Positions 1 to 64,000 of a stretch of 64,000 bases of DNA are shown piece after piece. Source of the stretch: Pycnococcus provasolii (Eukaryota > Chlorophyta > Pseudoscourfieldiophyceae > Pseudoscourfieldiales > Pycnococcaceae); NCBI GenBank assembly GCA_938743325.2, contig OW568898.1, forward strand, positions 248,189 through 312,188. The letters run 5' to 3'. A model generated the notes under the pieces. It made no database searches, was not told where the DNA came from, and was given only the letters and a program-made list of their open reading frames with translations. Positions within the stretch are counted from its first letter, which is position 1. Every line of letters starts with the position of its first letter. Both the position numbers and the translations under genes were made by a program.

Positions 1-3000
1 GGTGCAACATTCGCACGCGAAGTAGCGGAGTCCACCGTCCCTCAAAGTCGTCGATGGCCGTCGCATCAAGACCCTCAAGAGCCATCGAAAACGTCCCAGC
101 CCCGCTTGAGGCAGCGCTCTCTTCCTCGCTGTCCTCGGCGTTGGGATTTGTTGCTCCCCAAACATTGTCCGGTTGTGTTCCCGCACGCTCGACGCTCGGG
201 GAGGCGAGCCGGCGAGCACATTTCACAGAAGTCACCACGTCTTCATACGAAAGCGCAAACTGAAGCGGCGAACTTGTCAAACTTTGCCGCGAGGCTGTTG
301 ACAGACCGCTCTCACGCACGGTCCACTTGTTCGTGTACGTAAGATCAGATGCATGCAACACCGCTCGGCCCAGGGCGACAATACTGCTTTTGAGAACATC
401 AGAACCTAAGGACAACTCGGCGCGCCAAAGCGACAGGCCCTGCACGTCAGTTGCATAGACACGCTCATCGCGGATACTGGCGTAGCTAATTTCAACGCGC
501 CCTTCAGCGACGAATCCGCTGGCGGCGGTCTTCCTTTTTGAACGCTGCTCGGGAAGGAAGTGCAACCGACATGCGGGCAAGCTCGCCTCGACGAGTAAGC
601 CGCCAGGCCCACCAACCGTGTACGAGAGAACGGCGCCGCGACTCAGTGTTGTCGTATGCGCCGCGCCAAAGGCGGAGAGAACGGCACCCTCGCCATTGCA
701 TGCGCAAACCACATTAGCAGCAACATGCCGATCTGTTGGTGGCATCTCAGAATAAGCGCCACGGCCGAGCCAACTCAGTAGACTCATGAGGGCGCCCCAA
801 TCAGCGAGTACATCGGGGTCGCGGAACAGCAGGGCAAGACGCGCGTTCATATCAACCGTGCGAAAGTAGCGTAGATCAAGCGCCGTCTGACCCATGATAT
901 ATGCGCCAGAATCATCAGAGAAGGGACTTTCGCGGGAGGCATCAGCAGCCGTAGGTTCATCTTGAGATATCATCTCGGAATCCGCGTCCGCTGAACTCGC
1001 AACGACGCTGGTACCGGAGTCCTCCTCCTTCTCCGCGGCAGCATCCTTGCTTTCGCGCCGTGCGAATGACACGAGAGGTGGGTCGTCGTCCTTCGCACCA
1101 GCCTTTCTCGCAAATAGCGTTCGAAAAGACGCGTTGCATTCAATTAGCAAATTGCCTTTCTCATCACTTGCGCGATACTTTCGCACCACGACGCGCGCAT
1201 CCTCTGAAGCGAGCGTCAGCAGAGCGTTGCCCTTCACCTCCTGGTCCCAGCTCATAAGCGCGTCGATGCGAATGCTCGCAATATCGACCACATACAAGGT
1301 GTCGACGATCTGCCCTGAGGCAGCACCGCGCGGAGCTGCTGCTGCGTGGGTGTCCTCAAACAGTCCCGCAAATTTGACGCCGTTCCGATGCTCATTCCTG
1401 GCCGTATCGCCCGTGCTCTCGTCGATGTCCTCCTGACTGCCACCATTTGTACCCGCGTTTGTTTTTCTCCCCTCAGTGTCGCCAATTACGCTCGACTCGC
1501 ATAGATTCCAGTTAAAGATGCCCACGATGAGCTGGTACTGCGCATCATTTGCGATGGCATGAAGTAGCGCAGGCGCTCGAACCGTCGTGCGGAAAATGGG
1601 GGGGCGTGATGCGGCTGGTGCAACGTTTACTCCGAGGCGGTGTGCGATGCAGGCCCCCACGTCGTCACATGTGTCACGAAAAGTCACACCCCCGTCATGC
1701 TTAGCGTTTAGTGTGCATGCTTGCACTGCCGGCTCATCGCTTGGCACGTCAATTTCGACCGACAAGCCTGACGTTGAGATCATGGGAACAGGTGGCGCGT
1801 CAGAGCCTTTCTGATATGTTCCCATGTCGCAGTCATCTAAATTGATCGTCCAACGGTACGTGTCGCATCCCGGAGTCCAGAACAGCGTGCTTGAGCTAGC
1901 CCCGCTCGCTTCATCCGACGTCACCGTGCAATTCTGCACGGTGTAGCAGCACGAGGCACTTGTCTGACATCGGAGCACGACGCCCTTTGGAGAAAAGGAC
2001 GCCACTGGCACGGCGATTTCCGCCTCGGGAATGTTCACATCAATCTTAAGGCGCTTGCGCAGTGCAAGAAGAACGTCGGCGTACGTGCCAGGTTCCTGCG
2101 AGGTCGATTTCTCGCGTGCGCGTGAATCCGCACTTGCAACAGTGCTGCCTTCACCGCTCGCTGCATTCGCTGAAGCTGTCGTACCAACTTCTCTCCACTC
2201 ATCCGGGTACCAGCGAGGGTGAAAGTAGCTGTCCTGAAGAAATCGCGTGAGCAGGCAGATCTTTGCTTGACGAATATCAACGACGATACTGCCATCGTAT
2301 CCAGGCCAGTCCCAGGCGTGCCTGCTGTGGCTTTGATACTGAAAACGCGCACCGGCGGTAAGTTCAGCCTCCGACTCGTTGCTAACCTCGAGGGCGATTG
2401 GATACAGCGCACCCTGCTCGCCGGCGTCGACGAGTTCTAGGCTGCGGCACTCTCCCCTGAGCTCGAATGTGTCGTCGGCATCGCACACGAGAGCCTTCAC
2501 CACACCACCACCCACGAGCAGACGCACCACCGGATGCCCATTGCCGTCATGCAGTCCAATAAGTGCGGACGTAAATTGTACCGAATGACTCAGCTCGAGA
2601 ATGTTCGAGATTGTGACGTCGTCGAGCACATCCCCAGTTTGTCTAAGGAATACGCTGGCGAGAATTTCGGGCGTAGGTGGTCGCGCAAGGCTGTGCTCAA
2701 GATCTGCGACAGTGCGCCTGAATTCAGCCACATCTTCCACGTCTGATGTCGAGCTCGAGCCCGCCGCTCTATCGAGCTCAGTCGAAGCTTGTGTATGCGA
2801 GCCCCCGCTCTCCCAAGCAATCTTGAGCTTTTTCCACAGCGCCAACGACGTGACAACAGAGCGAGGGTGCCAGTGCGCCTCAAACGTATGCACCTCCACA
2901 TCTGCCCCAAAGCATCCAATCACATCCTCACCTTTCATCTCGTAGCGATGCCCCCATCTCGCCACCAGCGCCGCAGTGCTATCCGTAGATCCGCCGCTAT

Positions 3001-6000
3001 CGCTAATATGCATCGCAAGCAACGTGCGAGGCACGCCCTTCACTCGATCGTACACCCTCAACATCTCACTAGACAGCGTCCATGATTCAGATCGTACCTC
3101 CGACGACGCGCCACTCGTGCCGTGGAACTTCACGCCGCGGAGATTACACCCGATAAGCACGGTGCGAGATGTATCGTCTTCGCTGCCACCGACGGTTTCG
3201 TCGACGGTGTCGGCGAGAACATCCGCAGTGAGACTGTCGAGTGAAGCCTGCACGTAAACGATGAGAGGCTCCTGCTTTGGACGCTCATCCTCGTCTGGCG
3301 CGAGATCCAGCGGTCCTGTGAGGTCATGTTCGTCATCGTCGTCATCTGCGTGAATGGTCGGGGAACTCGCCTCCGACTCTAACATGCCGCCTCCCTCACT
3401 TCTGGGAGACGACATTGGCGATGTCATTCCTTGACCAACAGCACTTTCGTCTACATTTTGTGGGTTAGCATTTCGAGATCGACGCGGCGTCAGAACGCCG
3501 CGTATTGCCTCAGCCATGACAGTGTCGCTGCTTGATGCGGCAGCTTGAATTCCTAGAGCATACCTTCTCGCGGCGAGAAGTTTGCTCATCCAAGCGCTGA
3601 CATTGCTGTCGCCAACGTAGAGCAGAACGTCAACTTCCTGACGAGCTGCATTCGCTTGTCTAGCACCTGTGGAATGCAAATGAATCGTCGCGGACGAAGA
3701 TCCTTGGCTCGGCTGGCATTCCCTAAGATCGACGACTAGTTCAGGAAGTGACCTCATCTTAGCTTTCCGACGCACCTGCACATATCCTTCGGCGAAAACG
3801 GCAAGCCATCGCCATTTCCATCGAAGTGACCTAGCGTTGGCATCCTGTGCTGGGATATGAGCAACGAGCACCCATCCAACGCAGATCGGTGCACGATCAC
3901 GCGTCTTAAAGGCTCGTGCAACCGTGTCCGCCGTTGCGGAGCTGCTTGCGCTATTCACCCACTGACTGACGAGTCCTGCAGAAATGGCGATGGTTGACGG
4001 TGTTCCTGCGATGTAAACGCCAGCATTATCACGGTCCGTTGGTCCATACACGCGACCATCAATCGTAAGGCTCGGCGTGCCGCATCTCGGAATGCTCAAG
4101 CAAGCCTCGAGAGCGACGCAGAGGTTGCGCGTCAGCGCGACATTTGTTATTTCTACCAAGTCATTGAAATGAATAGGCGGCAGCGCTGTCATTTGCTCAA
4201 CGTGGAGCAGACTCACGCCCATTTCTGTGAGTGTAACGCTGTGCCGGATGCCGCTTTCCTCGACGGAAACGTCGCCGCCTTCGTCGTCTGTAAATGACTC
4301 ATGTGATGCAGAAGCTATCTTGATGAACTGCTCCGCCGACGGTGGCGGCGTGACGCGCAAGCTGCCAAGGTCCACCAGGAGCATTGGATGATGCGTAGCC
4401 CGCCTTTCCGCATCTGCATCTTGCCACCGCTCGGGCAGGAAAATGCGTGGTGCATGAGCGTCCACCTTAGCGATAAGCCATCCGGTTCCCCCAAGAGCGC
4501 GTTTGCACCAAGCGACAAATCCTGTGTCCGCCTGTTTCGTTTCGGCAGAAGATGTGACCGTTTCCTCGGACGACCTTTCCGTTGTGGACGCCTTGCGCCG
4601 TCCTGTTTCCGAAGCCGTTGTTTGTGGAAGGAAGAATTTCGAAATGCGGCGCGCATATTGCGCGGACCAGAGGATGTCCAAGCTCGAGCATTTTAGAGCA
4701 AAGTAGAGTACAGGTGCGCTGTGGCTGCTCCAGTTGCTGTCCACATCAAGGCTAAGAAGCTCCATATCGCTTGTGTCCGTGGCGTGAGGACTTGCAGGAT
4801 CTTCCTCTTCGCGAGCAGACGCAAACGAGTCCTCGCTCTGCGCATCTTCTTCGTCCTCATCGCCTCTGTCGTCGTCGATTGCGTCGATTGACGACGACAC
4901 GACAGTTTTCTTCGGAGCGGGTGCCACCTTTTCCTTTTCCTTCGCGGCGGTGGTGAGCACACCATTGTCACCACCACCACTTCGTCTGCAGATAGCCTCG
5001 CCTCGATCATTTGTCACCTCGATCCAGTGTAGTCGAGCACTTGCTTGCGTGCGCATAGGCTGAAGAAGAATGCGCACATCCGTCGTGCCAAACGCGGCTG
5101 CAGAGATTTCCATGATCGATCCATCTGCCGATGTGTCCGTCAACGCGATACGACCGCTCTGCACGTGTAGACTGAGATACGTGGAATTGATGGCTGATTT
5201 GGGAATTTCGTTCGTTTGCGACTGCTCTTGTTCCTGCTGCTGCTGTTCGTCATCCACTGTAGCATCTTCCAATGCACCACCTCCCGCCTCGATTGCCGTG
5301 AGGATCTGTGCAAGCTGGTCGTCGGACAGTGTTGTGTCTGCATCATCGAGCAACGCATCATTTTGAGCACTCTTTCGACCACCACTTCCCCACAGTCGAC
5401 CAAGCCAGGTGGAAGATGACGACGACGAGGAGGAGGGTGGTATTTCGGGGGTGATATCCGCGGCATCTCCGTTCGTTGTGTCATCTGCTTCCAATCCTGT
5501 GGTTGACGATGATGCATTCGTCGTTGTCGTCGTCGTCGTCTCTCCCACCTTACTGATGGCAAGACATCGAAAAAGTGCAATCTCCTCGTAGCTCCGTTCG
5601 TCCTCGATGCTCGCAAGGTCCGCGCGTTCTTCGGCACGCAGGCGAAGCATGGCATCACCAAGGCTCTTGGTTTTTGCAGCTGCAATCCAAACACGACGGT
5701 ACAGCGCGACGTACCTATTTCGCTGCTGCGACCTCCGTATCGTATCTTCGGATGTGTACGACCGTCTCGGGTGTGTGCGCAGCACAGCGGCAGAGGCGTA
5801 CTGCCACCATCTCTCCGCCATGCGCATTCCCGGACGAGGTCGTACAAGAGGGCGACCTTGTCGGTGGCTTGCTAGCACGTCGGCGATGCGAATCAGCGCG
5901 GCGTAGTGCTCACGATGCAGCTCGACGTTCAGGTGTTGTAGTGACACTTCGAGGCCAGTGCGCATGCTCGCGGAAGATGGGTTTCTCTTGGAAGCTATTG

Positions 6001-6880
6001 CTGAAGGGTCCTCGCCGTCTTCCGAGGTGGAGGAGGTGGTGGTGGTGGTGGTGGCGGCGGCGGCGGCAGAGGCGGCCAGATGCCTTCTCCCGTACTCGAA
6101 AGCGACGCGCGCCTCCGCCGGATGGAAGATGGGCATTTCTGCGTCGCCGCCCGTGGCAAAGACGGAAAGTCCCGATACGTCGAGCACCTTTTTCAGCGCA
6201 CTTCCCGTTGCTTGCACACCCTCCATCTGCACTCGGTCGAAGCGAAGACCGCATCGCCACGCCGACGCTGTGTTGTTCGTGTTGGCTGGCTCCTCATAGG
6301 TGAGCACAAGACCATCGATGACGACCTCGAGGTTGTCCAGTAATGCCATTTTGATGCGGTCCAGTTTGCTTGGTTGACTACTTGTGCTAGGCGGCGGCGG
6401 CGGTGTTTGTGTGTTTGCGGCATTATTAGAAACGGCGGCGGCGGAGAGCAGCTGCTGCTCGAGTACCTGCAGCTTGGCGAGCTTTTCTGCGCGCGAGCGC
6501 GCTTTCCACCCGTCGTTTTCCCACTCGCCGTCCGTCGTTCGCGGCTTCACGACAAGGTGAGCGCCTCTGACGGTGACCCGGAACACCGTGGATGCCACCC
6601 ACTCGACGCAGACTTCCGAGACTGTGGATGCCATGTTGTTCTTGTTAGACACGTCGTCGTCGTCGTCGTCAGCACACGTGCACACGGGCAGAAGGTATCC
6701 GTCTAGGCAGCTTGGGTTGATTTTGACGTCGCGCAGCTTGATGGATGAGCTGGAGGAGGAGACGTCGAGCTTGCCTCCTCGCGCCGTGGACTCGAGCAAG
6801 GATTCGTCGACGCATATGTACTGCGATAGGAAGGTGCGCACGATGTACGAGACGAGCGTGCGCTTGAGTGCGTCGAGCAT
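1..6880 (-). CDS. VPS13: Chorein/VPS13-type bridge lipid-transfer protein (partial, continues past left edge)
   Basis: A single open frame starts at the ATG at 6878-6880 and has no stop down to base 2, giving about 2,290 residues. The protein must continue outside the window, as expected for a family of 3,000-4,000 residues. The first ~110 residues have the chorein_N pattern: MLDALKRTLVSYIVRTFLSQ, then a KLRDVKINP strand and EWVASTVFRVTVRGAHLVVK, matching the lipid-channel cap of VPS13/ATG2 relatives. Around residues 1000-1105 there is a PH-like module (GWVLVAHIP, then WKWRWLAVF, closing with NVSAWMSKLL), as in plant VPS13 proteins. Acidic and Ser-rich low-complexity spacers occur between. 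The family forms a long hydrophobic groove that moves phospholipids between membranes at contact sites. VPS13 is preferred over other bridge proteins because of length and the PH module; the C-terminal half that would settle it is missing here. Confidence 0.85.
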   Translation of the reverse strand, partial: MLDALKRTLVSYIVRTFLSQYICVDESLLESTARGGKLDVSSSSSSIKLRDVKINPSCLDGYLLPVCTCADDDDDDVSNKNNMASTVSEVCVEWVASTVFRVTVRGAHLVVKPRTTDGEWENDGWKARSRAEKLAKLQVLEQQLLSAAAVSNNAANTQTPPPPPSTSSQPSKLDRIKMALLDNLEVVIDGLVLTYEEPANTNNTASAWRCGLRFDRVQMEGVQATGSALKKVLDVSGLSVFATGGDAEMPIFHPAEARVAFEYGRRHLAASAAAAATTTTTTSSTSEDGEDPSAIASKRNPSSASMRTGLEVSLQHLNVELHREHYAALIRIADVLASHRQGRPLVRPRPGMRMAERWWQYASAAVLRTHPRRSYTSEDTIRRSQQRNRYVALYRRVWIAAAKTKSLGDAMLRLRAEERADLASIEDERSYEEIALFRCLAISKVGETTTTTTTNASSSTTGLEADDTTNGDAADITPEIPPSSSSSSSSTWLGRLWGSGGRKSAQNDALLDDADTTLSDDQLAQILTAIEAGGGALEDATVDDEQQQQEQEQSQTNEIPKSAINSTYLSLHVQSGRIALTDTSADGSIMEISAAAFGTTDVRILLQPMRTQASARLHWIEVTNDRGEAICRRSGGGDNGVLTTAAKEKEKVAPAPKKTVVSSSIDAIDDDRGDEDEEDAQSEDSFASAREEEDPASPHATDTSDMELLSLDVDSNWSSHSAPVLYFALKCSSLDILWSAQYARRISKFFLPQTTASETGRRKASTTERSSEETVTSSAETKQADTGFVAWCKRALGGTGWLIAKVDAHAPRIFLPERWQDADAERRATHHPMLLVDLGSLRVTPPPSAEQFIKIASASHESFTDDEGGDVSVEESGIRHSVTLTEMGVSLLHVEQMTALPPIHFNDLVEITNVALTRNLCVALEACLSIPRCGTPSLTIDGRVYGPTDRDNAGVYIAGTPSTIAISAGLVSQWVNSASSSATADTVARAFKTRDRAPICVGWVLVAHIPAQDANARSLRWKWRWLAVFAEGYVQVRRKAKMRSLPELVVDLRECQPSQGSSSATIHLHSTGARQANAARQEVDVLLYVGDSNVSAWMSKLLAARRYALGIQAAASSSDTVMAEAIRGVLTPRRSRNANPQNVDESAVGQGMTSPMSSPRSEGGGMLESEASSPTIHADDDDDEHDLTGPLDLAPDEDERPKQEPLIVYVQASLDSLTADVLADTVDETVGGSEDDTSRTVLIGCNLRGVKFHGTSGASSEVRSESWTLSSEMLRVYDRVKGVPRTLLAMHISDSGGSTDSTAALVARWGHRYEMKGEDVIGCFGADVEVHTFEAHWHPRSVVTSLALWKKLKIAWESGGSHTQASTELDRAAGSSSTSDVEDVAEFRRTVADLEHSLARPPTPEILASVFLRQTGDVLDDVTISNILELSHSVQFTSALIGLHDGNGHPVVRLLVGGGVVKALVCDADDTFELRGECRSLELVDAGEQGALYPIALEVSNESEAELTAGARFQYQSHSRHAWDWPGYDGSIVVDIRQAKICLLTRFLQDSYFHPRWYPDEWREVGTTASANAASGEGSTVASADSRAREKSTSQEPGTYADVLLALRKRLKIDVNIPEAEIAVPVASFSPKGVVLRCQTSASCCYTVQNCTVTSDEASGASSSTLFWTPGCDTYRWTINLDDCDMGTYQKGSDAPPVPMISTSGLSVEIDVPSDEPAVQACTLNAKHDGGVTFRDTCDDVGACIAHRLGVNVAPAASRPPIFRTTVRAPALLHAIANDAQYQLIVGIFNWNLCESSVIGDTEGRKTNAGTNGGSQEDIDESTGDTARNEHRNGVKFAGLFEDTHAAAAPRGAASGQIVDTLYVVDIASIRIDALMSWDQEVKGNALLTLASEDARVVVRKYRASDEKGNLLIECNASFRTLFARKAGAKDDDPPLVSFARRESKDAAAEKEEDSGTSVVASSADADSEMISQDEPTAADASRESPFSDDSGAYIMGQTALDLRYFRTVDMNARLALLFRDPDVLADWGALMSLLSWLGRGAYSEMPPTDRHVAANVVCACNGEGAVLSAFGAAHTTTLSRGAVLSYTVGGPGGLLVEASLPACRLHFLPEQRSKRKTAASGFVAEGRVEISYASIRDERVYATDVQGLSLWRAELSLGSDVLKSSIVALGRAVLHASDLTYTNKWTVRESGLSTASRQSLTSSPLQFALSYEDVVTSVKCARRLASPSVERAGTQPDNVWGATNPNAEDSEEESAASSGAGTFSMALEGLDATAIDDFEGRWTPLLRVRMLH

Positions 6881-7413
6881 GGTATGGCGCTTGCTGCTGC
6901 TGCGAGACTACTCGGTGACGACTCTTTCTTCACGATGCGGACGCCATGCCCATGATTAGTTGCGTACCGTCACCAATCTCAAAAAGGGACCCTCAAAAAA
7001 ACGAGTTAAAGGCAACTCTCTCGGGGTTTGGGAAGAAGGAAAAAAGATGACCTGAGTTTCGGGTTTTCCCGAGGGACGGGATTTGGGAATGGGGTTGGAT
7101 TCGTATGGCGCCCCATGGTTGGTTGTTGGACGCGCGTCGTGTGTGTATTCTTCTGTGATACCACAACGAACTCGTGTTCTTCGTCATCCAGCCCAACAAG
7201 TGGTTACATTACACAAAAAACAAATCAAAACAAGTCTAAACAAGTCGAACTCCTCCGGCAGTAGTCCCCCTCATACTCCAGCGGCAGCAATCTATTCACG
7301 GGTTGGCAAGAATCAAGAATGTGGGTAGTTAAGTAGTAGTCGTGGTTAGGTGGTGGTGATTGCAGTCAAAAAAAAGGTGCTGGCGGTGATTAAGTTGGAG
7401 ATCGGGCGTGTCT
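6881..7413. other. Intergenic region upstream of the VPS13-type gene
   Basis: About 530 bases between the VPS13-type start and the end of the small minus-strand gene. It has G-rich stretches near 7020-7100, then an A-rich segment (about 7200-7240). I see no coding frame with family resemblance, no tRNA and no clear repeat. It probably holds the promoter of the VPS13-type gene and the 3' end of its neighbour. Confidence 0.5.
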
Positions 7414-8061
7414 TCATCCGCCACGACCAAGGCATTCCAGATTGGCGAAAATCTCACACTCGATGCGCGAGAACGCAGCCTCCAACTCAGCATCCGTCAA
7501 GCGGAGGAACCACGGCTGATGCTCCTCCGGTGATGGTTGATGGTGTCGATGATTGCAGGATTCGCTGTCGCCATCGCGGCGGCGTTTGCTCATCCGTTCC
7601 TCGATCCACGCCTGCTTGACGTTCGGTGGTTTCCCGTAGTAGTCGTTGCCGTTGTTGTTGTTGTGTCCTCCATAATTCAACGATGATGATGAACTGCTGC
7701 TGCGCAGTCGTCGTGGTGGTGTTTGATACATTGGTACTGGGGAATTCTCCTCCTCCTCGAGACGAAGCTGTCGTGCTCCTCCTTTCGTCGTGCGTGCCAC
7801 GATGTACTTGCTGCGACGGTGTTTATGAGGAGGTGGAGTCTGACAAACACTCCTCTCAGCCTTTTCTTCTTGTGATCCTCCCGGAAGTGCGTCGAAAAGG
7901 TGGTACGGCGGGTCTTCTGTTGCTGCAAATCCTGCAATGGCGCCACACAGCACAACGCCTTCTTTCTCACGACGCGTAGAATGAAGAGGCGCCACCACCA
8001 CAACATCCGCGGCGCGAGTCTGATCATGATCCTCCATGCTGATATCAGTACGCTGCTGCAT
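7414..8061 (-). CDS. Hypothetical 215-residue protein
   Basis: ATG-started frame (8059-8061) of 215 codons. I recognise no family. The N-terminal half contains a patch that reads like real protein (EDPPYHLFDALPGG), the middle is Ser/Asn/Arg-rich low complexity, and the last ~35 residues form a compact acidic-amphipathic segment (WFLRLTDAELEAAFSRIE). Basic clusters near residues 80 and 155 (HKHRRSK, KRRRDG) could be nuclear localisation signals; that is inference. The plus strand is also open over part of this interval (7626-7979), but with Cys/Val runs typical of an antisense shadow. It could be a lineage-specific regulatory protein or a chance frame. Confidence 0.4.
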   Translation of the reverse strand: MQQRTDISMEDHDQTRAADVVVVAPLHSTRREKEGVVLCGAIAGFAATEDPPYHLFDALPGGSQEEKAERSVCQTPPPHKHRRSKYIVARTTKGGARQLRLEEEENSPVPMYQTPPRRLRSSSSSSSLNYGGHNNNNGNDYYGKPPNVKQAWIEERMSKRRRDGDSESCNHRHHQPSPEEHQPWFLRLTDAELEAAFSRIECEIFANLECLGRGG

Positions 8062-8601
8062 CAGTCTCTTTTTTATGATGAGTGTTCAGTGCAGTATGTT
8101 GCAGTTGCCTGACGCGTTTGTGAGTGGTAGGGTAGCAGCAGAAATGGCGACGAAGGAGATGCGTTATGAGTGGCACGTGCTGATGAGTTCACGCGCGAAA
8201 AACCAAGGAGGAAGCCGAGACGCCTGAGCCGCCACGGCGCGACGGCCACGCCAAAAATCCGTCTTGAATAATGAAAGAGGAAAGTCGTCTTCAAGAAGTA
8301 TTATACGTCTTGACTCTCTGCCTGGAAGTGCGGGAGCAGTGCAGTTGAGGGAGGGGCACGTTCTGAGCCTCTGAGGGCAAATTACGCCGGGCAATATAAG
8401 CCTCGGAAACACAACAGGGGTCCCTTTAGGAGGATCTCACGCAAGAAATTTGATCGTACCGTACTAGAATCTTGCCTCCGGAGAATCTGTTTCAAGGCGG
8501 CATATGTTGAATAACGGACGGGGTTCCCCGGGGGGCTATCCTCTTTCAGATGAAATTTCATTATTTCCGCGCCAAAACTCCAGGCTCTGAAGAAACGTAG
8601 C
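8062..8601. other. Intergenic region
   Basis: About 540 bases with no supported gene. Short frames exist on both strands but none has a recognisable domain. If the NOP53-like frame just to the right were a whole gene, the rest of its coding sequence should lie here on the minus strand; nothing resembling it is seen. Confidence 0.45.
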
Positions 8602-8889
8602 TCAAAACAACCGGTTAGAAAAATGGGAATGGGAATGGGAGATCAAAAAATCATCAAATTCAAGATTTTTCTTCTTTGAGGCTTTGGCGGAGGACGATGC
8701 ATCTTTCTTGTCGTGCGAGATTGTGAACAGCTCTGCTGACTTCATCGACGAAACACCCGTGAGTGCTCTGAGAGACGCGAGTGACGCCTCTGGTGATTGC
8801 GCGGCATCGGGAAGTTTCCGCCAAGCCCGCTTGGTTTTTTTCGTCAGCGAGACTTTCTTCTTCGACTTCTTGCCAAAGAAAGGAGGCAT
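8602..8889 (-). pseudogene. NOP53-like N-terminal fragment
   Basis: The frame from the ATG at 8887-8889 gives 95 residues. Its basic opening (KKSKKKVSLTKKTKRAWRKL), a short spacer, and then AELFTISHDKKDA follow the layout of the NOP53/SMO4 N-terminus: basic tract, K-x-W-R, spacer, then a LF-x-(V/I)-D-like box. NOP53 is a nucleolar factor for late 60S ribosome maturation that docks the exosome helicase MTR4. Family proteins have roughly 370-480 residues, but here the frame ends after 95 and the bases below 8600 show no continuation, so it looks like a fragment or an undetected first exon. The right side faces the mobile-element island. The assignment rests on a short, compositionally biased match. 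Confidence 0.35.
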
Positions 8890-9152
8890 AGTGAAGTGAG
8901 CGAAAACAAACAAGTACAAGTGAGCTTCTGAAAGAAATCAGGTCTGAAAGGACTCTTTTATGACAAATGTGTGCGAAGGTGAAAGATGAAATGTATGTCA
9001 GAAATCTTATAAATACGTCGATCATAGTCTAATATCTGTACCGGTGATACTACCGTAGAGCTACTTATGGATATATAATCTATCTATTACTCCTTCAGTA
9101 TGTTCTATATTACGAATACATATATCTATATAGTACATAAATGTACTATATG

Positions 9153-10411
9153 TTAATTGATTATGTAAGAATTCGTGGGGTTGCAGCAACGCATCGGCTC
9201 GCCATTGGCATCCTTCAGAATGTTCGATCCATCGTCAGCTGACGTGCCGTTCAGGTTGTGCGGTCCTAGAATGGAGTCAATGACCTTCCATTGTGTATCA
9301 TTGATCATGTAATTCTCGTGACCCACGTTGATATCGTTTGAGGTGTTTGATACCGTAGCGGTTCCACCACCCTCAGCAGCGGTTCCACCACCCTCAGCGG
9401 CGGTTCCACCACCCTCAGCGGCTGTTTCATGTTGCGCTTCGACATCGCTGGGATCGTGCTTGAGCTTTTCAGTTGCCGTGAGCTCTCCACCACCCTCAGC
9501 TGGTGCACTCACCTTGCTGACATCGATGACACGGTTGATGGAATCGAAAAGCTCCACGGCGTGGATAAGATGGCCGCGTTCATATACCTGTTCATTGTCC
9601 GGATCCCAAACGAAATGAGTGTGCGCTGTCTTGCGCCCCAAGTAAATGTAAGGTTTCGCCTTGGAGCTGAAAGCCTTACGCAATTCTTTCGGTACCCATG
9701 AGTAGACCGTACAGCCAATCGTGCGGAGCGTGGACATATCTTGTACCTTGCGTAGCCATCGCGCTGCAGGTATCTTTGCCGTGGGGCTGTGGATCAGGTT
9801 GTTGCGAATTTGCGTGACTGTCTCAAGAATGAACGGCCAAGTCTGCTTTGGTATGTGAGGTGCGGCATGGAGTATGGCAAGTACATGCTCCCAGAGCACC
9901 CCGACCGGTGACTCATGACGCCCTCCAGCTTGAGGATCATACGGCGGCGATTGTTCTTGTACAATGCCGTTGTCTGTGCAATACTCGGGCAGTTCTCCTT
10001 CAATCAGCGGCTTGTCATTGTCTGTTCTCAGCCGCTTGATTGTGTGTCCAAGGGCCTTGGCCTGTGCATGAAAGTGCCTGAAACAACTCGCAGCGTCACT
10101 CTTGTGCACCATCGCATATGTTTCTGAGAAATTGCAGCAATCGTCCGTGAAGTGGATGAAGAACCGCTCTCCAGTGATGCCCTCATGCTCGAGAGGTCCC
10201 TTGATGTCACAATGGATGAGCGTGCCTACTGCGTTTTCTCGTTTGGAATTTCGCTTTTTCGGTGGGCGATGGCTTTTGCCTTGCAGGCATCCTGCACAAT
10301 GCTCAGGATGTCCACCGGATGCGTGCTGAGCCAGGTCGCCAAATTGAGCGCCGGCTTTGATTGACTCGACGATTTTCCTTGTTGATTTTTAGATGGAGAT
10401 TCCACACGCAA
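9153..10411 (-). mobile_element. Broken Ty1/copia LTR-retrotransposon fossil (integrase region)
   Basis: Minus-strand remnant of a copia-type pol gene. The recognisable parts are traces of the zinc-binding GAG-pre-integrase segment near the right end (about 10220-10411) and the integrase core and its C-terminal extension (about 9153-10112), including the family pattern TDNG-I-x-Q-x-SPPYDPQ and a closing GC-x-VYS-x-VPK-x-x-RKAF block. Gag, protease, reverse transcriptase and RNase H are not seen, and I recognise no pair of LTRs. A short Gly/Pro-rich direct repeat lies at about 9357-9420. The copy looks broken, truncated at both sides with a few breaks, and moderately old. It lies next to two DNA transposons. 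Confidence 0.85.
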
Positions 10412-10788
10412 TGCTTGTATAGATTCCCAGATTTTCAGCCGGGAACGGTGGAGATTCTTGCTCCGATTTTTGTACTACGCGTAGGTTGATGGTGTTGTGG
10501 TTAAGTATGGTAAGTGTGGACAACCTTAAGTCAAAAGGCCGGTCAAAAGCACCGATCGGTGTGACGGCAAAGTTGACCTTAAGGTGTAGTGAACGGTTGG
10601 AATGGCGGTTACAGTAAAGGGGAAAAGGTCCCGGTCCCGGGGAAGGGGAAAAAAGGGGGGTGACTAGGACTAGGGGATCTAACTAAATCTCCCTAGATCT
10701 CATGCCCTTCCACGTCATGGCCCAGTAGGGGTTTGCACCGCCTTGGCGCCACGCCCCAAGTCCCCAACTGGGGGTTTGCATCACACTA
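10412..10788. other. Non-coding spacer between the copia fossil and the pogo-type transposon
   Basis: About 375 bases with no gene. It contains several CCTTAAGG-type short palindromes (near 10536 and 10575, echoed inside the transposon near 10911) and G-rich runs around 10615-10660. It ends with the TA dinucleotide at 10787-10788 that serves as the left target-site duplication of the transposon. Confidence 0.5.
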
Positions 10789-10809
10789 TTGACCCAAAAT
10801 GGACCCCCC
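10789..10809 (+). repeat. Left terminal inverted repeat of the pogo-type transposon
   Basis: 21 bases that are perfectly complementary to 13601-13621. TA at 10787-10788 flanks it on the outside. Confidence 0.92.
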
Positions 10810-10932
10810 CCCTAAAATGGACCCCCCTTTTGGGGATCCCGCCCCCCCCCCGCCAGGTCGGGGCCCGGTGTTTACCGGTCCCCAGAACGGAACATCTCAG
10901 TACTTAAGGCCACCTTAAGGTGAATTGGCGTC

Positions 10933-13389
10933 ATGGGCCGCAAGAAGAGCTTCAAGAAGAAGTTGTCGCCGTTTTCAGCACGCGTTCTACGGCACCAACA
11001 GTTGACTGAAGCTGTGAACTGGTGCAGGCTGAACGGAAAGGGTTACAAAGCATGTCTAAGCCACGCCAAGAAGGAAAAAAAGTGGCCGTTGGTCAAGGCT
11101 CAATCGTTGAAGAGAAGATTGGCGGGATCTGTGAAGAATGGAAGAGAGAATGAGGCGCGGCAGGTGCTTACTGTCGACGAAGAAGAACAGCTTATAACTT
11201 GGATGGTACAGTCTAACCGCGAGCACAACGGCAAGACAGAGCCGGACGTGAAAGCGAAGGTTATCGAGATTTTAATGCACCGTCGGCATCAACTCGTCAC
11301 GATGCGAAAGAATAACAAAGCAGGCGGAAGAAACTACATAAAACTCTCTTCTGTAGCGAAGAACATTCTAAAAAAACAAAAGGTTGGTGGGAAGTTGTTG
11401 AGGCGTCTTAAAAGGAAGTATCAGGACAGATTGGACACCAAAAATACGGAGAAGGTGACTACGCGACGCGCCGAGAAGAACAATGATGAAGTAGTCGACC
11501 GACACTTCAACGGTGAAGCTGGCCTGGAAAAGACTTTACTTAAGCTTGGAATTATGGACCCGGTGACGAAGAGGATACAGTCGCCCGAAAGAGTCTTAAA
11601 CAAGGACGAGACTCCTCAGATGATCGATTACGAAACGACAAGGTCCGGGCAAAAGAAAGTATTTACTGGAAGAGGCGAGGATGCCTTCCGAAATGTCGCG
11701 GAGACACGCGAGTGTCAAACGTTGGACGTCACATGGGGACTCGACGGCTGGCAGTATCATGCCCACCTTGTTGTTAATAGAAAGTCGGTCACCGACGACT
11801 TCGTACAGCCTGACACGGAAGTGTTTGATGGGACGCTTGATGTTGTCAACAAGGTGTCACGGAAGCTACTGATTTCTCCCACGGAGAAGGGATCTCAAAC
11901 TGGAACGTCGTTTCTTGCAAGCATGAAAGAGCTTAAGGCTGAGCTCGAGGAGCGCAAAATACAGTTTCCAGTGTGTTTGTGTTTGGATAATCATATTAGC
12001 AGATACCACGATGATGTCATCCAATGGGGAGAGGACAATGGCATTGAATTCTTCTTTGAAGAATCCAACACGAGCGGCTTTCTTCAAGCCTTGGATCAAT
12101 ACAACCGGCAGCTCCATCTAAAGTATAATGAAGCCAAGGACCTGTACAAGAAAGGCCGTGCTCTCTATATGGTTAGCAACGGGAGTCAGAAGGTTGATTA
12201 CACGACAGTCAAAATCAATCTGGTTGACTTCGTAAGGATTCTGGCGACATTCTGGTTCACGTGGTCATCAATTGCGGACAGGATAAAAAGTTTTATGGAA
12301 GTTGGGATCACGAAGGAAGGCCTCTTTCCTGAACTCATCAACCGCTGCAAGTTCACTGCCATTTCCGACAGCGGCGGCGGCGCACAGAGCGGCGGCGTCG
12401 GAGCCAGCGGCGGCGTCGGAGCCAACGGGGGCGTCGGAGCCAGCGGCGGCGTCGGAGCCAGCGGCGGCGTCGGAGCAAGCGGCGGCGTCGGAGCCAGCGG
12501 CGGCGTCGGAGCTAGCGGCGGTGTTGCAATCGGCAGCGTCGGAGAGAGCCAAGGCGGCTCGGTCGCGCCCACGCCGGGTTCGCAGCTATCTCGGCAGCGG
12601 TATGAAACGAGAACGTCGATACATGCAGAACTTGATCGACTAACGGCGGAGAACGCGTTATTGCATCGCATCATCACTGCGAAAGAGGAACACGAGGCCG
12701 ACCTCAAGAAGTACGGCCTGCTCGCCATTGAACCTATCAAGCCGTCGGAAACCAACAGGAAGAAGAGAAAGCAGCTCAGCGATGTTTCTGGTTCGGTGAC
12801 TCTTTCTCAACTGAAAAAGCGAAAGCAAGATAGGGCTGACGCAGAAAAACAGAAGGAGGCCGACGCTCTGAAGAGGAAAGAGGAACGAGCAGCAGCTAAG
12901 GCAGCACGCGGTACCACGCGACGCAACGATAACGCAGCGCCAGAGCGCGTTGCCGCGTTTCTGGCTTGTCAAATTGCCTGTGTGTGTGGTGATGTTCCCT
13001 GCAAGTGGAAGGGATTAAAAATGTGTCAGTTCTGCCAAGCTGTGAAGCAAAGGCTCTGCAATAAGCCAGAGTGCAGCGCGAAGCGCAAAGCAGAGGAGGC
13101 AAAAGCAAAGCAAGCAGCGCTGCCGCCACCGCCTCAACCGCCACCGCCACTGCCGTCTGCTCTACCTACCCTCGTTCCGCCGGCCGCAGAAGAGGATCCT
13201 TTCGACCCACCTCCTCCTCCTCTTACTAGAGAAGACCTGCTCAATCTCGAGCTCTCGTCGCCCAGCTGCTCGGACTCGGACATCAGTGGCACTGACAGCA
13301 GCAGCAGTGACGACAGCGACGACAACAGTGGCGACAGCGAAGACGAGAGACACCCGAACGAGGCGCCATCCTTCGAAGAAATGGAGTAA
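10933..13389 (+). CDS. Pogo/Tigger-like DDE transposase
   Basis: 818 residues from an ATG 144 bases inside the left inverted repeat. Residues ~20-65 fit a psq-type helix-turn-helix and ~75-120 a CENP-B-like DNA-binding segment. The DDE_1 catalytic core has the family signatures: NKDE (D225), LDNH (D352) and LQALDQ (D388). The 35-residue spacing of the last two gives the DD35D form expected in the pogo branch. After the core comes a degenerate repeat of GGVGAS (about residues 483-535), encoded by an 18-base tandem repeat, then a basic coiled segment. A Cys-rich patch (about 676-718) with several C-x-C and C-x2-C pairs looks like a small zinc-binding module. The tail is Pro-rich then Ser/Asp-rich. 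The Cys patch and long tail are not standard for the family. All three acidic residues are present, so it could be functional. Confidence 0.9.
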   Translation: MGRKKSFKKKLSPFSARVLRHQQLTEAVNWCRLNGKGYKACLSHAKKEKKWPLVKAQSLKRRLAGSVKNGRENEARQVLTVDEEEQLITWMVQSNREHNGKTEPDVKAKVIEILMHRRHQLVTMRKNNKAGGRNYIKLSSVAKNILKKQKVGGKLLRRLKRKYQDRLDTKNTEKVTTRRAEKNNDEVVDRHFNGEAGLEKTLLKLGIMDPVTKRIQSPERVLNKDETPQMIDYETTRSGQKKVFTGRGEDAFRNVAETRECQTLDVTWGLDGWQYHAHLVVNRKSVTDDFVQPDTEVFDGTLDVVNKVSRKLLISPTEKGSQTGTSFLASMKELKAELEERKIQFPVCLCLDNHISRYHDDVIQWGEDNGIEFFFEESNTSGFLQALDQYNRQLHLKYNEAKDLYKKGRALYMVSNGSQKVDYTTVKINLVDFVRILATFWFTWSSIADRIKSFMEVGITKEGLFPELINRCKFTAISDSGGGAQSGGVGASGGVGANGGVGASGGVGASGGVGASGGVGASGGVGASGGVAIGSVGESQGGSVAPTPGSQLSRQRYETRTSIHAELDRLTAENALLHRIITAKEEHEADLKKYGLLAIEPIKPSETNRKKRKQLSDVSGSVTLSQLKKRKQDRADAEKQKEADALKRKEERAAAKAARGTTRRNDNAAPERVAAFLACQIACVCGDVPCKWKGLKMCQFCQAVKQRLCNKPECSAKRKAEEAKAKQAALPPPPQPPPPLPSALPTLVPPAAEEDPFDPPPPPLTREDLLNLELSSPSCSDSDISGTDSSSSDDSDDNSGDSEDERHPNEAPSFEEME
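12373..12535 (+). repeat. 18-bp coding minisatellite in the transposase
   Basis: About eight to nine imperfect copies of an 18-base unit (GGCGTCGGAGCCAGCGGC) encode the GGVGAS repeat. The same tract is open on both strands, which produces several false antisense frames. Confidence 0.85.
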
Positions 13390-13600
13390 CTAATGTCTGA
13401 TTTCCCCCCCCCGGGGGGGGGTCCAAAATGGGTCAAGGCGTGTGTTGGGTGGTGTTCGTCGTCGCCCCCTCGTGTTCGCGGTCGTGCCCGAAGTACCGCG
13501 TTGAGCCTTGGGCAACTAATATTTCTCAGAGAGCTTTCCAACGAGCTACTGTACGCCACAGACCTACCAGGGCATAGTACCGCGCCACGTAACGGCCTAA

Positions 13601-13621
13601 GGGGGGTCCATTTTGGGTCAA
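13601..13621 (-). repeat. Right terminal inverted repeat of the pogo-type transposon
   Basis: Exact inverse of 10789-10809, followed by TA at 13622-13623. Only 21 bases separate this TA from the next element's left end at 13645. Confidence 0.92.
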
Positions 13622-13675
13622 TAGACTGTATAGAAGAGACATTAGAGTGTACTGGCAAACTGTTTTTCTCTTATG

Positions 13676-13723
13676 TTTTCTCTTAGCTTTTCTCTTATAT
13701 ATAAGAGAAAAGCTAAGAGAAAA
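13676..13723. repeat. Perfect 48-bp palindrome in the element's left subterminal region
   Basis: Two 24-base arms with no loop, centred between 13699 and 13700. The arms contain TTTTCTCTTA, the motif repeated many times near both ends of the host element. It would extrude as a cruciform or serve as paired transposase binding sites. Confidence 0.9.
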
Positions 13724-13943
13724 ACAGTTTTCTGCTCCCTCCCTCGGAGAGTACTGGCACGTGAGTTTTCTCTTATATCATTCTCTTATATTCGATGTAG
13801 GGCTGAGGTTTGCCGCGGCCGTCCAGCAGGGTGGTCAACGCCCTGTCCCGACCTAGCATCACGCCCTGCAAGCTGGCAAGCTCGCTGCTGGCCTGTTGGC
13901 CTCACTCTTCGCCACCTGGCAGGGCGTTGCTCAGTTCTCCGCC

Positions 13944-14414
13944 ATGGGCGCGGTTGTGCGCACAGGTTTGCCTTTGATGGCGTGGCGTGAGTTATTGTCC
14001 TTTATCATTCTTTTCTACTTCGTGGACAATGACATGTGGATAGACTTGTCGTTGCATGCTCTTACATCACTTTTGCCAGGCCTTGCTCGTGAACACACAC
14101 GACGTGGTGCTGACGTTCGTCTAGAGGATTGGACTTACCAACAGTGCGTTACGCTAACGGGCTTTCGGAAGAAGGATGTACGAAGACTCATCAAAGGACT
14201 TGGATACCAAGACAGGGTCGTGCGTACGCCCTTACGACGCTACAAGATCAGCGGCGAGGCCGCTATCCTAATCTTACTTGTCAGGCTTCACGACGCGCGG
14301 CGTTGGGCGGAGCTCGAACCTATTTTTCGTCGTGATGCTACACAGCTTAGCGAGATATGGACGACTGTACTAAGTGAAGTACACGACAGTCATGGAGGAG
14401 TACTTGCAAGTTGA
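13944..14414 (+). CDS. HARBI1-like transposase N-terminal remnant
   Basis: A 156-residue frame from the ATG at 13944; an in-frame ATG at 14034 is an alternative start. The stretch GFRKKDVRRLIKGLGYQ, then RYKISGEAAILILLVRL and QLSEIWTTVLSEV, follows the helical N-terminal region of PIF/Harbinger nucleases that precedes the DDE_4 domain (the block ending in the helix 'ls-x-i-x-x-x-v'). The catalytic domain is absent. Just past the stop lies a 12-base tandem repeat (GACGCCGAGGAT, about 14413-14461), open in another frame as an Asp/Glu/Ala tail. This looks like an internal deletion joining the front and tail of a larger transposase gene. Confidence 0.55.
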   Translation: MGAVVRTGLPLMAWRELLSFIILFYFVDNDMWIDLSLHALTSLLPGLAREHTRRGADVRLEDWTYQQCVTLTGFRKKDVRRLIKGLGYQDRVVRTPLRRYKISGEAAILILLVRLHDARRWAELEPIFRRDATQLSEIWTTVLSEVHDSHGGVLAS

Positions 14415-14592
14415 CGCCGAGGATGACGCCGAGGATGACGCCGAGGATGACGCCGATGACGCCTGAACCTTCATCACTTCAGGCTTACCTGGTATTTTTT
14501 AATAAACAAGTTTACACTTTACATATCTCCCTTTTTCCTCAACTTGTCATCCGTCATTGATTACTGCAACAATCCACCAATCCACCAGCACG

Positions 14593-15672
14593 TTAGTGCT
14601 TTGCTTGAGCGAGCATGAACTGCATCATCGCGTCGGCGCGCTTCTCTTCGGCGTCAGCGCGCCTGTTGTCGATCTCCTGCTGCTTGTCGGCGCGCTTGTT
14701 CTCGATGTCCTGCTGCTTCTCCTTGAGCTCGAACATCTTGGAGAGAACATCCGTCGTCTCCTTACGGCCTGCACCACCACCGCCGAAGAGTCCAAGTGAC
14801 TCCGCGGCTGACTTGCCACGTTTCTTCTTCGACGGGGTGGCATCCGGGCCCGGCGCCTTCGGCTGGCTGTCGTCGTCGTCCATGTTCGGCGCCGCGTCGA
14901 GGTTCTCGTCAAGGCCATCGTCAGCGTCATCGTCGTCGAGTCCGTCGTGCACGACGAACTTGCCTCCTTGTTTTGAAACTGTGAGCTGTCTCTTCCGGCC
15001 AGCGGCACTTGCAAGCGCGGTGACAACTTGCTCTGAAGCTGCTTTGTTCGCCGCTTTCGTCGCAAGCGCGTCCTTCGCCGCCGAGCTACTCGTCTTATGA
15101 TCGCGCCACTTCGTGCGAACATCGCGCAGTACATTGCGGAAGTCCTTCTCCGTTGCTGTCGCCTTCGTGTTGTCAACTCGTTCATAACCAGCAGCAGCGT
15201 CCAACTCGTCTGCACTCAAGTATTGCTCGCTGTCGGACCCGAAGTTTCCTGTAGAGTCGTCGTCGTCCGAGTCCGTCCACTTCGTGATGATGCCTGTCTT
15301 ATCATTCATGAAGTACTGCTCGGTGCTAACGTGTCCAGGACGGTAACCATTCGCAGCAAAGTATGGGTTTGCAGCAAGGTTCATGGCAAAAGTTTTCCAC
15401 GCATCAGTATAGCCCTTACCTTTATCAACCTCAAACGGAGGCTTCGCCATCTGGTTGAGCATCTTGAGGGCCTCGAGACTGTACTCCAACTCGTTGTCCG
15501 CGTTTTTCCCTCCTGCTGCCCTGCCCCAAGAGAATCGCTTGGTTGTTGCACTAGCATCATGAGCTCCACCGTGGCCATGGCCACGGCCACCGCCACGGCC
15601 ACCACCACGGCCACGGCCACCACCACGGCCGACAGCAGTGAGGGGGTTCGGACATGGAGACGAACGACCCAT
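14593..15672 (-). CDS. Transposon-associated protein, Myb/SANT-partner-like
   Basis: 359 residues from the ATG at 15670-15672; the frame is open further upstream but only from a non-ATG codon. An RGG/GHG-rich N-terminus is followed by a domain (about residues 45-180) with YTDAWKTFAMNLAAN and DFRNVLRDVRTKWRDHK, resembling the tryptophan-spaced DNA-binding partner proteins of Harbinger elements. Then comes an acidic spacer, a basic KKKRGK patch, and a C-terminal coiled coil built on KQQEIDNRRADAEEKRAD, a tail common in such transposon proteins. In Harbinger the partner protein brings the transposase to the ends and the nucleus. It lies antisense to and downstream of the transposase remnant. The family is inferred from architecture, not from a strong motif. 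Confidence 0.6.
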   Translation of the reverse strand: MGRSSPCPNPLTAVGRGGGRGRGGGRGGGRGHGHGGAHDASATTKRFSWGRAAGGKNADNELEYSLEALKMLNQMAKPPFEVDKGKGYTDAWKTFAMNLAANPYFAANGYRPGHVSTEQYFMNDKTGIITKWTDSDDDDSTGNFGSDSEQYLSADELDAAAGYERVDNTKATATEKDFRNVLRDVRTKWRDHKTSSSAAKDALATKAANKAASEQVVTALASAAGRKRQLTVSKQGGKFVVHDGLDDDDADDGLDENLDAAPNMDDDDSQPKAPGPDATPSKKKRGKSAAESLGLFGGGGAGRKETTDVLSKMFELKEKQQDIENKRADKQQEIDNRRADAEEKRADAMMQFMLAQAKH

Positions 15673-15964
15673 CGACGGCGATCGCGACCTGCGGAATGGG
15701 AATCCTCGGAATGGGCGTGTGCCTGAGTTGCAAGGCGGCAAACAGAGGAGAAAGGGAGAGAGGAGAAAGAGAGAGAGGAGCCTGAGTGATTCGTACCACA
15801 GGGGAAGTGGCGGATCTCGTCCTCGGGGGACCTGACATTTTCGTCCATGAGGGAAGCGATAGTGGAAATTAAAAAAAAAAGGAAATCACCAAAAAAGAAA
15901 GAAAGAAAGAATGACCACCTTCTTAGGTTGTCTCATAGGCCCCACAGGATTGAAGCAAAAATAT

Positions 15965-16015
15965 CAGAGTGGCGTAGGCTCCTCTCTCATCAGGGTAGTG
16001 AGAGGCGCCACTCTG
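15965..16015. repeat. Imperfect hairpin inside the Harbinger-like element
   Basis: Ten-base perfect outer arms (CAGAGTGGCG / CGCCACTCTG) enclose an inner CCTCT/AGAGG pairing with small bulges and a loop of about ten bases. It lies between the partner-protein start and the right subterminal repeats. It could be part of the element's end structure or a transcribed hairpin. Confidence 0.6.
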
Positions 16016-16228
16016 CTTCTTTAACTACAAAGGCATGAGCCTGTTTGCCAACCTGATTTGGTGGTAATTTTAAGAACATAGGAATCGCATTTTTACGTAA
16101 AACTCTTTTCTCTTATATTAGGAAAAGTCGATTATAAGAGAAAACGAGTTTTCTCTAAGATCAGGTTTTCTCTTATATAAGAGGAAAAATCAGGAAATAT
16201 AAGAGAAAACTCGTTTGCCAGTACACTC

Positions 16229-16592
16229 TATTAATATAGTCCTAAGTAGTATATTTCTCCAAACCTCCCCGTCACGTGATTAGACCTCCCCGTCACGCGA
16301 TTAGACCTCCCCGTCACGCGATCACGCCCTTGTAGTTTTTCTTGCAAGGTGTGCTCGTAGGGTGGGCATCCTGAAAAACAAGATTGCCGCCTTGGGAGCA
16401 GGAATGTTAACTTGGATTTGTTTTTTCCCTTCCCTTCCCTTCCCTTCCTCCGGAGTTCTGAGAGGTCCGAGGGAACTCTCAAATTTTCTCCCCGCGAGTC
16501 TGGTGTTCGGGGGAGACGGGGTGAACTAACCTTAACCTTAGGTTTTGAAATTACTGTAAGTTACTTCATTATTTTCCTGACCCACGCTCCAG
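16229..16592. other. Spacer with a 21-bp tandem repeat and probable 3' splice site of the CHD fragment
   Basis: No gene is seen. Positions 16263-16325 hold three copies of a 21-base unit starting ACCTCCCCGTCACG. A CCCTT run follows at about 16427-16448. The right edge looks like a spliceosomal acceptor: branch-like CCTGAC at about 16575, a pyrimidine-rich tract and AG at 16591-16592, directly before the frame of the SNF2 gene resumes. Confidence 0.55.
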
Positions 16593-18181
16593 CACTGGCG
16601 TCGCGAGTGCGAGACGTGGGCAGGGCTTAATGTCGCCATCTACGCAGGATCAGCCGCAAGCCGTGAAATATGCAGACGCCACGAATTCCGCTTCGCGGAG
16701 GAGAGCCTGCAGACGGCGAAGGACATCGACTTGTCCAAGGGCGAGACGCCGGAAGATGTTGCACACCTTCGAAAGGTGCGCAACGTTGCGATGAAGTACG
16801 AAACGGACTTCCACCGTCGCATCCCGAAGTTTGACATTCTCATCACGACGTACGATGCGCTGAAACGCGACTCCAACTACATCGCGAAGTTCCACTACAC
16901 CGCGGTGGTGGCTGACGAGGCGCACACGCTGAAGGATCGCAGGTCGGTCGTCAGCTCCACATTCGGCGACCTGAGCCGCGACTGGACGCTTCTGCTGACT
17001 GGTACGCCCGTGCAGAACCACGTGCGCGAGGTGCACGGTCTTCTGTGTGCGACCAAGCACCATCCCACGGTCGTGTACGTGAAGCATGCAACGAAACTTA
17101 GGGACTTGGGCGTTGAAGTCGCGGTGGACGCATCAGCTTCCAAACGAGGTGGGCAGATTGACGACGATATGGAAGAGGCTGCTTTCCTGTCGAACTACGA
17201 TGTCGCCGCATCCGACACGGAGACTGTGTGTGCCACCAAGGTGCAGAATCTCAAAGACCTGCTTAAGCCGATCCTACTTCGCCGCGAGAAGGACGACGTC
17301 GAGCAGCTGCCCGTGCGCGAGGAGGTTGTGGTTCGCGTCGAGCTCACGAAATTGCAGCGCCACTACTACAACGCCGTCTACAAGCAGAACGTCGCGGCGC
17401 TGATGGGCGGTGGATCGTACGGCAAGGTGGGGTCGCTGAACAACATCGCGATGCAGCTGCGCAAGGCTTGCAACCACCCATTCCTGCTCGATACGGTGGA
17501 GGATCAGGTGCGCCACAAGTACAAGGACGCCGCCGAGAAGATTTCCGATGCGGAGATGATCTCGCGGCACTCAGGGAAGACGACGTTTCTGGCGAAGCTG
17601 CTGCCGCAGCTTCAGCGCGACGGTCATCGTGTTCTCATCTTCTCGCAATTCGTCAAGACGCTTGACATCCTCAGCAGGTATCTCGCATCCGCTGGATTCC
17701 GCCACGAACGACTTGACGGCAACACGAGCGCGCTTGAGAGGCAGATGGCGATCGACCGCTTCAGCCGTGACGAGGGTGCCTCGTTCTGCTTTCTGCTCAG
17801 CACGAGGGCTGGTGGCGTGGGCATCACGCTCACGCGTGCGGACATCTGCATTATCTTTGACAGCGACTGGAACCCGCAGAACGACCTGCAGGCGATGGCG
17901 CGATGCCACCGCATCGGGCAGACGCGCGACGTGACTGTGTACCGCCTCGTCACCAAGGACACGTACGAGGAGCACCTCTTCGAGACGTCCAGCCGCAAGC
18001 AGGGACTTGAGGAGGCGCTCCTTGGAGGCAACCTGACGTCGAACGGCGGGTCGATGAGCGCGAAGGAAGTTCAGCGCCTGCTGCAGCTCGGGGCTCGCCA
18101 CAGCCTGATGAATGGCACGACGAGCAGGTGGATGCGCATCTGCTACTCGCCGCACATGTGTATTTACAATTGTTTGTGTAA
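16593..18181 (+). CDS. CHD-type SNF2 ATPase, lacking its N-terminal half (probable gene fragment)
   Basis: The frame opens behind a splice acceptor and starts HWRRECETWAGLNVAIYAG, the CHD block just after helicase motif I. Present: DEAH (motif II, VVADEAHTLKDR), LLTGTPVQN (III), LLRREKDDVEQLP, LRKACNHPFLLD, VLIFSQFVKTLDIL (IV), STRAGGVGITLTRAD (V) and RCHRIGQTRDVTVYRL (VI), then a CHD-like tail MSAKEVQRLLQLG. Missing: the chromodomains and the Walker A GKT segment, which should lie upstream where only transposons occur. The frame has no ATG where a start is expected. It stays open to 18593, but beyond about 18180 it is antisense to the AP2 gene; a TGTAA signal at 18177-18181 suggests the transcript ended there. 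CHD proteins slide nucleosomes using ATP; without motif I this piece could not hydrolyse ATP. Confidence 0.75.
18164..18168 (-). terminator. Putative TGTAA poly(A) signal of the AP2 gene
   Basis: TGTAA on the minus strand about 50 bases past the stop. On the plus strand a second TGTAA at 18177-18181 could serve the CHD fragment. Confidence 0.45.
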
Positions 18182-18215
18182 AAAGATGTTTATTACTCAG
18201 ATTCTTAGCCCATTT

Positions 18216-18986
18216 TTACTGAGAAAACAAATGAAAGCCTCCTTCGGGCTGCTGCTGCTGCTGGTGGTAGTAGGAGACGTGTTTCTCGTCGAATTCCTTC
18301 TGCGTCTTCGCAAATTCAGGCCACACCGGCACTGCGTAGATCGCGCCAGGGCGTTTGGCAGAGTAGCAGTTGTGGCTCACGTCGTCAGCGTCCTTCGAGT
18401 TGACGCCGGTGCGCAGTGTGTATTTCGCGCGTTTGATGGCGGCCGTCTCGAGCGTCGCGGAGTTCTTCGTGTCCAGCAGGCCAATACAAAGGATGATGGC
18501 GCCATCGACGTTGAAGTAAGATCTGTTGTAGTGGCAAGAATCATGAGGTCGTTTGTCGAGCTTGTCCTCGAAACATTGCCCGACCTTCCATAGGCCCTCA
18601 GAGAGGCGCAGGTTCACCGCCTCCATCAGCTGCGCACATGTCGGGTTGCGTAGCGCGGTGCGTTCATTACGCTCGCGCCAGTCGCGCGCGCGCCCGCGAG
18701 CAGAGACAGCGCTGGCAGGTGCTTTTCCCTTGCTTGCCGCCTTGTGCGTCGTCGTCGTCGTCGTCATTGCGGCAGACCCAGGCTTCGGAAAGTTGGTTGT
18801 CGCGTTGGCACCTTTTTTCTCGATTGCCGCCTTGTCGTATGCACGAGCAGCATCTTCCTCCAAGACGAAAGATCCAAGGTACTTTTGAATATATTTGCCA
18901 TTCTTCTTAGCACCACCAATGTTCGCCACCCACCTGTTATTACCACGGTAGTAGCACACGCCGCGGTACTTGGACAACTTCGTCAT
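18216..18986 (-). CDS. Single-AP2-domain protein
   Basis: 256 residues from the ATG at 18984-18986. Residues ~6-66 are an AP2/ERF DNA-binding domain: KYRGVCYYRGNNRWVANI, KYLGSFVLEEDAARAYDKAA and a closing ANATTNFP. The WLG element reads YLG. A Thr/Lys/Ala-rich linker follows, then an unfamiliar globular region (about residues 105-240) with Cys, His and aromatic residues (CAQLMEAVNLRLSEGLWKVG, AIYAVPVWPEFA) and a poly-Gln patch near the end. AP2 proteins are plant/algal transcription factors, though AP2 domains also occur in mobile endonucleases; I see no HNH motif. The CHD fragment lies tail-to-tail, and a TGTAA on the minus strand (18164-18168) fits its poly(A) signal. Confidence 0.9.
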   Translation of the reverse strand: MTKLSKYRGVCYYRGNNRWVANIGGAKKNGKYIQKYLGSFVLEEDAARAYDKAAIEKKGANATTNFPKPGSAAMTTTTTTHKAASKGKAPASAVSARGRARDWRERNERTALRNPTCAQLMEAVNLRLSEGLWKVGQCFEDKLDKRPHDSCHYNRSYFNVDGAIILCIGLLDTKNSATLETAAIKRAKYTLRTGVNSKDADDVSHNCYSAKRPGAIYAVPVWPEFAKTQKEFDEKHVSYYHQQQQQPEGGFHLFSQ

Positions 18987-19256
18987 GGTTGATGTGAAAA
19001 AGAAAGAAAGGGGGATGTGAATAAATGTCTGTCGATTGTAGGGGTCGAAAATAACGGGGAGGGGGGGAAGCAGTCACGAAATCAGCTGATCGCAAAGCAG
19101 GCCCTGGAGCCGGAAGGCGAAGCAGGCCCCGAAAAAGAAAAAAAATCTTGATGGCCCGTGGATGGCCATGTTAGTATTATGAGACTTATGAGTATACAAA
19201 AACACTTATTTTAACAACAATAAAGAAGAGTATAATAATATGTACAGCATATATCA

Positions 19257-21608
19257 TCACGCAAGGAGTACGAACAACTGCTCGTCGGTGATGCTGCCAT
19301 GCATCATCGCGTAGTCGAGCGCCGTACGGCCAGCCTTGTCCTTGGCCGCCGAAAGCTCGCGACCGCCACGTGCAAGGAGCTGCTTGGCTGCGTCGTCGCG
19401 CTGCCAAATGCACGCGTAGTGCAGCGGCGTTCGCAGGTGCGGTTTGTCAGCCATGTCGACGGGGGCGCCATTCTGCAGTAGAAGTTCAAGCATTGCGTCA
19501 GAGGAAGGGTTGTCGATGCACGCCGCAAGGTGCGTTAGCGAGCAGCAGGCAGCATCATCGTCGCCATCACCAGAGTCGTCGCCTCCTCCCACCGCGCGTT
19601 GGTTCGTCTCTCTCACGAGCGAAGCAGCTGCCGCGGTATCGACCGCGTCGCCAAAGCTCGTGCGAGCCACCACGAAGTGCAGCACCGCATCAAGCTTCGA
19701 ATCCTTCACCCCTGCCCACAGTGGATCGTCAAATCTGCTCAGCGGGCTGGGAAGTGCTGCGGCGTACGCGTGGTCCACGTACTTCGCCCGCACAAAACGC
19801 TCCTTCTCCGCGAGAGCCGCGCCTGGCGCAGGCTTGTCACGTGCCGTCGCGTTTGCTTCCCACAGCGCATTCGACACGGAGTTGCCGATGTGCTCGAACA
19901 TGTGAACGGTGCCCTTGGACGACCAAACGCGCGTGTCGAGCGTCAGGCTACGCACCTTGCTGATGTGCACACCAATCTGGCGGTGAATGCCGGAGCACTC
20001 GATGCATACGAGGAGACCGAGGTTCAAGCTCGCCCAGACGGGTTCGTCAGCGCCGCAGTCTGCACACACGTCGTTCCCTGGAATGCTGCGCAGGCGCGAC
20101 ACAGTTTGTGCGTACGCCGCCGCATCGTCCGTCTCCACGGTGTTGTTCCTGTCGTCGGCGCCGCCAGCATGCTTATGCTTGCCCGTGTCATCCAAGAAAC
20201 GTCCATCCTCAGCGTTTCCCGAGGCATTCGTTGTCGGAGACGTGACGACGCTCGTCGCCAGGTTGAGCATCGTTGCGATGGTTCCGTTGATGTTGTCCAC
20301 CCAAGCGCTGAAGTCGCGTTCGTTCTCCGCCTGCAGCGTGTACGTGCGCTCGGGGCTCACAACGCGGAAGACGAATCGGCGATGAGGTTCGGCGTTGCGT
20401 GAGGAGTCGTCGATGCCAAGCTTGATGGTGGACAGCAGAAGCAAGACAGTTGTTTGCTCCTCCGGCTTTCCATTCGCCTTGTGCGACCCTTGGTATGTTA
20501 AGTTTCCCGCCGAGTCGAGGCGAAAGTACCTTCGCTTCCAGTCATTCGCGCGATACGAGTTTGTTGACTTTTTCAGCAGGTACCCCTCCTTCGTCGTGGT
20601 GACGACTCCTGACGCTCGCGTTTGCATCATGCGCGCTTCCACCTCCATTCTCACGCGTTCACCGCGCTGTGTGCCAGACTCAAACGATGGCGACGATACG
20701 GCAGGCGCGTGTGGCGTTGACGGCGCGGTGGAAAAACCAGGCGTTGTCGGCTCTACCAATTCAAAGTTCATCGACGCCGACCTGGACAGCGCATCGGACG
20801 AGTCCGCCAGCATCATGTCGTCTTGCAGCCTTTCCATGCTCGTCTTGTACTCTTCGTGCACGGCGTCGACGTGGTTCGCACACTCGTCGACGTAGCTGGA
20901 CAAACCCCCAAGAACGCCGAGCACCTTTGTGTGGTACCTGGTGAGCACGCCGACAGTATCAACCATCGCCTCGAGTGGTGTCTGCCCGAACGCCGTCAGG
21001 CAAGCATCTGACAGCGCCGTGACGAGAGCCATCCTATTCCCGTCGAATCGCGTTTTGGACGTTTCTGCCTCGGTTTCCAGCTGCTGTGTGTGCTTGGATG
21101 TGGAAGCAGCGGCGTCGACGCGCAGCAGCTTGTCTCGTGTGACGTCGTAGTCGTGTGAGCTTTTGTCGAACGCCTTTTGGTAATCCTTAAGATCTGCCAG
21201 CCGTTCGTCCACCTGTGACATCTTGGAGCTCAGGCACGCGTTCATGTTGCTCGAGAGCACTTCGCGGTGCGCCGACAGTTCCCGGAAGAGTTCCGCGAAC
21301 GCCGTGAGTTTGGCGGCAGACTGGTACCCCACCGTGTGCTCGAGTGCGCCGTGCGTGTGCTTCTTGTACGACAGTGTCTCTGCGACGAATGTGTCGAGCG
21401 ACGACGCGAACGACGCCTCCAAGCTCGACGCCTTGTCGTACGCCACCTGCAGTTCCTGTATTGTTTTGTGGAACGCCTTGACTGCGGCGTGTTGTTTCTC
21501 GAGGTCCGCCTGCGCGAGTTGCACGTCCCTCCTGAACGCTGGGCTGTCAAGTCGTATGGAGTCGGGGTGGAAGAGCCTCGTGGCGGCGGGGGGTGCATGC
21601 GCGGACAT
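19257..21608 (-). CDS. BAR-PH-ArfGAP-ankyrin protein (ACAP/AGD type)
   Basis: 783 residues from the ATG at 21606-21608; the frame is open slightly further but from a non-ATG codon. Residues ~25-255 form a helical BAR domain, ~335-450 a PH domain (KEGYLLKKSTNSYRANDWKR, ending DFSAWVDNI), and ~500-620 an ArfGAP domain. The ArfGAP zinc finger has C-x2-C-x16-C-x2-C (CADCG...VCIEC) followed by SGIHRQIGVHISKVRSLTLD, so the catalytic arginine after IH is present. Residues ~680-775 contain ankyrin repeats (LRTPLHYACIWQRDDAAKQL, GRTALDYAMMHG). The protein should bind curved phosphoinositide membranes and stimulate GTP hydrolysis by Arf GTPases in vesicle traffic, like plant AGD1-4 and animal ACAPs. 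A piece of its ankyrin coding sequence is copied in inverted orientation upstream of its start. Confidence 0.96.
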   Translation of the reverse strand: MSAHAPPAATRLFHPDSIRLDSPAFRRDVQLAQADLEKQHAAVKAFHKTIQELQVAYDKASSLEASFASSLDTFVAETLSYKKHTHGALEHTVGYQSAAKLTAFAELFRELSAHREVLSSNMNACLSSKMSQVDERLADLKDYQKAFDKSSHDYDVTRDKLLRVDAAASTSKHTQQLETEAETSKTRFDGNRMALVTALSDACLTAFGQTPLEAMVDTVGVLTRYHTKVLGVLGGLSSYVDECANHVDAVHEEYKTSMERLQDDMMLADSSDALSRSASMNFELVEPTTPGFSTAPSTPHAPAVSSPSFESGTQRGERVRMEVEARMMQTRASGVVTTTKEGYLLKKSTNSYRANDWKRRYFRLDSAGNLTYQGSHKANGKPEEQTTVLLLLSTIKLGIDDSSRNAEPHRRFVFRVVSPERTYTLQAENERDFSAWVDNINGTIATMLNLATSVVTSPTTNASGNAEDGRFLDDTGKHKHAGGADDRNNTVETDDAAAYAQTVSRLRSIPGNDVCADCGADEPVWASLNLGLLVCIECSGIHRQIGVHISKVRSLTLDTRVWSSKGTVHMFEHIGNSVSNALWEANATARDKPAPGAALAEKERFVRAKYVDHAYAAALPSPLSRFDDPLWAGVKDSKLDAVLHFVVARTSFGDAVDTAAAASLVRETNQRAVGGGDDSGDGDDDAACCSLTHLAACIDNPSSDAMLELLLQNGAPVDMADKPHLRTPLHYACIWQRDDAAKQLLARGGRELSAAKDKAGRTALDYAMMHGSITDEQLFVLLA

Positions 21609-21781
21609 GGCGTGTGTGGAGGGAAGGTTCAAGGGAACGGGGGGCCAAGTTCAAAGACACCTCACCTCGTCTCAGGGGGAGGGAATCAGGGAAGGAACCA
21701 GATCAACACCTTCGCGAAAACCCCAATCTGAAGAAATCCAATATCAGGTCGGATCTACTTTGCCTACAAACGTACGTACAA

Positions 21782-21945
21782 CGCACCTGCGAACGCCGCT
21801 GCACTACGCGTGCATTTGGCAGCGCGACGACACAGCCAAGCAGCTCCTTGCACGTGGCGGTCGCGAGATTTCGGCGCGGCCAACCTGACAAGGCTACTTA
21901 GCCGTACGGCACTCGACTTAGTCGACTACTACTACGCGATTCGGG
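21782..21945 (+). pseudogene. Inverted copy of an ankyrin-coding segment of the neighbouring ArfGAP gene
   Basis: From 21782 to about 21876 the plus strand matches the coding strand of the ArfGAP gene's ankyrin region (reverse of about 19340-19440) with only about two mismatches; it translates as LRTPLHYACIWQRDDTAKQL. After that the match continues with small inserted runs to about 21945, including a slipped CGACTACTACTA stretch. The piece lies about 170 bases upstream of the parent start and in the opposite orientation, so it can form a long inverted repeat with the gene's 3' coding end. It has no gene structure of its own. Templated repair of a break with filler synthesis is the simplest explanation. 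Confidence 0.85.
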
Positions 21946-22551
21946 GTTTGCTTCGTGACGTGTTCCCGCCCACCCAGATGTAAATTTAAGCTAAGTGTCG
22001 GCGTGCACGACGTGCCGAAGACCTCGCGCACGCGCTGCGATAACGCGCGCAGCACCTCCTCGCCGTACGAAAAAGTTTGTGTGAAATTGCAAAATAATTA
22101 TGACAAAACTGATAAATCTACACACAAGCTATAATAAAGCGTGGTATCTTTTATTGATGAGAAATATGTACGGATTGTTTTTTTTCAGATATGTTAAAGT
22201 TTGATACGGCATCATCTTAAGCATAATTAGAACGTGTCGTACAAAAAATAATTCATGCTGAAAGCACCTATAACGGCGCGATAACGCAATCTGCAATAAC
22301 CCTAGACGTAGCCCTAGACGTAACCCTAACGTAACCCTAACGTAACCCTAGCCTCGGGTCATCATGACACGTCATGACCACCCTGAAACTCGCATGACTA
22401 GGCAACGGGGCAACTACTATAGCGCCATTGCAGCAACAAGAATGAAAAAAGTTGAAGAGGATCGTGCAGCAGTCGGAACAACAAGGATCATCACCAAATA
22501 GTTTACTCCTTTTACTTACTACCATAAATAGTTCGTTTGATATTAGAAACG
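21946..22551. other. AT-rich intergenic region with degenerate telomere-like repeats
   Basis: About 600 bases without a supported gene. On the minus strand 21985-22070 reads as a short protein-like piece (YGEEVLRALSQRVREVFG) that may be another stray gene fragment; I do not recognise it. Bases ~22080-22260 are strikingly AT-rich compared with the rest of the window. Telomere-like repeats follow, then the 3' end of the GT29 gene. Confidence 0.5.
22298..22352 (+). repeat. Interstitial telomere-like minisatellite
   Basis: About five tandem copies of an 11-12-base unit of the form AACCCTA(G)ACGT, a degenerate relative of the C-rich plant/algal telomere strand (CCCTAAA). Confidence 0.7.
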
Positions 22552-24477
22552 TCATCTTGGAAATTCGCTCTCGACCACACCGTCGGTGCCCGCTGGCGAA
22601 GATGCGTCTGATTTTGCCGCATCGTCAACCGCCGACGCTTCGTCCTCTGGAGCGCTGGCATCTGGCACATTTGTCTCAACTTCGGTGATAACATCGGCGC
22701 CAGGTAAGGCCGGCGCAGGATTCTTCCGCAAGTCCTCGGGTGTCGTGCACTCGAGCCCCAAGCTCTTGATGATGTGAGGAGTCATCGCCTTCGGGCATCT
22801 CGTGTGCCGAATGCCGCCAGGGCACTGCAGGACTCCGCCAGGGCAGCGGTAAAAGCACGCGTACTGCCCCTTGATTCGGCAGAATCCTGGAAGTGCGACG
22901 GGCATGGGGTACCGCGACTCGCATGTGCAAGTCGAGCCTGGAGGGCAGTTCGTACAAGGCGTGCCTGAAATTTTCTCGCAACCAGCAATGCAGGGCTCAG
23001 GAAGGGTCACGTGGCCAGCCTTGGCAAGCTTTCGCACGTGCGCTTGCTCCGCCTCGTAATCGTACGCGCTTTTCTGCCCACGCCTTGGCGTCTGGTTGTC
23101 CCAGTAGTGGTGCGGGACGCCGAACGCCGACTGCCAGCTGAAGCCGTACACCGTGACCGAGGCACATCGGTGCAGAGCCGTTACGAGTGCCAGGTAACCC
23201 ACCGAAGGCAGCGCCTGCACCGCGGTGGCGGCGTACGCGTTGATGCCCACGTCGAGGAGGTAGAGCTTCGTGTACGGGTGCTTGCGGTGGTACACCGTGT
23301 GCAAGTAGAGGTAGCTCTTCGTTGGCATCGGCATGATGTTGCTCTCATTCCCCTCGTGGAAGCCGGCGTGCAACGGGCTCTCGAATCGGTACGTAGTGCG
23401 CGTGCCGACGAACTTCTCGAAGCGCCTGGTTGGCGCGCGGTTGAAGCGAAAGATGGCGTCGTGATTGTCAATCTCCTTGCCGTAGGTGTAGAAGCGAAGC
23501 ACGCCGCTGGCGCCAACCACCGCGCACGTCTCGTAAACCTTGTTCTGGAAGATGTCATGCTTCGGCTGCGCCACCCAAACCTCCTTGCTCACAGGCAGGC
23601 GCACGTACGGTTTCGTCGGCGGAGGCTCCTCGCTCGGGTCCGTTCGAAAGCGTATCCCGCCCGTCCTCAGCAGCGACTCTCTGCTGAGCACGAACGACCC
23701 CATGTACGGCGAGGGAAGGCCTGGCAGTTTGGCTCCCTTCTCGCAGTAGATGCCCTCGAAGCCCTTGACGCAGTAGCACTTTCCTCTTCTGCAGAAACCG
23801 TGGCCGGAGCACTCCACGAACCCACTCACCTGCGGCTGAGCTCCCTTCTTCACGCCAGCCGCGCTGCCGCCGCAGCTCCCGTCGCTGACAGCGTGCCTGC
23901 CGTCCGCCGGCCCTGTGTGCCCCTCCTCGCCGGACGAGGGGAAGCCTCCCTGGGCCGTGCGGTAGCGGAACCACCAGTAGAAAGGTCTCTTCGGCGGGTC
24001 CTCTCGCATCTCGTCGTCTCGCAGCGCCGCCTCCCATCCCTCCTGAGGAAGCGGGTCACCAGCGCTTGCGATCAGCCCAGGGTCGAACCGCCTCGCCCGT
24101 CTGAGTTCCGCCTCGCGATCCTTGCCAACGTCGCCGCCTGCGCCGGTGCTCTCTTCGTCTCCCCGCGACGCGAACGGCAGCTGGTCACTGTCGCTAAGGT
24201 CGTCGCCCGCGCCACCGCCGTTCAGACCACTCGCGGTGTTGCTGTCGAGCTCGAAGACGTCGCCTGTCCCCCTCGCGTGCGCATACCGCGAGGCGGTCGG
24301 AGTGCTGAACGCCTGCAGAAGTCCGCGGCATATGGACGTGAGTCCGAGCAGGAGGACGAGCGCGAGCGCAACCTCCACGGGCTGCATTCGCGACACCGTG
24401 CGCTTCAGCGAGCCCAGCAGGCCATGGCCGCCCACCGGCCCACCCCGGCCGGGCATCAACGGCGCGCCTCTCGCCAT
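22552..24477 (-). CDS. GT29 sialyltransferase-like protein with an EGF-like module
   Basis: 641 residues from the ATG at 24475-24477. It has a short cytoplasmic N-terminus, one signal-anchor helix (about residues 34-56, VEVALALVLLLGLTSI), a low-complexity stem, and a Cys-rich EGF-like module (about 219-245: CSGHGFCRRGKCYCVKGFEG). The GT29 catalytic domain carries the large sialylmotif (CAVVGASGVLRFYTYGKEID, then RFNRAPTRRFEKFVGTRTT) at about 316-365, the small motif (PSVGYLALVTALHRCASVTV then YGF) near 425-450, and the HHYWDN box. A second Cys-rich segment (CIAGC...CTNCPPGSTC) lies C-terminal to it. Proteins of this type are Golgi type II enzymes that transfer CMP-activated nonulosonic acids such as sialic acid or Kdo to glycans; donor and acceptor in green algae are uncertain. 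It is divergent from the proline-rich gene to the right. Confidence 0.92.
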   Translation of the reverse strand: MARGAPLMPGRGGPVGGHGLLGSLKRTVSRMQPVEVALALVLLLGLTSICRGLLQAFSTPTASRYAHARGTGDVFELDSNTASGLNGGGAGDDLSDSDQLPFASRGDEESTGAGGDVGKDREAELRRARRFDPGLIASAGDPLPQEGWEAALRDDEMREDPPKRPFYWWFRYRTAQGGFPSSGEEGHTGPADGRHAVSDGSCGGSAAGVKKGAQPQVSGFVECSGHGFCRRGKCYCVKGFEGIYCEKGAKLPGLPSPYMGSFVLSRESLLRTGGIRFRTDPSEEPPPTKPYVRLPVSKEVWVAQPKHDIFQNKVYETCAVVGASGVLRFYTYGKEIDNHDAIFRFNRAPTRRFEKFVGTRTTYRFESPLHAGFHEGNESNIMPMPTKSYLYLHTVYHRKHPYTKLYLLDVGINAYAATAVQALPSVGYLALVTALHRCASVTVYGFSWQSAFGVPHHYWDNQTPRRGQKSAYDYEAEQAHVRKLAKAGHVTLPEPCIAGCEKISGTPCTNCPPGSTCTCESRYPMPVALPGFCRIKGQYACFYRCPGGVLQCPGGIRHTRCPKAMTPHIIKSLGLECTTPEDLRKNPAPALPGADVITEVETNVPDASAPEDEASAVDDAAKSDASSPAGTDGVVESEFPR

Positions 24478-24703
24478 TCCTTCCCTCGCTGCACTTGCCC
24501 TGCGATCAGAGAGAGAAAAGGGAAGAGAAGGAAGGAGGGGGCCCAGACCCGGGTCACCTTCTCCAGGCGGGGGGTCGGGACCTCTTTCGGGGACCCGTCG
24601 TTGAGCGCACCTTGCACACGTCCGCGCTTTCGGCTCCGCCTCCGTCGACCCAGGCTGCGATCGAGATCACTCTGCTGCAGCCTTTTCCCAACGCTGAGGA
24701 ACG
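24478..24703. promoter_or_regulatory. Shared promoter between the GT29 and proline-rich protein genes
   Basis: Only 226 bases separate two ATGs that point away from each other, so both promoters must lie here. The two products are both predicted to enter the secretory system, so shared control is plausible but not shown. I see no clear TATA box. Confidence 0.5.
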
Positions 24704-27700
24704 ATGGCGTCGCGCAGGGCAGCAGCAGCAACGGCCGGCGAAAGCAGGGGCGACTTCGCGGGCTCGACGGCGTTCGGAAATAGCCCACGAGCTGCGCCTC
24801 ACCTGAACAGAGCGGCAGGCGCAGGTGCCGAGGCTGGTAATGACTGGTGGAACGGACGCGTGGCGCGCGCTCTCGCGGCGTTGACGCTGGGAGTGGTCAC
24901 GCTTGCGGCGGTGAGCCACGTCATACCAGGCGCACCCAAACTTGTCAACACAAAAGGCCGCAGTGGTGAATCATCTGACTCAGCCGCAAATGTTTTCCAT
25001 ACTGAGAGACGCGGCAGCGAGGACCTCGATCCCATCGTCTGGAGCCCACCGCCGCCGTACGCGCCTCTCGAGCTGCCTCGCTACGAAGCAAGCGTTCTTA
25101 CGTCACCAGACACGCCGCCCACACCACCCGGTATGCCCGATCTGCCACGTGCTCCGCCATACGCGCCTTGGCTGCCACCTCAGGCGCCACCGGATGCGCC
25201 ACCTGACGCGCCAAGCCCGCCAGCACCACCACCGAGCCCGCCACCACCGCCGCCGCCGCACCCGTTCCCGCCCAACCCGCACGCAGAGAAGCCGCCGGAA
25301 AACGTGCACGACGCGGCGCTCGAGTTGCTGCGCCTTGACGCAAGCCCTTCGAGCTGGAAGGCTCGGCTACAGCTGCGAAACAGCGAGTTCAACCCACAGG
25401 AGCTGCGCGCTTGGTACGACAAGAACTTGAACAAGTGGGGTGAAGTCTCGCTTGATCAGCTTTTTCATGCGCAGCGCAGATTTTACAGAGGCGTGCTGGA
25501 GTACGGCTACTTCGAGGCGCGCTTCTTCTACCGCGCGCGCGCAAGGACGAAGTCACAACCGGGGGCGTGCCCATGCATAAAGTTCGCACAAAACTTCTCA
25601 CACTTCGGGTTGACTACACCCCCGCCGGCGCCGTACGGCTACAAGAATATGCTGAGTGACGTTGCCAAGCTGCTCGCTGGGGAGAATCTCGCACCGCCTC
25701 CGCCGCATCGACCGCCCGGTCCACCCATTCCAGAGCTGAACCCGCAGAATGTCAAGTACATAAATAAAGAAGACGCGCCGCTGCGCCTTAAGGTCAAGTG
25801 GGGCATGGCGCTGACGGAGTCTGAAAAGGCTGCTGTCGCCAAGACGGATGCCGAGGCTAAGGCGATGCTTTATCGCGACGAGGCGGCGCCGGAACTCAAC
25901 GCCGACGATTTCGCGGAGGGAAACTTGAACCTTCCAAGCTCTGCGGATATTGGAGGCACCGTACCTGTGTCGTCTCCACCGCCACTGCCTGCGGAGGATG
26001 CGCGCGACGCCGTGCTGAGCGAGCTCTACCGACGACAGGCTGATCGAGAGAGAAGGGAAAAGGGCGACGACTTCGACCTGGCGCCGGAGAAACGACTTGC
26101 ACCTATTGGTCACTCAGATGCCTCAACCGGCGACGTTGGTGGCGTCGCCGAGGCAATGATGGCAGCAGTGAAAGGCCCTCCGCAGGAAGGGATACCGGGG
26201 GGCTCTTCGTATCAACGTGCAAGCAAGTCGAATCGCAGGGCAGAGGCGCTTTCCGTCATCGAGCGTGCACGAGAAAATAGCGCAAAGTGGTACGCGCAGC
26301 ACGGACAAAAGCCACAGTTCATGGGCGAGGATCCGACAGCCGTGCCGACAGCCGTGCAGAAGGTCAAGAAGAAGAAGAAGAAAAAGCATGGCCGCCGCTT
26401 GCTCCAGGAAAATGTTGAACATCAGACTCTCGTTGCGCCTGATATTAAGCAGATGCTTGCGATGCAAGCTTTAAAGAAGCAAGCCTTCCGCGAAGCCGCC
26501 GTTGTGGCGGGGGAGACGTGGATGAACGACGCGGGACAGCGAGAAGGTTATCTGCCAGCAAAGACGCTGAACGTTGGCGACAATCGCTTTGAAATCTCAG
26601 TCATGGCTGCCGACGAGGCAACTGAGGAGATGTACACATTTGATATTTTCCGACTCGCGCCTGCATGGACTGCGGGAATGTCAGATATCAAAGTTCGTTG
26701 CAATCTGGCGACGGAGATCAGGTACGCCGGGACTGAGGGTGCCGAAGGATCCATATTCGAGGACGAGTTACAGACAAACTTCGATGTGGAAAAGCGTGAG
26801 TGCAGCAACTGGGAGTTTGACGTTCTGACGCGCCGGGCATACGAGAGAATTCTTGAGGACTGCGTGAACATAAATGTTACGATCGGGGACAATGGCATCG
26901 TCATTGCCGACAATCTGATACCCCAGCAGTGCGAGGCAGTGCCAAACGAGGACGGCGAGGGTACGACCTTTGGGCCGGCATACCCGTGCAGGACTGTGAC
27001 GCTGTGCAATTCTACGCTGCGCCACACGCTAATGGGTGCAGGTCTGTTCGAGTACTCGAACAATCCCAAGCTGCTGGACTTTGTGAATGATGAAGATCGA
27101 ATCATCTATAACGCGGTTCGCGACTACTACACCGGGCAGATGAATGGCATGGACTTCGCAGCAAAACACAAGGCGATGAATGATGGCGGCGGTCCTCTTG
27201 AACTGGTCGCAGAAATTCCGCATTGGGTGGACGAGGTGAGTCTTGAGATTGAGCTTCCATCGACTCCAAATGCTGACGACTGGCCAGACATCTACCAGCC
27301 AACGGTGGAGTTTCGTATCGTTGACGGCGATCTCAAATTCATTAATGCTACCGATGCAAAGAAGCACAATAATGATGTGGAAGATGGGTATGTCGAGTCG
27401 ATCCGTCAGCCTGGGACGCGATGCGGCGTCAATGCTCAGCGTCGGCCGCTTGGGGCATGCCAAAAGCAGTCGAAAAAGAAGAGAAACAAGAAAACAGTCT
27501 GCTTTGACAAGAAAGAGGTTGCTAAAAATATGTGCCACCACGGAACATTTCATTCGCCAAATATTACCGTCACTTGGAAACCAAACGCGCCTGTCGCAAG
27601 TGAATGGAACCCAACAAATTATATAGTTGACATTCTCGTTACAAGCTTGGACGGAATCACGCATCGCCACTACTCGCTGACGATCATCAAAGCACCGCCA

Positions 27701-29368
27701 AAGAAAACACTACTGCCTCCGCCGTCTCGGGTGTGCGAGCTGTCTGTTTTGAAGGCTGAGGCATACAGTAAGGACTCGCCCGTACAATCGCCAACGGCAG
27801 TTCCACTCGCCCCCGCTTTTCAGCCTTACGCTGACACTTATACCGTTGCAATGCCATCTTACGTTTGGCAAGCCCGTCCTGAGGATGAATATTTTGGCAA
27901 CAAACGTCTCGGCAAGAGATTTGTAGCAGATCGCGTGTCCGTCAGCGCAGCCCTGCCAGATCAGGACAACTCGACAGATGGCATGCTGATGCTTGACCTG
28001 ATGCCCGTTTTTGGCTACAAGTGCAATTCAGCAGCTGCGAACCAAGACTTGATTAAGCTCTCAGAACACCTCGTAGACGCACAGACGAATGATGAGCAGG
28101 CGCTTCACGACGAGGCGGTAAATGCTGTGGTTGGAAAGGATGTGACGGGCGAAGATCCTCTCACGCAAGAAAAAGTACAAGAGATGAACCGTCAGCAGGA
28201 GGAGATCAGCCGCAAGGCAAAAGAGCGTGCGGAAAACGTCGATGCTATGATGAAAGATGAAAATCCGAAAGAGAGGGACCGTCTCTATGTGAAGCCTGAC
28301 AGTCGGTTCGGATCTAGCGTTGCCTATTCGCATCTCTTCTGTGAGCGTGATCCCGCGGTCAGCGATGAAAAGATGGAAATGTACATCAACATGAGGGAAG
28401 CTGAGGAAGGTCAGGCGATGGTTGGGGGATTTCATCCAGCTTTCGATCCGTTCGCTGATATGCTGGATGGACCACTCAAACGTTCTCTAAACAAGCTGCC
28501 ATACCGTCTAACGAGCCTTGGCACCATGCTTCCAGCACATATTGAGATGGCCGTTCCTCCCGGACAAAAGGCTCTACTGCACTTTCGCGTGCGAGCTCCG
28601 GCGGTGCACGACAGAGCAATAGGTGGTATCATGTCTCCCATGCTTCAGCGCAACTACACGGTGACCGTGACGAGGCCGCAAAGCCCCCCAAGTCCACCTT
28701 CATTTGCCAGCCCTCCTCCACCGCCTCCTCATCCAAGCTTTCCTCATGCACCACCACCTAAACTATCGACGCCACCGCCACCACCTAACGCTCCACCACC
28801 ATCTTCACCTGCAAAACCAGACATGGACGCTATTGCTGCTGAGCAGAACAAAGGCGCATCCAATCGAACACAAGAGATGCATAAGCTCAGTGAAGATTTG
28901 CGCTCTCGTGGCAAGGCGGCTCTAGCTAACATTCACAATGAGAAGAATACTAGGCATAATCATTATTATCACAAAGCTGGCTTTGAGAATACTACCGACC
29001 TGTTGCCGACGAACCATACAGCCGACGATGTCACGGACGACGGCATGTTGCGTCCTCCTTCGCCAATTAAGCGACATCCTTCCTCAAAAAACACAGGATA
29101 TTGTTCTTATATGGTTCAAGGGGAAGAAAAACAGGTTCCATGCCATACTCTCGACGAGGGCTTTGTTCACGAGGACGAGGATACGACGGAATCAAATACG
29201 ACGGAATCAAAATCGGATGAGTTATCACTTGATGAGGATGGATTGCAAATACTGCGTGCTCCGCCTCCTACGCCACTTCAAGATCTTTCAAGTTCCTTGA
29301 ATGAATCCCTTAAGACGTCAACTGGCGAAACATTGGATTCGTTGGTTGATGATGAAAACACGCCTTAG
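24704..29368 (+). CDS. Large proline-rich single-anchor membrane/surface protein
   Basis: 1,554 residues from an ATG. A hydrophobic segment at ~51-68 (VARALAALTLGVVTLAAVSHV) would act as a signal anchor. Residues ~105-195 and ~1325-1380 are rich in SPP, APP and PPP runs, like hydroxyproline-rich extensins and pherophorins of green algae. Between lie several segments that end in alternating hydrophobic strands (MYTFDIFRLAP, HRHYSLTIIKAPP, RNYTVTVTRPQ), reminiscent of cadherin-like beta-sandwich (PF12733) modules, and a basic KKKKKKHGRR patch near 560. Many N-x-S/T sites occur in the last ~150 residues. The likely role is in cell surface or wall structure; no enzyme motif is seen. It ends 44 bases from the MORC stop, tail-to-tail. 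Confidence 0.85.
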   Translation: MASRRAAAATAGESRGDFAGSTAFGNSPRAAPHLNRAAGAGAEAGNDWWNGRVARALAALTLGVVTLAAVSHVIPGAPKLVNTKGRSGESSDSAANVFHTERRGSEDLDPIVWSPPPPYAPLELPRYEASVLTSPDTPPTPPGMPDLPRAPPYAPWLPPQAPPDAPPDAPSPPAPPPSPPPPPPPHPFPPNPHAEKPPENVHDAALELLRLDASPSSWKARLQLRNSEFNPQELRAWYDKNLNKWGEVSLDQLFHAQRRFYRGVLEYGYFEARFFYRARARTKSQPGACPCIKFAQNFSHFGLTTPPPAPYGYKNMLSDVAKLLAGENLAPPPPHRPPGPPIPELNPQNVKYINKEDAPLRLKVKWGMALTESEKAAVAKTDAEAKAMLYRDEAAPELNADDFAEGNLNLPSSADIGGTVPVSSPPPLPAEDARDAVLSELYRRQADRERREKGDDFDLAPEKRLAPIGHSDASTGDVGGVAEAMMAAVKGPPQEGIPGGSSYQRASKSNRRAEALSVIERARENSAKWYAQHGQKPQFMGEDPTAVPTAVQKVKKKKKKKHGRRLLQENVEHQTLVAPDIKQMLAMQALKKQAFREAAVVAGETWMNDAGQREGYLPAKTLNVGDNRFEISVMAADEATEEMYTFDIFRLAPAWTAGMSDIKVRCNLATEIRYAGTEGAEGSIFEDELQTNFDVEKRECSNWEFDVLTRRAYERILEDCVNINVTIGDNGIVIADNLIPQQCEAVPNEDGEGTTFGPAYPCRTVTLCNSTLRHTLMGAGLFEYSNNPKLLDFVNDEDRIIYNAVRDYYTGQMNGMDFAAKHKAMNDGGGPLELVAEIPHWVDEVSLEIELPSTPNADDWPDIYQPTVEFRIVDGDLKFINATDAKKHNNDVEDGYVESIRQPGTRCGVNAQRRPLGACQKQSKKKRNKKTVCFDKKEVAKNMCHHGTFHSPNITVTWKPNAPVASEWNPTNYIVDILVTSLDGITHRHYSLTIIKAPPKKTLLPPPSRVCELSVLKAEAYSKDSPVQSPTAVPLAPAFQPYADTYTVAMPSYVWQARPEDEYFGNKRLGKRFVADRVSVSAALPDQDNSTDGMLMLDLMPVFGYKCNSAAANQDLIKLSEHLVDAQTNDEQALHDEAVNAVVGKDVTGEDPLTQEKVQEMNRQQEEISRKAKERAENVDAMMKDENPKERDRLYVKPDSRFGSSVAYSHLFCERDPAVSDEKMEMYINMREAEEGQAMVGGFHPAFDPFADMLDGPLKRSLNKLPYRLTSLGTMLPAHIEMAVPPGQKALLHFRVRAPAVHDRAIGGIMSPMLQRNYTVTVTRPQSPPSPPSFASPPPPPPHPSFPHAPPPKLSTPPPPPNAPPPSSPAKPDMDAIAAEQNKGASNRTQEMHKLSEDLRSRGKAALANIHNEKNTRHNHYYHKAGFENTTDLLPTNHTADDVTDDGMLRPPSPIKRHPSSKNTGYCSYMVQGEEKQVPCHTLDEGFVHEDEDTTESNTTESKSDELSLDEDGLQILRAPPPTPLQDLSSSLNESLKTSTGETLDSLVDDENTP

Positions 29369-29375
29369 TAAATTT

Positions 29376-29380
29376 TGTAA
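29376..29380 (+). terminator. Putative TGTAA poly(A) signal of the proline-rich protein gene
   Basis: TGTAA begins eight bases after the stop codon, within the 44-base gap to the convergent MORC gene. Confidence 0.45.
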
Positions 29381-29412
29381 TTTTACCACTTTTATTTGAG
29401 TTACTTAAGGTA

Positions 29413-30022
29413 TTAGGTTAGGTCGACAACATCCAACATTGTTGTATCCGCGGCAGATTCCCCTTTGATGGCAAGTTGTTGAGGAGGACTTGCGGCCGGC
29501 ACATCTGTTTGGTTTGCCAACGCCAATTGGCCTGACAACACGCTAATGGTAGTCTCCATTGCAGAGAGTTTTGCCTTCAATTTGATGAGCTCAGATTCTT
29601 TAGAAACGACCTGTGCCTTAGTAATTTCCAGCTCATCCTTTGTGTTCTTTAAGTCCGTTTCGGCAGAAACCGCCCGGCTCTTCCAATTTTTTTGTGCAAC
29701 AAGTATCTCGCCAGGTACTGGTGGTTCGACTGGCGGTTCAGTGAGTGTCGGTTTAGTCGCGAGTGGTGGATCAGGTGCTAAGGCCAATGCCTTAGATGTC
29801 GAGGCTACTGGTCCCACTGAAGCTTTGCAATCCGGGCAATACCAATCGGCCCCAGATTCAATTCTAGAAATTGCTTTGGGGTCGATGCAATCTCTGTGCA
29901 CAAGGTTCTCGCATGTCTTGCCCTTCCCAGAGCAGAGATACATGGTTTCTCCGTTGCCGTCGATCGAGCAAACGACGCATAACTCCGGCTCTGCAAGCTT
30001 TGCCTGAAGCTTCGAGGCTTTT

Positions 30023-30054
<32 letters not shown>

Positions 30055-31581
30055 TTCATCTTCCGTTCTCTTTCTGCGTTTTCCGACGAGTGCTTCAGCC
30101 TTGTAGCCGACGTGAGATCCGCGAGCCTTGAAGAACTCAAGCACGCGGCGCTGCAGGGTATTGATGAGCCTTGTACGCTCTTCCGTAGCTTGCAGGCCTT
30201 GCTTACAATGGTCCGGATCGACGAGATTCTCCACGTCGATCACGCCAATCACACCGCGTCCCTGACTCCAGTTCGAGTGATAGACTTCGCAGAACGGAAC
30301 GATGAGACGCCCGCGGCTGTACATACAAATGCCGTGTAGACCGCTGAATGGCATCGCGGCATTGAATGCAAGCGTAAGCTGTTGTGACGACGTGGCACCA
30401 TCATCACCTGCTGTTGTTGTTGCTCGCGGTTTGTAGTCGTACTGAGCCGGCAATTTCCCGAACTGTTCGATGACATCGACAACCGAGAGCACCTTGTCTT
30501 GGACCTTCATCTGAAATGTCGTCGGCAACTGGCGATATAGAATCGCCAAGTACGCTCGGAGGCTGTACTTGTGTGCCTGTGCGCGCTCGAGCAGCAAATC
30601 CACCTTGTCCTTTCCGCTCTTCAATGCTGCAAGATGTGGGCACGCTCCCGCGCTCACCGCCTTCTTGTGCGTGGCGGATGACGGTTTCACCGACACCGAC
30701 ATAAGCTGTTGTTCCCACTCTTGCAACTGCTTGTGTCGCTTCGCTTCACCTGCGATGATGACGTCGTCCTCCGTCGCAAGCAGTTCGGTGGAATCTCCCG
30801 ATTCGACTTGGTACATATTGTGTACGACAACTTTCGTGCCCGTGCCGGCCTTGCGTGCAACACCTTTTTTCTTCTTGGCGATGCGCTCGAACTGCTTCAA
30901 AAGATCCTCCTCGCAGGCGTACGGCGAGTATTTCAGAATCGCTTGGAGCTCAACGTGCCTAGCCGGCTCAAAAAGCCTCTTGTAGGCTCCCGCTTCGCCA
31001 TCATGGCCAGTGCGCTCCCACGTCTTGAGCGGGACGCGTAGTTCCGTCAGATTGTTGTCGACGTGATACGTCATGCTAATCATGGCAGCGGTACAGAGCA
31101 CACGTCCTTGATCTTGCGTGACTGTGATGACGATGGCGTCGCGTCCAATTCTCATTGTTGCAGATTTGAGCCCGTTGCCATATCGCCCGATCGATCCGCC
31201 GCCTGGCTTGGACGAGTATCCGAACGAGACTGCGTAGTGGCACGTCTCAGGCGTCATGCCTGGACCATCGTCGGTGATGGAGAGCATATCGTTGTCGAGC
31301 GAAATGGAGACGAACGACGCGCCTTCTGGTTTCTTCGCCTCATCGATTGCGTTGTCAGTGATTTCTGCAATTGCGCCTAGGACCCACTTGTGCGACGACG
31401 CGTTCGTGTGCAGGAACTTGGGCGAGGTGTGTGCGAGGTGCACACCGTCTCTCGTGAGCGCACTGGACGCCTTGTTAAGGCAAGGTTCCCATATGTGCTC
31501 CGTCGCAGCGAACGTACGCGAGGAGGACGTGTTCGTCGGCGGTGGCGGTGGCGCGGCATTCCCTAGCTTCATGCGCGCCAT
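29413..31581 (-). CDS. MORC: MORC-family GHKL ATPase with a PHD finger
   Basis: 722 residues from the ATG at 31579-31581. The N-terminal GHKL ATPase has all nucleotide-binding boxes: EITDNAIDEA (Asn77), TDDGPGMT (104-109) and GRYGNGLKS (132-140). An S5-fold region follows to about residue 440, then a basic and Asp-rich linker (about 515-530). A PHD zinc finger lies at ~533-587 (CVVC...CENLVHRDC...WYCPDCK), and a C-terminal coiled coil at ~625-695. MORC proteins dimerise through the GHKL domain upon ATP binding and compact chromatin; in plants they act in transposon silencing. The PHD finger would read histone tails, taking the place of the CW finger in animal MORCs. Promoter region is shared with the LamG gene (258 bases apart). 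Confidence 0.94.
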
Positions 31582-31839
31582 CTATCTCTTCCCGAGCGAG
31601 CGAACTCCCAACTACTGTATGCTGCGGTGGTGCACACGTGTTGGGTCCACCTGTGCTGCGCCTCAGCCTTGTCGCGTCAAAAGCGGTGAGGTGAAACAAC
31701 AAGCGACTCTAGAGGGACTGTACCACCTGACTGTACCGGGGAGACGAATCGCACCACGTTTATTCCGGGATAGCGAAGGGCGGGGGGAGAGGTATTAAGC
31801 GCACGTCCGTCCGTCCGCCGCACTCCCGCAGCGCATCGC

Positions 31840-33756
31840 ATGGAGGCGTCGCGGCTACTTGCGCTAGTGCTGCTTGGAGCACTGCTACTCGTGGGCGACG
31901 CCGAGGCATCCTCCATGTGGGTGTCAGGGCCGCCGTACGAGAGCGGCATTCCTTCGCTAGCAGCCTCTGCGTCGCTGCAGTCGAGCGACGGGGACCTGTA
32001 CGCGACCTACACGCCACGCACGACGCCACAACCTGTGTCGGTCGGAGCGTGGGATGCGAGCGACGAGAACCGCGCCAAGCACGCGTCGGGCCTGCTCGGC
32101 TCGCCGAGCGTGCACAACGTCGCCGCGCCGGCCTGGAGCGCGAACACGAACGACGACTTTGTCAACGGCGTGAAGATGCCGAGCGGCAGAGACCGCGGCG
32201 CGGCCTTTCCTCCTCGCGTCGCCGAAGACTACAGAGGCAAGCAGCTGTACGGACGAGGCTTGGGTAACACTGGGCCGTGGGACGATCACGCCGACTTTCG
32301 GCTCAACGACGCGGCGCTGCCCCACCCTTCTCCGCTGGGCTACTCGTATGCGAGTTACGCGCCACACTCGCTGGCTGTGCCAAAGGAGGGAGAGGATGAC
32401 GCAGAGGTTCCCGAGCCCACCCTCGTCAACCCGCCGTCGCAGGTCACTCTAGAGCACGACGGCGCGCTTCAGTTCGACGGCGTGAATGACTACGCGGTTG
32501 TTCCGCCTCTCGGCGAAGATGACTCCGACATGGACTTCCTCAAGGACAACTCGTTCTCCTTCGAGCTCTGGGCCAAGCGCGACCGGCAAGGCGTGACTGA
32601 GTATTTCATCAGCCAGGGTGTCGGCGTACCCGCCTTGGGCGTGCAGTTTGGCGTCACGAGCCGCGGCCAGCTTCGATTCGGCTTCTGGGGAGAAGGCACC
32701 GAGACGCCGTCGACGCTGATGTGCACACAGGGCGCACTCGACCCCGTGAGCGGACGCGCGCGAGCGTGCGTGGAGGTGCCGTCAGCGGGGGGCATGGACG
32801 AGGGCGAGCTGACTCTCTCCGCGGGAGTCGAGGGCACAGCCGACTGGGAGAGCGCGGTGGTGTCGCGCGCGGTGCGCTCGACGCCACGACAGGAGGCGAC
32901 TGGTTGGACTGCGCACGCCACCGGACGGCACACCGCGTCCGAATGCGCGGACACGGAACGAGAGTTTCTCGAAGACGTTGGCTCGTGGCACCACTACGCG
33001 GCAACCTTCGACGCAGAGACGAAAATCGCACGCGTGTACCGCGACGGCGTGCTCGTGCTCGGCGAGCGCAGGCCGAGCTCTCTGCGCGTGTCGGGCGACC
33101 TCAAGCCCTGCCGGAAGGCGAGTCTCTACCGCGGCTCAGGCTCGATTCGCATTGGTCGTGGCGTAGACTCGTCGTCGTCGTCTGACTATTTTTCTGGAAG
33201 GATGGAAGAGGTGCGCGTCTGGAGTGGCGTCGCGTTGCCACGAAACGCGATTGCCACGTACGCGCATTACACTCGTGAGACAATTCTCGAGCACCATCCG
33301 ATGCGCACGCACCTTTCACTTTACTTGGATTGCAATCGAGGAAGCCGCATCGCTGCGCTTGCGTACGACCTAAGCACCCACAGACGCACGGCGCAGCTAG
33401 TGAATGGACCGGAGTACGTGGCAGGATTCCGTACTCATGTGGTGGAGGCTACTGGCGGAGACCTTGTGACTGGGCTAGAGCTGGACTTGTGGCGCTCAAC
33501 GCGTGATGCAAGCGCGAGCGAACACGTTCCCACAAACGAGCGCGTCGCCGCAACAACACAGGCAGACCCAGCCTTGTACCGCTACGTGTTACCTGGCACA
33601 AAGCAACAGGATCCATGGTTTCTTCTGTCGACGGACTCTCACAGGCACAGGCATCCTTGGCTTTACCATCCCGCCGACGTCCCATCACATGGCAGCCCTG
33701 CATTCTACGGCCTACCTGGACTCAGTGAACCCGACGTGCGCAGCGAGACGATGTGA
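31840..33756 (+). CDS. Secreted LamG-like (concanavalin-fold) protein
   Basis: 638 residues from an ATG. Residues 1-23 are a clear signal peptide (LLALVLLGALLLVGDAEA). Residues ~205-480 form a LamG-like jellyroll: LQFDGVNDYAVVPPL, SFSFELWAKRD, VQFGVTSRGQLRFGFW, WHHYAATFD, ARVYRDGVLV, SIRIGRG and GRMEEVRVWSGV. This order is typical of LamGL domains in adhesion and glycan-binding proteins. A long insertion sits between the first and second halves. There is no transmembrane segment at the C-terminus, so it is probably secreted or wall-bound. Its ligand is unknown. Confidence 0.88.
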   Translation: MEASRLLALVLLGALLLVGDAEASSMWVSGPPYESGIPSLAASASLQSSDGDLYATYTPRTTPQPVSVGAWDASDENRAKHASGLLGSPSVHNVAAPAWSANTNDDFVNGVKMPSGRDRGAAFPPRVAEDYRGKQLYGRGLGNTGPWDDHADFRLNDAALPHPSPLGYSYASYAPHSLAVPKEGEDDAEVPEPTLVNPPSQVTLEHDGALQFDGVNDYAVVPPLGEDDSDMDFLKDNSFSFELWAKRDRQGVTEYFISQGVGVPALGVQFGVTSRGQLRFGFWGEGTETPSTLMCTQGALDPVSGRARACVEVPSAGGMDEGELTLSAGVEGTADWESAVVSRAVRSTPRQEATGWTAHATGRHTASECADTEREFLEDVGSWHHYAATFDAETKIARVYRDGVLVLGERRPSSLRVSGDLKPCRKASLYRGSGSIRIGRGVDSSSSSDYFSGRMEEVRVWSGVALPRNAIATYAHYTRETILEHHPMRTHLSLYLDCNRGSRIAALAYDLSTHRRTAQLVNGPEYVAGFRTHVVEATGGDLVTGLELDLWRSTRDASASEHVPTNERVAATTQADPALYRYVLPGTKQQDPWFLLSTDSHRHRHPWLYHPADVPSHGSPAFYGLPGLSEPDVRSETM

Positions 33757-33769
33757 AATAAAATTAAAA

Positions 33770-33774
33770 TGTAA
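33770..33774 (+). terminator. Putative TGTAA poly(A) signal of the LamG gene
   Basis: TGTAA lies 14 bases after the stop, in the 65-base gap to the convergent channel gene. Confidence 0.45.
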
Positions 33775-33821
33775 TCAATTACTGTAAGAAAATATTAGCG
33801 TTTATCAATTAACCATCAGAT

Positions 33822-36800
33822 TCAAATTTTGCGCACTCGACGTCGCGTGCGCGGTTTCGAAGGCTCAGCTTCTGCGTCGCCACCTGTGGATGGCGTGCTG
33901 GCCGCGCCAGCCGAATGAAGGAAGTAGTCGAGCAGCATTTTGTGTTGATCCTCAAGCACGCGTTGCCCATCCAGGACATCATCTAACCTAGCCATCAAGC
34001 TTTCACGCGCGTCCTTTTCCGCCTCCACATCGAGCACCTCGATGCTTGTGGAGGCTGTCGGATTAGCTCGATCGCGCACGGATTCTGCGCGAACACCGAG
34101 GCTGGCCATGATGCGGCGAGCGGCCACCTTTGTGTCGAAATCCTCACCTTCTGCCACCGCGTCGATGGCATCCTCAAGTTCGCTGAGTGCAATGACATCT
34201 GTGAGAAACGTGTTGTGTGTGTGAAGTTGAGAACATCGTGGGAATAGTTTAAGTTAGTACACAGGAAATCAATGCTATCGTTTCGGATCATTTGAAAAAG
34301 TAACGTACCAGATGGCGTGGTGAGCACCTTGGACTCCACGGGCGTCTGTCCCGCACGCCGGTAAGCATCACGTGCGGAGTACTTGGCGTCATCACCACCT
34401 ATGCTTCTCACAAATCGTCGTAGCGTGCGCATTCCACCATCCGAATCTACCAAACTTTTCACGAGCAGTCCAATTTCTCGGAGCACGCCAGGTTCACCGT
34501 CGGTGCCATACTCCTGGACAAGTCGCTGCCGCTCTGAGTCATGAGAGTTGATGAAAATTGCAATCACGAAGCCGAAAGATAGTCCTAGCTGCAGCATGGC
34601 GTAGCTCCAAAAATAGAGAATGGCGTTTGCATGGAGGTAATCGTTGTAATCAGTTTCGCGCATGAGCTCCGCATTGAACTTAGTATCCCCAAGGACCACT
34701 TCGACAAGTGCGACGAGAGCCTTGGGCACCGTCGACAAGCTGTCGACAAGATCACCAAATACAACGTGGCCAATAAGTGCGTACGCAATAAGGCACATGA
34801 GGAACACACACAGGAAGTTTACGAGGTCCGCTCCAGCATAATGCACCGTGTTGACAAATGCCCCAAGTCGAGGCTGGAACGTCATCGATGTCAGTGTTCG
34901 GCATAGCAGAAGGAACAAACATGCTCCCGCGAGTACAAAGTAGTACGTAAGCAGGTCGCATATGCGGTCGAGATCGGACATTTTGTCGGCAAGAGCATGC
35001 AGCGCTGCTTGAGAATTGCCGGGAAGCACTGGAGATGACGGTGGGCCATAGGGGATGGCGTACACGTCGTATCGAAGATTCACCGAGAAATCATCCGTCA
35101 CGCCGAAAGCGATGAAGTACCAAAATGCAATAACGCCAAGAAAGAAAAGGATGCTGATCACATCAATCTTTGACGAAAGACTTCGGCGATATGCAGGACT
35201 TGTGATCAATCCATGCGTCGTAATTCCCATGTCAAGCACCCCAAGAGAGATTAGTGTAATCTCGAAGGCAAGACGCACGTAGTCCGACGTTGTCTCGTAG
35301 GCAGACATCTTTGCAGATCGTATCGTTGGCTCGACACGTATGAGCCCACTGTCGCCACGATGGAAACGCAATTTCACGTAACCGAAGCGACGGAGTTCTG
35401 AATTCCAAACGGCAATGCGCGCGTCCATATGCAAAAGCGAATCGTCCACAAATCCACCATTTTTCGCAAAGGCGGCAAGAGATTGTGCTTCGCTAGAGCT
35501 CATGTCAATATCGAAATACAGCGGGTACCCTCGATCGCGGAAGGCGGCAAGTCGCTTCACTGGTGAGTAGAATGCAAATGGCATCCCTCGTGCGTCGTAC
35601 ATTTCTGAACAATACTCCACAGGATCAGTAAAAGCCGTTCGATTTAGCGGATAAGTCGCACGCGCCGTGACATGGCGCTGGCTACTCGACTGCCCAATTT
35701 TAGAACAATTATACTGGATGAATTTGCGAACCTCGTCATCTGTGAATGACGATGCGGACGACGAAGGTATGTCACTGCCATACGGGGCATTTGTGAGCCC
35801 GTCGCCGCAGGACACCTGTCCGTTGAGACTGTCAAATCGGCTTTTCGGGCAGGACCCTTCTCGTTCGCGGACGGTCTGAACGAGCAGCCCGCCCACGATA
35901 CGATTCACGTCACCGCCCAACGTTCGAACGCGGACTGCCGATGCACCCGCCGCCGAACGACCCGAGGGAATGTTCAAACTGCGTCCAAGCACGCTGCAGG
36001 GCATGTTTGCAATAATTGCAGCTTTTTCAAGCTTTAGTGCGTCTTCGCGCGCCTGATCTCTTAGTTTGTCCGCACTAGCTGCGTCGATAACACCTTCTGC
36101 AACGGCCTTGTCAACATCGGCAATTTTTGCCGCAAGAGCATTGCTGATCTCACTTGGCTTTGACGTCATGCGCTGCGCAAAAGCGTTTAGACGGGCTCTT
36201 GTCAAAGACGGCGAGATCGCACGAGGCGTGGACAATTGAATGGTGCTTGCACGACCGAACATCGCACGTTCAAGCTCAGCACTCATATGCCGCAGCTCGG
36301 TGTCCAACGAGGACAGCGATGCGGTAATCATGTCGTCAAGATTCGCCCCAGCAGATGACTTGATTGTGCTCTCAAGCATTGCAACGTTGCGCTCAATCTG
36401 CCTAGCCTCGGCTAAAATTGTGCCTTGATTCGACTCGAGATTTTCCAGCGTTTGCGCAATCGGCGAAGCTTGCGAAAGATGCCGGCGGCGTTTAGAGCTG
36501 GCCGCATCAGACGCTGCCGCCGTCGCCGCCGCCGTCGCGTTCGTCGTTGTTGCCGTCGTCGTTGCGGGCGGTGGCGGCGGGTCGACAGCACACGTTTCGC
36601 AACCGCAGAATTGCGTCGCAGTACAAGTGGCTGGGCACTCGCACACCAAGGTACACTTTGCAATATCGGGATATCGGATCGTGTTCGTTAGATTTTGGCA
36701 GGAGCCAGCATAGGCACTCGCGCGCCTGCCGATCGCAAATGTTTGGTACGCAGTGCTTGCACCCGCGAGTCGCGCAATCGTAGGTGCGGGCACGATTCCG

Positions 36801-39151
36801 CTAATCTCTTTAGGCTGTGCTTGAAGGGCATACTTCACCTCGGCAATGCGCGCGAGAACGGTAGATTCCAGCGTTGCCTTTGGGAGCGAGGCAACCGAAG
36901 CTGGCTGTAGCGCTGATGTGTACTTGCTTTGGATATTCAATTTTGCAATTTGGTCATTCACGAGCGTCTGCAGAGACGCTTTCTCCACGTCGCTCGCGTA
37001 AGGTCCCACTGCAAGGCTGATCTCAAGTGCAAGCAGATAATCCACCTTCTCACGGAGCTCCTTGAGAAAGCCTTGCGCGCAGGACAATGCCTCATCTTGT
37101 GCATACTGCTTCGCCTCGCTCAGCAGAGCACGTGCGGCACTTTCAGCAACTGGCACGGCATCACCAGCCTGTCGCACTAAATCGGTGCACCCTGCTAGCG
37201 TTTGATTCATTGCGCACACTTTGCGCAACTCTGACAGAGACGTCAAGGTGCTGTTCTTCTCATCTATCGCAGCTTGCAAGCGCGCGTCGTGCTCGGCCTG
37301 TGTGAGAATGCCGCTTGTGAGATTGGCGGAAAGATCAATCGCCGTCGAATTCGCCTCGAACGTCGCGAGTGTCTCCAACGCGTTGTCGAACGTGCTGGCG
37401 AGAAGTGCCGCCGATGACTCGAGAGCAACCTGCTCCTTTTGGAGATATCTAGATGCACCGCAGGTTGACGCCACCTCTTTCTTCGCTCGCGTGGCGCTTT
37501 CCGCGACATCTTTTTTGTTCTTCAACTCCCAGCTCACGGCATGGAACCAGTCTCCCATCACGTGCATTGTCCATGCGGAGTCCGTGGGAAGATTGTGAAG
37601 CGTGACCACTTCGTTGCCGCTTCCAAGTATCCCCAGTTTTTGCGAGCTCGCGTAGTAGCACGTCCGTCGATCCTCAGACAGACATACGTTCCACTCAACG
37701 TCCGCGCTGAGCTCCGCAGTCGTGGCACTGACTCCCGTTGCGGCGGCAGAATCTGCGATGTTGCTTTTGATGTGCAAACGCAGTGTGCGTCCCGCGCCGG
37801 GAATGTCGGCGACTCGCCCGCAGTCCGCCACGCATCCATGTGCGTCGCTCCCCTCCCCACCAAATCCTGGAACCTCGCGTCCTAGTGCCGCGTCACACAC
37901 GCCGTTGCCGCACGGATCGTCGACCCAGCTCGACGAGACCGTTTGCTCAATCCACGTCTGCGCAGCCATGCTGCTTGTAAATTCTCTCGTCGACGGAACC
38001 ACGGCGTCGCGGATCGATCGTGCCATGTCAAAGGACGCGCCTGCTTGCCTCTGATCTGCAAGAACGTATGCATAAACGGCCAGTGCGAAGACGAGCGCGA
38101 ACATCTTGAAGTATGCAAGAACACGGCGATCGAGCGCGTGTACCCACGCCGCCAGCTTAGATGCAAGTCGTGCAAGCTCTGGATTGCTGATGCCCTTCTC
38201 CATCTGCTCGACAGACATGGAAGCGGCACCACCTGCTTTCTGTTTGGCGGCGGCGTTTCCCTTGTTACTTTCGTCCTTTTTGCTGCCGCCCCGCTGGCGC
38301 GACGTCGTCGGCGATGGAGTCTTCTTATCGTCGTCGTCGTCCGCGTCGTCTTCGTTGTTTTGATTGCGCATGCGCTTGACTTTTCGTCGAGCACTTGCAC
38401 CCCTTGCACGAGTCTGTATGACGGCTGCCGCACGTTTTGTTTTCTCAAACTCCCTCCGTGCGACGACCGCCTTCCACTTTGCCGCGATGAGCGAAGCGGC
38501 CTTACGTTCCCGTTCGTCTGCAAATATTGAGAAGGACGGCGACGGGGATGACGACTTTCCCTTCTTGCCTTTGGCGACCGTCGTCGGTGGCACGAGGTCG
38601 TAGACGTCGTCGTCGTCGTCGTCGTCGTCGTCATCGTCGTCGCCACGTCGCGGCGGCGTTCCTTCGTCCAGGTCGTCGTCGTCCATGCCGAGCATGTCTG
38701 CAAGACTCGTTGCTCTCTTGTCGTCGCCGTCGCCGTTCGGGGACGTCGACGTCCCCGCCAAGGCGTCCGTGACACGCTGCGCCGTTTCGTACTGCTTGAC
38801 AACGTCTTGCACGGCGGCCAAGGACTGTTCTAGCGTTGGTTCTACGATGAGTCCGCTCATGGAGAGTTCGTCCTCTTTTGGGTTGTGCGAGGACACTTCC
38901 GAGCGGGCCGCGCCAGACGTCTGGTGCAGCTGCTCTTGCTCTTGCTCTTGCTGCAGCTCAGGTGTCCTCTCGCCCTCCTCGGACGACTCCTCTTCGGACG
39001 GCAGGTCTCCCACCCCTTCCGCCAGTAGAGCGAGCGCCGCCTCCGCCTGCTCCGGTTCGAGGTGCGCGAGCGTCTCCACCTGTTCGCCTAATGACATTCC
39101 GTTAAGACGACGTGCAATCTGAGGAGTCGAGAGCCCAAGGAGGTCCGCCAT
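33822..39151 (-). CDS. Polycystin-like (PKD2/TRPP) cation channel with N-terminal IQ region; two exons
   Basis: I place the start at the ATG 39149-39151 (MADLLGL); upstream frame lacks ATG. Exon 1 is 39151-34309 and exon 2 is 34198-33822, giving 1,739 residues and a preserved frame. The N-terminus is acidic, then has IQ-like basic helices (about 213-257: AAKWKAVVARREFEKTKRAA, VIQTRARG) that may bind calmodulin. A first membrane helix follows near 345-365, then a very long extracellular, coiled and Cys-rich region. The C-terminal third is the channel: a polycystin-type extracellular domain (YPLYFDIDMSSSEAQSLAAF) and about five membrane helices (about 1280-1540), including FVNTVHYAGADLVNFLCVF and VVLGDTKFNAEL in the pore region. 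Family members conduct Ca2+/monovalent cations in cilia and other membranes. A short coiled tail is encoded by exon 2. Confidence 0.9.
34199..34308 (-). other. Spliceosomal intron of the polycystin-like gene
   Basis: 110 bases. On the minus strand it begins GTACGT and ends CTCACAG, with a perfect TACTAAC branch site at 34253-34259. Removing it joins ...TTPS-D-VIALSELEDA in phase and adds a tail of about 125 residues. The retained frame would otherwise run into unrelated sequence. Confidence 0.85.
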
Positions 39152-39420
39152 GGTTAAAAGTGGAAGTGGAGGAGGGGAAGGGGGCAAAGAAGAGGGGGGG
39201 AAGTTTGGTTTTTGCGCGCCAAAATCACACCTGTGCGAATCTCACCGGGAAAGGGGAGGAAATCATAGGGACCTCAAGTGGATCCCCAACAAGAACACGA
39301 TAGTCCTCTTCCTCCTCCTTCTCCTCTCCTCCTCCTCCTTCGCAATCGGTTCCGGCGAGGAGCTCTTATGGGAGCTCGTCGTTACAAGGGTGCCCTCCCT
39401 GCCCTCCTCCCCCAACACCC

Positions 39421-39473
39421 CATCAGCCAAGGGCATATCAAACCATGGGTTAATAATATGCCCTTGCATCAGC
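39421..39473. repeat. Palindromic mini-insert, copy 1, with 7-bp direct repeats
   Basis: A 39-base near-palindrome (39428-39466) starts CAAGGGCATAT and ends ATATGCCCTTG. It is flanked on both sides by CATCAGC (39421-39427 and 39467-39473), which looks like a target-site duplication. The centre is less symmetrical than in copy 2. Confidence 0.75.
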
Positions 39474-40090
39474 CCTCATCACTGCACCCAGGCACTGCCC
39501 CCAGGGGCCAATAATAAGGCCAAATAGACTTCTCTAGACTACTGGAATGCGTGCCCAATAATAAACCATGCCTCGCCCTCAAGGCCCCACCTGAGCACCT
39601 GAGGGAGTGAGGGGCCCACCCATTCTGTGCCAATGATGCGAACGGGCCCCCACCCTTCGGCCAGCCAGGTGCTTGGTTGCTTCATTAATGGGGTGTGTTG
39701 GCGAATCAGGGGCGAATAATGGAAGAATGCTTTTTCATTTTCCTTTCCCTCGCAAGTGGGAAAATCCTTCATGGAAAGAAAGTGGAACCCTCCTCCTCTG
39801 ATTTTAATGTATCTCTCCCGCAAACCACGGGTGGCTCATCGCATGCATGGCATCATCCCCCCACCTAAGTAGGCAGTCAGCTAAGGTAAGGGGTGCGTTG
39901 CCAACGTTGCCATCAAGAAATCAGGACGCCAATTCCAGTAGTCTATCGCGTGCAGTGCAGTGCCATCCCCAACAATTCCCCATCACGTGAGTCCACAGGA
40001 GCTCCACGTAAGGCTCGCTTCGGCTTCGTTAGTCTAAGGCCGTCGACGCCGTTGGCCTTGGGAAGCCGAAAACGCGTCCCCCGAATCAAG

Positions 40091-40139
40091 CACTAGCCAA
40101 GGGCATATCAACCCAGGGTTGATATGCCCTTGCACTAGC
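40091..40139. repeat. Palindromic mini-insert, copy 2, with 7-bp direct repeats
   Basis: A 35-base perfect palindrome (40098-40132): two 17-base arms (CAAGGGCATATCAACCC and its inverse) around a single A. It is flanked by CACTAGC at 40091-40097 and 40133-40139. The arms match copy 1, but the flanking 7-mers differ, as expected for two separate insertions of the same unit. Confidence 0.8.
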
Positions 40140-40320
40140 GTAGGACTAGCACACGCTCACGTGAGTGGGCCCTTGGAACAAACAAGCACGAGCACGGGGG
40201 GTGACGCCGCATCAATTAACGCATTCCTCACACACATTATCAAAGCTTGATCAAAGACTCGCCTTAAGTGCCACACCAACTCAACACAACACATCACATC
40301 ACAACAAAGGCCGCATTGCA

Positions 40321-41283
40321 ATGTGCAAGAACACAGTAGTAGCACGAAGACGCTCGTATGTTCCGTACAATGCCACACAAACAATTGTCTTAATTGTGGC
40401 CAGCCTCCTGCTCGCCACGTCGTCGACGAGTGCGTGCAACGCAAACACACTCCACGACGACGAGGTCGAATGTCAGACAACGCACGTCGACGTGAACGTC
40501 GTCGCCGTGAGAAACGCAAGATACCGAGTCACTGTGACCTGCGACGTGCCGTGCGAAACGAACAGCACGGCGGGAACAAACAGTGTGTGCCAACGCGTGT
40601 CACTTCTACTCGACGGGAACAGCCACTTGCCCAAAACACTCGCTTCTCGCGTGCACTTGAACCATACGTACATCACGTGCGTCGCTCGCCTAATGGTGGG
40701 GGAGTCCATGTCGCAGGGAACGCCGTACTCGCGCTTTGGTGCAGGAAGTGTGTCGTCGACGCCGTCGTCGTCGTCCAACGGCATATACGACAGCGGCGAA
40801 GAATTTGCCATAAACGTGACCGACACGTTCATAACACAGGGTATGGAGGAGCAGCTTGCTGACGGAGGCGTGATTGAGTTTCGCGCAGTGCCGAGCATGG
40901 CGAATGCGACGAACGCAAGGAGCAAGCAATACAGCAGGAAGGTTGAGCCAGCGCCATACTACGAGGAGGACAACAAGGATAGCCCTGTCATGCTTGCCGT
41001 GCTTTACTCCATGGCTGGCGCACTCTCGGTATTTGGCATATACTTTGTTTACATGCTGTACGAGTCGTACCGTCCGAGGACGGCGCCGGCGCCAGGCTCC
41101 AACGCGGCATCACGACCGCTGGAATTGGTGGAAATCAAGGAGGGTGTCAACATCATCCATCCTGACGGCAGCACGACAGTGGCGTTGGAATGCACGCCGA
41201 CGCCGTCGCTGTGTTCTCCAACACCGAAATCCTCGCCTCGGACGAGCATGGAGGCTTGGCCGAGGCCGATGAGGGAGACTTAG
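40321..41283 (+). CDS. Single-pass membrane glycoprotein, family unknown
   Basis: 320 residues from the ATG at 40321; the frame is open upstream but only from a GTG. A hydrophobic segment at 18-34 (ATQTIVLIVASLLLATS) is a signal peptide or anchor. An extracytoplasmic region of ~185 residues has six cysteines after the signal segment and five N-x-S/T sites (for example NATQ, NSTA, NHTY, NVTD, NATN). A second membrane helix lies at ~223-247 (AVLYSMAGALSVFGIYFVYM), followed by a ~70-residue cytoplasmic tail rich in Pro, Ser and Thr. The layout is type I receptor- or adhesion-like, but I recognise no domain. Confidence 0.75.
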   Translation: MCKNTVVARRRSYVPYNATQTIVLIVASLLLATSSTSACNANTLHDDEVECQTTHVDVNVVAVRNARYRVTVTCDVPCETNSTAGTNSVCQRVSLLLDGNSHLPKTLASRVHLNHTYITCVARLMVGESMSQGTPYSRFGAGSVSSTPSSSSNGIYDSGEEFAINVTDTFITQGMEEQLADGGVIEFRAVPSMANATNARSKQYSRKVEPAPYYEEDNKDSPVMLAVLYSMAGALSVFGIYFVYMLYESYRPRTAPAPGSNAASRPLELVEIKEGVNIIHPDGSTTVALECTPTPSLCSPTPKSSPRTSMEAWPRPMRET

Positions 41284-41351
41284 ACGCGCCTTTCGAGGCG
41301 TTCGTCGTCAGTAACTTTGTTCACTATCTTATTATTTTTTTCTCTCAAGAG

Positions 41352-41981
41352 CTACAAACTTGAAAGGAAGGCATTTAACTCCTTCTTCACAGCCGCACTA
41401 GTCTTTTCGTACGCCTTTGGAAACGCGGCGCTCGCCTCCTTGACACCATCCGCATCCTGCTTTGGTGCTGCCGACCCTGCGCGCTCCTTGAGCACGAGAA
41501 TGCACGACGTCGGCCGCTTGGTGCCCGCCGCGCGTCCGAGCCTAGCCTTCGACGCGACGTACGTGTACGGCACATTCTTCTCCTCCGCGAGAGCGGGTAC
41601 GTGACTGAGCACGTCAACGGGTGAAATGTCACCCGCAAGAACGATGACGCCGTCCTTCGCGTTTCCCTTCCGTAAGCACTTCACCACCTCCTTCACTCCG
41701 CGTCGCACGTGCTTGATGCGGCTTGCGTGCGTCACGAGCGTGAAAACGTCTCGCTGCAGGTCAGGTTGTGCAAGCGGTTTGGCAATTTCGCAGCACCTGA
41801 GTTGCATATCAGCGTACGACAGTCCTTCCAACGGATCCGCTTCTTCTTCCGTGCGAGCCTTTTTCTTTTTCGACGAGTTGTCGTCCGCGTCGTCGCGTTC
41901 ACGTTTCTTGTCCGGCGTTTTTTCTTTCTTCTCCTTCTTCTCCTTCTTCTCCTTCTTCTCCTTCTTCGATGAGTCACCCAT
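41352..41981 (-). CDS. NHP2: H/ACA snoRNP protein NHP2 (L7Ae family)
   Basis: 209 residues from the ATG at 41979-41981. A Lys/Glu-repetitive N-terminus (about 1-48, built on KKEKKEKKEK) precedes the L7Ae/L30e RNA-binding domain. The domain has the NHP2 signatures RRGVKEVVKCLRKG, GVIVLAGDISPVDVLSHVPA and TYVASKARLGRAAGTKRPTS. NHP2 binds the kink-turn-like part of H/ACA guide RNAs together with dyskerin, NOP10 and GAR1 for rRNA pseudouridylation and telomerase RNA stability. The SNU13 and ribosomal L7Ae paralogues lack the RRGVKEV-K-L-RKG combination. It ends 68 bases from the previous gene, tail-to-tail. Confidence 0.95.
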   Translation of the reverse strand: MGDSSKKEKKEKKEKKEKKEKTPDKKRERDDADDNSSKKKKARTEEEADPLEGLSYADMQLRCCEIAKPLAQPDLQRDVFTLVTHASRIKHVRRGVKEVVKCLRKGNAKDGVIVLAGDISPVDVLSHVPALAEEKNVPYTYVASKARLGRAAGTKRPTSCILVLKERAGSAAPKQDADGVKEASAAFPKAYEKTSAAVKKELNAFLSSL

Positions 41982-42350
41982 CGCGCGCGTGTGTTGTGTG
42001 CTGTGCTGTGCTGTGCCGTGCGCGACGTCGAAGTCTGTCGGGAACAGGAGGCTTTCGAAAGCGAAAGGGACGACGAAAGCGAAAGGGACCCGTGGCGGCG
42101 GCGGGGGGGGGGGGGAAGGCAGGGGAATCCACTCAGGGAGGGATCCCGGGAACAGGACTGGTATTTCGAGTGAGGGAGTTGGGGTTAGCCTATCGTAATG
42201 GTTCTGTGATGGGGGGGAGGAGGTATCTGTTATCGATTATTCCAACTTTTTCTTTGTGACGTGCTACGATAGTGTGGATGGACCTGTGACACGTAAACAA
42301 GACACATGTGACATGTGCAAGAGCGGGTGATGATGGTTTATACATTTTTA
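41982..42350. other. NHP2 upstream region and 3' flank of LIG4
   Basis: About 370 bases without a gene. It has a TGTGCTGTGC short repeat just above the NHP2 start (about 41992-42010), a duplicated GAAAGCGAAAGGGAC (about 42056-42089) and a G run near 42102-42115. These probably belong to the NHP2 promoter. Confidence 0.5.
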
Positions 42351-45300
42351 TTACACTCCTCGTACCAAGCCTCGCTCCTTTGCCATCAAAAAGTTGCGCC
42401 TTACGTTCAGAGGCGTTGGCGGGTTTGCAGTCGGCTGGGGCTGTTGTTGTGTCTGCGTTGGTGGCTGCTGCCGATGTTGATCAGGCTCGTCGTCACCGCT
42501 GCCGCTGCCGCCGTTGACGAAGCTGCTCGTCACCACGTGCACGGGGGCGGCAGTGTTCCCAGCAATGTTACGTGCGGCACGAAGCCATTCCGCCGAAGGC
42601 TGGCGTGGCTTCGACACACACGCTACGAGCACGTGCGTCGCGTCGCATCCGTCGAAGCTCACGCTCGCTCCGAGTTGACGTACTCGCAGCTGGACCGCGC
42701 GCATCAGCGCGCCTTCCACCTCTGACTCCACCTCACGCGCAGCAAGCTCCAGCTCTCCCAGCGCCGTCGTCACCAGCGCCGTCTCGACGAAGGTACGTTC
42801 GACATCGCTTTGCGTCACCACGCGGATGCGACAGCCAGCGAGAGGTAAAACTTCGCGAACACATTTCATCCCATCATGACTGAGCTTGGGAATGTGCGTC
42901 GTTGTCGAGGCTTCTCCACTTCCAAATGCAGGAAACTGCTCCAGGTCAGCAGCCGCGTTCAAGTCAGGATCCTCGTCGCCAAGCAAATTCAGCGGAGATT
43001 CGGAAAGACGTCTCTCCCGCTTCGCCGCACGGTGAAGCAGTCTGTCGAGATGCCCCGCATCCGCGGGATCGCATCTGGGATCGAGAGGGCGCTTGCAACG
43101 TCCGTCGCCGAGAACATCGAGGTGCTTGGGAAATCGGCGCAGCGTACGCGTCGAAACGTGAAGAAGCTCGGACGCCTCGAGATCGACGAGCCGACCTGCA
43201 GCCACGCAACGGCGCAGGTGAGATGCGGCGACGACGTCACGCTCAAGCTCGTCGCCGCCGCCGCCTGTGAGCATGCGCCAGCGTACACCCTCGCCAACCT
43301 TCTCCGCCACCACGACCCAGCCGTCGGAGGACTCAGCTAGCTTGCGGATCGTCAGCTTGCCGCCATCTTGCGGAGCACCTGCTTCCAACCTGCTTCCAGG
43401 AGGTCGGTTCGCCTGAACATCGCCGTCGCGATCACGAATCAAGCGAACGAGACCGCGATGCTTTTCAGTTGCGGACCTCTCCAGCGGCGTGGATGCACAA
43501 TACACGTGAATTTTCAGCCCCGTGAACAGCGCGGGACCACCACCATCCCTCGCCGCATCGAGGCTGCCGATGCCGCCGCGGAAGGCTATAGGTACCTGAC
43601 GCGTCGTTCCACCACGCCCTCGTTTCGCCGCATATTTCGACGTGCCTGCGACGATGTCGACGCGCGTTGCGAGGTGCATATCCTCCGCGCCCTTCATAAC
43701 CCGCTCGTACAGATCGGTGCTCGTCTCCACCTCATCAACGGGCTTCGCACCCTCTCGGTACGGAAATCGCACACGTTCCACGCGTGGGAAGCGTAGTGAG
43801 TAGCTCGCCTTGTAAAAATAGCTTCGAATCATTCGAATGTCGGCATTCACCTCCATCACCACGGAACGTGATATGTCCGTAATCCAAAGGTCCGGCTTTT
43901 CGTAGCCAGTTACGCTCAAATTCGACGGAGGTCCGCTGTTCTTCCTGTCCGCCAGAAGATTTTCGCGCCCGAAGTATTCGTCAAGCTCCTTAAAGTCTTC
44001 GTCTGACATGCCCGTTCCCACCTTGCAGAATGTCATGAACCGCGTCGGCGGGTCGCCAGATGCGCTGTCTGCGATCGCCAGAAGGTACTGCGCGGCAACG
44101 TACTTGGCGCGCTTACCCGTTCCCCGGTATGCTCCCACAACTACCGCATCGATATCCATGACTTGCGTGTACTCAGGCTTGAGCTTAAGCCAAGCCGTGC
44201 TGCGGTCGTTTGGCAGCCACTTGGTCGAAAGGCTCTTGATCATGATGCCCTCCTCGCCATTCTGGATCGCACGTTGCAGACGCTGCTGGACTTCATCTTT
44301 CGTCTGCGCGTACAGAGAGTGTGCAGTGCCGTCGACCCAATTTTGCTGCCAAGGGAGCAACTTTATCAGCCGCGCGGTCATGCGTCTATTCTTACCCACA
44401 CGAATGCTACCCCCGCTTCTGTCGTCAAGCTCGATGTCGGCGGGCAACCCTGGCTTACTCCGAATTTCCTCGAGCTCCACGCCGCAGTCATGCACGACTT
44501 GGTCGAGAATCTGCAGACGTTCGCTCAGCGGGCGGCGGTTTACATCGCCGCCATGTTTTGCGCTGTATATGACGTCAAAGACCATAAGTCGTATCTCCAC
44601 ATCGCGGACACGCGGCACCTCGCGCGTATCGTACACTCCCGCAGTCAGTTCACCCGAGTCGTAGTTCATCTCCGTGTCCGACGACGCACCGGTATGAGCC
44701 GCGAGGAATGTCGATCTTATCGTCCCAAACGGCTCAAACACCTTGTGTACTTTGTTCCATATCACAAGCTCGGCATCTAAGACGATTCGATCGTGGCCAG
44801 TTGTCTGCGCCATCACCGCGGGATTCAGCTCGTTGTAGTAGTCTGCTACTCCGTGCTCGAGATTATTGCGGCTATAGTAGTAAATCTGCGATCCATCTTT
44901 GTGCAGCTGCACGCGCTCGCCATCGAATTTCGTTTCGATCACAAACGAATTGGGCAAAGGAGTCGTCGCCAAGCGACCAACACCACCGCTGCTCGCTGCT
45001 CCTAGCGGCGGCTGCAGACCGCTGCCTCCCCAAAGCAGCTGCGAGATGTTCAGCTGCGAGGCGGTCAGCTGGCGCTGTGTCATCGTGTCCATGCCAAACA
45101 ACGAGTTGGCAGCATATAAGGCGTTCATCTGCGTGCTAAGACTGGCGGCATGGCCGAATGGCTCGCCTCCTCCTCCTACTCCCGCATTATTCCTCGGCAT
45201 CACCTTCTTCGATTTTCGTGCACCAGCCTCACGGATCTGCTTGACGGCATCTGCGGGATCCATAACCCGCTTCGCCTTCTGCGAGCGGAGTGGCTGCCCC

Positions 45301-46325
45301 ACGGTTATGTCTATGGATGGTTGAGGCACGTAGAATTCGCCGAGGATGCGAGGATGCTCCGTGAGCCCGACGCCCTCCACAGCACCATGAACGGCGATGC
45401 GCCAGCGCTGCGCAATCAGCTCGCTCGCCTTGTCACAGACCACGCGCAGGTCGCAGGTGTGATTGTATATCTCCACGGCGTTAGGATGTAGGTCTGCGAG
45501 AAATGCGCTCTCGCCCATGCCAAGATGATGAGCCTTGAGAATGATCTGCACAACCCACTTCATCTGATCTGCGGTAAGACTTCTGCACAGCTTTTCCAAG
45601 ACGTTCGCCTTCTGGTCGATTTTCTTGGTTCGGTCGGAAATCGCACCGCCGCCGCCGTCCGACTCGTCGTCGTTGTCCGACGCATCCTGCGGTTTGTCTC
45701 CTGCCGCCGAGCCTGGTGCACGTCTTTCGATGCTCACGAGTTCGTCGAGCAGTTTGTTCACGTCAGCAACCGTCAAGCCACTTGCGTGCGGGTTGCACGC
45801 GTTCCTGAGCGCGTGGTCGTGCGCCATGAGGCTGAACCGACCCGCCGCCGCTGATCTGGTGCTTCCCGTCCTCCACGCCAGTAACGCCTTTCCTTGTTTG
45901 CTCTTGACGTCGACGCCGCACGCGCGGCACAGCACCTTGGCGAGCTGCTGTTCCTTGAGTCCGTACGTTCCTCGCTCACGGTCTAAGTGGGGCAGCAGGA
46001 GCCTGTAGATGGCGAATAGGTCTGTACGTCGTCTGTAATCACGCGGCGGCGTGAGACACGTCGTGCGAAAGTGCTCAAGCCGCGCGCGCCTCTGCGCGGG
46101 TTGTTTCGCCTCGCTGATGTGGTTCATGAAGTCGACGACCGACGAGAACGGCATGAGGGGTGATATGGCCAACTGTTCTTCTGCTGAGGAGGGTGCGGCA
46201 CCCTCCTCAGCAGGTAGCGCTAGAGAGCCACTATCACCGTTATTGTTATTGAGCAGCGTGTTGCGCCGTATGGACGTCGTGTGCCCGCTGCCGTGCACGT
46301 ACCCGCGGCGGAAGAACGAGGGCAT
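42351..46325 (-). CDS. LIG4: DNA ligase IV
   Basis: 1,324 residues from the ATG at 46323-46325. An N-terminal ligase DNA-binding domain (about 60-340) leads to the catalytic core with the AMP-accepting lysine in ETKFDGERVQLHKDG (Lys466). Other motifs present are YYSRNNLEHG, DAELVIWNK, EEGIMIKSLSTKW and AWLKLKPEY. Two BRCT repeats follow: one starting at ALFTGLKIHVYC and a second near the end (SFDGCDATHVLVA, then EWLRAARN). This order is diagnostic of ligase IV, which joins ends with XRCC4 in non-homologous end joining. At 1,324 residues it is longer than the human (911) and Arabidopsis (about 1,219) proteins, because of Gly/Ser-rich linkers near 200-230 and 370-450. It is head-to-head with the methyltransferase gene. 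Confidence 0.97.
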   Translation of the reverse strand: MPSFFRRGYVHGSGHTTSIRRNTLLNNNNGDSGSLALPAEEGAAPSSAEEQLAISPLMPFSSVVDFMNHISEAKQPAQRRARLEHFRTTCLTPPRDYRRRTDLFAIYRLLLPHLDRERGTYGLKEQQLAKVLCRACGVDVKSKQGKALLAWRTGSTRSAAAGRFSLMAHDHALRNACNPHASGLTVADVNKLLDELVSIERRAPGSAAGDKPQDASDNDDESDGGGGAISDRTKKIDQKANVLEKLCRSLTADQMKWVVQIILKAHHLGMGESAFLADLHPNAVEIYNHTCDLRVVCDKASELIAQRWRIAVHGAVEGVGLTEHPRILGEFYVPQPSIDITVGQPLRSQKAKRVMDPADAVKQIREAGARKSKKVMPRNNAGVGGGGEPFGHAASLSTQMNALYAANSLFGMDTMTQRQLTASQLNISQLLWGGSGLQPPLGAASSGGVGRLATTPLPNSFVIETKFDGERVQLHKDGSQIYYYSRNNLEHGVADYYNELNPAVMAQTTGHDRIVLDAELVIWNKVHKVFEPFGTIRSTFLAAHTGASSDTEMNYDSGELTAGVYDTREVPRVRDVEIRLMVFDVIYSAKHGGDVNRRPLSERLQILDQVVHDCGVELEEIRSKPGLPADIELDDRSGGSIRVGKNRRMTARLIKLLPWQQNWVDGTAHSLYAQTKDEVQQRLQRAIQNGEEGIMIKSLSTKWLPNDRSTAWLKLKPEYTQVMDIDAVVVGAYRGTGKRAKYVAAQYLLAIADSASGDPPTRFMTFCKVGTGMSDEDFKELDEYFGRENLLADRKNSGPPSNLSVTGYEKPDLWITDISRSVVMEVNADIRMIRSYFYKASYSLRFPRVERVRFPYREGAKPVDEVETSTDLYERVMKGAEDMHLATRVDIVAGTSKYAAKRGRGGTTRQVPIAFRGGIGSLDAARDGGGPALFTGLKIHVYCASTPLERSATEKHRGLVRLIRDRDGDVQANRPPGSRLEAGAPQDGGKLTIRKLAESSDGWVVVAEKVGEGVRWRMLTGGGGDELERDVVAASHLRRCVAAGRLVDLEASELLHVSTRTLRRFPKHLDVLGDGRCKRPLDPRCDPADAGHLDRLLHRAAKRERRLSESPLNLLGDEDPDLNAAADLEQFPAFGSGEASTTTHIPKLSHDGMKCVREVLPLAGCRIRVVTQSDVERTFVETALVTTALGELELAAREVESEVEGALMRAVQLRVRQLGASVSFDGCDATHVLVACVSKPRQPSAEWLRAARNIAGNTAAPVHVVTSSFVNGGSGSGDDEPDQHRQQPPTQTQQQPQPTANPPTPLNVRRNFLMAKERGLVRGV

Positions 46326-46380
46326 GGAGCTCGAATCCGAGTATACAACTAGCCTGCTTTGGGGGCCTGCTTTGCTTTGC

Positions 46381-46452
46381 GGGGGGGGGGGGGGGGGGGG
46401 GCGCGAAGATCGCTCCTCTCCTCTCCTAACCCCGAATAATCAATTCGGGGTT
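46381..46452. promoter_or_regulatory. Homopolymer G tract and hairpin in a divergent promoter
   Basis: A run of 21 G (46381-46401) is followed by a perfect 10-base-stem hairpin (AACCCCGAAT at 46428-46437 and its inverse at 46443-46452, 5-base loop). Both lie in the short gap between the LIG4 and methyltransferase starts. Similar AACCCC/GGGGTT boxes recur in other intergenic gaps (near 58219 and 60211). A role in promoter function is inference. Confidence 0.5.
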
Positions 46453-46528
46453 CCCCTGCCCTCTCCCATCATTTTTCAGTTCAGTTCCACCCGGCGTGGC
46501 GTCTTTCTTGTCAGTCAAATTCAGATTC

Positions 46529-47578
46529 ATGTCCGCGCCTGCCCCTGCTGTGCCGCACCTGCTTGACGTGCGCGAGAACCACCATGACCATGTTCCTGAC
46601 CATGTTCCTGACGGCGTCTCTCGCTTGCCTCCGCACTGGCGCGCGCGCGCGGTGGCCATACCGCTCAGCGAGCTCGACGCGCGCGCGCACGAACTGCCAC
46701 CGCCGTGCGACGACCCGAACGGCGACGACGCACCGGAGAACGAGTCCTCTGACGCAAATGTGCACGTGCTCGAGGCGGCTCGTGAGCGCCGCCGGCCTTT
46801 GTGGGTCATTCACGACCCCAAGCAAGCACACGACGTCGCGGCGTGGTTCAACTCGCGAAAACGTCACACAATACGCCGTCGTATGGTCGTGCCTGGTGAC
46901 GACACGTGGAATGAGGCACTCGCAACACAGCACGACGACACGTCCCTAGAGAAGATGCCACCGCCACCACGACTTTGGATGCCGTCGCCGGCACTCACTG
47001 CAACCATCGACGCCATTGAGGCGAGCGCTTTCCAAAATGGATCGAGCACGCCTTGTGCGGTGGACTTGGGGTGCGGCGTGGGACGAGACGCCGTGCTTCT
47101 CGCTTCAAGAGGGTGGGACGTCGTTGCCGTCGATAGCAGCGTGCCCGCGCTGGAGAAGTGCACTTCGCTAGCGCGCAAATACGCGGGGCGCAATGGAGGA
47201 AGACTTCAAACGCTACAGGTGGACATGAGGAAAGTGCCCACGGAACAAGTGGTTGAGCAGGTGGTCAAGCTCGCCAATCCAGCTCAGCCACGGCTCTATC
47301 TCGGCGTTCGCTTCTTGCACCGTCCACTACTGCATCATCTCGCGTGCACAGCCGCGGTTGGTTGCCACGTGTTGTGGTCGCACTTCATGGATGGCTGCCA
47401 GGCGTGGGGACACCCACTTCGCGAGCGTGATATTTTATTGCAAAATGAGCTCGTCTCCTCCATCTTTAGCGCGAGTCGAGGATGGAGGACGCTGTTTTCT
47501 CACGAGGGTGCCGGCTTTGCCGAAGATGCAAGGCCGCTTGCGACGCTCGCGACTGTACGCGACGAGCTGAAAAGCTGA
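46529..47578 (+). CDS. Rhodanese-like/SAM-methyltransferase fusion protein
   Basis: 349 residues from the ATG at 46529; the upstream frame starts only at GTG. Residues ~8-110 resemble a rhodanese fold: HLLDVREN, AVAIPLSELDARAHELPP and PLWVIHDPKQAHDVAAWF. The expected active-site cysteine loop reads VIHDP, so sulfurtransferase activity is unlikely. Residues ~160-330 are a class I methyltransferase: motif I is AVDLGCGVGRDAVLLASRGW, motif II is VVAVDSS, and LQTLQVDMRKVP follows, closest in style to TehB-like enzymes. The substrate is unknown. It shares a promoter gap with LIG4 and ends 46 bases from the second GT29 gene, tail-to-tail. Confidence 0.85.
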   Translation: MSAPAPAVPHLLDVRENHHDHVPDHVPDGVSRLPPHWRARAVAIPLSELDARAHELPPPCDDPNGDDAPENESSDANVHVLEAARERRRPLWVIHDPKQAHDVAAWFNSRKRHTIRRRMVVPGDDTWNEALATQHDDTSLEKMPPPPRLWMPSPALTATIDAIEASAFQNGSSTPCAVDLGCGVGRDAVLLASRGWDVVAVDSSVPALEKCTSLARKYAGRNGGRLQTLQVDMRKVPTEQVVEQVVKLANPAQPRLYLGVRFLHRPLLHHLACTAAVGCHVLWSHFMDGCQAWGHPLRERDILLQNELVSSIFSASRGWRTLFSHEGAGFAEDARPLATLATVRDELKS

Positions 47579-47592
47579 TTGCTCATTTAATA

Positions 47593-47597
47593 TGTAA
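47593..47597 (+). terminator. Putative TGTAA poly(A) signal of the methyltransferase gene
   Basis: TGTAA lies 15 bases after the stop. On the opposite strand TGTAA at 47610-47614 lies 11 bases past the stop of the convergent GT29 gene, so both signals fit in a 46-base gap. Confidence 0.5.
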
Positions 47598-47624
47598 CTT
47601 GTACTTTACTTACATTCACGTAAA

Positions 47625-48932
47625 TCACGTAAACTTGATGGGGAAGCCGTCTTCGATGAGTAGTTTAAACACGCGCACGAGGAGAGGGAAGCTGTGCACG
47701 TCGCTCTGCCCAACAGCCACCTCCCAATAATGGTATGGGTAAAGGTGCGCGTCGTCCTTCGACGCGCTCTGCATGACGTCGTGCACATTCGCCGACGACG
47801 CGATGCCGCCGCTCGGCGTAGAAGCGTCCTCGGCTGCCCAGTCAACGGCATCGGCGTCGCCGTGCGACGCACTAGCTCCACCGCCGCCGTGTCGCCGCCG
47901 ATGGCCTCGTCTGGATGCCGTCGCAGATGCCTCGTGTCCCTCCGGCGCGTCCCACGCGTCGAAGCCGTAGAGCGTCACACTATCGCACACCTGCGATGCC
48001 ATCGCGGCGGCAAACCACCCGCTGGTGGGTTTTCCGTTCTCGGGAGGTGCACCGGGCAACGCGCGCTCGACCAACCGACACCACAGCTCGTAGTGCGCGG
48101 CGACGAGGTCAGGTGCGAGCACGAGCAGCTGCCCTGAAAATCGCGCGACGAGGCGATCCCAGCCGTGGAAGTACTGTTGGTAGGACGTGGACTCGAAGAC
48201 AACCATGCGCGCGCCGCGGCTGCGCGTCCACGTCCTGCGTCCAGCCTTGAGCGAGAGGCGGTGCAAGTTCAGGTGGTTGCTGACGTCGAATGTCGTGCGC
48301 GCACCTACGTACTTCTCGAAGCCTCGCGTTGGCGCTCCGTTGATTCGAAACACCGCGCCGTGCTCGTCGATCTCGCGGCCGAAGTGCTCAACTTGCCCGT
48401 CATCCTCGCGCCTTCTTCCAAAGAGCAGCTTTCCTGAGTTTCCGACGACGGCGCAGCTTTCGAACCTCCACCTCGCATCATCCGCGGGCAACGTCTGCAC
48501 GAGGCTCGGCGGGTAGAAGTACTCGCCGAGTCGACTCTTCGACGCCTCGAACTTCTCGAGTGCGTGCCCGTACCTCTTCGCGCCGTCGCCGTTCGACGAC
48601 AGCAGCGTGTACGTCACGTACGCGCGCGTTCCGTCCGCGACGTCTCCCGGCGCCCCTTCGCTGTCGAACTGGCGTTTGTGCAGCAGAATGTTCGCGGATC
48701 CGAGGTCGTACAAGGTTCTCGCAATTTGCGTTTTCCGAACGACGAGCGGGTAGAAGACGCGCTGCTTGCCCGGCGGGAGTATGGATGAGAACTGCGCGCC
48801 TCTTCTCGCGTTCTTGTACTTTCCCGTCGACGCCATGCTTTCGAGACTGGGTGGCGTCATGAAGAGTGCTCGCCATCGTTCGAGCGCGGCGAGTGTGATA
48901 ATAACAAGAACAGCGCGCTGCAAGACCAGCAT
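47625..48932 (-). CDS. GT29 sialyltransferase-like protein, short form
   Basis: 435 residues from the ATG at 48930-48932. A hydrophobic N-terminus (about 1-20, LVLQRAVLVIITLAALERW) is a Golgi-type signal anchor. The large sialylmotif is at ~160-210 (CAVVGNSGKLLFGRRREDD, then REIDEHGAVFRINGAPTRGF and EKYVGARTT), the small motif at ~300-325 (PTSGWFAAAMASQVCDSVTL, then YGFDAW), and the final box is YPYHYWE. A His/Gly/Ser-rich insertion interrupts the part between the small motif and HYWE. It lacks the EGF-like module of the other GT29 protein in this window, so the two are distant paralogues. Likely a Golgi enzyme using CMP-linked acidic sugars; substrate unknown in green algae. Confidence 0.92.
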   Translation of the reverse strand: MLVLQRAVLVIITLAALERWRALFMTPPSLESMASTGKYKNARRGAQFSSILPPGKQRVFYPLVVRKTQIARTLYDLGSANILLHKRQFDSEGAPGDVADGTRAYVTYTLLSSNGDGAKRYGHALEKFEASKSRLGEYFYPPSLVQTLPADDARWRFESCAVVGNSGKLLFGRRREDDGQVEHFGREIDEHGAVFRINGAPTRGFEKYVGARTTFDVSNHLNLHRLSLKAGRRTWTRSRGARMVVFESTSYQQYFHGWDRLVARFSGQLLVLAPDLVAAHYELWCRLVERALPGAPPENGKPTSGWFAAAMASQVCDSVTLYGFDAWDAPEGHEASATASRRGHRRRHGGGGASASHGDADAVDWAAEDASTPSGGIASSANVHDVMQSASKDDAHLYPYHYWEVAVGQSDVHSFPLLVRVFKLLIEDGFPIKFT

Positions 48933-49254
48933 CAGTCCAGCAGTAGCTAAAGGTACTAACTACTACCTGCCAATACGCGTGTAGATACGACACGAAGATA
49001 CTATGCGTGTGGCCTTGGCCATTATGGTGTTTGACAAAGTGATTTCGATCGGGACTTTGCCGCCTCGAATCTAGACTAGGCAGGGACAGATCCGATCCCT
49101 CAGGTGGAGGCCAGCCCTCAGGTGAATCCCCTGGCCCCGGTGGAGTGTGGTCCGGGGAGTGTGGTCGCCTGCTTTGCCCTCATTGCGAAGGCACGCCTAC
49201 TTCCAGGTGGCACGCCCCTCCTTTGCATTTCCCACCTTCACGTATTCTTGTGAC
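48933..49254. other. Divergent promoter region between the short GT29 gene and the J-like protein gene
   Basis: About 320 bases, no gene seen. Near 49100-49160 there is a short imperfect direct repeat of CCCTCAGGTG and GGTCCGGGG-type words. The frame of the right-hand gene is open here but has no ATG before 49255. Confidence 0.5.
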
Positions 49255-50820
49255 ATGGCGTCGCTGGTAATCATGCGCGCGTACGCAAGTGCCCCTCCTG
49301 CCGGCGGCGCACTCACCGCGCCATTTGTCGGGGCGAGGCGCGCAGACTGGTGCGACGCAACCTGTCGAGAACACTTGATCGTCGCCAAATCCGCAACCGA
49401 ACTTGTTGAAGCCTACAAAAAGGTGAAAAAAGAATGGGAGGAGGCCGACAGTGGATCGTTTGTGCCTGCAAATGTCGCTTATGCGTGTGGAACATGGACA
49501 CTTTCACTTGCCAAAAAAGCAAGCCACCGCTGGAATTACGGCGTCCATAAGGCGTCGAGCGCACGGGAAATTGTCGACGATGTGCAGAGCTGGAACGAAT
49601 CGACAAAAGACAAAAACACGATGTGGTACCTCGTGTCAGCAACTGCTGGAGACGGAGAATGGATATTTGTCGTCAAGGGGGAAGATGCTGGCGGAGGCTA
49701 TCGCGGCAAACAACAACTAATCGATTCGGAAACAGTGGCTCGTGTCAAAATGAGGCTTGATGTTTGGTTCAGCAAAGGATGGATGGCAGAGCACATTGTA
49801 TACGGCAATGGTGGCTGGTTAGTTGTAGCATGTGCGGGAGAGGCTGGCTCAAGTCAATTGGTGGTCGTGGCAGAGGATTCGGCCGATAAACTCCACTTGG
49901 GCATTGTGAAGGCATATGCGTTGGCTGTGCAGAGCGGCAAGAACTATCGCGTTGCAAACCTCGTTGGTGATGGGAAGTGCTCAGGCGTTGCCGTCATGGT
50001 GTCGACCAATTCCACGGCAAGCGTCGCGGAGAAGGTGGACATCACGCGCGGTATTAGCGACATCCATTCGCATCTGTCCGACGGGTATAAGGCAGAGCCA
50101 AGCATGTACTTGCGTGCAATTGCTGTTATGGGTGACGGCGAGCAAGTCACGTGTCTACAGACAGACGTCGTTAAGGAATTCAAGGGGGGAGAAGAATACA
50201 GCACACAACACTCTGTGAGCGTCTTGCGGGAACTCCTTGACGAGAACTCGAGGAGCCAGCCATGGCTTTCTGACGCCAAGTACAAAGGCGTGCACATGTT
50301 AGTCTGCCTTTCGGACCGTAGCAAAGCATTTGTGAACCCGGATGACTCGCGTCTTTCTAGCCTCGAGGCACAGCTCGGAAAGCAGAAGTCGCAATGTTCT
50401 ACCCTCAAAACACAGCTCGCGGAGCGGGATGCGAGGATCGCAAGCCTCGAGAAGAGCATTGCTGGTCTGGAGAGAGAGCTCAAGAATGCGCACAGCACGA
50501 AGGAAGACAAGGAGCTCAAAACACAGCTCGCGGAGCGGGATGCGAGGATCGCAAGCCTCGAGAAGAGCATTGCTAGTCTGGAGAAAGCGCTCAAGAATGC
50601 GCAGAGCACGAAGGAAGACAAGGAGGCGATCTTGAAGGAGGCGGAGGAGCAGATGGCACAGCATGTTGCGAGTCTCTCGAAGCTTTCGGCGTCTGAACGC
50701 AAGAAGCGGCTCAAGGCCATGATGCGCGAGTATCACCCGGACAAGAAGATTATCCTGCCGTGGTTGTTTACCAAGATAAGCGCGCTTGTGTCTGGCCACC
50801 TCAACAAGCCGTTTGTGTAA
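49255..50820 (+). CDS. Coiled-coil protein with repeated beta modules and a J-like C-terminus
   Basis: 521 residues from the ATG at 49255; the frame above it begins at GTG. Residues ~50-330 contain several repeats of a W-x-x-G...W-x-V/L-V pattern (WNYGVHKAS, GEWIFVVKGE, WFSKGWMAEHIVYGNGGWLV), which resembles the beta modules fused to some plant casein-kinase-like proteins (DUF7477); I hold that loosely. Residues ~383-456 are a coiled coil made of two almost identical 37-residue repeats. The last ~50 residues (SASERKKRLKAMMREYHPDK, then PWLFTKISALVSGHL) carry an HPD tripeptide between two helices, as in J domains that stimulate Hsp70, but helix I is short. The stop TAA overlaps a TGTAA signal. 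Confidence 0.7.
   Translation: MASLVIMRAYASAPPAGGALTAPFVGARRADWCDATCREHLIVAKSATELVEAYKKVKKEWEEADSGSFVPANVAYACGTWTLSLAKKASHRWNYGVHKASSAREIVDDVQSWNESTKDKNTMWYLVSATAGDGEWIFVVKGEDAGGGYRGKQQLIDSETVARVKMRLDVWFSKGWMAEHIVYGNGGWLVVACAGEAGSSQLVVVAEDSADKLHLGIVKAYALAVQSGKNYRVANLVGDGKCSGVAVMVSTNSTASVAEKVDITRGISDIHSHLSDGYKAEPSMYLRAIAVMGDGEQVTCLQTDVVKEFKGGEEYSTQHSVSVLRELLDENSRSQPWLSDAKYKGVHMLVCLSDRSKAFVNPDDSRLSSLEAQLGKQKSQCSTLKTQLAERDARIASLEKSIAGLERELKNAHSTKEDKELKTQLAERDARIASLEKSIASLEKALKNAQSTKEDKEAILKEAEEQMAQHVASLSKLSASERKKRLKAMMREYHPDKKIILPWLFTKISALVSGHLNKPFV
50404..50625 (+). repeat. 111-bp tandem duplication within the coiled-coil coding region
   Basis: Two adjacent 111-base copies (50404-50514 and 50515-50625) differ at only a few bases. 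Each encodes a 37-residue coiled-coil block starting LKTQLAERDARIASLEKSI. The length is a multiple of three, so the frame is kept. High identity suggests a recent duplication. Confidence 0.92.
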
Positions 50821-51126
50821 CGCACAGCATCGCGCACCCATCGATGCCACGACAACACCACAACTCACCAGCAGTGTATCACAGGATATCTGTCACGAGG
50901 TGATATCAAGTTGACAAGAGGAGGTGGGATAGTTCCCCTTGGCTCGCCTCTGTGCCCTACCTATTCATGCCTGATGCCTCACCGATGCGAGAAGAAACAA
51001 AACGGCAATCCGGATCTATGAAGTGAAGTGAAGTGATGTCACTCATCACCACTCAAGTTCATAGTCCATGTGGAATGTGGAATTGCATAAGTGGAGGGAA
51101 ACGGAAACCACCTCACCCTCCCTTCC
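50821..51126. other. Intergenic region between two plus-strand genes
   Basis: About 306 bases. It includes GAAGTGAAGTGAAGTGA (about 51019-51035), a short tandem repeat upstream of the glycosidase. No gene or structured RNA is seen. Confidence 0.45.
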
Positions 51127-53721
51127 ATGGCGTCCACGGCGATGATGCACAGATGCCATGGCGGCCTGTGCCTGCGCCTCTTCCTCCACTTTGTGTATTT
51201 ATCGTCACTCGTTACGGCTTCGTCAGATTTGTATCTCTTGAAGTACGATATGCAAGACGTATTGAAAGCGCACGATCCCACGTTCGTCGTGCCCAACGTC
51301 AAAGACGAACCGCTCAAAAAGTGGTGGGACGTGCCGTTTGGAGGAAACGGACTCGTCGGGTTCGGCGTCGCCGTCGACGAAAGAGGAATTGCTGTCATGC
51401 TAGGCAGAACGGACATATGGGACAAAAGAAGTCGTGGAACGCGACTGTCGACGGGAAACAACGTGCAGTACGACAGGCCGAGACTGCCCATCGGACAGGT
51501 GAGGTGGCCGTGCCGCGCATCAGCAGCAAACCTTAGAATTCACCTCTTCAACGCAACCGTCACCGCGAACGTCGCATGTGCCGAGGGCGGGGGCGTGTTT
51601 CTCGTCGCGTACGCGCCGCCGACGCCGAAAGACGCCGTCGTCGTGCAGACTTGGGTGCAAGGACAGGCGGCGTCGAAGCTCGCGTCGCCACAGTTTGAGC
51701 CTGCCGTCTCAGCGAGCCCGCTCTGGCTTCTTGGAAACTCCAACAAGGGGAAAGGTGGTGCCAAGCCAGGGAAGACGGCTTACCGTCCCAACCCGCCGGC
51801 AAAACGCAAGAAGACGCGGAGAGGCGCGCACGACGCCAGCGTGCAGACGCTGCTCGCTGGCGGAGGGTACGCGGTGGTGCACGGCCAAAAAGGCAACACG
51901 CTCGTGGCGGTCGTCAGCGGCGTGAGCGGGAAGAGCGCCGACGCGGCGGCGGAAACGGCGGCGGAGTCTCTCGACGAAGCGCTGAGCGCGCTGGACGACG
52001 GGTCGATGGCGCGCGAGCACGCCGCGTGGTGGAAGCACTACTGGGTCGACGAGGGCGCGTTCGTCACCATTCCCGACGCGCTCCTCGAGGGGCTGTACTA
52101 CATTCAGATGTACAAGCTCGGGTGCGCGATCCGCGCGCACTCGCCCGTGCCCATCGACCTGATCGGCCCGTGGCTGTTCGGACCCACCGCGTGGGCAGAC
52201 CTGCACTGGGACTTGAACATACAGGTGACGCACCCGCCGCTGCTCGCGTCGAATCACATCGGTGCGATGCGAGCTTACACCAGCTACGTCACGTCGCCCG
52301 CGCTGCGCCGTGCGTACAAAGCAAATGTCCCAAAGCGCATGGCATCGGACTCATTCGCTGCAGCTAACAGCGCGTCGAGCGTCGACGGGCTCGCGACGTG
52401 CTACTGGTCAACGTCTTCGTCGTGCCTCACCGAGCCGGGGCGGCACAAGGGCGCGATCCTCGGAAACCTCCTGTGGGCGCTCTTTGTTGCTCACCAGCAT
52501 GCCGTCTTCACAAACGACTCCGATATCGTCGTGAAGCAGGTGTACCCCGTGCTTGTGCCAGCCGTCAACTTCTACAGACGCCTCGCTAAAGTGTCGCGGT
52601 CGCGAGCGGGCACGAAGTATTCGCTGCCCGTGGCTGCGAGCCCGGAGTACAAGACGAATGCCGCGAATACGAACTACGATCTCAGCCTGCTGAAGTGGGG
52701 CTTGCGCACGCTGATCTCGATCACGGAATCGAACTCAGGTGGCGAGGCGTTGCAGCCAGCCCCAAAGCTGAAAGAGTGGAAGGAAATGCTTGCGGGTTTG
52801 CCTCACTACTACAGGACCGCAAGAGAAGGATACGGCATCGGCGACGGCCTTCGTGTTGCGATTCCGCAGAGGCACTTCAGCCACCTGCTGATGGTGTACC
52901 CTCTTGCCCTCGAGAACTGGGAGAATGAGGAGGCACGCGAGCTCATTCGCCGCTCGTCGGATCACTGGATCGGACTGTGCATGAAGAGCAGCGCATGCAG
53001 TGGCTACTCGTGGGTGATGGCAAGCCTGCTTTCGAGCATGATGGGGCGTGCTGATGCTGCCGTCGGCAATCTTACAAACCTTTTCGACTTTCGAATTCCA
53101 CGCGGAAAGCCTATCAATGCTAGAAAACGCTCAGGAATGGGCTCGAGCCTTGGCCCGAACACGATGTACGGCGAGATATGCAAGAAAACGTTCGCTGATG
53201 CATGCCCATGCATCGAGTCGCCAATTTTTGCTGTGGAAGCTTTGCACTCCATGCTGTTCACAGCGCGACAAGGTGTGCTGGACTTCTTCCCCGCCGCAGG
53301 CGTGTCGTCCTGGCGCGATCGAGGCATGCTTTCCATCCATCGCATGCGCGCTGAAGGTGGCTGGCTTGTGTCCGGCGCGTACGATCCAATCGCGGGCGCG
53401 AGTGCGTGGGTTGCGGTAACACGTCCGGAGGGTGTCAGTTTGTCTGAGTGCGTCGTTCGCACGAGATTGTCTGGTGCAGTGGCCATGCGCACCGATCTCT
53501 CCGATGGCGTGAAGCTGACTTCAAATGCTGGACATCGTGCAGGGCACACCTCCAGTGACTTGGTTCGGTTGGAATTCTCGGCCGAGTTCCGCGGCACGGT
53601 GGTTTTGTACTCGGAGGATTCAAAAGACGGCGCGCGCGTCGTCTCTTGGCCTGGCTTTGACGGTGCCTTGGATATGGATCGTGACACGAGGTGGGGACGA
53701 AGAGGCGCAAAACCTCGATAG
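51127..53721 (+). CDS. Secreted GH95-like/DUF5703 glycosidase
   Basis: 864 residues from the ATG at 51127. A hydrophobic stretch at ~15-32 (LRLFLHFVYLSSLVTAS) is a signal peptide. Residues ~45-290 form an N-terminal beta domain with KKWWDVPFGGNGLVGFGVAV and VMLGRTDIWDKRS, the opening signature of DUF5703/GH95-type proteins. An alpha/alpha six-hairpin catalytic domain follows (about 300-720), with LYYIQMYKLGCAIRA, WADLHWDLNIQVTHPPLLAS and GYGIGDGLRVAIPQRHFSHL. A C-terminal beta domain ends the protein. GH95 enzymes remove alpha-L-fucose or galactose from plant and algal polysaccharides. The exact family and substrate are uncertain, and a Lys/Arg-rich insert near residue 230 is unusual. A TGTAA lies 64 bases past the stop. 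Confidence 0.82.
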   Translation: MASTAMMHRCHGGLCLRLFLHFVYLSSLVTASSDLYLLKYDMQDVLKAHDPTFVVPNVKDEPLKKWWDVPFGGNGLVGFGVAVDERGIAVMLGRTDIWDKRSRGTRLSTGNNVQYDRPRLPIGQVRWPCRASAANLRIHLFNATVTANVACAEGGGVFLVAYAPPTPKDAVVVQTWVQGQAASKLASPQFEPAVSASPLWLLGNSNKGKGGAKPGKTAYRPNPPAKRKKTRRGAHDASVQTLLAGGGYAVVHGQKGNTLVAVVSGVSGKSADAAAETAAESLDEALSALDDGSMAREHAAWWKHYWVDEGAFVTIPDALLEGLYYIQMYKLGCAIRAHSPVPIDLIGPWLFGPTAWADLHWDLNIQVTHPPLLASNHIGAMRAYTSYVTSPALRRAYKANVPKRMASDSFAAANSASSVDGLATCYWSTSSSCLTEPGRHKGAILGNLLWALFVAHQHAVFTNDSDIVVKQVYPVLVPAVNFYRRLAKVSRSRAGTKYSLPVAASPEYKTNAANTNYDLSLLKWGLRTLISITESNSGGEALQPAPKLKEWKEMLAGLPHYYRTAREGYGIGDGLRVAIPQRHFSHLLMVYPLALENWENEEARELIRRSSDHWIGLCMKSSACSGYSWVMASLLSSMMGRADAAVGNLTNLFDFRIPRGKPINARKRSGMGSSLGPNTMYGEICKKTFADACPCIESPIFAVEALHSMLFTARQGVLDFFPAAGVSSWRDRGMLSIHRMRAEGGWLVSGAYDPIAGASAWVAVTRPEGVSLSECVVRTRLSGAVAMRTDLSDGVKLTSNAGHRAGHTSSDLVRLEFSAEFRGTVVLYSEDSKDGARVVSWPGFDGALDMDRDTRWGRRGAKPR

Positions 53722-53784
53722 CGAACAGCCTCGTCGCTAAAGTTCACTGAGCTCAGTACAGTACAGTACTACTATTTGTCTATT

Positions 53785-53789
53785 TGTAA
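53785..53789 (+). terminator. Putative TGTAA poly(A) signal of the glycosidase gene
   Basis: TGTAA occurs 64 bases after the stop and about 100 bases before the next start. Confidence 0.4.
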
Positions 53790-53889
53790 CATTGAACCCA
53801 ACCAGCCCTTTTGTGAAATCGGTTGGGGTTTTGTGGATTTCGGGTTTTAGGGAACGCGTCCTGACCGGGGATATTTTTCTGGCTCCGTC

Positions 53890-54609
53890 ATGATGGCGGC
53901 GGCGGCGGCAAGTTACCTCAAGTGTTGCGGCAAGTTTTCCTCCGTCGCAGGCCTTTGGTGCGCGCGCGTTGGCGCTGCGGCTGGCTTGGCGACCACCCGC
54001 CGCTCCTCCGCCTCCGCCGCCGCGGTCAACAAGGCGCCGCAACTCTCCCTGCTCATGCACATGGACAAAGTCGGGGCGCTGTCAGGCGAGGAGATCGCGC
54101 GCGTCTGGGCGGACTTTCACGCGCAGAAAAATATTCCGTGCGGAGTCATCACCGCGCACGAGTACAATACGCTGCAAAATAAGGCAAAGCAGTGCCCGAA
54201 CTTTGTCATACCCACAGTGACTGCGAACTCGGCGAACCCGGCGGCGGGATTCCAGGCGTTCTTCGTGCAGTGGCAGATGCCGTACTACGCCATCTTCACA
54301 GGCGCGGACGAGTACCGCATACTTGGCGCGGCGTCTAAACCGCTCTACAAAGTCACGCACTACACCGAACTACTCGCTACGAAGGGAATTGTACTCGCAA
54401 GAGGCGAAGCTGCCGCGCCCATCGACAACCGGCCCGTAGAGACGTCGGCAGGTGTGACGCCGGAACAAGGCAGGCAGCTCTTCGACCGCCTGCACGCCTT
54501 CTATGGCACGAGCGGTGGCGAGCGGAGATGGAGTATCGTGCAGCGCTTCAACAGCGGCGCGCCGGACTTCAGCTTCGAGCAACTGCTTGAGGAGTGTCGC
54601 GCCATGTGA
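53890..54609 (+). CDS. ATP11: Mitochondrial F1-ATPase assembly factor ATP11 (ATPAF1)
   Basis: 239 residues from the first of two adjacent ATGs at 53890. The first ~45 residues are Ala/Arg/Ser-rich without acidic residues, as in a mitochondrial presequence. The ATP11 domain follows: LSLLMHMDKVGALSGEEIAR, VWADFHAQKN, a central FVQWQMPYYAIFTG strand pair, and the closing LLATKGIVLARGEA that matches the family ending 'ELA-x-x-KGIVLMRGE'. ATP11 protects free F1 beta subunits until they pair with alpha. The length matches the family. It ends 76 bases from the DIS3 stop, tail-to-tail. Confidence 0.93.
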   Translation: MMAAAAASYLKCCGKFSSVAGLWCARVGAAAGLATTRRSSASAAAVNKAPQLSLLMHMDKVGALSGEEIARVWADFHAQKNIPCGVITAHEYNTLQNKAKQCPNFVIPTVTANSANPAAGFQAFFVQWQMPYYAIFTGADEYRILGAASKPLYKVTHYTELLATKGIVLARGEAAAPIDNRPVETSAGVTPEQGRQLFDRLHAFYGTSGGERRWSIVQRFNSGAPDFSFEQLLEECRAM

Positions 54610-54616
54610 CTCGTAT

Positions 54617-54621
54617 TGTAA
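54617..54621 (+). terminator. Putative TGTAA poly(A) signal of ATP11
   Basis: TGTAA begins eight bases after the ATP11 stop. The convergent DIS3 gene has its own TGTAA on the minus strand at 54675-54679. Confidence 0.5.
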
Positions 54622-54685
54622 CCCTCCACTTCTTTCTTCTTTCACGTTCTATGTTTGTGAAACACGTTCTATTATTACATCATGG

Positions 54686-57600
54686 CTATGCCACGGCGCC
54701 GTCTTCGTCGTCGTTCAGTGCGGCGAGTTTGTCCGCGAATGTCCCTTCAGCGTACGGTGCTGGCGATGATGCGACACCGATCGACGACGACGACGACAGC
54801 TTGGGAAGCTCGAGAACGAGGCGACGACGCCCAAATCCGCCATGCTCAATACTGATGCGAATCATCACCTGATCCAAAACTTGAACGCGCCGGCCAGGCT
54901 GGGACGCGAGAACACCGGCCATGACATTGCCATCGAAAGACGACCACAATGAGGCTGAGCCGTCGTCCTCGCGAACGCCACCAGCACTAGCGCCACCCTC
55001 CACATTCACGGGACCTTCCAGCCCGTACATTGGCACGAGAACGTTGATGGAGCGCTCGCTCACCTTCGTGATCCGTCCAGGCTCAAGCTGAGGAACGTCA
55101 CCAAACTTCGACGCAAAGTAAAGCAGCGTGTGCAATTCGACGGACGAACGACCTGCAAGCTGCGCGTTGCGATGCCGATAGTTGAGATTCTTCACCACAG
55201 CCTGTGCTTCAGATGACACGCCCAACTCGGCATCGTAGTACCCCAAGCCATACGCGAGCATGCGGTGAACCATGAGATCGGCATAGCGACGAATCGGCGA
55301 CGTGAAGTGCGTGTAGCACGCCATCGCAAGACCGTAGTGTCGCCTCGCCATTTCAACGGGAACGTCGCCAGACGTGAAATATACAGCCTGCTGCATGCAG
55401 CGCGTCGCGAGCATTCGCACAACCTTGTTGAACGTCGGGTCGTCGTCGCGCGTCGCACTGTCGAGGCCTTTCGCAAGCGCCTTGGACGATGTGGACACGT
55501 CGTCTGATAGCGGAAGGCCAAGAGCCTTGCCGAGCTGCACCATTGGGCGCAGCATCTCAGCGGTGGGATTCGGGTGGCGACGAAGGATTGCCGCCTCGGG
55601 AAATAGCTCAGAAAGCTTCGTCGCCACGGCCACATTTGCCGCCAACATGAACTCCTCGACCATGGCATTCGTCTCGCGAAGCTGGTACACGCCTACGTCT
55701 GTAGGATCGTGCGTCTCCGCGTCAAGCGAAAACTTCACCTCGCTCGATGCGAGGCTCAGCGCACCAGCGTCGAATCGCGATTGGCGCATGCATCTCGCAA
55801 GAGCGAGCAGGCGACGCAGCCCAAGCGCCGTCTCGCTTGCGTCGTTCGCATCGTCAATCGACGCCTGCGCCTCCGCGTACGTCATCGCACGTCGGGACCG
55901 AATGACAGTCTTCACAAACGTCGCCTCACACGTTGGAAAATGGAAGCCAGTTTTCGTTGTTGGTACGGCACTCTCCCCCGTCGTTCGACGCCGCTTCGCA
56001 CTGGCTGACGACTCGCTTGACCCTTGGCTCTCGAAGCACTCGTCTACATCGAATTCCCAAAGCACACTGAACGCGAGACGCTCGACACCGCCATTCAGGC
56101 TGCATATATCCTCCGTCAGTGGCTTGGGAAGCATGTCCAGGCGCCGATCCACGAGATACACAGTTGTGCCACGCCGCGAAGCCTCCGCGTCAAGTGCGGT
56201 GTTCGCCTGGACGAAGTGCCCGACGTCCGCAATGTGAACGCCCACGCTCACCTTGCGTCCGTCGGCGCTGATGGAACAGTGCAGCGCGTCGTCGATATCG
56301 CGGCAGCCTGGCGGATCAACTGAGCATATGTGAACATGTCTGAGGTCCAAACGCTGCGTCGGACGTGCCGCTGATGCCGACGATGGCATGGCGCAGGTTG
56401 TGGTCGTGTCCATAGGTGTTGTCATGCTGTCAAGGAAGTTGTCCGTCGCTGTTGCCACATCGCTGATCGGCGTGGCGCCAGCTGCATTAGCATCATTTCC
56501 ATCTTTTGACGCGGGCAGCATGAGAGCGTCTTCGTCATCGCCGCCGCCATCTTCGAATCCGGCACGCAGTCCGCCGCCAACCCACATGTCGCGTTCCTCG
56601 TGAAATTTCCACGGCAGAGGCGGCAAGCATGCATGCACCGATTCCGTAAATGGAAGACTGTTGACGTCGTGCTCGAGCAACACCACAGCTGTCTCAGAAA
56701 CCTTGTCGCCAATCTTCCCCAGAACTTTGACAAGATGGCCTTGCGGATGAGGTGAATCGGCGGGCCATTCGTCCAGCGCGACGACGAGGCGCTGATCCAT
56801 CAGGTTTGCCGCCTGCCTCGTCCAGAGACGCACCTTTGGCATGCGCCGGTCGTGAGGTACGAAAAGCACGCGTGTTTCGAACGACGACGTCGACGTCGCC
56901 GCTCCTTTCGCCATTGAATCGGTGTCGAGGCACCCGGCGTAGCCTCTCTCACGCCATGCACGCCGAAGGATGGCGACGACGCGTCCCTGCCGTTTCGTAC
57001 TCGTCGACGAATCTTTTCCTGCGTCCGCAGCCACATCTGGGGCGAGACCAACATCGCCGTCATCGCCGTCGTCGCCGTCGTTGTTCGCTGCCGCCTCCGC
57101 CTCTGCGGCGGTGATGATTTGCACTGCGACGAGATCGCCGTCCGTCGCGCGCGAGATGTTCGCTCTGCCCTTGATCGCGATGTCGAAGCCGTCCGTGTCC
57201 GAAGCCCCTCGTGCGCCAACGTATCCACTGTTACTCGAAAACCGAGAACATCGTAGCGTTCCCTGGTATAGTGCACCTGACTGCAATCCAGCACGCACTT
57301 GTGCGGCGTTGAGGTGTTCGGCAAATAGGCCACCAGCAGCCTGCTTGGCTTTCTGCTCGCCGCCGGCGCCGGCTGCCGGCGTCGACCGGAGCACGGAGTC
57401 GACGTGCGTTGGCGCGTCACGCTCGACGAGCTGCACAGGCGTCTCACAGATCAGCGTATCGGTACTTTGTCCTGAGTCTGCGGTGGCTGCTTGCACGGCG
57501 TCACGTATCGTCGCTTCGTCCGTCACGACGTGGATGGCAATGTCTGTTCCCGCCATGGCGTTTGCATACCACGCCGCCGCTTTGGCGACAGCCCTGGCAT

Positions 57601-58060
57601 CGCGCGCTTCGGGCGATTCGCCTTTCGCCTGCGGGCCCGCGTACGTGTCCTTGTGGTGTTCGTTGCTGAACACAAAGACGCGCCGCTTTGGATTCTGCTG
57701 GCTTGCCAGTGCACGCCACCGGTCCGCCATGCGCGACGCTCCGTGCGTCTTGAGGTGGTCGAGGACTGACGCCAGCAGGATGACATCTTCTAGCGCACCA
57801 GCCGCCTGCTCTGCAACGTCCAGGAGTGCGCGCGCGGCATCAGGCGCAAGAATCGCGTACCTTTGTGCCTGAGACGCCGTGCCAAGAACACACGGGTTTG
57901 ACTCTTCTCCCCCTCGGTATGCGAGCGGCGCATCTGGCGCGCCGCAGGATATGTCGTCACGCAGGTAGTGTTCTACCGTGTATTTTTTCACCAATCCTCC
58001 TCCTCGCCCACCACCACCACCACCTCTATTCTTCTTGTGGAACGACGTGCGGCTGAACAT
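54686..58060 (-). CDS. DIS3: DIS3/RRP44 exosome ribonuclease with altered PIN site
   Basis: 1,124 residues from the ATG at 58058-58060. The N-terminus (MFSRTSFHKK, KYTVEHYLRDDISCG) matches DIS3. A PIN domain follows (about 60-215) with RRVFVFSNEHHKDTY and KAAAWYANAM. Cold-shock domains precede the RNB exonuclease domain, whose catalytic box SVDPPGCRDIDDALHCSI (about residue 583) has all expected aspartates; YGLAMACYTHFTSPIRRYAD is also intact. An S1 domain ends the protein. DIS3 is the 3'-5' nuclease of the nuclear exosome. In the PIN domain the usual AILDTN reads AILAPD, so the first catalytic aspartate is absent, and the cysteines after DDISCG that normally anchor the core are also missing. 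Exonuclease activity should remain; endonuclease activity is doubtful. Confidence 0.96.
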   Translation of the reverse strand: MFSRTSFHKKNRGGGGGGRGGGLVKKYTVEHYLRDDISCGAPDAPLAYRGGEESNPCVLGTASQAQRYAILAPDAARALLDVAEQAAGALEDVILLASVLDHLKTHGASRMADRWRALASQQNPKRRVFVFSNEHHKDTYAGPQAKGESPEARDARAVAKAAAWYANAMAGTDIAIHVVTDEATIRDAVQAATADSGQSTDTLICETPVQLVERDAPTHVDSVLRSTPAAGAGGEQKAKQAAGGLFAEHLNAAQVRAGLQSGALYQGTLRCSRFSSNSGYVGARGASDTDGFDIAIKGRANISRATDGDLVAVQIITAAEAEAAANNDGDDGDDGDVGLAPDVAADAGKDSSTSTKRQGRVVAILRRAWRERGYAGCLDTDSMAKGAATSTSSFETRVLFVPHDRRMPKVRLWTRQAANLMDQRLVVALDEWPADSPHPQGHLVKVLGKIGDKVSETAVVLLEHDVNSLPFTESVHACLPPLPWKFHEERDMWVGGGLRAGFEDGGGDDEDALMLPASKDGNDANAAGATPISDVATATDNFLDSMTTPMDTTTTCAMPSSASAARPTQRLDLRHVHICSVDPPGCRDIDDALHCSISADGRKVSVGVHIADVGHFVQANTALDAEASRRGTTVYLVDRRLDMLPKPLTEDICSLNGGVERLAFSVLWEFDVDECFESQGSSESSASAKRRRTTGESAVPTTKTGFHFPTCEATFVKTVIRSRRAMTYAEAQASIDDANDASETALGLRRLLALARCMRQSRFDAGALSLASSEVKFSLDAETHDPTDVGVYQLRETNAMVEEFMLAANVAVATKLSELFPEAAILRRHPNPTAEMLRPMVQLGKALGLPLSDDVSTSSKALAKGLDSATRDDDPTFNKVVRMLATRCMQQAVYFTSGDVPVEMARRHYGLAMACYTHFTSPIRRYADLMVHRMLAYGLGYYDAELGVSSEAQAVVKNLNYRHRNAQLAGRSSVELHTLLYFASKFGDVPQLEPGRITKVSERSINVLVPMYGLEGPVNVEGGASAGGVREDDGSASLWSSFDGNVMAGVLASQPGRRVQVLDQVMIRISIEHGGFGRRRLVLELPKLSSSSSIGVASSPAPYAEGTFADKLAALNDDEDGAVA

Positions 58061-58451
58061 GTGGAATGGCGAGTGGAATGGAGAGCAAAAAAGTCAGGCG
58101 CAGGAAAACGAAACGGCCTGCCACCGCGGGAGACTCCGGAATGATAATCTGTGATAGTCTATGGCGGCGCACGAAGCAGGCCGAGGAGAAGTCCTATCCC
58201 CGAATTACATAGATTTAATTAGGGGTTAGGGGTTAGGGGTTAGGGGTTAGGAAACCCATGGGTCCCACCCCACGTTCACATGAACCGACCAACTAACCAA
58301 ATCACACGCTGGCTGGTTGGTTGCCGACGAGATTATGTCACCTTGCTTGCATTGGCAGATGGTTGGACGGCATACTTACTGTAATCTCGATTACACTAGT
58401 CTACTGGAATGAGCATGAGCCTCGTGCTATGCTCGATCTTTGGACTGGACT
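58061..58451. other. Upstream region of DIS3 with telomere-like repeat
   Basis: About 390 bases separating two minus-strand genes. It carries a TTAGGGG array (listed separately) and a TGGTTGGTTG-type repeat near 58308-58323. No gene is seen. Confidence 0.5.
58219..58251 (+). repeat. Interstitial TTAGGGG array
   Basis: Four full and one partial copies of the heptamer TTAGGGG, close to plant/algal telomere repeats. G-rich runs at this spacing can form a G-quadruplex. Confidence 0.8.
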
Positions 58452-60074
58452 TTACGGCTTGATGACTGGCGGCTTCACGCTGAAGTACGTCGTCGACGGG
58501 AGAAGCACGCCGGAGACGTCCCAACCTCTTTCGCGCATACTCTCTAAAAATTTTGAACTCTCGCGCTCCGCGCACTTTTGTGCCGTGCCAATGGCCCAAG
58601 CACGTGCCTGCGATTCCGAAAGACCTCGCTGGTAGGGAAGAGCGCGCAAATAAGCCACTTGTAGCATGCTCTGCACGATATCCTTCGTCGGCGCACCCTT
58701 CGCGATCGCGAGCGCCGCCTCGCCACGGCGCTTCTGCTTCGAGCGGCGTACACGCGGGCGGTACACCAGGTAACATGACCGGCCTTTCGCCTGCTGACTT
58801 AGCACGTCATCGAGTTCCTCGCGCGATGTGACGAGCGCGCCGAGAGGAACCACCTCAAGTGGGATGGGATCTGCGGGCTTGCTGAGGCGCAGAGGACCCC
58901 ATAAGCTCTCCCGCTGGCTCACCTCGCCAGGCAGAAGTGCTTCGGCGCGCGACGACCGCCGTACCGTGGTGCCACGTCGTGGATCGGGTGGGACTTGGCG
59001 CACGTAATCCTCCGCTAGGATCGAAAGTCTCTCCGGATTGAGCGTTCGCATGTGTACCGATTTGAGCTCAAGCCATATACACCCCATGTCCATGAATGCG
59101 AGCGGAGGGTACGCGTACAGCAGCCTCCTCGCGTTCTTGGCGGGAGCATTGACGGCACTTTTTGCCCACTTCCCGATGTTGTTCGCGATCGCAGGACCCG
59201 CCACCTTTGAGGCAGCCTTGGTGGGCTCGCGCATGAGTGTGGTGGAGATGACGATTGCCAGCAGAAGTCCGAGATTGTCAGCCACCACTTGCTGCGTTCC
59301 CGTGCGAGCGGCAATTTCGCCGGTATTCTCCCTTGTCGCGAACGACTTTTGGATGGGCAGCCGCACAGTGTTTGCGACTGTGGTGCCCACGCTTTTGAAG
59401 ACGTTCGCGCACGCCGCGACGAGCAGAAACAGCGAAGGCGGCACGCGTGGTGTTGCCATCTCCGCGCCAATGGCAAGCGTGTACCCGACGCTGGAGAGGA
59501 ATCGCGATCGTTTGGCGTATGCGTCGTAGTCGTTGGCGAAGCTTGCGTTCACGACTAGCTTGCCCATTTTTCCCAGTCCGTCTTTCAGCACCCAGCTGAG
59601 CGCCGCGGCGGCGGGCAGCGCGCCTCCCACGCGCCCACCTCCGACGCCCACGGCGTGCAGCATAGCCTGCGTGCTGAGCACTTGCATGCACGAGCTGCTT
59701 ATTCGCTGTACGAATCTCCATCTCGCGTAGGACCAGTAGTCGGACGTGACAGCATCTTCTGCGGGTAGGAATGTGCACTGTGCGTTAAGTAGCATGCGTT
59801 TCCGAAACGACAAGAGAAACTTATTATACGAGTTCGAGGCAGACTTGCCCCAGTTTGTTACTGAATTCCCCGCGGATTCGTTCAAGTCTAAGACATCGGA
59901 TGAGGAGGAGTCGCCATCATCACAAGGTGTTTTAATGAGTCTTTTAGTGGAGTTATCCCACGCATAACGCCAAGCGCGCCGTCCAGTCGAGTTAACTTCG
60001 TACAAAGACAGAGGAGGAGACACAGATGCTTCATGGGGCCCAGAACCTAACCTAACCTCTCCCAGACTATTCAT
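58452..60074 (-). CDS. RUS-family (ROOT UV-B SENSITIVE, DUF647) protein
   Basis: 540 residues from the ATG at 60072-60074; the frame above it begins only at GTG. The DUF647 domain spans ~90-360: NAQCTFLPAEDAVTSDYWSY, ARWRFVQRISSSCMQVLSTQ, then VLKDGLGKMGKLV, KRSRFLSSVGYTLAIGAEM and PIQKSFATRENTGEIAART, all standard RUS blocks. Several hydrophobic helices lie in the region. Plant RUS1/RUS2 act in early seedling development, UV-B responses and auxin transport, in plastids or other membranes. Land plants have six RUS members; I cannot place this one. The C-terminal domain (EEFDDVLSQQ-like region and RERGWDVSGVLLP) also fits the family. Confidence 0.95.
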   Translation of the reverse strand: MNSLGEVRLGSGPHEASVSPPLSLYEVNSTGRRAWRYAWDNSTKRLIKTPCDDGDSSSSDVLDLNESAGNSVTNWGKSASNSYNKFLLSFRKRMLLNAQCTFLPAEDAVTSDYWSYARWRFVQRISSSCMQVLSTQAMLHAVGVGGGRVGGALPAAAALSWVLKDGLGKMGKLVVNASFANDYDAYAKRSRFLSSVGYTLAIGAEMATPRVPPSLFLLVAACANVFKSVGTTVANTVRLPIQKSFATRENTGEIAARTGTQQVVADNLGLLLAIVISTTLMREPTKAASKVAGPAIANNIGKWAKSAVNAPAKNARRLLYAYPPLAFMDMGCIWLELKSVHMRTLNPERLSILAEDYVRQVPPDPRRGTTVRRSSRAEALLPGEVSQRESLWGPLRLSKPADPIPLEVVPLGALVTSREELDDVLSQQAKGRSCYLVYRPRVRRSKQKRRGEAALAIAKGAPTKDIVQSMLQVAYLRALPYQRGLSESQARAWAIGTAQKCAERESSKFLESMRERGWDVSGVLLPSTTYFSVKPPVIKP

Positions 60075-60323
60075 AAGAGGAGCAGTAGCCGCCGCCACTA
60101 CTGACACGCGGGCATGGGCATGTTAACAGAGTTGTGCTCAGCGCGTCGGAAAAAGCAACCCGCGGGGCAGCCGGGGGAGAAGGGAAAGGGGGATGCGCGA
60201 GACGTGTTTCCAACCCCTAACTAATGATTAATGATTAGGCGTGTCGTGATTCGTTCGGGGTTTTTTAAAAAAATGGGAAAAAAAACATGAGGGAAGCGCT
60301 TGTGTACAAACTTTTCATCATTA

Positions 60324-60328
60324 TTACA
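60324..60328 (-). terminator. Putative TGTAA poly(A) signal of the kinase gene
   Basis: TGTAA on the minus strand immediately after the stop codon at 60330-60332. Confidence 0.45.
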
Positions 60329-60329
60329 A

Positions 60330-63300
60330 TTACTCCTCCATCACCTTCGTCATCTCCTCGCCACTTCTCATCGACGAGAGACGAGACGGTGCGGGGGCGG
60401 GGGGGAGAACACCAAACCCACCACCACCGCCGCCGCCGCCGCCAGGTAAAAAGGACGCGCCGCGCTCCAGCGCCGTCTCCGCGATCGAACGCCCGAGCGC
60501 GTTCAGATCCGACGACGGCGCGGCGCCATCACGCGCACTTGCACTTGCGAGCGATGCAGCTGCATCGTTCGCGCCGCCACCCACGCGCCAGGCGACGCTC
60601 GACTGGCGACGCGCCCACGTTGCCACACGTGACGGCGCACCGTCATTATTGCGTGGCGGCTGACGAAGCAGCGCCGGTGCTGCACGATCCCACAGCTCGC
60701 TAACATCGCCATGCGCCGATGTTAGCGCGCCGTGCACAGCCGCCTGCTCAGCCGACATGCGCTCTGACGGGTTCACCGCCACCAGCGCGCAGACGAGCTC
60801 CTCAACATCCGCGGGAGCACGCGACGCGCTGCCATTCGGCCCTGCGCCAGCCACCTCGATCGGGCACAGCGAAGCGGGAAACTGCGTGGCATCCAGGGAC
60901 GCAATGGCCGCGAGCGGGTTAGCGGCGTCCGCGAACAGAGGAATGCCCACGAACACAAATCTGGCGAGCGCGCCAAGCGCCCATGAGTCGCTCAGCGGAG
61001 ACGGCACGGCTCCGCGGACAATCTCGGGGGATAAATAAAGCACGGTGCCCTCGACGCGATCGTCGTCCTCGACGGGTGCCTCTCCGTCGTCGGCATCGTT
61101 GCTGAAGTTCGCGTCGCCAGCCTGTACCTCGCGCAGGCCATGCTTCACCCTGTAGTCGCCCTCGCTGAGTGCCGCGAGCACATTGCTAAACGCGAGCACT
61201 GCCGAATGCGCGTCGGCGGTGCACGGCCTCGCCGCGCCAAAGTCAGTCAGCTTGACGTGACCCGTCGAAGTGACGAGCACGTTCTCGGGCTTAAGGTCGC
61301 CGTAGACGTACCCGCGTCGGTGAACAAAGCCGAGCGCATACGAAACGCTCGCGACGACGAAGGTTCCCGCAACCAGTCCAAGGCCACCGCGACTCACGAT
61401 GTGCGTGTGCACGTCACCGTTCTCCGCAAGCTCCAGGACGAGGTAGGCGCCACCCTCGAAGCGGAAGCGAGCGACGAGACGAGCGACGCCGGCGCAGTCC
61501 CCAAGGGATGCCAGCACCGCAAGCTCACGACGCACTGCATTTGCCACGCCAGGCTCAGCGAGTCGGTCAGTTTTCACGTGCTTGACGGCGAACCAAGGCC
61601 ACGTACTCGGCGATGCGCCCTTCACCACACGGCGCACGCGGTGCACGGTGGCAAAGGCTCCAGCACCGAGAACGTCGTGAAAGACGAGATCTTGGAAGAG
61701 CAGGTTCGCGTCGTATCCGGAAAGGGCAACGGTCGCAGATGACGACGCGCCTGCCGCGGCCGCCGCCGAGGAGGTGGGTGGCACGTTCACCGCGAGATCA
61801 GATCGCTCGCGCAGCTTGTCTAGCTCCGCCTTTGCCCAAGCAGCACCGCCGCGTATTCCGAACACTGCGTCCGATGCTTGGTGGAACATCTTCGAGTCCG
61901 CGTCGAGGAGCGCCTCTGCGGCACCAAGACGGGCGGCAGCCACATCACGGCTCCAGTGCGTGCTTGCGTCTGATGGAAGGACGGCGGGCAGCAATTTGGG
62001 GTAGGCATCCGCGCGAACCTCGAGCACGAGCGCGAGGACAGCATGCGACCCAAGAACACGAAGCGCTCTCTCCGCGACGGCGAAGTGGTCGCTTTGCATG
62101 GCAGACGTGACGTGCGGCAGAAGTTCGCTCAGGGCAGCCTTTGCGAGTCGACCTTTTCGCGCGGCTGGCGGTGCAAATTCGACGAGCGCCTGCGCCTCCC
62201 GGAGTAGAAGAACTTCCTTGGTGCTTGGCGCGCCGCGTGCTGCCGCCGCGGCAACGGCTCTGAGGCAGTCCGCGAGAAGTGGCGGATGCAGTTCCAGGCA
62301 TGGTGTGAGGCACAGCGTGGCGAGCGACTCTTGTATTGTGGCAAGCGCGGGCGTCGGCGGATCTGACGTGTTATCCACCGCATTTGTTCGGTGCAGGGGA
62401 AGCAGGACGTCGGAGACGAATGCGAGAACGCACGGCGGGAGGGGCGCTTTCACTCCACGAAGCACCGCGCCTGCAACCGTGAGAAGCGCTGCGTGCCCTG
62501 GCCTCGGTCTTGCGTCAGATGAGCTGAGTGGGAGCAGCGCTGCGCCGATGCGTGCGCGCAAGGCGGCTCGTGCCTGCGGGCACTCGTGGTACAGCCAGCA
62601 TAGTGCGAGTGCCCCGCGCATGGATGCGTTGGCGTCGACTCCAGGCTGAAGCATTTGCGCGGTGATGCGGTCGGCGGCGGCGATGACGACTTTTTCGGGT
62701 GGGATGCCGCTGCTTCTGCTTATTGTCGGTTTTGTTGTTGCTGTTGCTGCTGCTGCTCCTGCTGCCATTCTAGTTGTTGGCGTGGGAGCCGCCGTTGCCC
62801 ACGGCGCTCTCATCGGCCTGTGCGACGCTGCCACCACGTTTCCCATACGCCCCGGCGCCACCTTGTCAATCGACATAGGCTTAGATCCTCCTGACGAGTT
62901 GGTCGCGGTTGGCGTCGGCGTCACGGCGAGCTGAGGTGGACCTGCACCACTCTTTGCCGCCGCCGACGACGACGACGACGATGAGGAGGAGGAGGATGCG
63001 AGTGCGCGCATGATGAGAAGCGCGAACTCGTTTCCTGCATCCACCACCAAGCTAGAGGCGCCAACTCTCGAGGAGGAGGCGCTCAAGGCTGATGGCGAGC
63101 CCGAGCCCGACTGACGCCCAGACGAGAGGACACGGCTTAGTAGAGACGAGAATGAGACCATTAAAACCTCATCAGCTTCAGAAACAATTACCACTGCCGA
63201 CGACGACACACCCACACCCACACCCACACCCACACCCACATCCACACCCGCACCCACACCCGCACCCACACCCGCACCCACACCCACACCCGGGCTAACA

Positions 63301-63410
63301 CCACCCACACCCACACCCGAAGGCTGTGAAGCAGCAGCCGATTGAGACGGAGGAGGAGGAGGGGGGAGAGGGGGAGCCCACGGCGCGCGCATCATCGGGA
63401 GCTGCGCCAT
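60330..63410 (-). CDS. Ser/Thr protein kinase with a helical-repeat N-terminal region
   Basis: I choose the ATG at 63408-63410 (MAQLPMMRAPW), giving 1,026 residues; the frame is open above it but reads like leader sequence. A Val/Gly repeat (about 40-72) comes from a hexamer DNA repeat. Residues ~230-560 are alpha-helical and Leu/Ala-rich, like ARM/HEAT repeats. The kinase domain spans ~573-900: glycine loop GAGAFATVHRV, lysine in FAVKHVK, catalytic loop YGDLKPENVL, DFG in KLTDFGAARP, and GTVLYLSPEIV. The loop reads YGD where most kinases have HRD: the catalytic Asp stays but the Arg is lost. The GHVKLTDFGAA run resembles PDK1/AGC kinases, and a long insertion lies in the activation loop. A Gly-rich tail follows. 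Target and pathway are unknown. Confidence 0.88.
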   Translation of the reverse strand: MAQLPMMRAPWAPPLPPPPPPSQSAAASQPSGVGVGGVSPGVGVGAGVGAGVGAGVDVGVGVGVGVGVSSSAVVIVSEADEVLMVSFSSLLSRVLSSGRQSGSGSPSALSASSSRVGASSLVVDAGNEFALLIMRALASSSSSSSSSSSAAAKSGAGPPQLAVTPTPTATNSSGGSKPMSIDKVAPGRMGNVVAASHRPMRAPWATAAPTPTTRMAAGAAAATATTKPTISRSSGIPPEKVVIAAADRITAQMLQPGVDANASMRGALALCWLYHECPQARAALRARIGAALLPLSSSDARPRPGHAALLTVAGAVLRGVKAPLPPCVLAFVSDVLLPLHRTNAVDNTSDPPTPALATIQESLATLCLTPCLELHPPLLADCLRAVAAAAARGAPSTKEVLLLREAQALVEFAPPAARKGRLAKAALSELLPHVTSAMQSDHFAVAERALRVLGSHAVLALVLEVRADAYPKLLPAVLPSDASTHWSRDVAAARLGAAEALLDADSKMFHQASDAVFGIRGGAAWAKAELDKLRERSDLAVNVPPTSSAAAAAGASSSATVALSGYDANLLFQDLVFHDVLGAGAFATVHRVRRVVKGASPSTWPWFAVKHVKTDRLAEPGVANAVRRELAVLASLGDCAGVARLVARFRFEGGAYLVLELAENGDVHTHIVSRGGLGLVAGTFVVASVSYALGFVHRRGYVYGDLKPENVLVTSTGHVKLTDFGAARPCTADAHSAVLAFSNVLAALSEGDYRVKHGLREVQAGDANFSNDADDGEAPVEDDDRVEGTVLYLSPEIVRGAVPSPLSDSWALGALARFVFVGIPLFADAANPLAAIASLDATQFPASLCPIEVAGAGPNGSASRAPADVEELVCALVAVNPSERMSAEQAAVHGALTSAHGDVSELWDRAAPALLRQPPRNNDGAPSRVATWARRQSSVAWRVGGGANDAAASLASASARDGAAPSSDLNALGRSIAETALERGASFLPGGGGGGGGGFGVLPPAPAPSRLSSMRSGEEMTKVMEE
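63207..63292. repeat. CACCCA-type hexamer minisatellite in the kinase coding region
   Basis: About fourteen imperfect copies of CACCCA/CACCCG. On the coding strand it gives alternating Val-Gly with occasional Ala or Asp. On the other strand it gives a His-Pro run that is not a real gene. Confidence 0.9.
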
Positions 63411-64000
63411 TGAAAATGCGGGGAATGGAATGAAGTGAAAAAAAGGGGGCGGGAACTTCCCCGTGCCTGATTCTTGGAAGTTCGGGGATGCGTCCCTGGT
63501 CGTGCTTTCTTGCGAGGCGGGTTCCCGCACGCAGGCCCGGGCCCCTCCGGGCCCCTCGCAAACTTGACTCATTTGTTGTTGGTTGTGACTTGTGACACGC
63601 CGTCGCAGGTTGGAAACGGTGACGAAACGGTCCAAGTGTCAGGCAATAAGGCCAAGCAAGGGGCTCATAGATAGGCCTCGCACGAGTCGGCGCGGCGAAA
63701 CCGGTTCGCGATGTCAATGGCCGAGAGCCAGAGTAGCTCATGGCTATCCGCCCGGCGCGGCAATCTCTCGCGCGAGATTAAAAAGTGATCGCCGGTGATC
63801 TTCCAATCGACGACACGCCTATGTGCTGCTTTGGCCTTACCGTGTTCGGACCCGCGACCAATTTCGTTCGAGATGTCGAACTTCATCAAATCCCTACAAC
63901 CGGCAGTTCGCATCGCAATAAATGATGATGGTGCAAGTGTGGTATGTTCGTGAGCTCATTGGCGCACACCGCCACCAGTTGTTCCTCCACATTCCGGGCA
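63411..64000. other. Upstream region of the kinase gene, to the right edge
   Basis: About 590 bases. The kinase frame stays open to about 63635 without an ATG context I trust, so the first part is probably 5' leader. Beyond 63640 a minus-strand frame (63665-63913) exists with no recognisable family. No tRNA or repeat is seen. Confidence 0.4.

What the first reader, a model, noticed from the sequence alone, without database searches (positions are those of the whole stretch)
39421..40139. Two tiny palindromes, each bracketed by its own 7-bp direct repeat
The units at 39428-39466 and 40098-40132 share arms CAAGGGCATAT...ATATGCCCTTG. Each is flanked by a different perfect 7-mer (CATCAGC twice; CACTAGC twice). 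That is the signature of two independent insertions of a 35-39-bp palindromic element with 7-bp target duplication. Elements this short with almost nothing but two arms are not a class I know in green algae. They could be ultra-short MITEs mobilised in trans, or products of a hairpin-capturing repair process.
Basis: partly seen in the sequence, partly recalled or inferred. Interest (0 to 1): 0.78.

Follow-up and report, generated by a model that had tools for sequence, protein, structure and literature searches.

The report
Scars left by departed jumping genes
The two tiny palindromes are most likely repair scars left where copies of a P-element-like jumping gene cut themselves out of an alga-like genome, and dozens of such scars preserve a record of how the enzyme cuts, how the cell mends the break and where the element lands.

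Summary
In detail: two palindromes (39 and 35 bp), each between perfect 7-bp direct repeats. Genome-wide, of 40 places of the form CAAGGGC-(0-30)-GCCCTTG, 31 have a perfect 7-bp repeat, 5 have one mismatch, 3 chance-like places have none and 1 is nested in another. They are best explained not as 35-bp elements but as excision footprints of a P-superfamily DNA transposon resident in the same genome. It has 5.5-kb copies, 7-bp target duplications, ends CAAGGGCATAT, and a transposase whose profile hits Drosophila P transposase 6p5a at E 3.3e-20. Fly P transposase cuts 17 nt inside the element, so fly scars read duplication, at most 17-nt arm, junction, at most 17-nt arm, duplication (PMC2895639 Table 1). 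Here, of 109 exact arms, 75 stop matching a resident end by nt 22 (peak at 18), 1 at 23, and 33 run on for 31 nt or more. Junctions show overlaps, abutting ends or filler. An unexpected extra: in 42 of 57 insertions a telobox-like CCCNAA ends exactly 5 bp from the duplication, never on both sides. Confidence 0.9.

The parts
39407..39415 (+). telobox-like target motif of scar 1 (CTCCCCCAA; its CCCCAA fits the rule, the leading AA of the consensus is absent), ending exactly 5 nt before the target duplication
   Evidence: sequence; same position of CC[CT]NAA in 42 of 57 sites
39421..39427 (+). left copy of 7-bp target site duplication CATCAGC
39428..39466 (+). excision footprint 1 (39 bp): stubs of the two element ends rejoined; left stub of the CAAGGGCATATCAACCCA type with one substitution, right stub like the CAAGGGCATATTAACCCA type with a 3-nt insertion (my reading by eye)
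   Evidence: a resident 665-bp element (L083) carries the same two end types, one at each end
39467..39473 (+). right copy of target site duplication CATCAGC
40077..40085 (+). telobox-like target motif of scar 2 (TCCCCCGAA; leading AA absent), ending exactly 5 nt before the target duplication
   Evidence: sequence
40091..40097 (+). left copy of 7-bp target site duplication CACTAGC
40098..40132 (+). excision footprint 2 (35 bp): 18-nt left stub and 17-nt right stub abutting
40133..40139 (+). right copy of target site duplication CACTAGC

Best explanation
Each palindrome is the end-joined scar of a departed P-superfamily DNA transposon. Step 1 (shown by pattern): an element with ends CAAGGGCATAT... 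inserted next to a telobox-like motif and duplicated 7 bp. Step 2 (inferred from arm lengths, by homology to P transposase): its transposase cut at the element tip on one strand and about 18 nt inside on the other, leaving an 18-nt 3' tail of terminal sequence on each chromosome end. Step 3 (shown by junction types; pathway inferred): end joining rejoined the tails by short overlaps, abutting ends or inserted filler. The result is duplication, arm of at most about 18 nt, junction, arm of at most about 18 nt, duplication. The scars themselves are immobile (inferred).
For: (1) Resident elements with the same ends and 7-bp duplications exist: 16 two-ended copies, all 16 with perfect duplications (pairs of ends were accepted only with at most one mismatch, and 4 further resident ends, L087, L089, L096 and L100, have no partner found). 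They include 5473 bp (L084), copies at C42, C3 and C40, and a 248-bp MITE family (7 copies). (2) ORF1 of L084 hits the P-transposase domains PF21788 (E 3.7e-5) and PF21787 (E 2.3e-4). The profile of 4 relatives hits PDB 6p5a, Drosophila P transposase, at E 3.3e-20, its only hit at E up to 1; D455, D568, DMPH 623-626 and E821 are invariant among the 4. ORF1 has three copies at 100% reported identity. (3) Arm ceiling: the 109 distinct exact arms read equal in number the places listed (90, 19). Match length to the best of four resident ends is 14-22 nt in 75 (35 at 18, 14 at 17), 23 in 1 and 31 or more in 33. Where it is 19-22, the extra letters can also come from the other arm or the duplication, except in L036 (19 nt, perhaps filler) and L073 (a 97-bp internally deleted resident). 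(4) Junctions of 41 two-ended scars (40 independent; L020 and L115 are one duplicated locus): 17 overlaps (1, 2, 4 or 6 nt), 6 abutting, 18 with filler or later mutations. Of 10 of these 18 fillers tested, 4 share words with the arms reached by at most 14 of 500 shuffles. (5) Six one-sided scars: 17-18 nt of one arm, 1-3 nt of the other, then the duplication (L005, L010, L090, L095, L097, L104). (6) The same anatomy, including one-sided and recurrent identical junctions (14 isolates of one), is printed for experimental fly P excisions (PMC2895639 section 7 with Table 1); the 17-nt cut is stated in PMC7776569 (passages).
Against: A 24-bp asymmetric form (18-nt arm plus 7-nt arm, 1-nt overlap) occurs at 9 two-ended sites with different duplications, more often than a 1-nt overlap would suggest; L064, L111 and L114 share its TCCGCCCTTG end, which hints at a parental end type not found intact. 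L069 has arms that match no resident end found here. L020/L115 match the resident ends only for 13 and 7 nt and carry 24-35 nt of filler, so they are doubtful members. Of 20 partner-less arms (L088 and L092 share flanks), 12 show no second 7-mer within 68 nt; one of these, L073, is a resident element whose far end lies beyond the search, and the rest need a deletion into the flank or another history. 6 of 10 tested fillers show no clear copying from the arms, and 8 of 18 were not tested. ORF1 alone scores just under Pfam's curated cut-offs (24.5 against 24.8; 21.9 against 24.6). No empty-site comparison and no experiment.
Confidence: 0.9

Rival explanations
1. Ultra-short MITEs: the 24-36-bp palindromes are themselves transposed in trans by the P-like transposase.
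For: Identical sequences at several sites with different 7-bp duplications: 24 bp at 9 sites (7 perfect duplications, 2 with one mismatch), 34 bp at 5 and 36 bp at 3 (all perfect). The family is mobile and a transposase is present.
Against: The copies stop at about nt 17-18 of the terminal repeat while resident copies share much longer ends; P transposase of flies binds internal sites beyond the terminal repeats (PMC7776569 passages), which these would lack. One-sided scars, filler and many different lengths are not expected of a mobile unit. Recurrent identical junctions also arise in fly excisions.
Confidence: 0.06
2. Internal deletion derivatives made during failed gap repair, with the element otherwise still in place (not excision).
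For: Internal deletions do occur in this family: the 97-bp and 248-bp copies (L073, L076).
Against: Random internal deletion has no reason to stop at 17-18 nt from both ends; only 1 of 109 arms falls between 23 and 30 nt.
Confidence: 0.03
3. Palindromic elements unrelated to transposons (hairpin capture, or a nuclear analogue of organellar palindromic repeats; the latter recalled).
For: Palindromic shape.
Against: Arms equal the ends of resident transposons, with the same 7-bp duplication and the same target motif.
Confidence: 0.01

Closest known systems
Drosophila P-element excision footprints (PMC2895639, section 7 with Table 1 read, other passages)
   Same: duplication, at most 17-nt arm, junction, at most 17-nt arm, duplication; overlap, blunt, filler and one-sided products; recurrent identical junctions
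   Different: 7-bp rather than 8-bp duplication; arm ceiling about 18 rather than 17 nt; alga-like host; found as dozens of standing scars in one assembly instead of being recovered in a cross
Galileo, P superfamily (PMC4168063, abstract and passages read)
   Same: 7-bp duplications, P-superfamily transposase, long terminal repeats
   Different: Galileo's target motif is a palindrome centred on the duplication; here the motif lies 5 bp outside it on one side only
Fly and zebrafish P / THAP9 elements (PMC7776569, PMC10983969, PMC8230255, passages read)
   Same: RNase H catalytic core with GTP-binding insertion domain
   Different: 8-bp duplications there, 7-bp here; no THAP domain detected in the parts scanned; a second convergent ORF (681 aa) of unknown family

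Membership tests
P superfamily (parent element) | P-type RNase H transposase core with DDE triad and [C/D](2)H motif (as described in PMC8230255 passages) | tested here: met
   profile of 4 relatives vs 6p5a E 3.3e-20; the alignment covers LAFDEM, SDTPH and QDIVEHFF stretches of the fly protein, which I take to hold D230, the [C/D](2)H motif and E531; D455, D568, DMPH, E821 invariant in A1. The middle D is placed by conservation only
P superfamily (parent element) | GTP-binding insertion domain | tested here: inconclusive
   PF21788 E 3.7e-5 for ORF1 but 24.5 bits against a cut-off of 24.8; matched in 3 of 4 members at E up to 0.1
P superfamily (parent element) | 7- or 8-bp target duplication | tested here: met
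   all 16 two-ended resident elements have a perfect 7-bp duplication; pairs accepted only with at most one mismatch
P superfamily (parent element) | THAP DNA-binding domain (typical of animal members; not taken here as defining the superfamily) | tested here: not met
   no THAP match in Pfam scans of ORF1 and ORF2 nor of the 4 members of A1; two of these (L120, L121) were fetched for the matched part only
P-type excision footprint | both target duplications kept, with terminal stubs not longer than the staggered cut | tested here: met
   ceiling at about 18 nt, one 19-nt exception (L036)
P-type excision footprint | junctions with overlaps, filler and one-sided loss | tested here: met
   17 overlap, 6 abutting, 18 filler of 41; 6 one-sided of 20 partner-less arms
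P-type excision footprint | direct observation of excision or an occupied allele | not testable with these tools
   one assembly only, no strain or reads
MITE | keeps the terminal and subterminal sequence shared with the autonomous partner and needed for mobility | tested here: not met
   in the 24-63-bp units nothing beyond about nt 18 of the resident ends remains; that the lost sequence is needed is by analogy with fly P

The most novel reading that the evidence does not exclude
This P-superfamily transposon chooses its target by recognising a telobox-like motif (AAcCCCtAA), common between genes, on one side at a fixed 5-bp distance and in either element orientation, through a separate selector, perhaps the convergent ORF2 protein or a host telobox-binding factor. 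That would be a P-type element with a two-part, asymmetric targeting system, and its scars are the record of that choice.
Probability: 0.35. Interest if true: 0.7.

Novelty: new variant of a known kind. Interest (0 to 1): 0.52.

Why it matters
One assembly holds 41 two-ended (40 independent) and 6 one-sided excision scars against 16 two-ended resident copies of the same family. So the stagger of the cut (about 18 nt), the repair outcomes of a non-model alga-like host and the target choice can be read from standing sequence. The one-sided motif at fixed spacing is unusual: PMC4168063 (passage) states, citing earlier work, that transposon target motifs are always palindromes extending beyond the duplication. 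It also warns that tiny palindromes with target duplications should not be filed as new mobile elements before a staggered-cut transposon has been looked for.

Tried and rejected
Rfam scan of 39000-40600: no match. ORF1 single-sequence search of PDB gave only chance globin matches; the profile was needed. ORF2: no Pfam family (one meaningless match at E 1.6), no PDB hit, no protein relative at E up to 1e-3 among the 7993 candidates scored, residues 60-500. A homeodomain-like look of its N-terminus is my recollection only and was not supported. An intact element with a CAAGGGCGGATT end, as parent of the 24-bp form, was sought and not found: of 20 places, 11 lie in scars already known, 1 is a mutated 24-bp scar (L105, perfect duplication by eye), 1 is in L111, and the other 7 look unrelated. 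The 14-bp inverted pair between the two scars (39535-39548 and 39932-39945) is no dispersed family. Arms with other single mismatches (one search counts 129 places with up to one mismatch, listing 100) were not all read. Paper searches for reports of such scars, of P elements in algae or of telobox targeting showed no such report in the titles and abstract openings listed (8 to 20, or fewer, rows each); unopened listed papers, such as PMC8226300 on Chlamydomonas genomes or PMC1562414 on P-related MITEs of a mosquito, may hold something, and subscription journals are not covered. Structure prediction was not run, because the transposase comes from a source outside those the tool names.

Full report
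Observation. They are part of a genome-wide set: 23 places for CAAGGGCAT-N(2-32)-ATGCCCTTG with 0 for the reversed control. 21 of the 23 have perfect 7-bp repeats and 2 have one mismatch. For the broader pattern, 40 places (control 7): 31 perfect, 5 with one mismatch, 1 nested in another scar, and 3 without any repeat and without the CATAT letters.

The source. The same ends bound larger elements in this 32.3-Mb, 46-contig assembly (the window is contig 38, 248189-312188): a 248-bp family (7 copies), single copies of 97, 657, 665, 1013 and 1251 bp, one of 5473 bp (L084), and long ones at C42 (5.6 kb), C40 (7.5 kb) and C3 (9.8 kb). All 16 have perfect 7-bp duplications. Four other resident ends (L087, L089, L096, L100) have no partner found. 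My two-ended list of 57 sites kept only pairs with at most one mismatch in the repeat, so its 50 perfect of 57 (34 of 41 short, 16 of 16 long) is conditional; the counts in the first paragraph are not. The 41 short ones hold one duplicated locus (L020 and L115 share flanks), so 40 are independent. L105, a mutated 24-bp scar, is not among them.

The transposase. L084 holds two convergent frames of 885 and 681 aa. ORF1 matches TNP-like GBD and RNase H N domains of P transposase (just under the curated cut-offs). A profile of ORF1, two relatives from the same genome and protein P0001 finds only Drosophila P transposase 6p5a in the PDB at E up to 1, at E 3.3e-20. ORF1 has three copies at 100% reported identity and further relatives down to 27%. 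ORF2 accompanies ORF1 in C31, C42 and C3 and, at 32% identity, in C40, whose ORF1 is 40% identical; part of it (51%) lies in the 1251-bp element on C37 and a fragment on C12. So this looks like a two-gene P lineage. No THAP domain was found in the parts scanned.

Why scars. Fly P transposase cuts the tip on one strand and 17 nt inside on the other (PMC7776569, passages). Experimental fly scars therefore read: duplication, at most 17 nt of one end, junction, at most 17 nt of the other, duplication (PMC2895639, section 7 with Table 1). In the fetched loci I found 109 distinct exact arms CAAGGGCATATTAA or CAAGGGCATATCAA, as many as the places listed (90, 19), and measured how far each matches the best of four resident ends: 14 nt in 8, 15 in 5, 16 in 1, 17 in 14, 18 in 35, 19 in 1, 21 in 2, 22 in 9, 23 in 1, 31 or more in 33. 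The 22s are palindromic CCCATGGG scars, or arms followed by a duplication that begins GG, where the last letters can come from the other side. The 19 (L036) may include a filler letter. L100 and L073 are resident copies among the shorter matches. Among ends with A at position 18 and T at 19, L004, L010, L014, L017, L027, L074 (both arms), L094, L095 and L097 keep the A and not the T; L003, L041, L088, L092 and the other arm of L017 stop at 17. So the ceiling looks like 18 nt rather than 17.

Junctions. Of 41 two-ended short scars, 17 show overlaps (6 nt in L033, 4 nt in L045 and L068, 2 nt in five 34-bp scars, 1 nt in nine 24-bp scars), 6 abut and 18 carry filler or later mutations. I tested 10 of the 18 fillers, leaving out six of 1-7 nt and two that look like mutated arms (L001 and the 39-bp window copy): 4 share a word with the arms that at most 14 of 500 shuffles reach (L072, L042, L074, L075); the other 6 do not stand out. 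Of 20 arms without a partner (L088 and L092 share flanks), 6 have the 7-mer again at once after 17-18 nt plus 1-3 nt of the other tip. L004's repeat is a simple-sequence artefact, L100's is probably coincidence inside a resident element, and 12 show none within 68 nt, of which L073 is a resident element whose far end lies beyond that range. The nine identical 24-bp scars are the weakest point of the model.

Window copies. The 35-bp unit is an 18-nt stub abutting a 17-nt stub. The 39-bp unit has, by eye, one substitution on the left and a 3-nt insertion on the right relative to two end types that sit together on a resident 665-bp element (L083). Both scars lie between a minus-strand frame with a polycystin-channel domain (33995-39241) and a plus-strand frame (40165-41283), that is, in what looks like a shared upstream region (stop-to-stop frames, gene starts not established).

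Target. In 42 of 57 sites CC[CT]NAA ends exactly 5 nt before the duplication; 15 sites lack it, L084 among them. A slightly broader rule gave 43, with 0 sites on both sides. The same motif reaches at most 7 of 114 ends at any other distance. The logo of the 42 is A A c C C C t A A at -14 to -6, with no strong preference within the duplication; the columns -11, -10, -7 and -6 are fixed by the selection rule and -9 is limited to C or T, while the A's at -14 (35 of 42) and -13 (33 of 42) are free. Both window copies fit the core but lack those leading A's. In the 248-bp family the motif lies beside either end (3 and 3; one copy without it), so the element inserts in both orientations. In the window AA[AC]CCCNAA occurs 14 times against a mean of 2.2 in 30 first-order Markov sequences; by eye most lie outside or at the edge of the large frames, one (20903) inside, and four form one tandem run. 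Telobox is a recalled name for AAACCCTAA.

Limits. No second strain, reads or experiment. The genome search warns that counts of repeats are lower bounds. Function of ORF2 and its role in targeting are conjecture.

Noticed in passing
window 39535-39548 and 39932-39945: Perfect 14-bp inverted pair TAGACTACTGGAAT between the two scars, compatible with a TA-flanked mini-element; the exact 14-mer was listed nowhere else in the genome, so not a dispersed family.
   Followed up: partly
window 9153-10388 (-): Open frame with retroviral-type integrase core and SH3-like domain (PF00665 below its cut-off, PF25597), probably a retrotransposon remnant.
   Followed up: partly
window 10924-13389 (+): 821-aa frame that by eye resembles a pogo/DDE-type transposase; Pfam gave only a weak match below cut-off to an unrelated family.
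   Followed up: partly
L084 3078-5123 (-): Second convergent gene of the P-like element, with no recognisable family, kept beside the transposase in two divergent lineages.
   Followed up: partly
L010 around 1495-1540: Two outward-pointing arms share one 7-mer (GGAACGC), as if two insertion or excision events had used the same site.
   Followed up: no
window, e.g. 46428, 53823, 58219-58240, 60212: AA[AC]CCCNAA motif is about six times more frequent than in first-order Markov sequences and by eye lies mostly between genes, a possible promoter element of this genome.
   Followed up: partly
L069 (C39:280330-280371): 42-bp near-perfect palindrome with a perfect duplication whose arms match no resident end found here; its parent may be extinct or missing from the assembly.
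   Followed up: no
L020 (C1) and L115 (C37): Two copies of one locus with shared flanks, near the starts of two contigs (about 6 kb in), holding a CAAGGGCATATCA...GCGCCCTTG unit with an imperfect repeat; looks like a duplicated contig-end region.
   Followed up: partly
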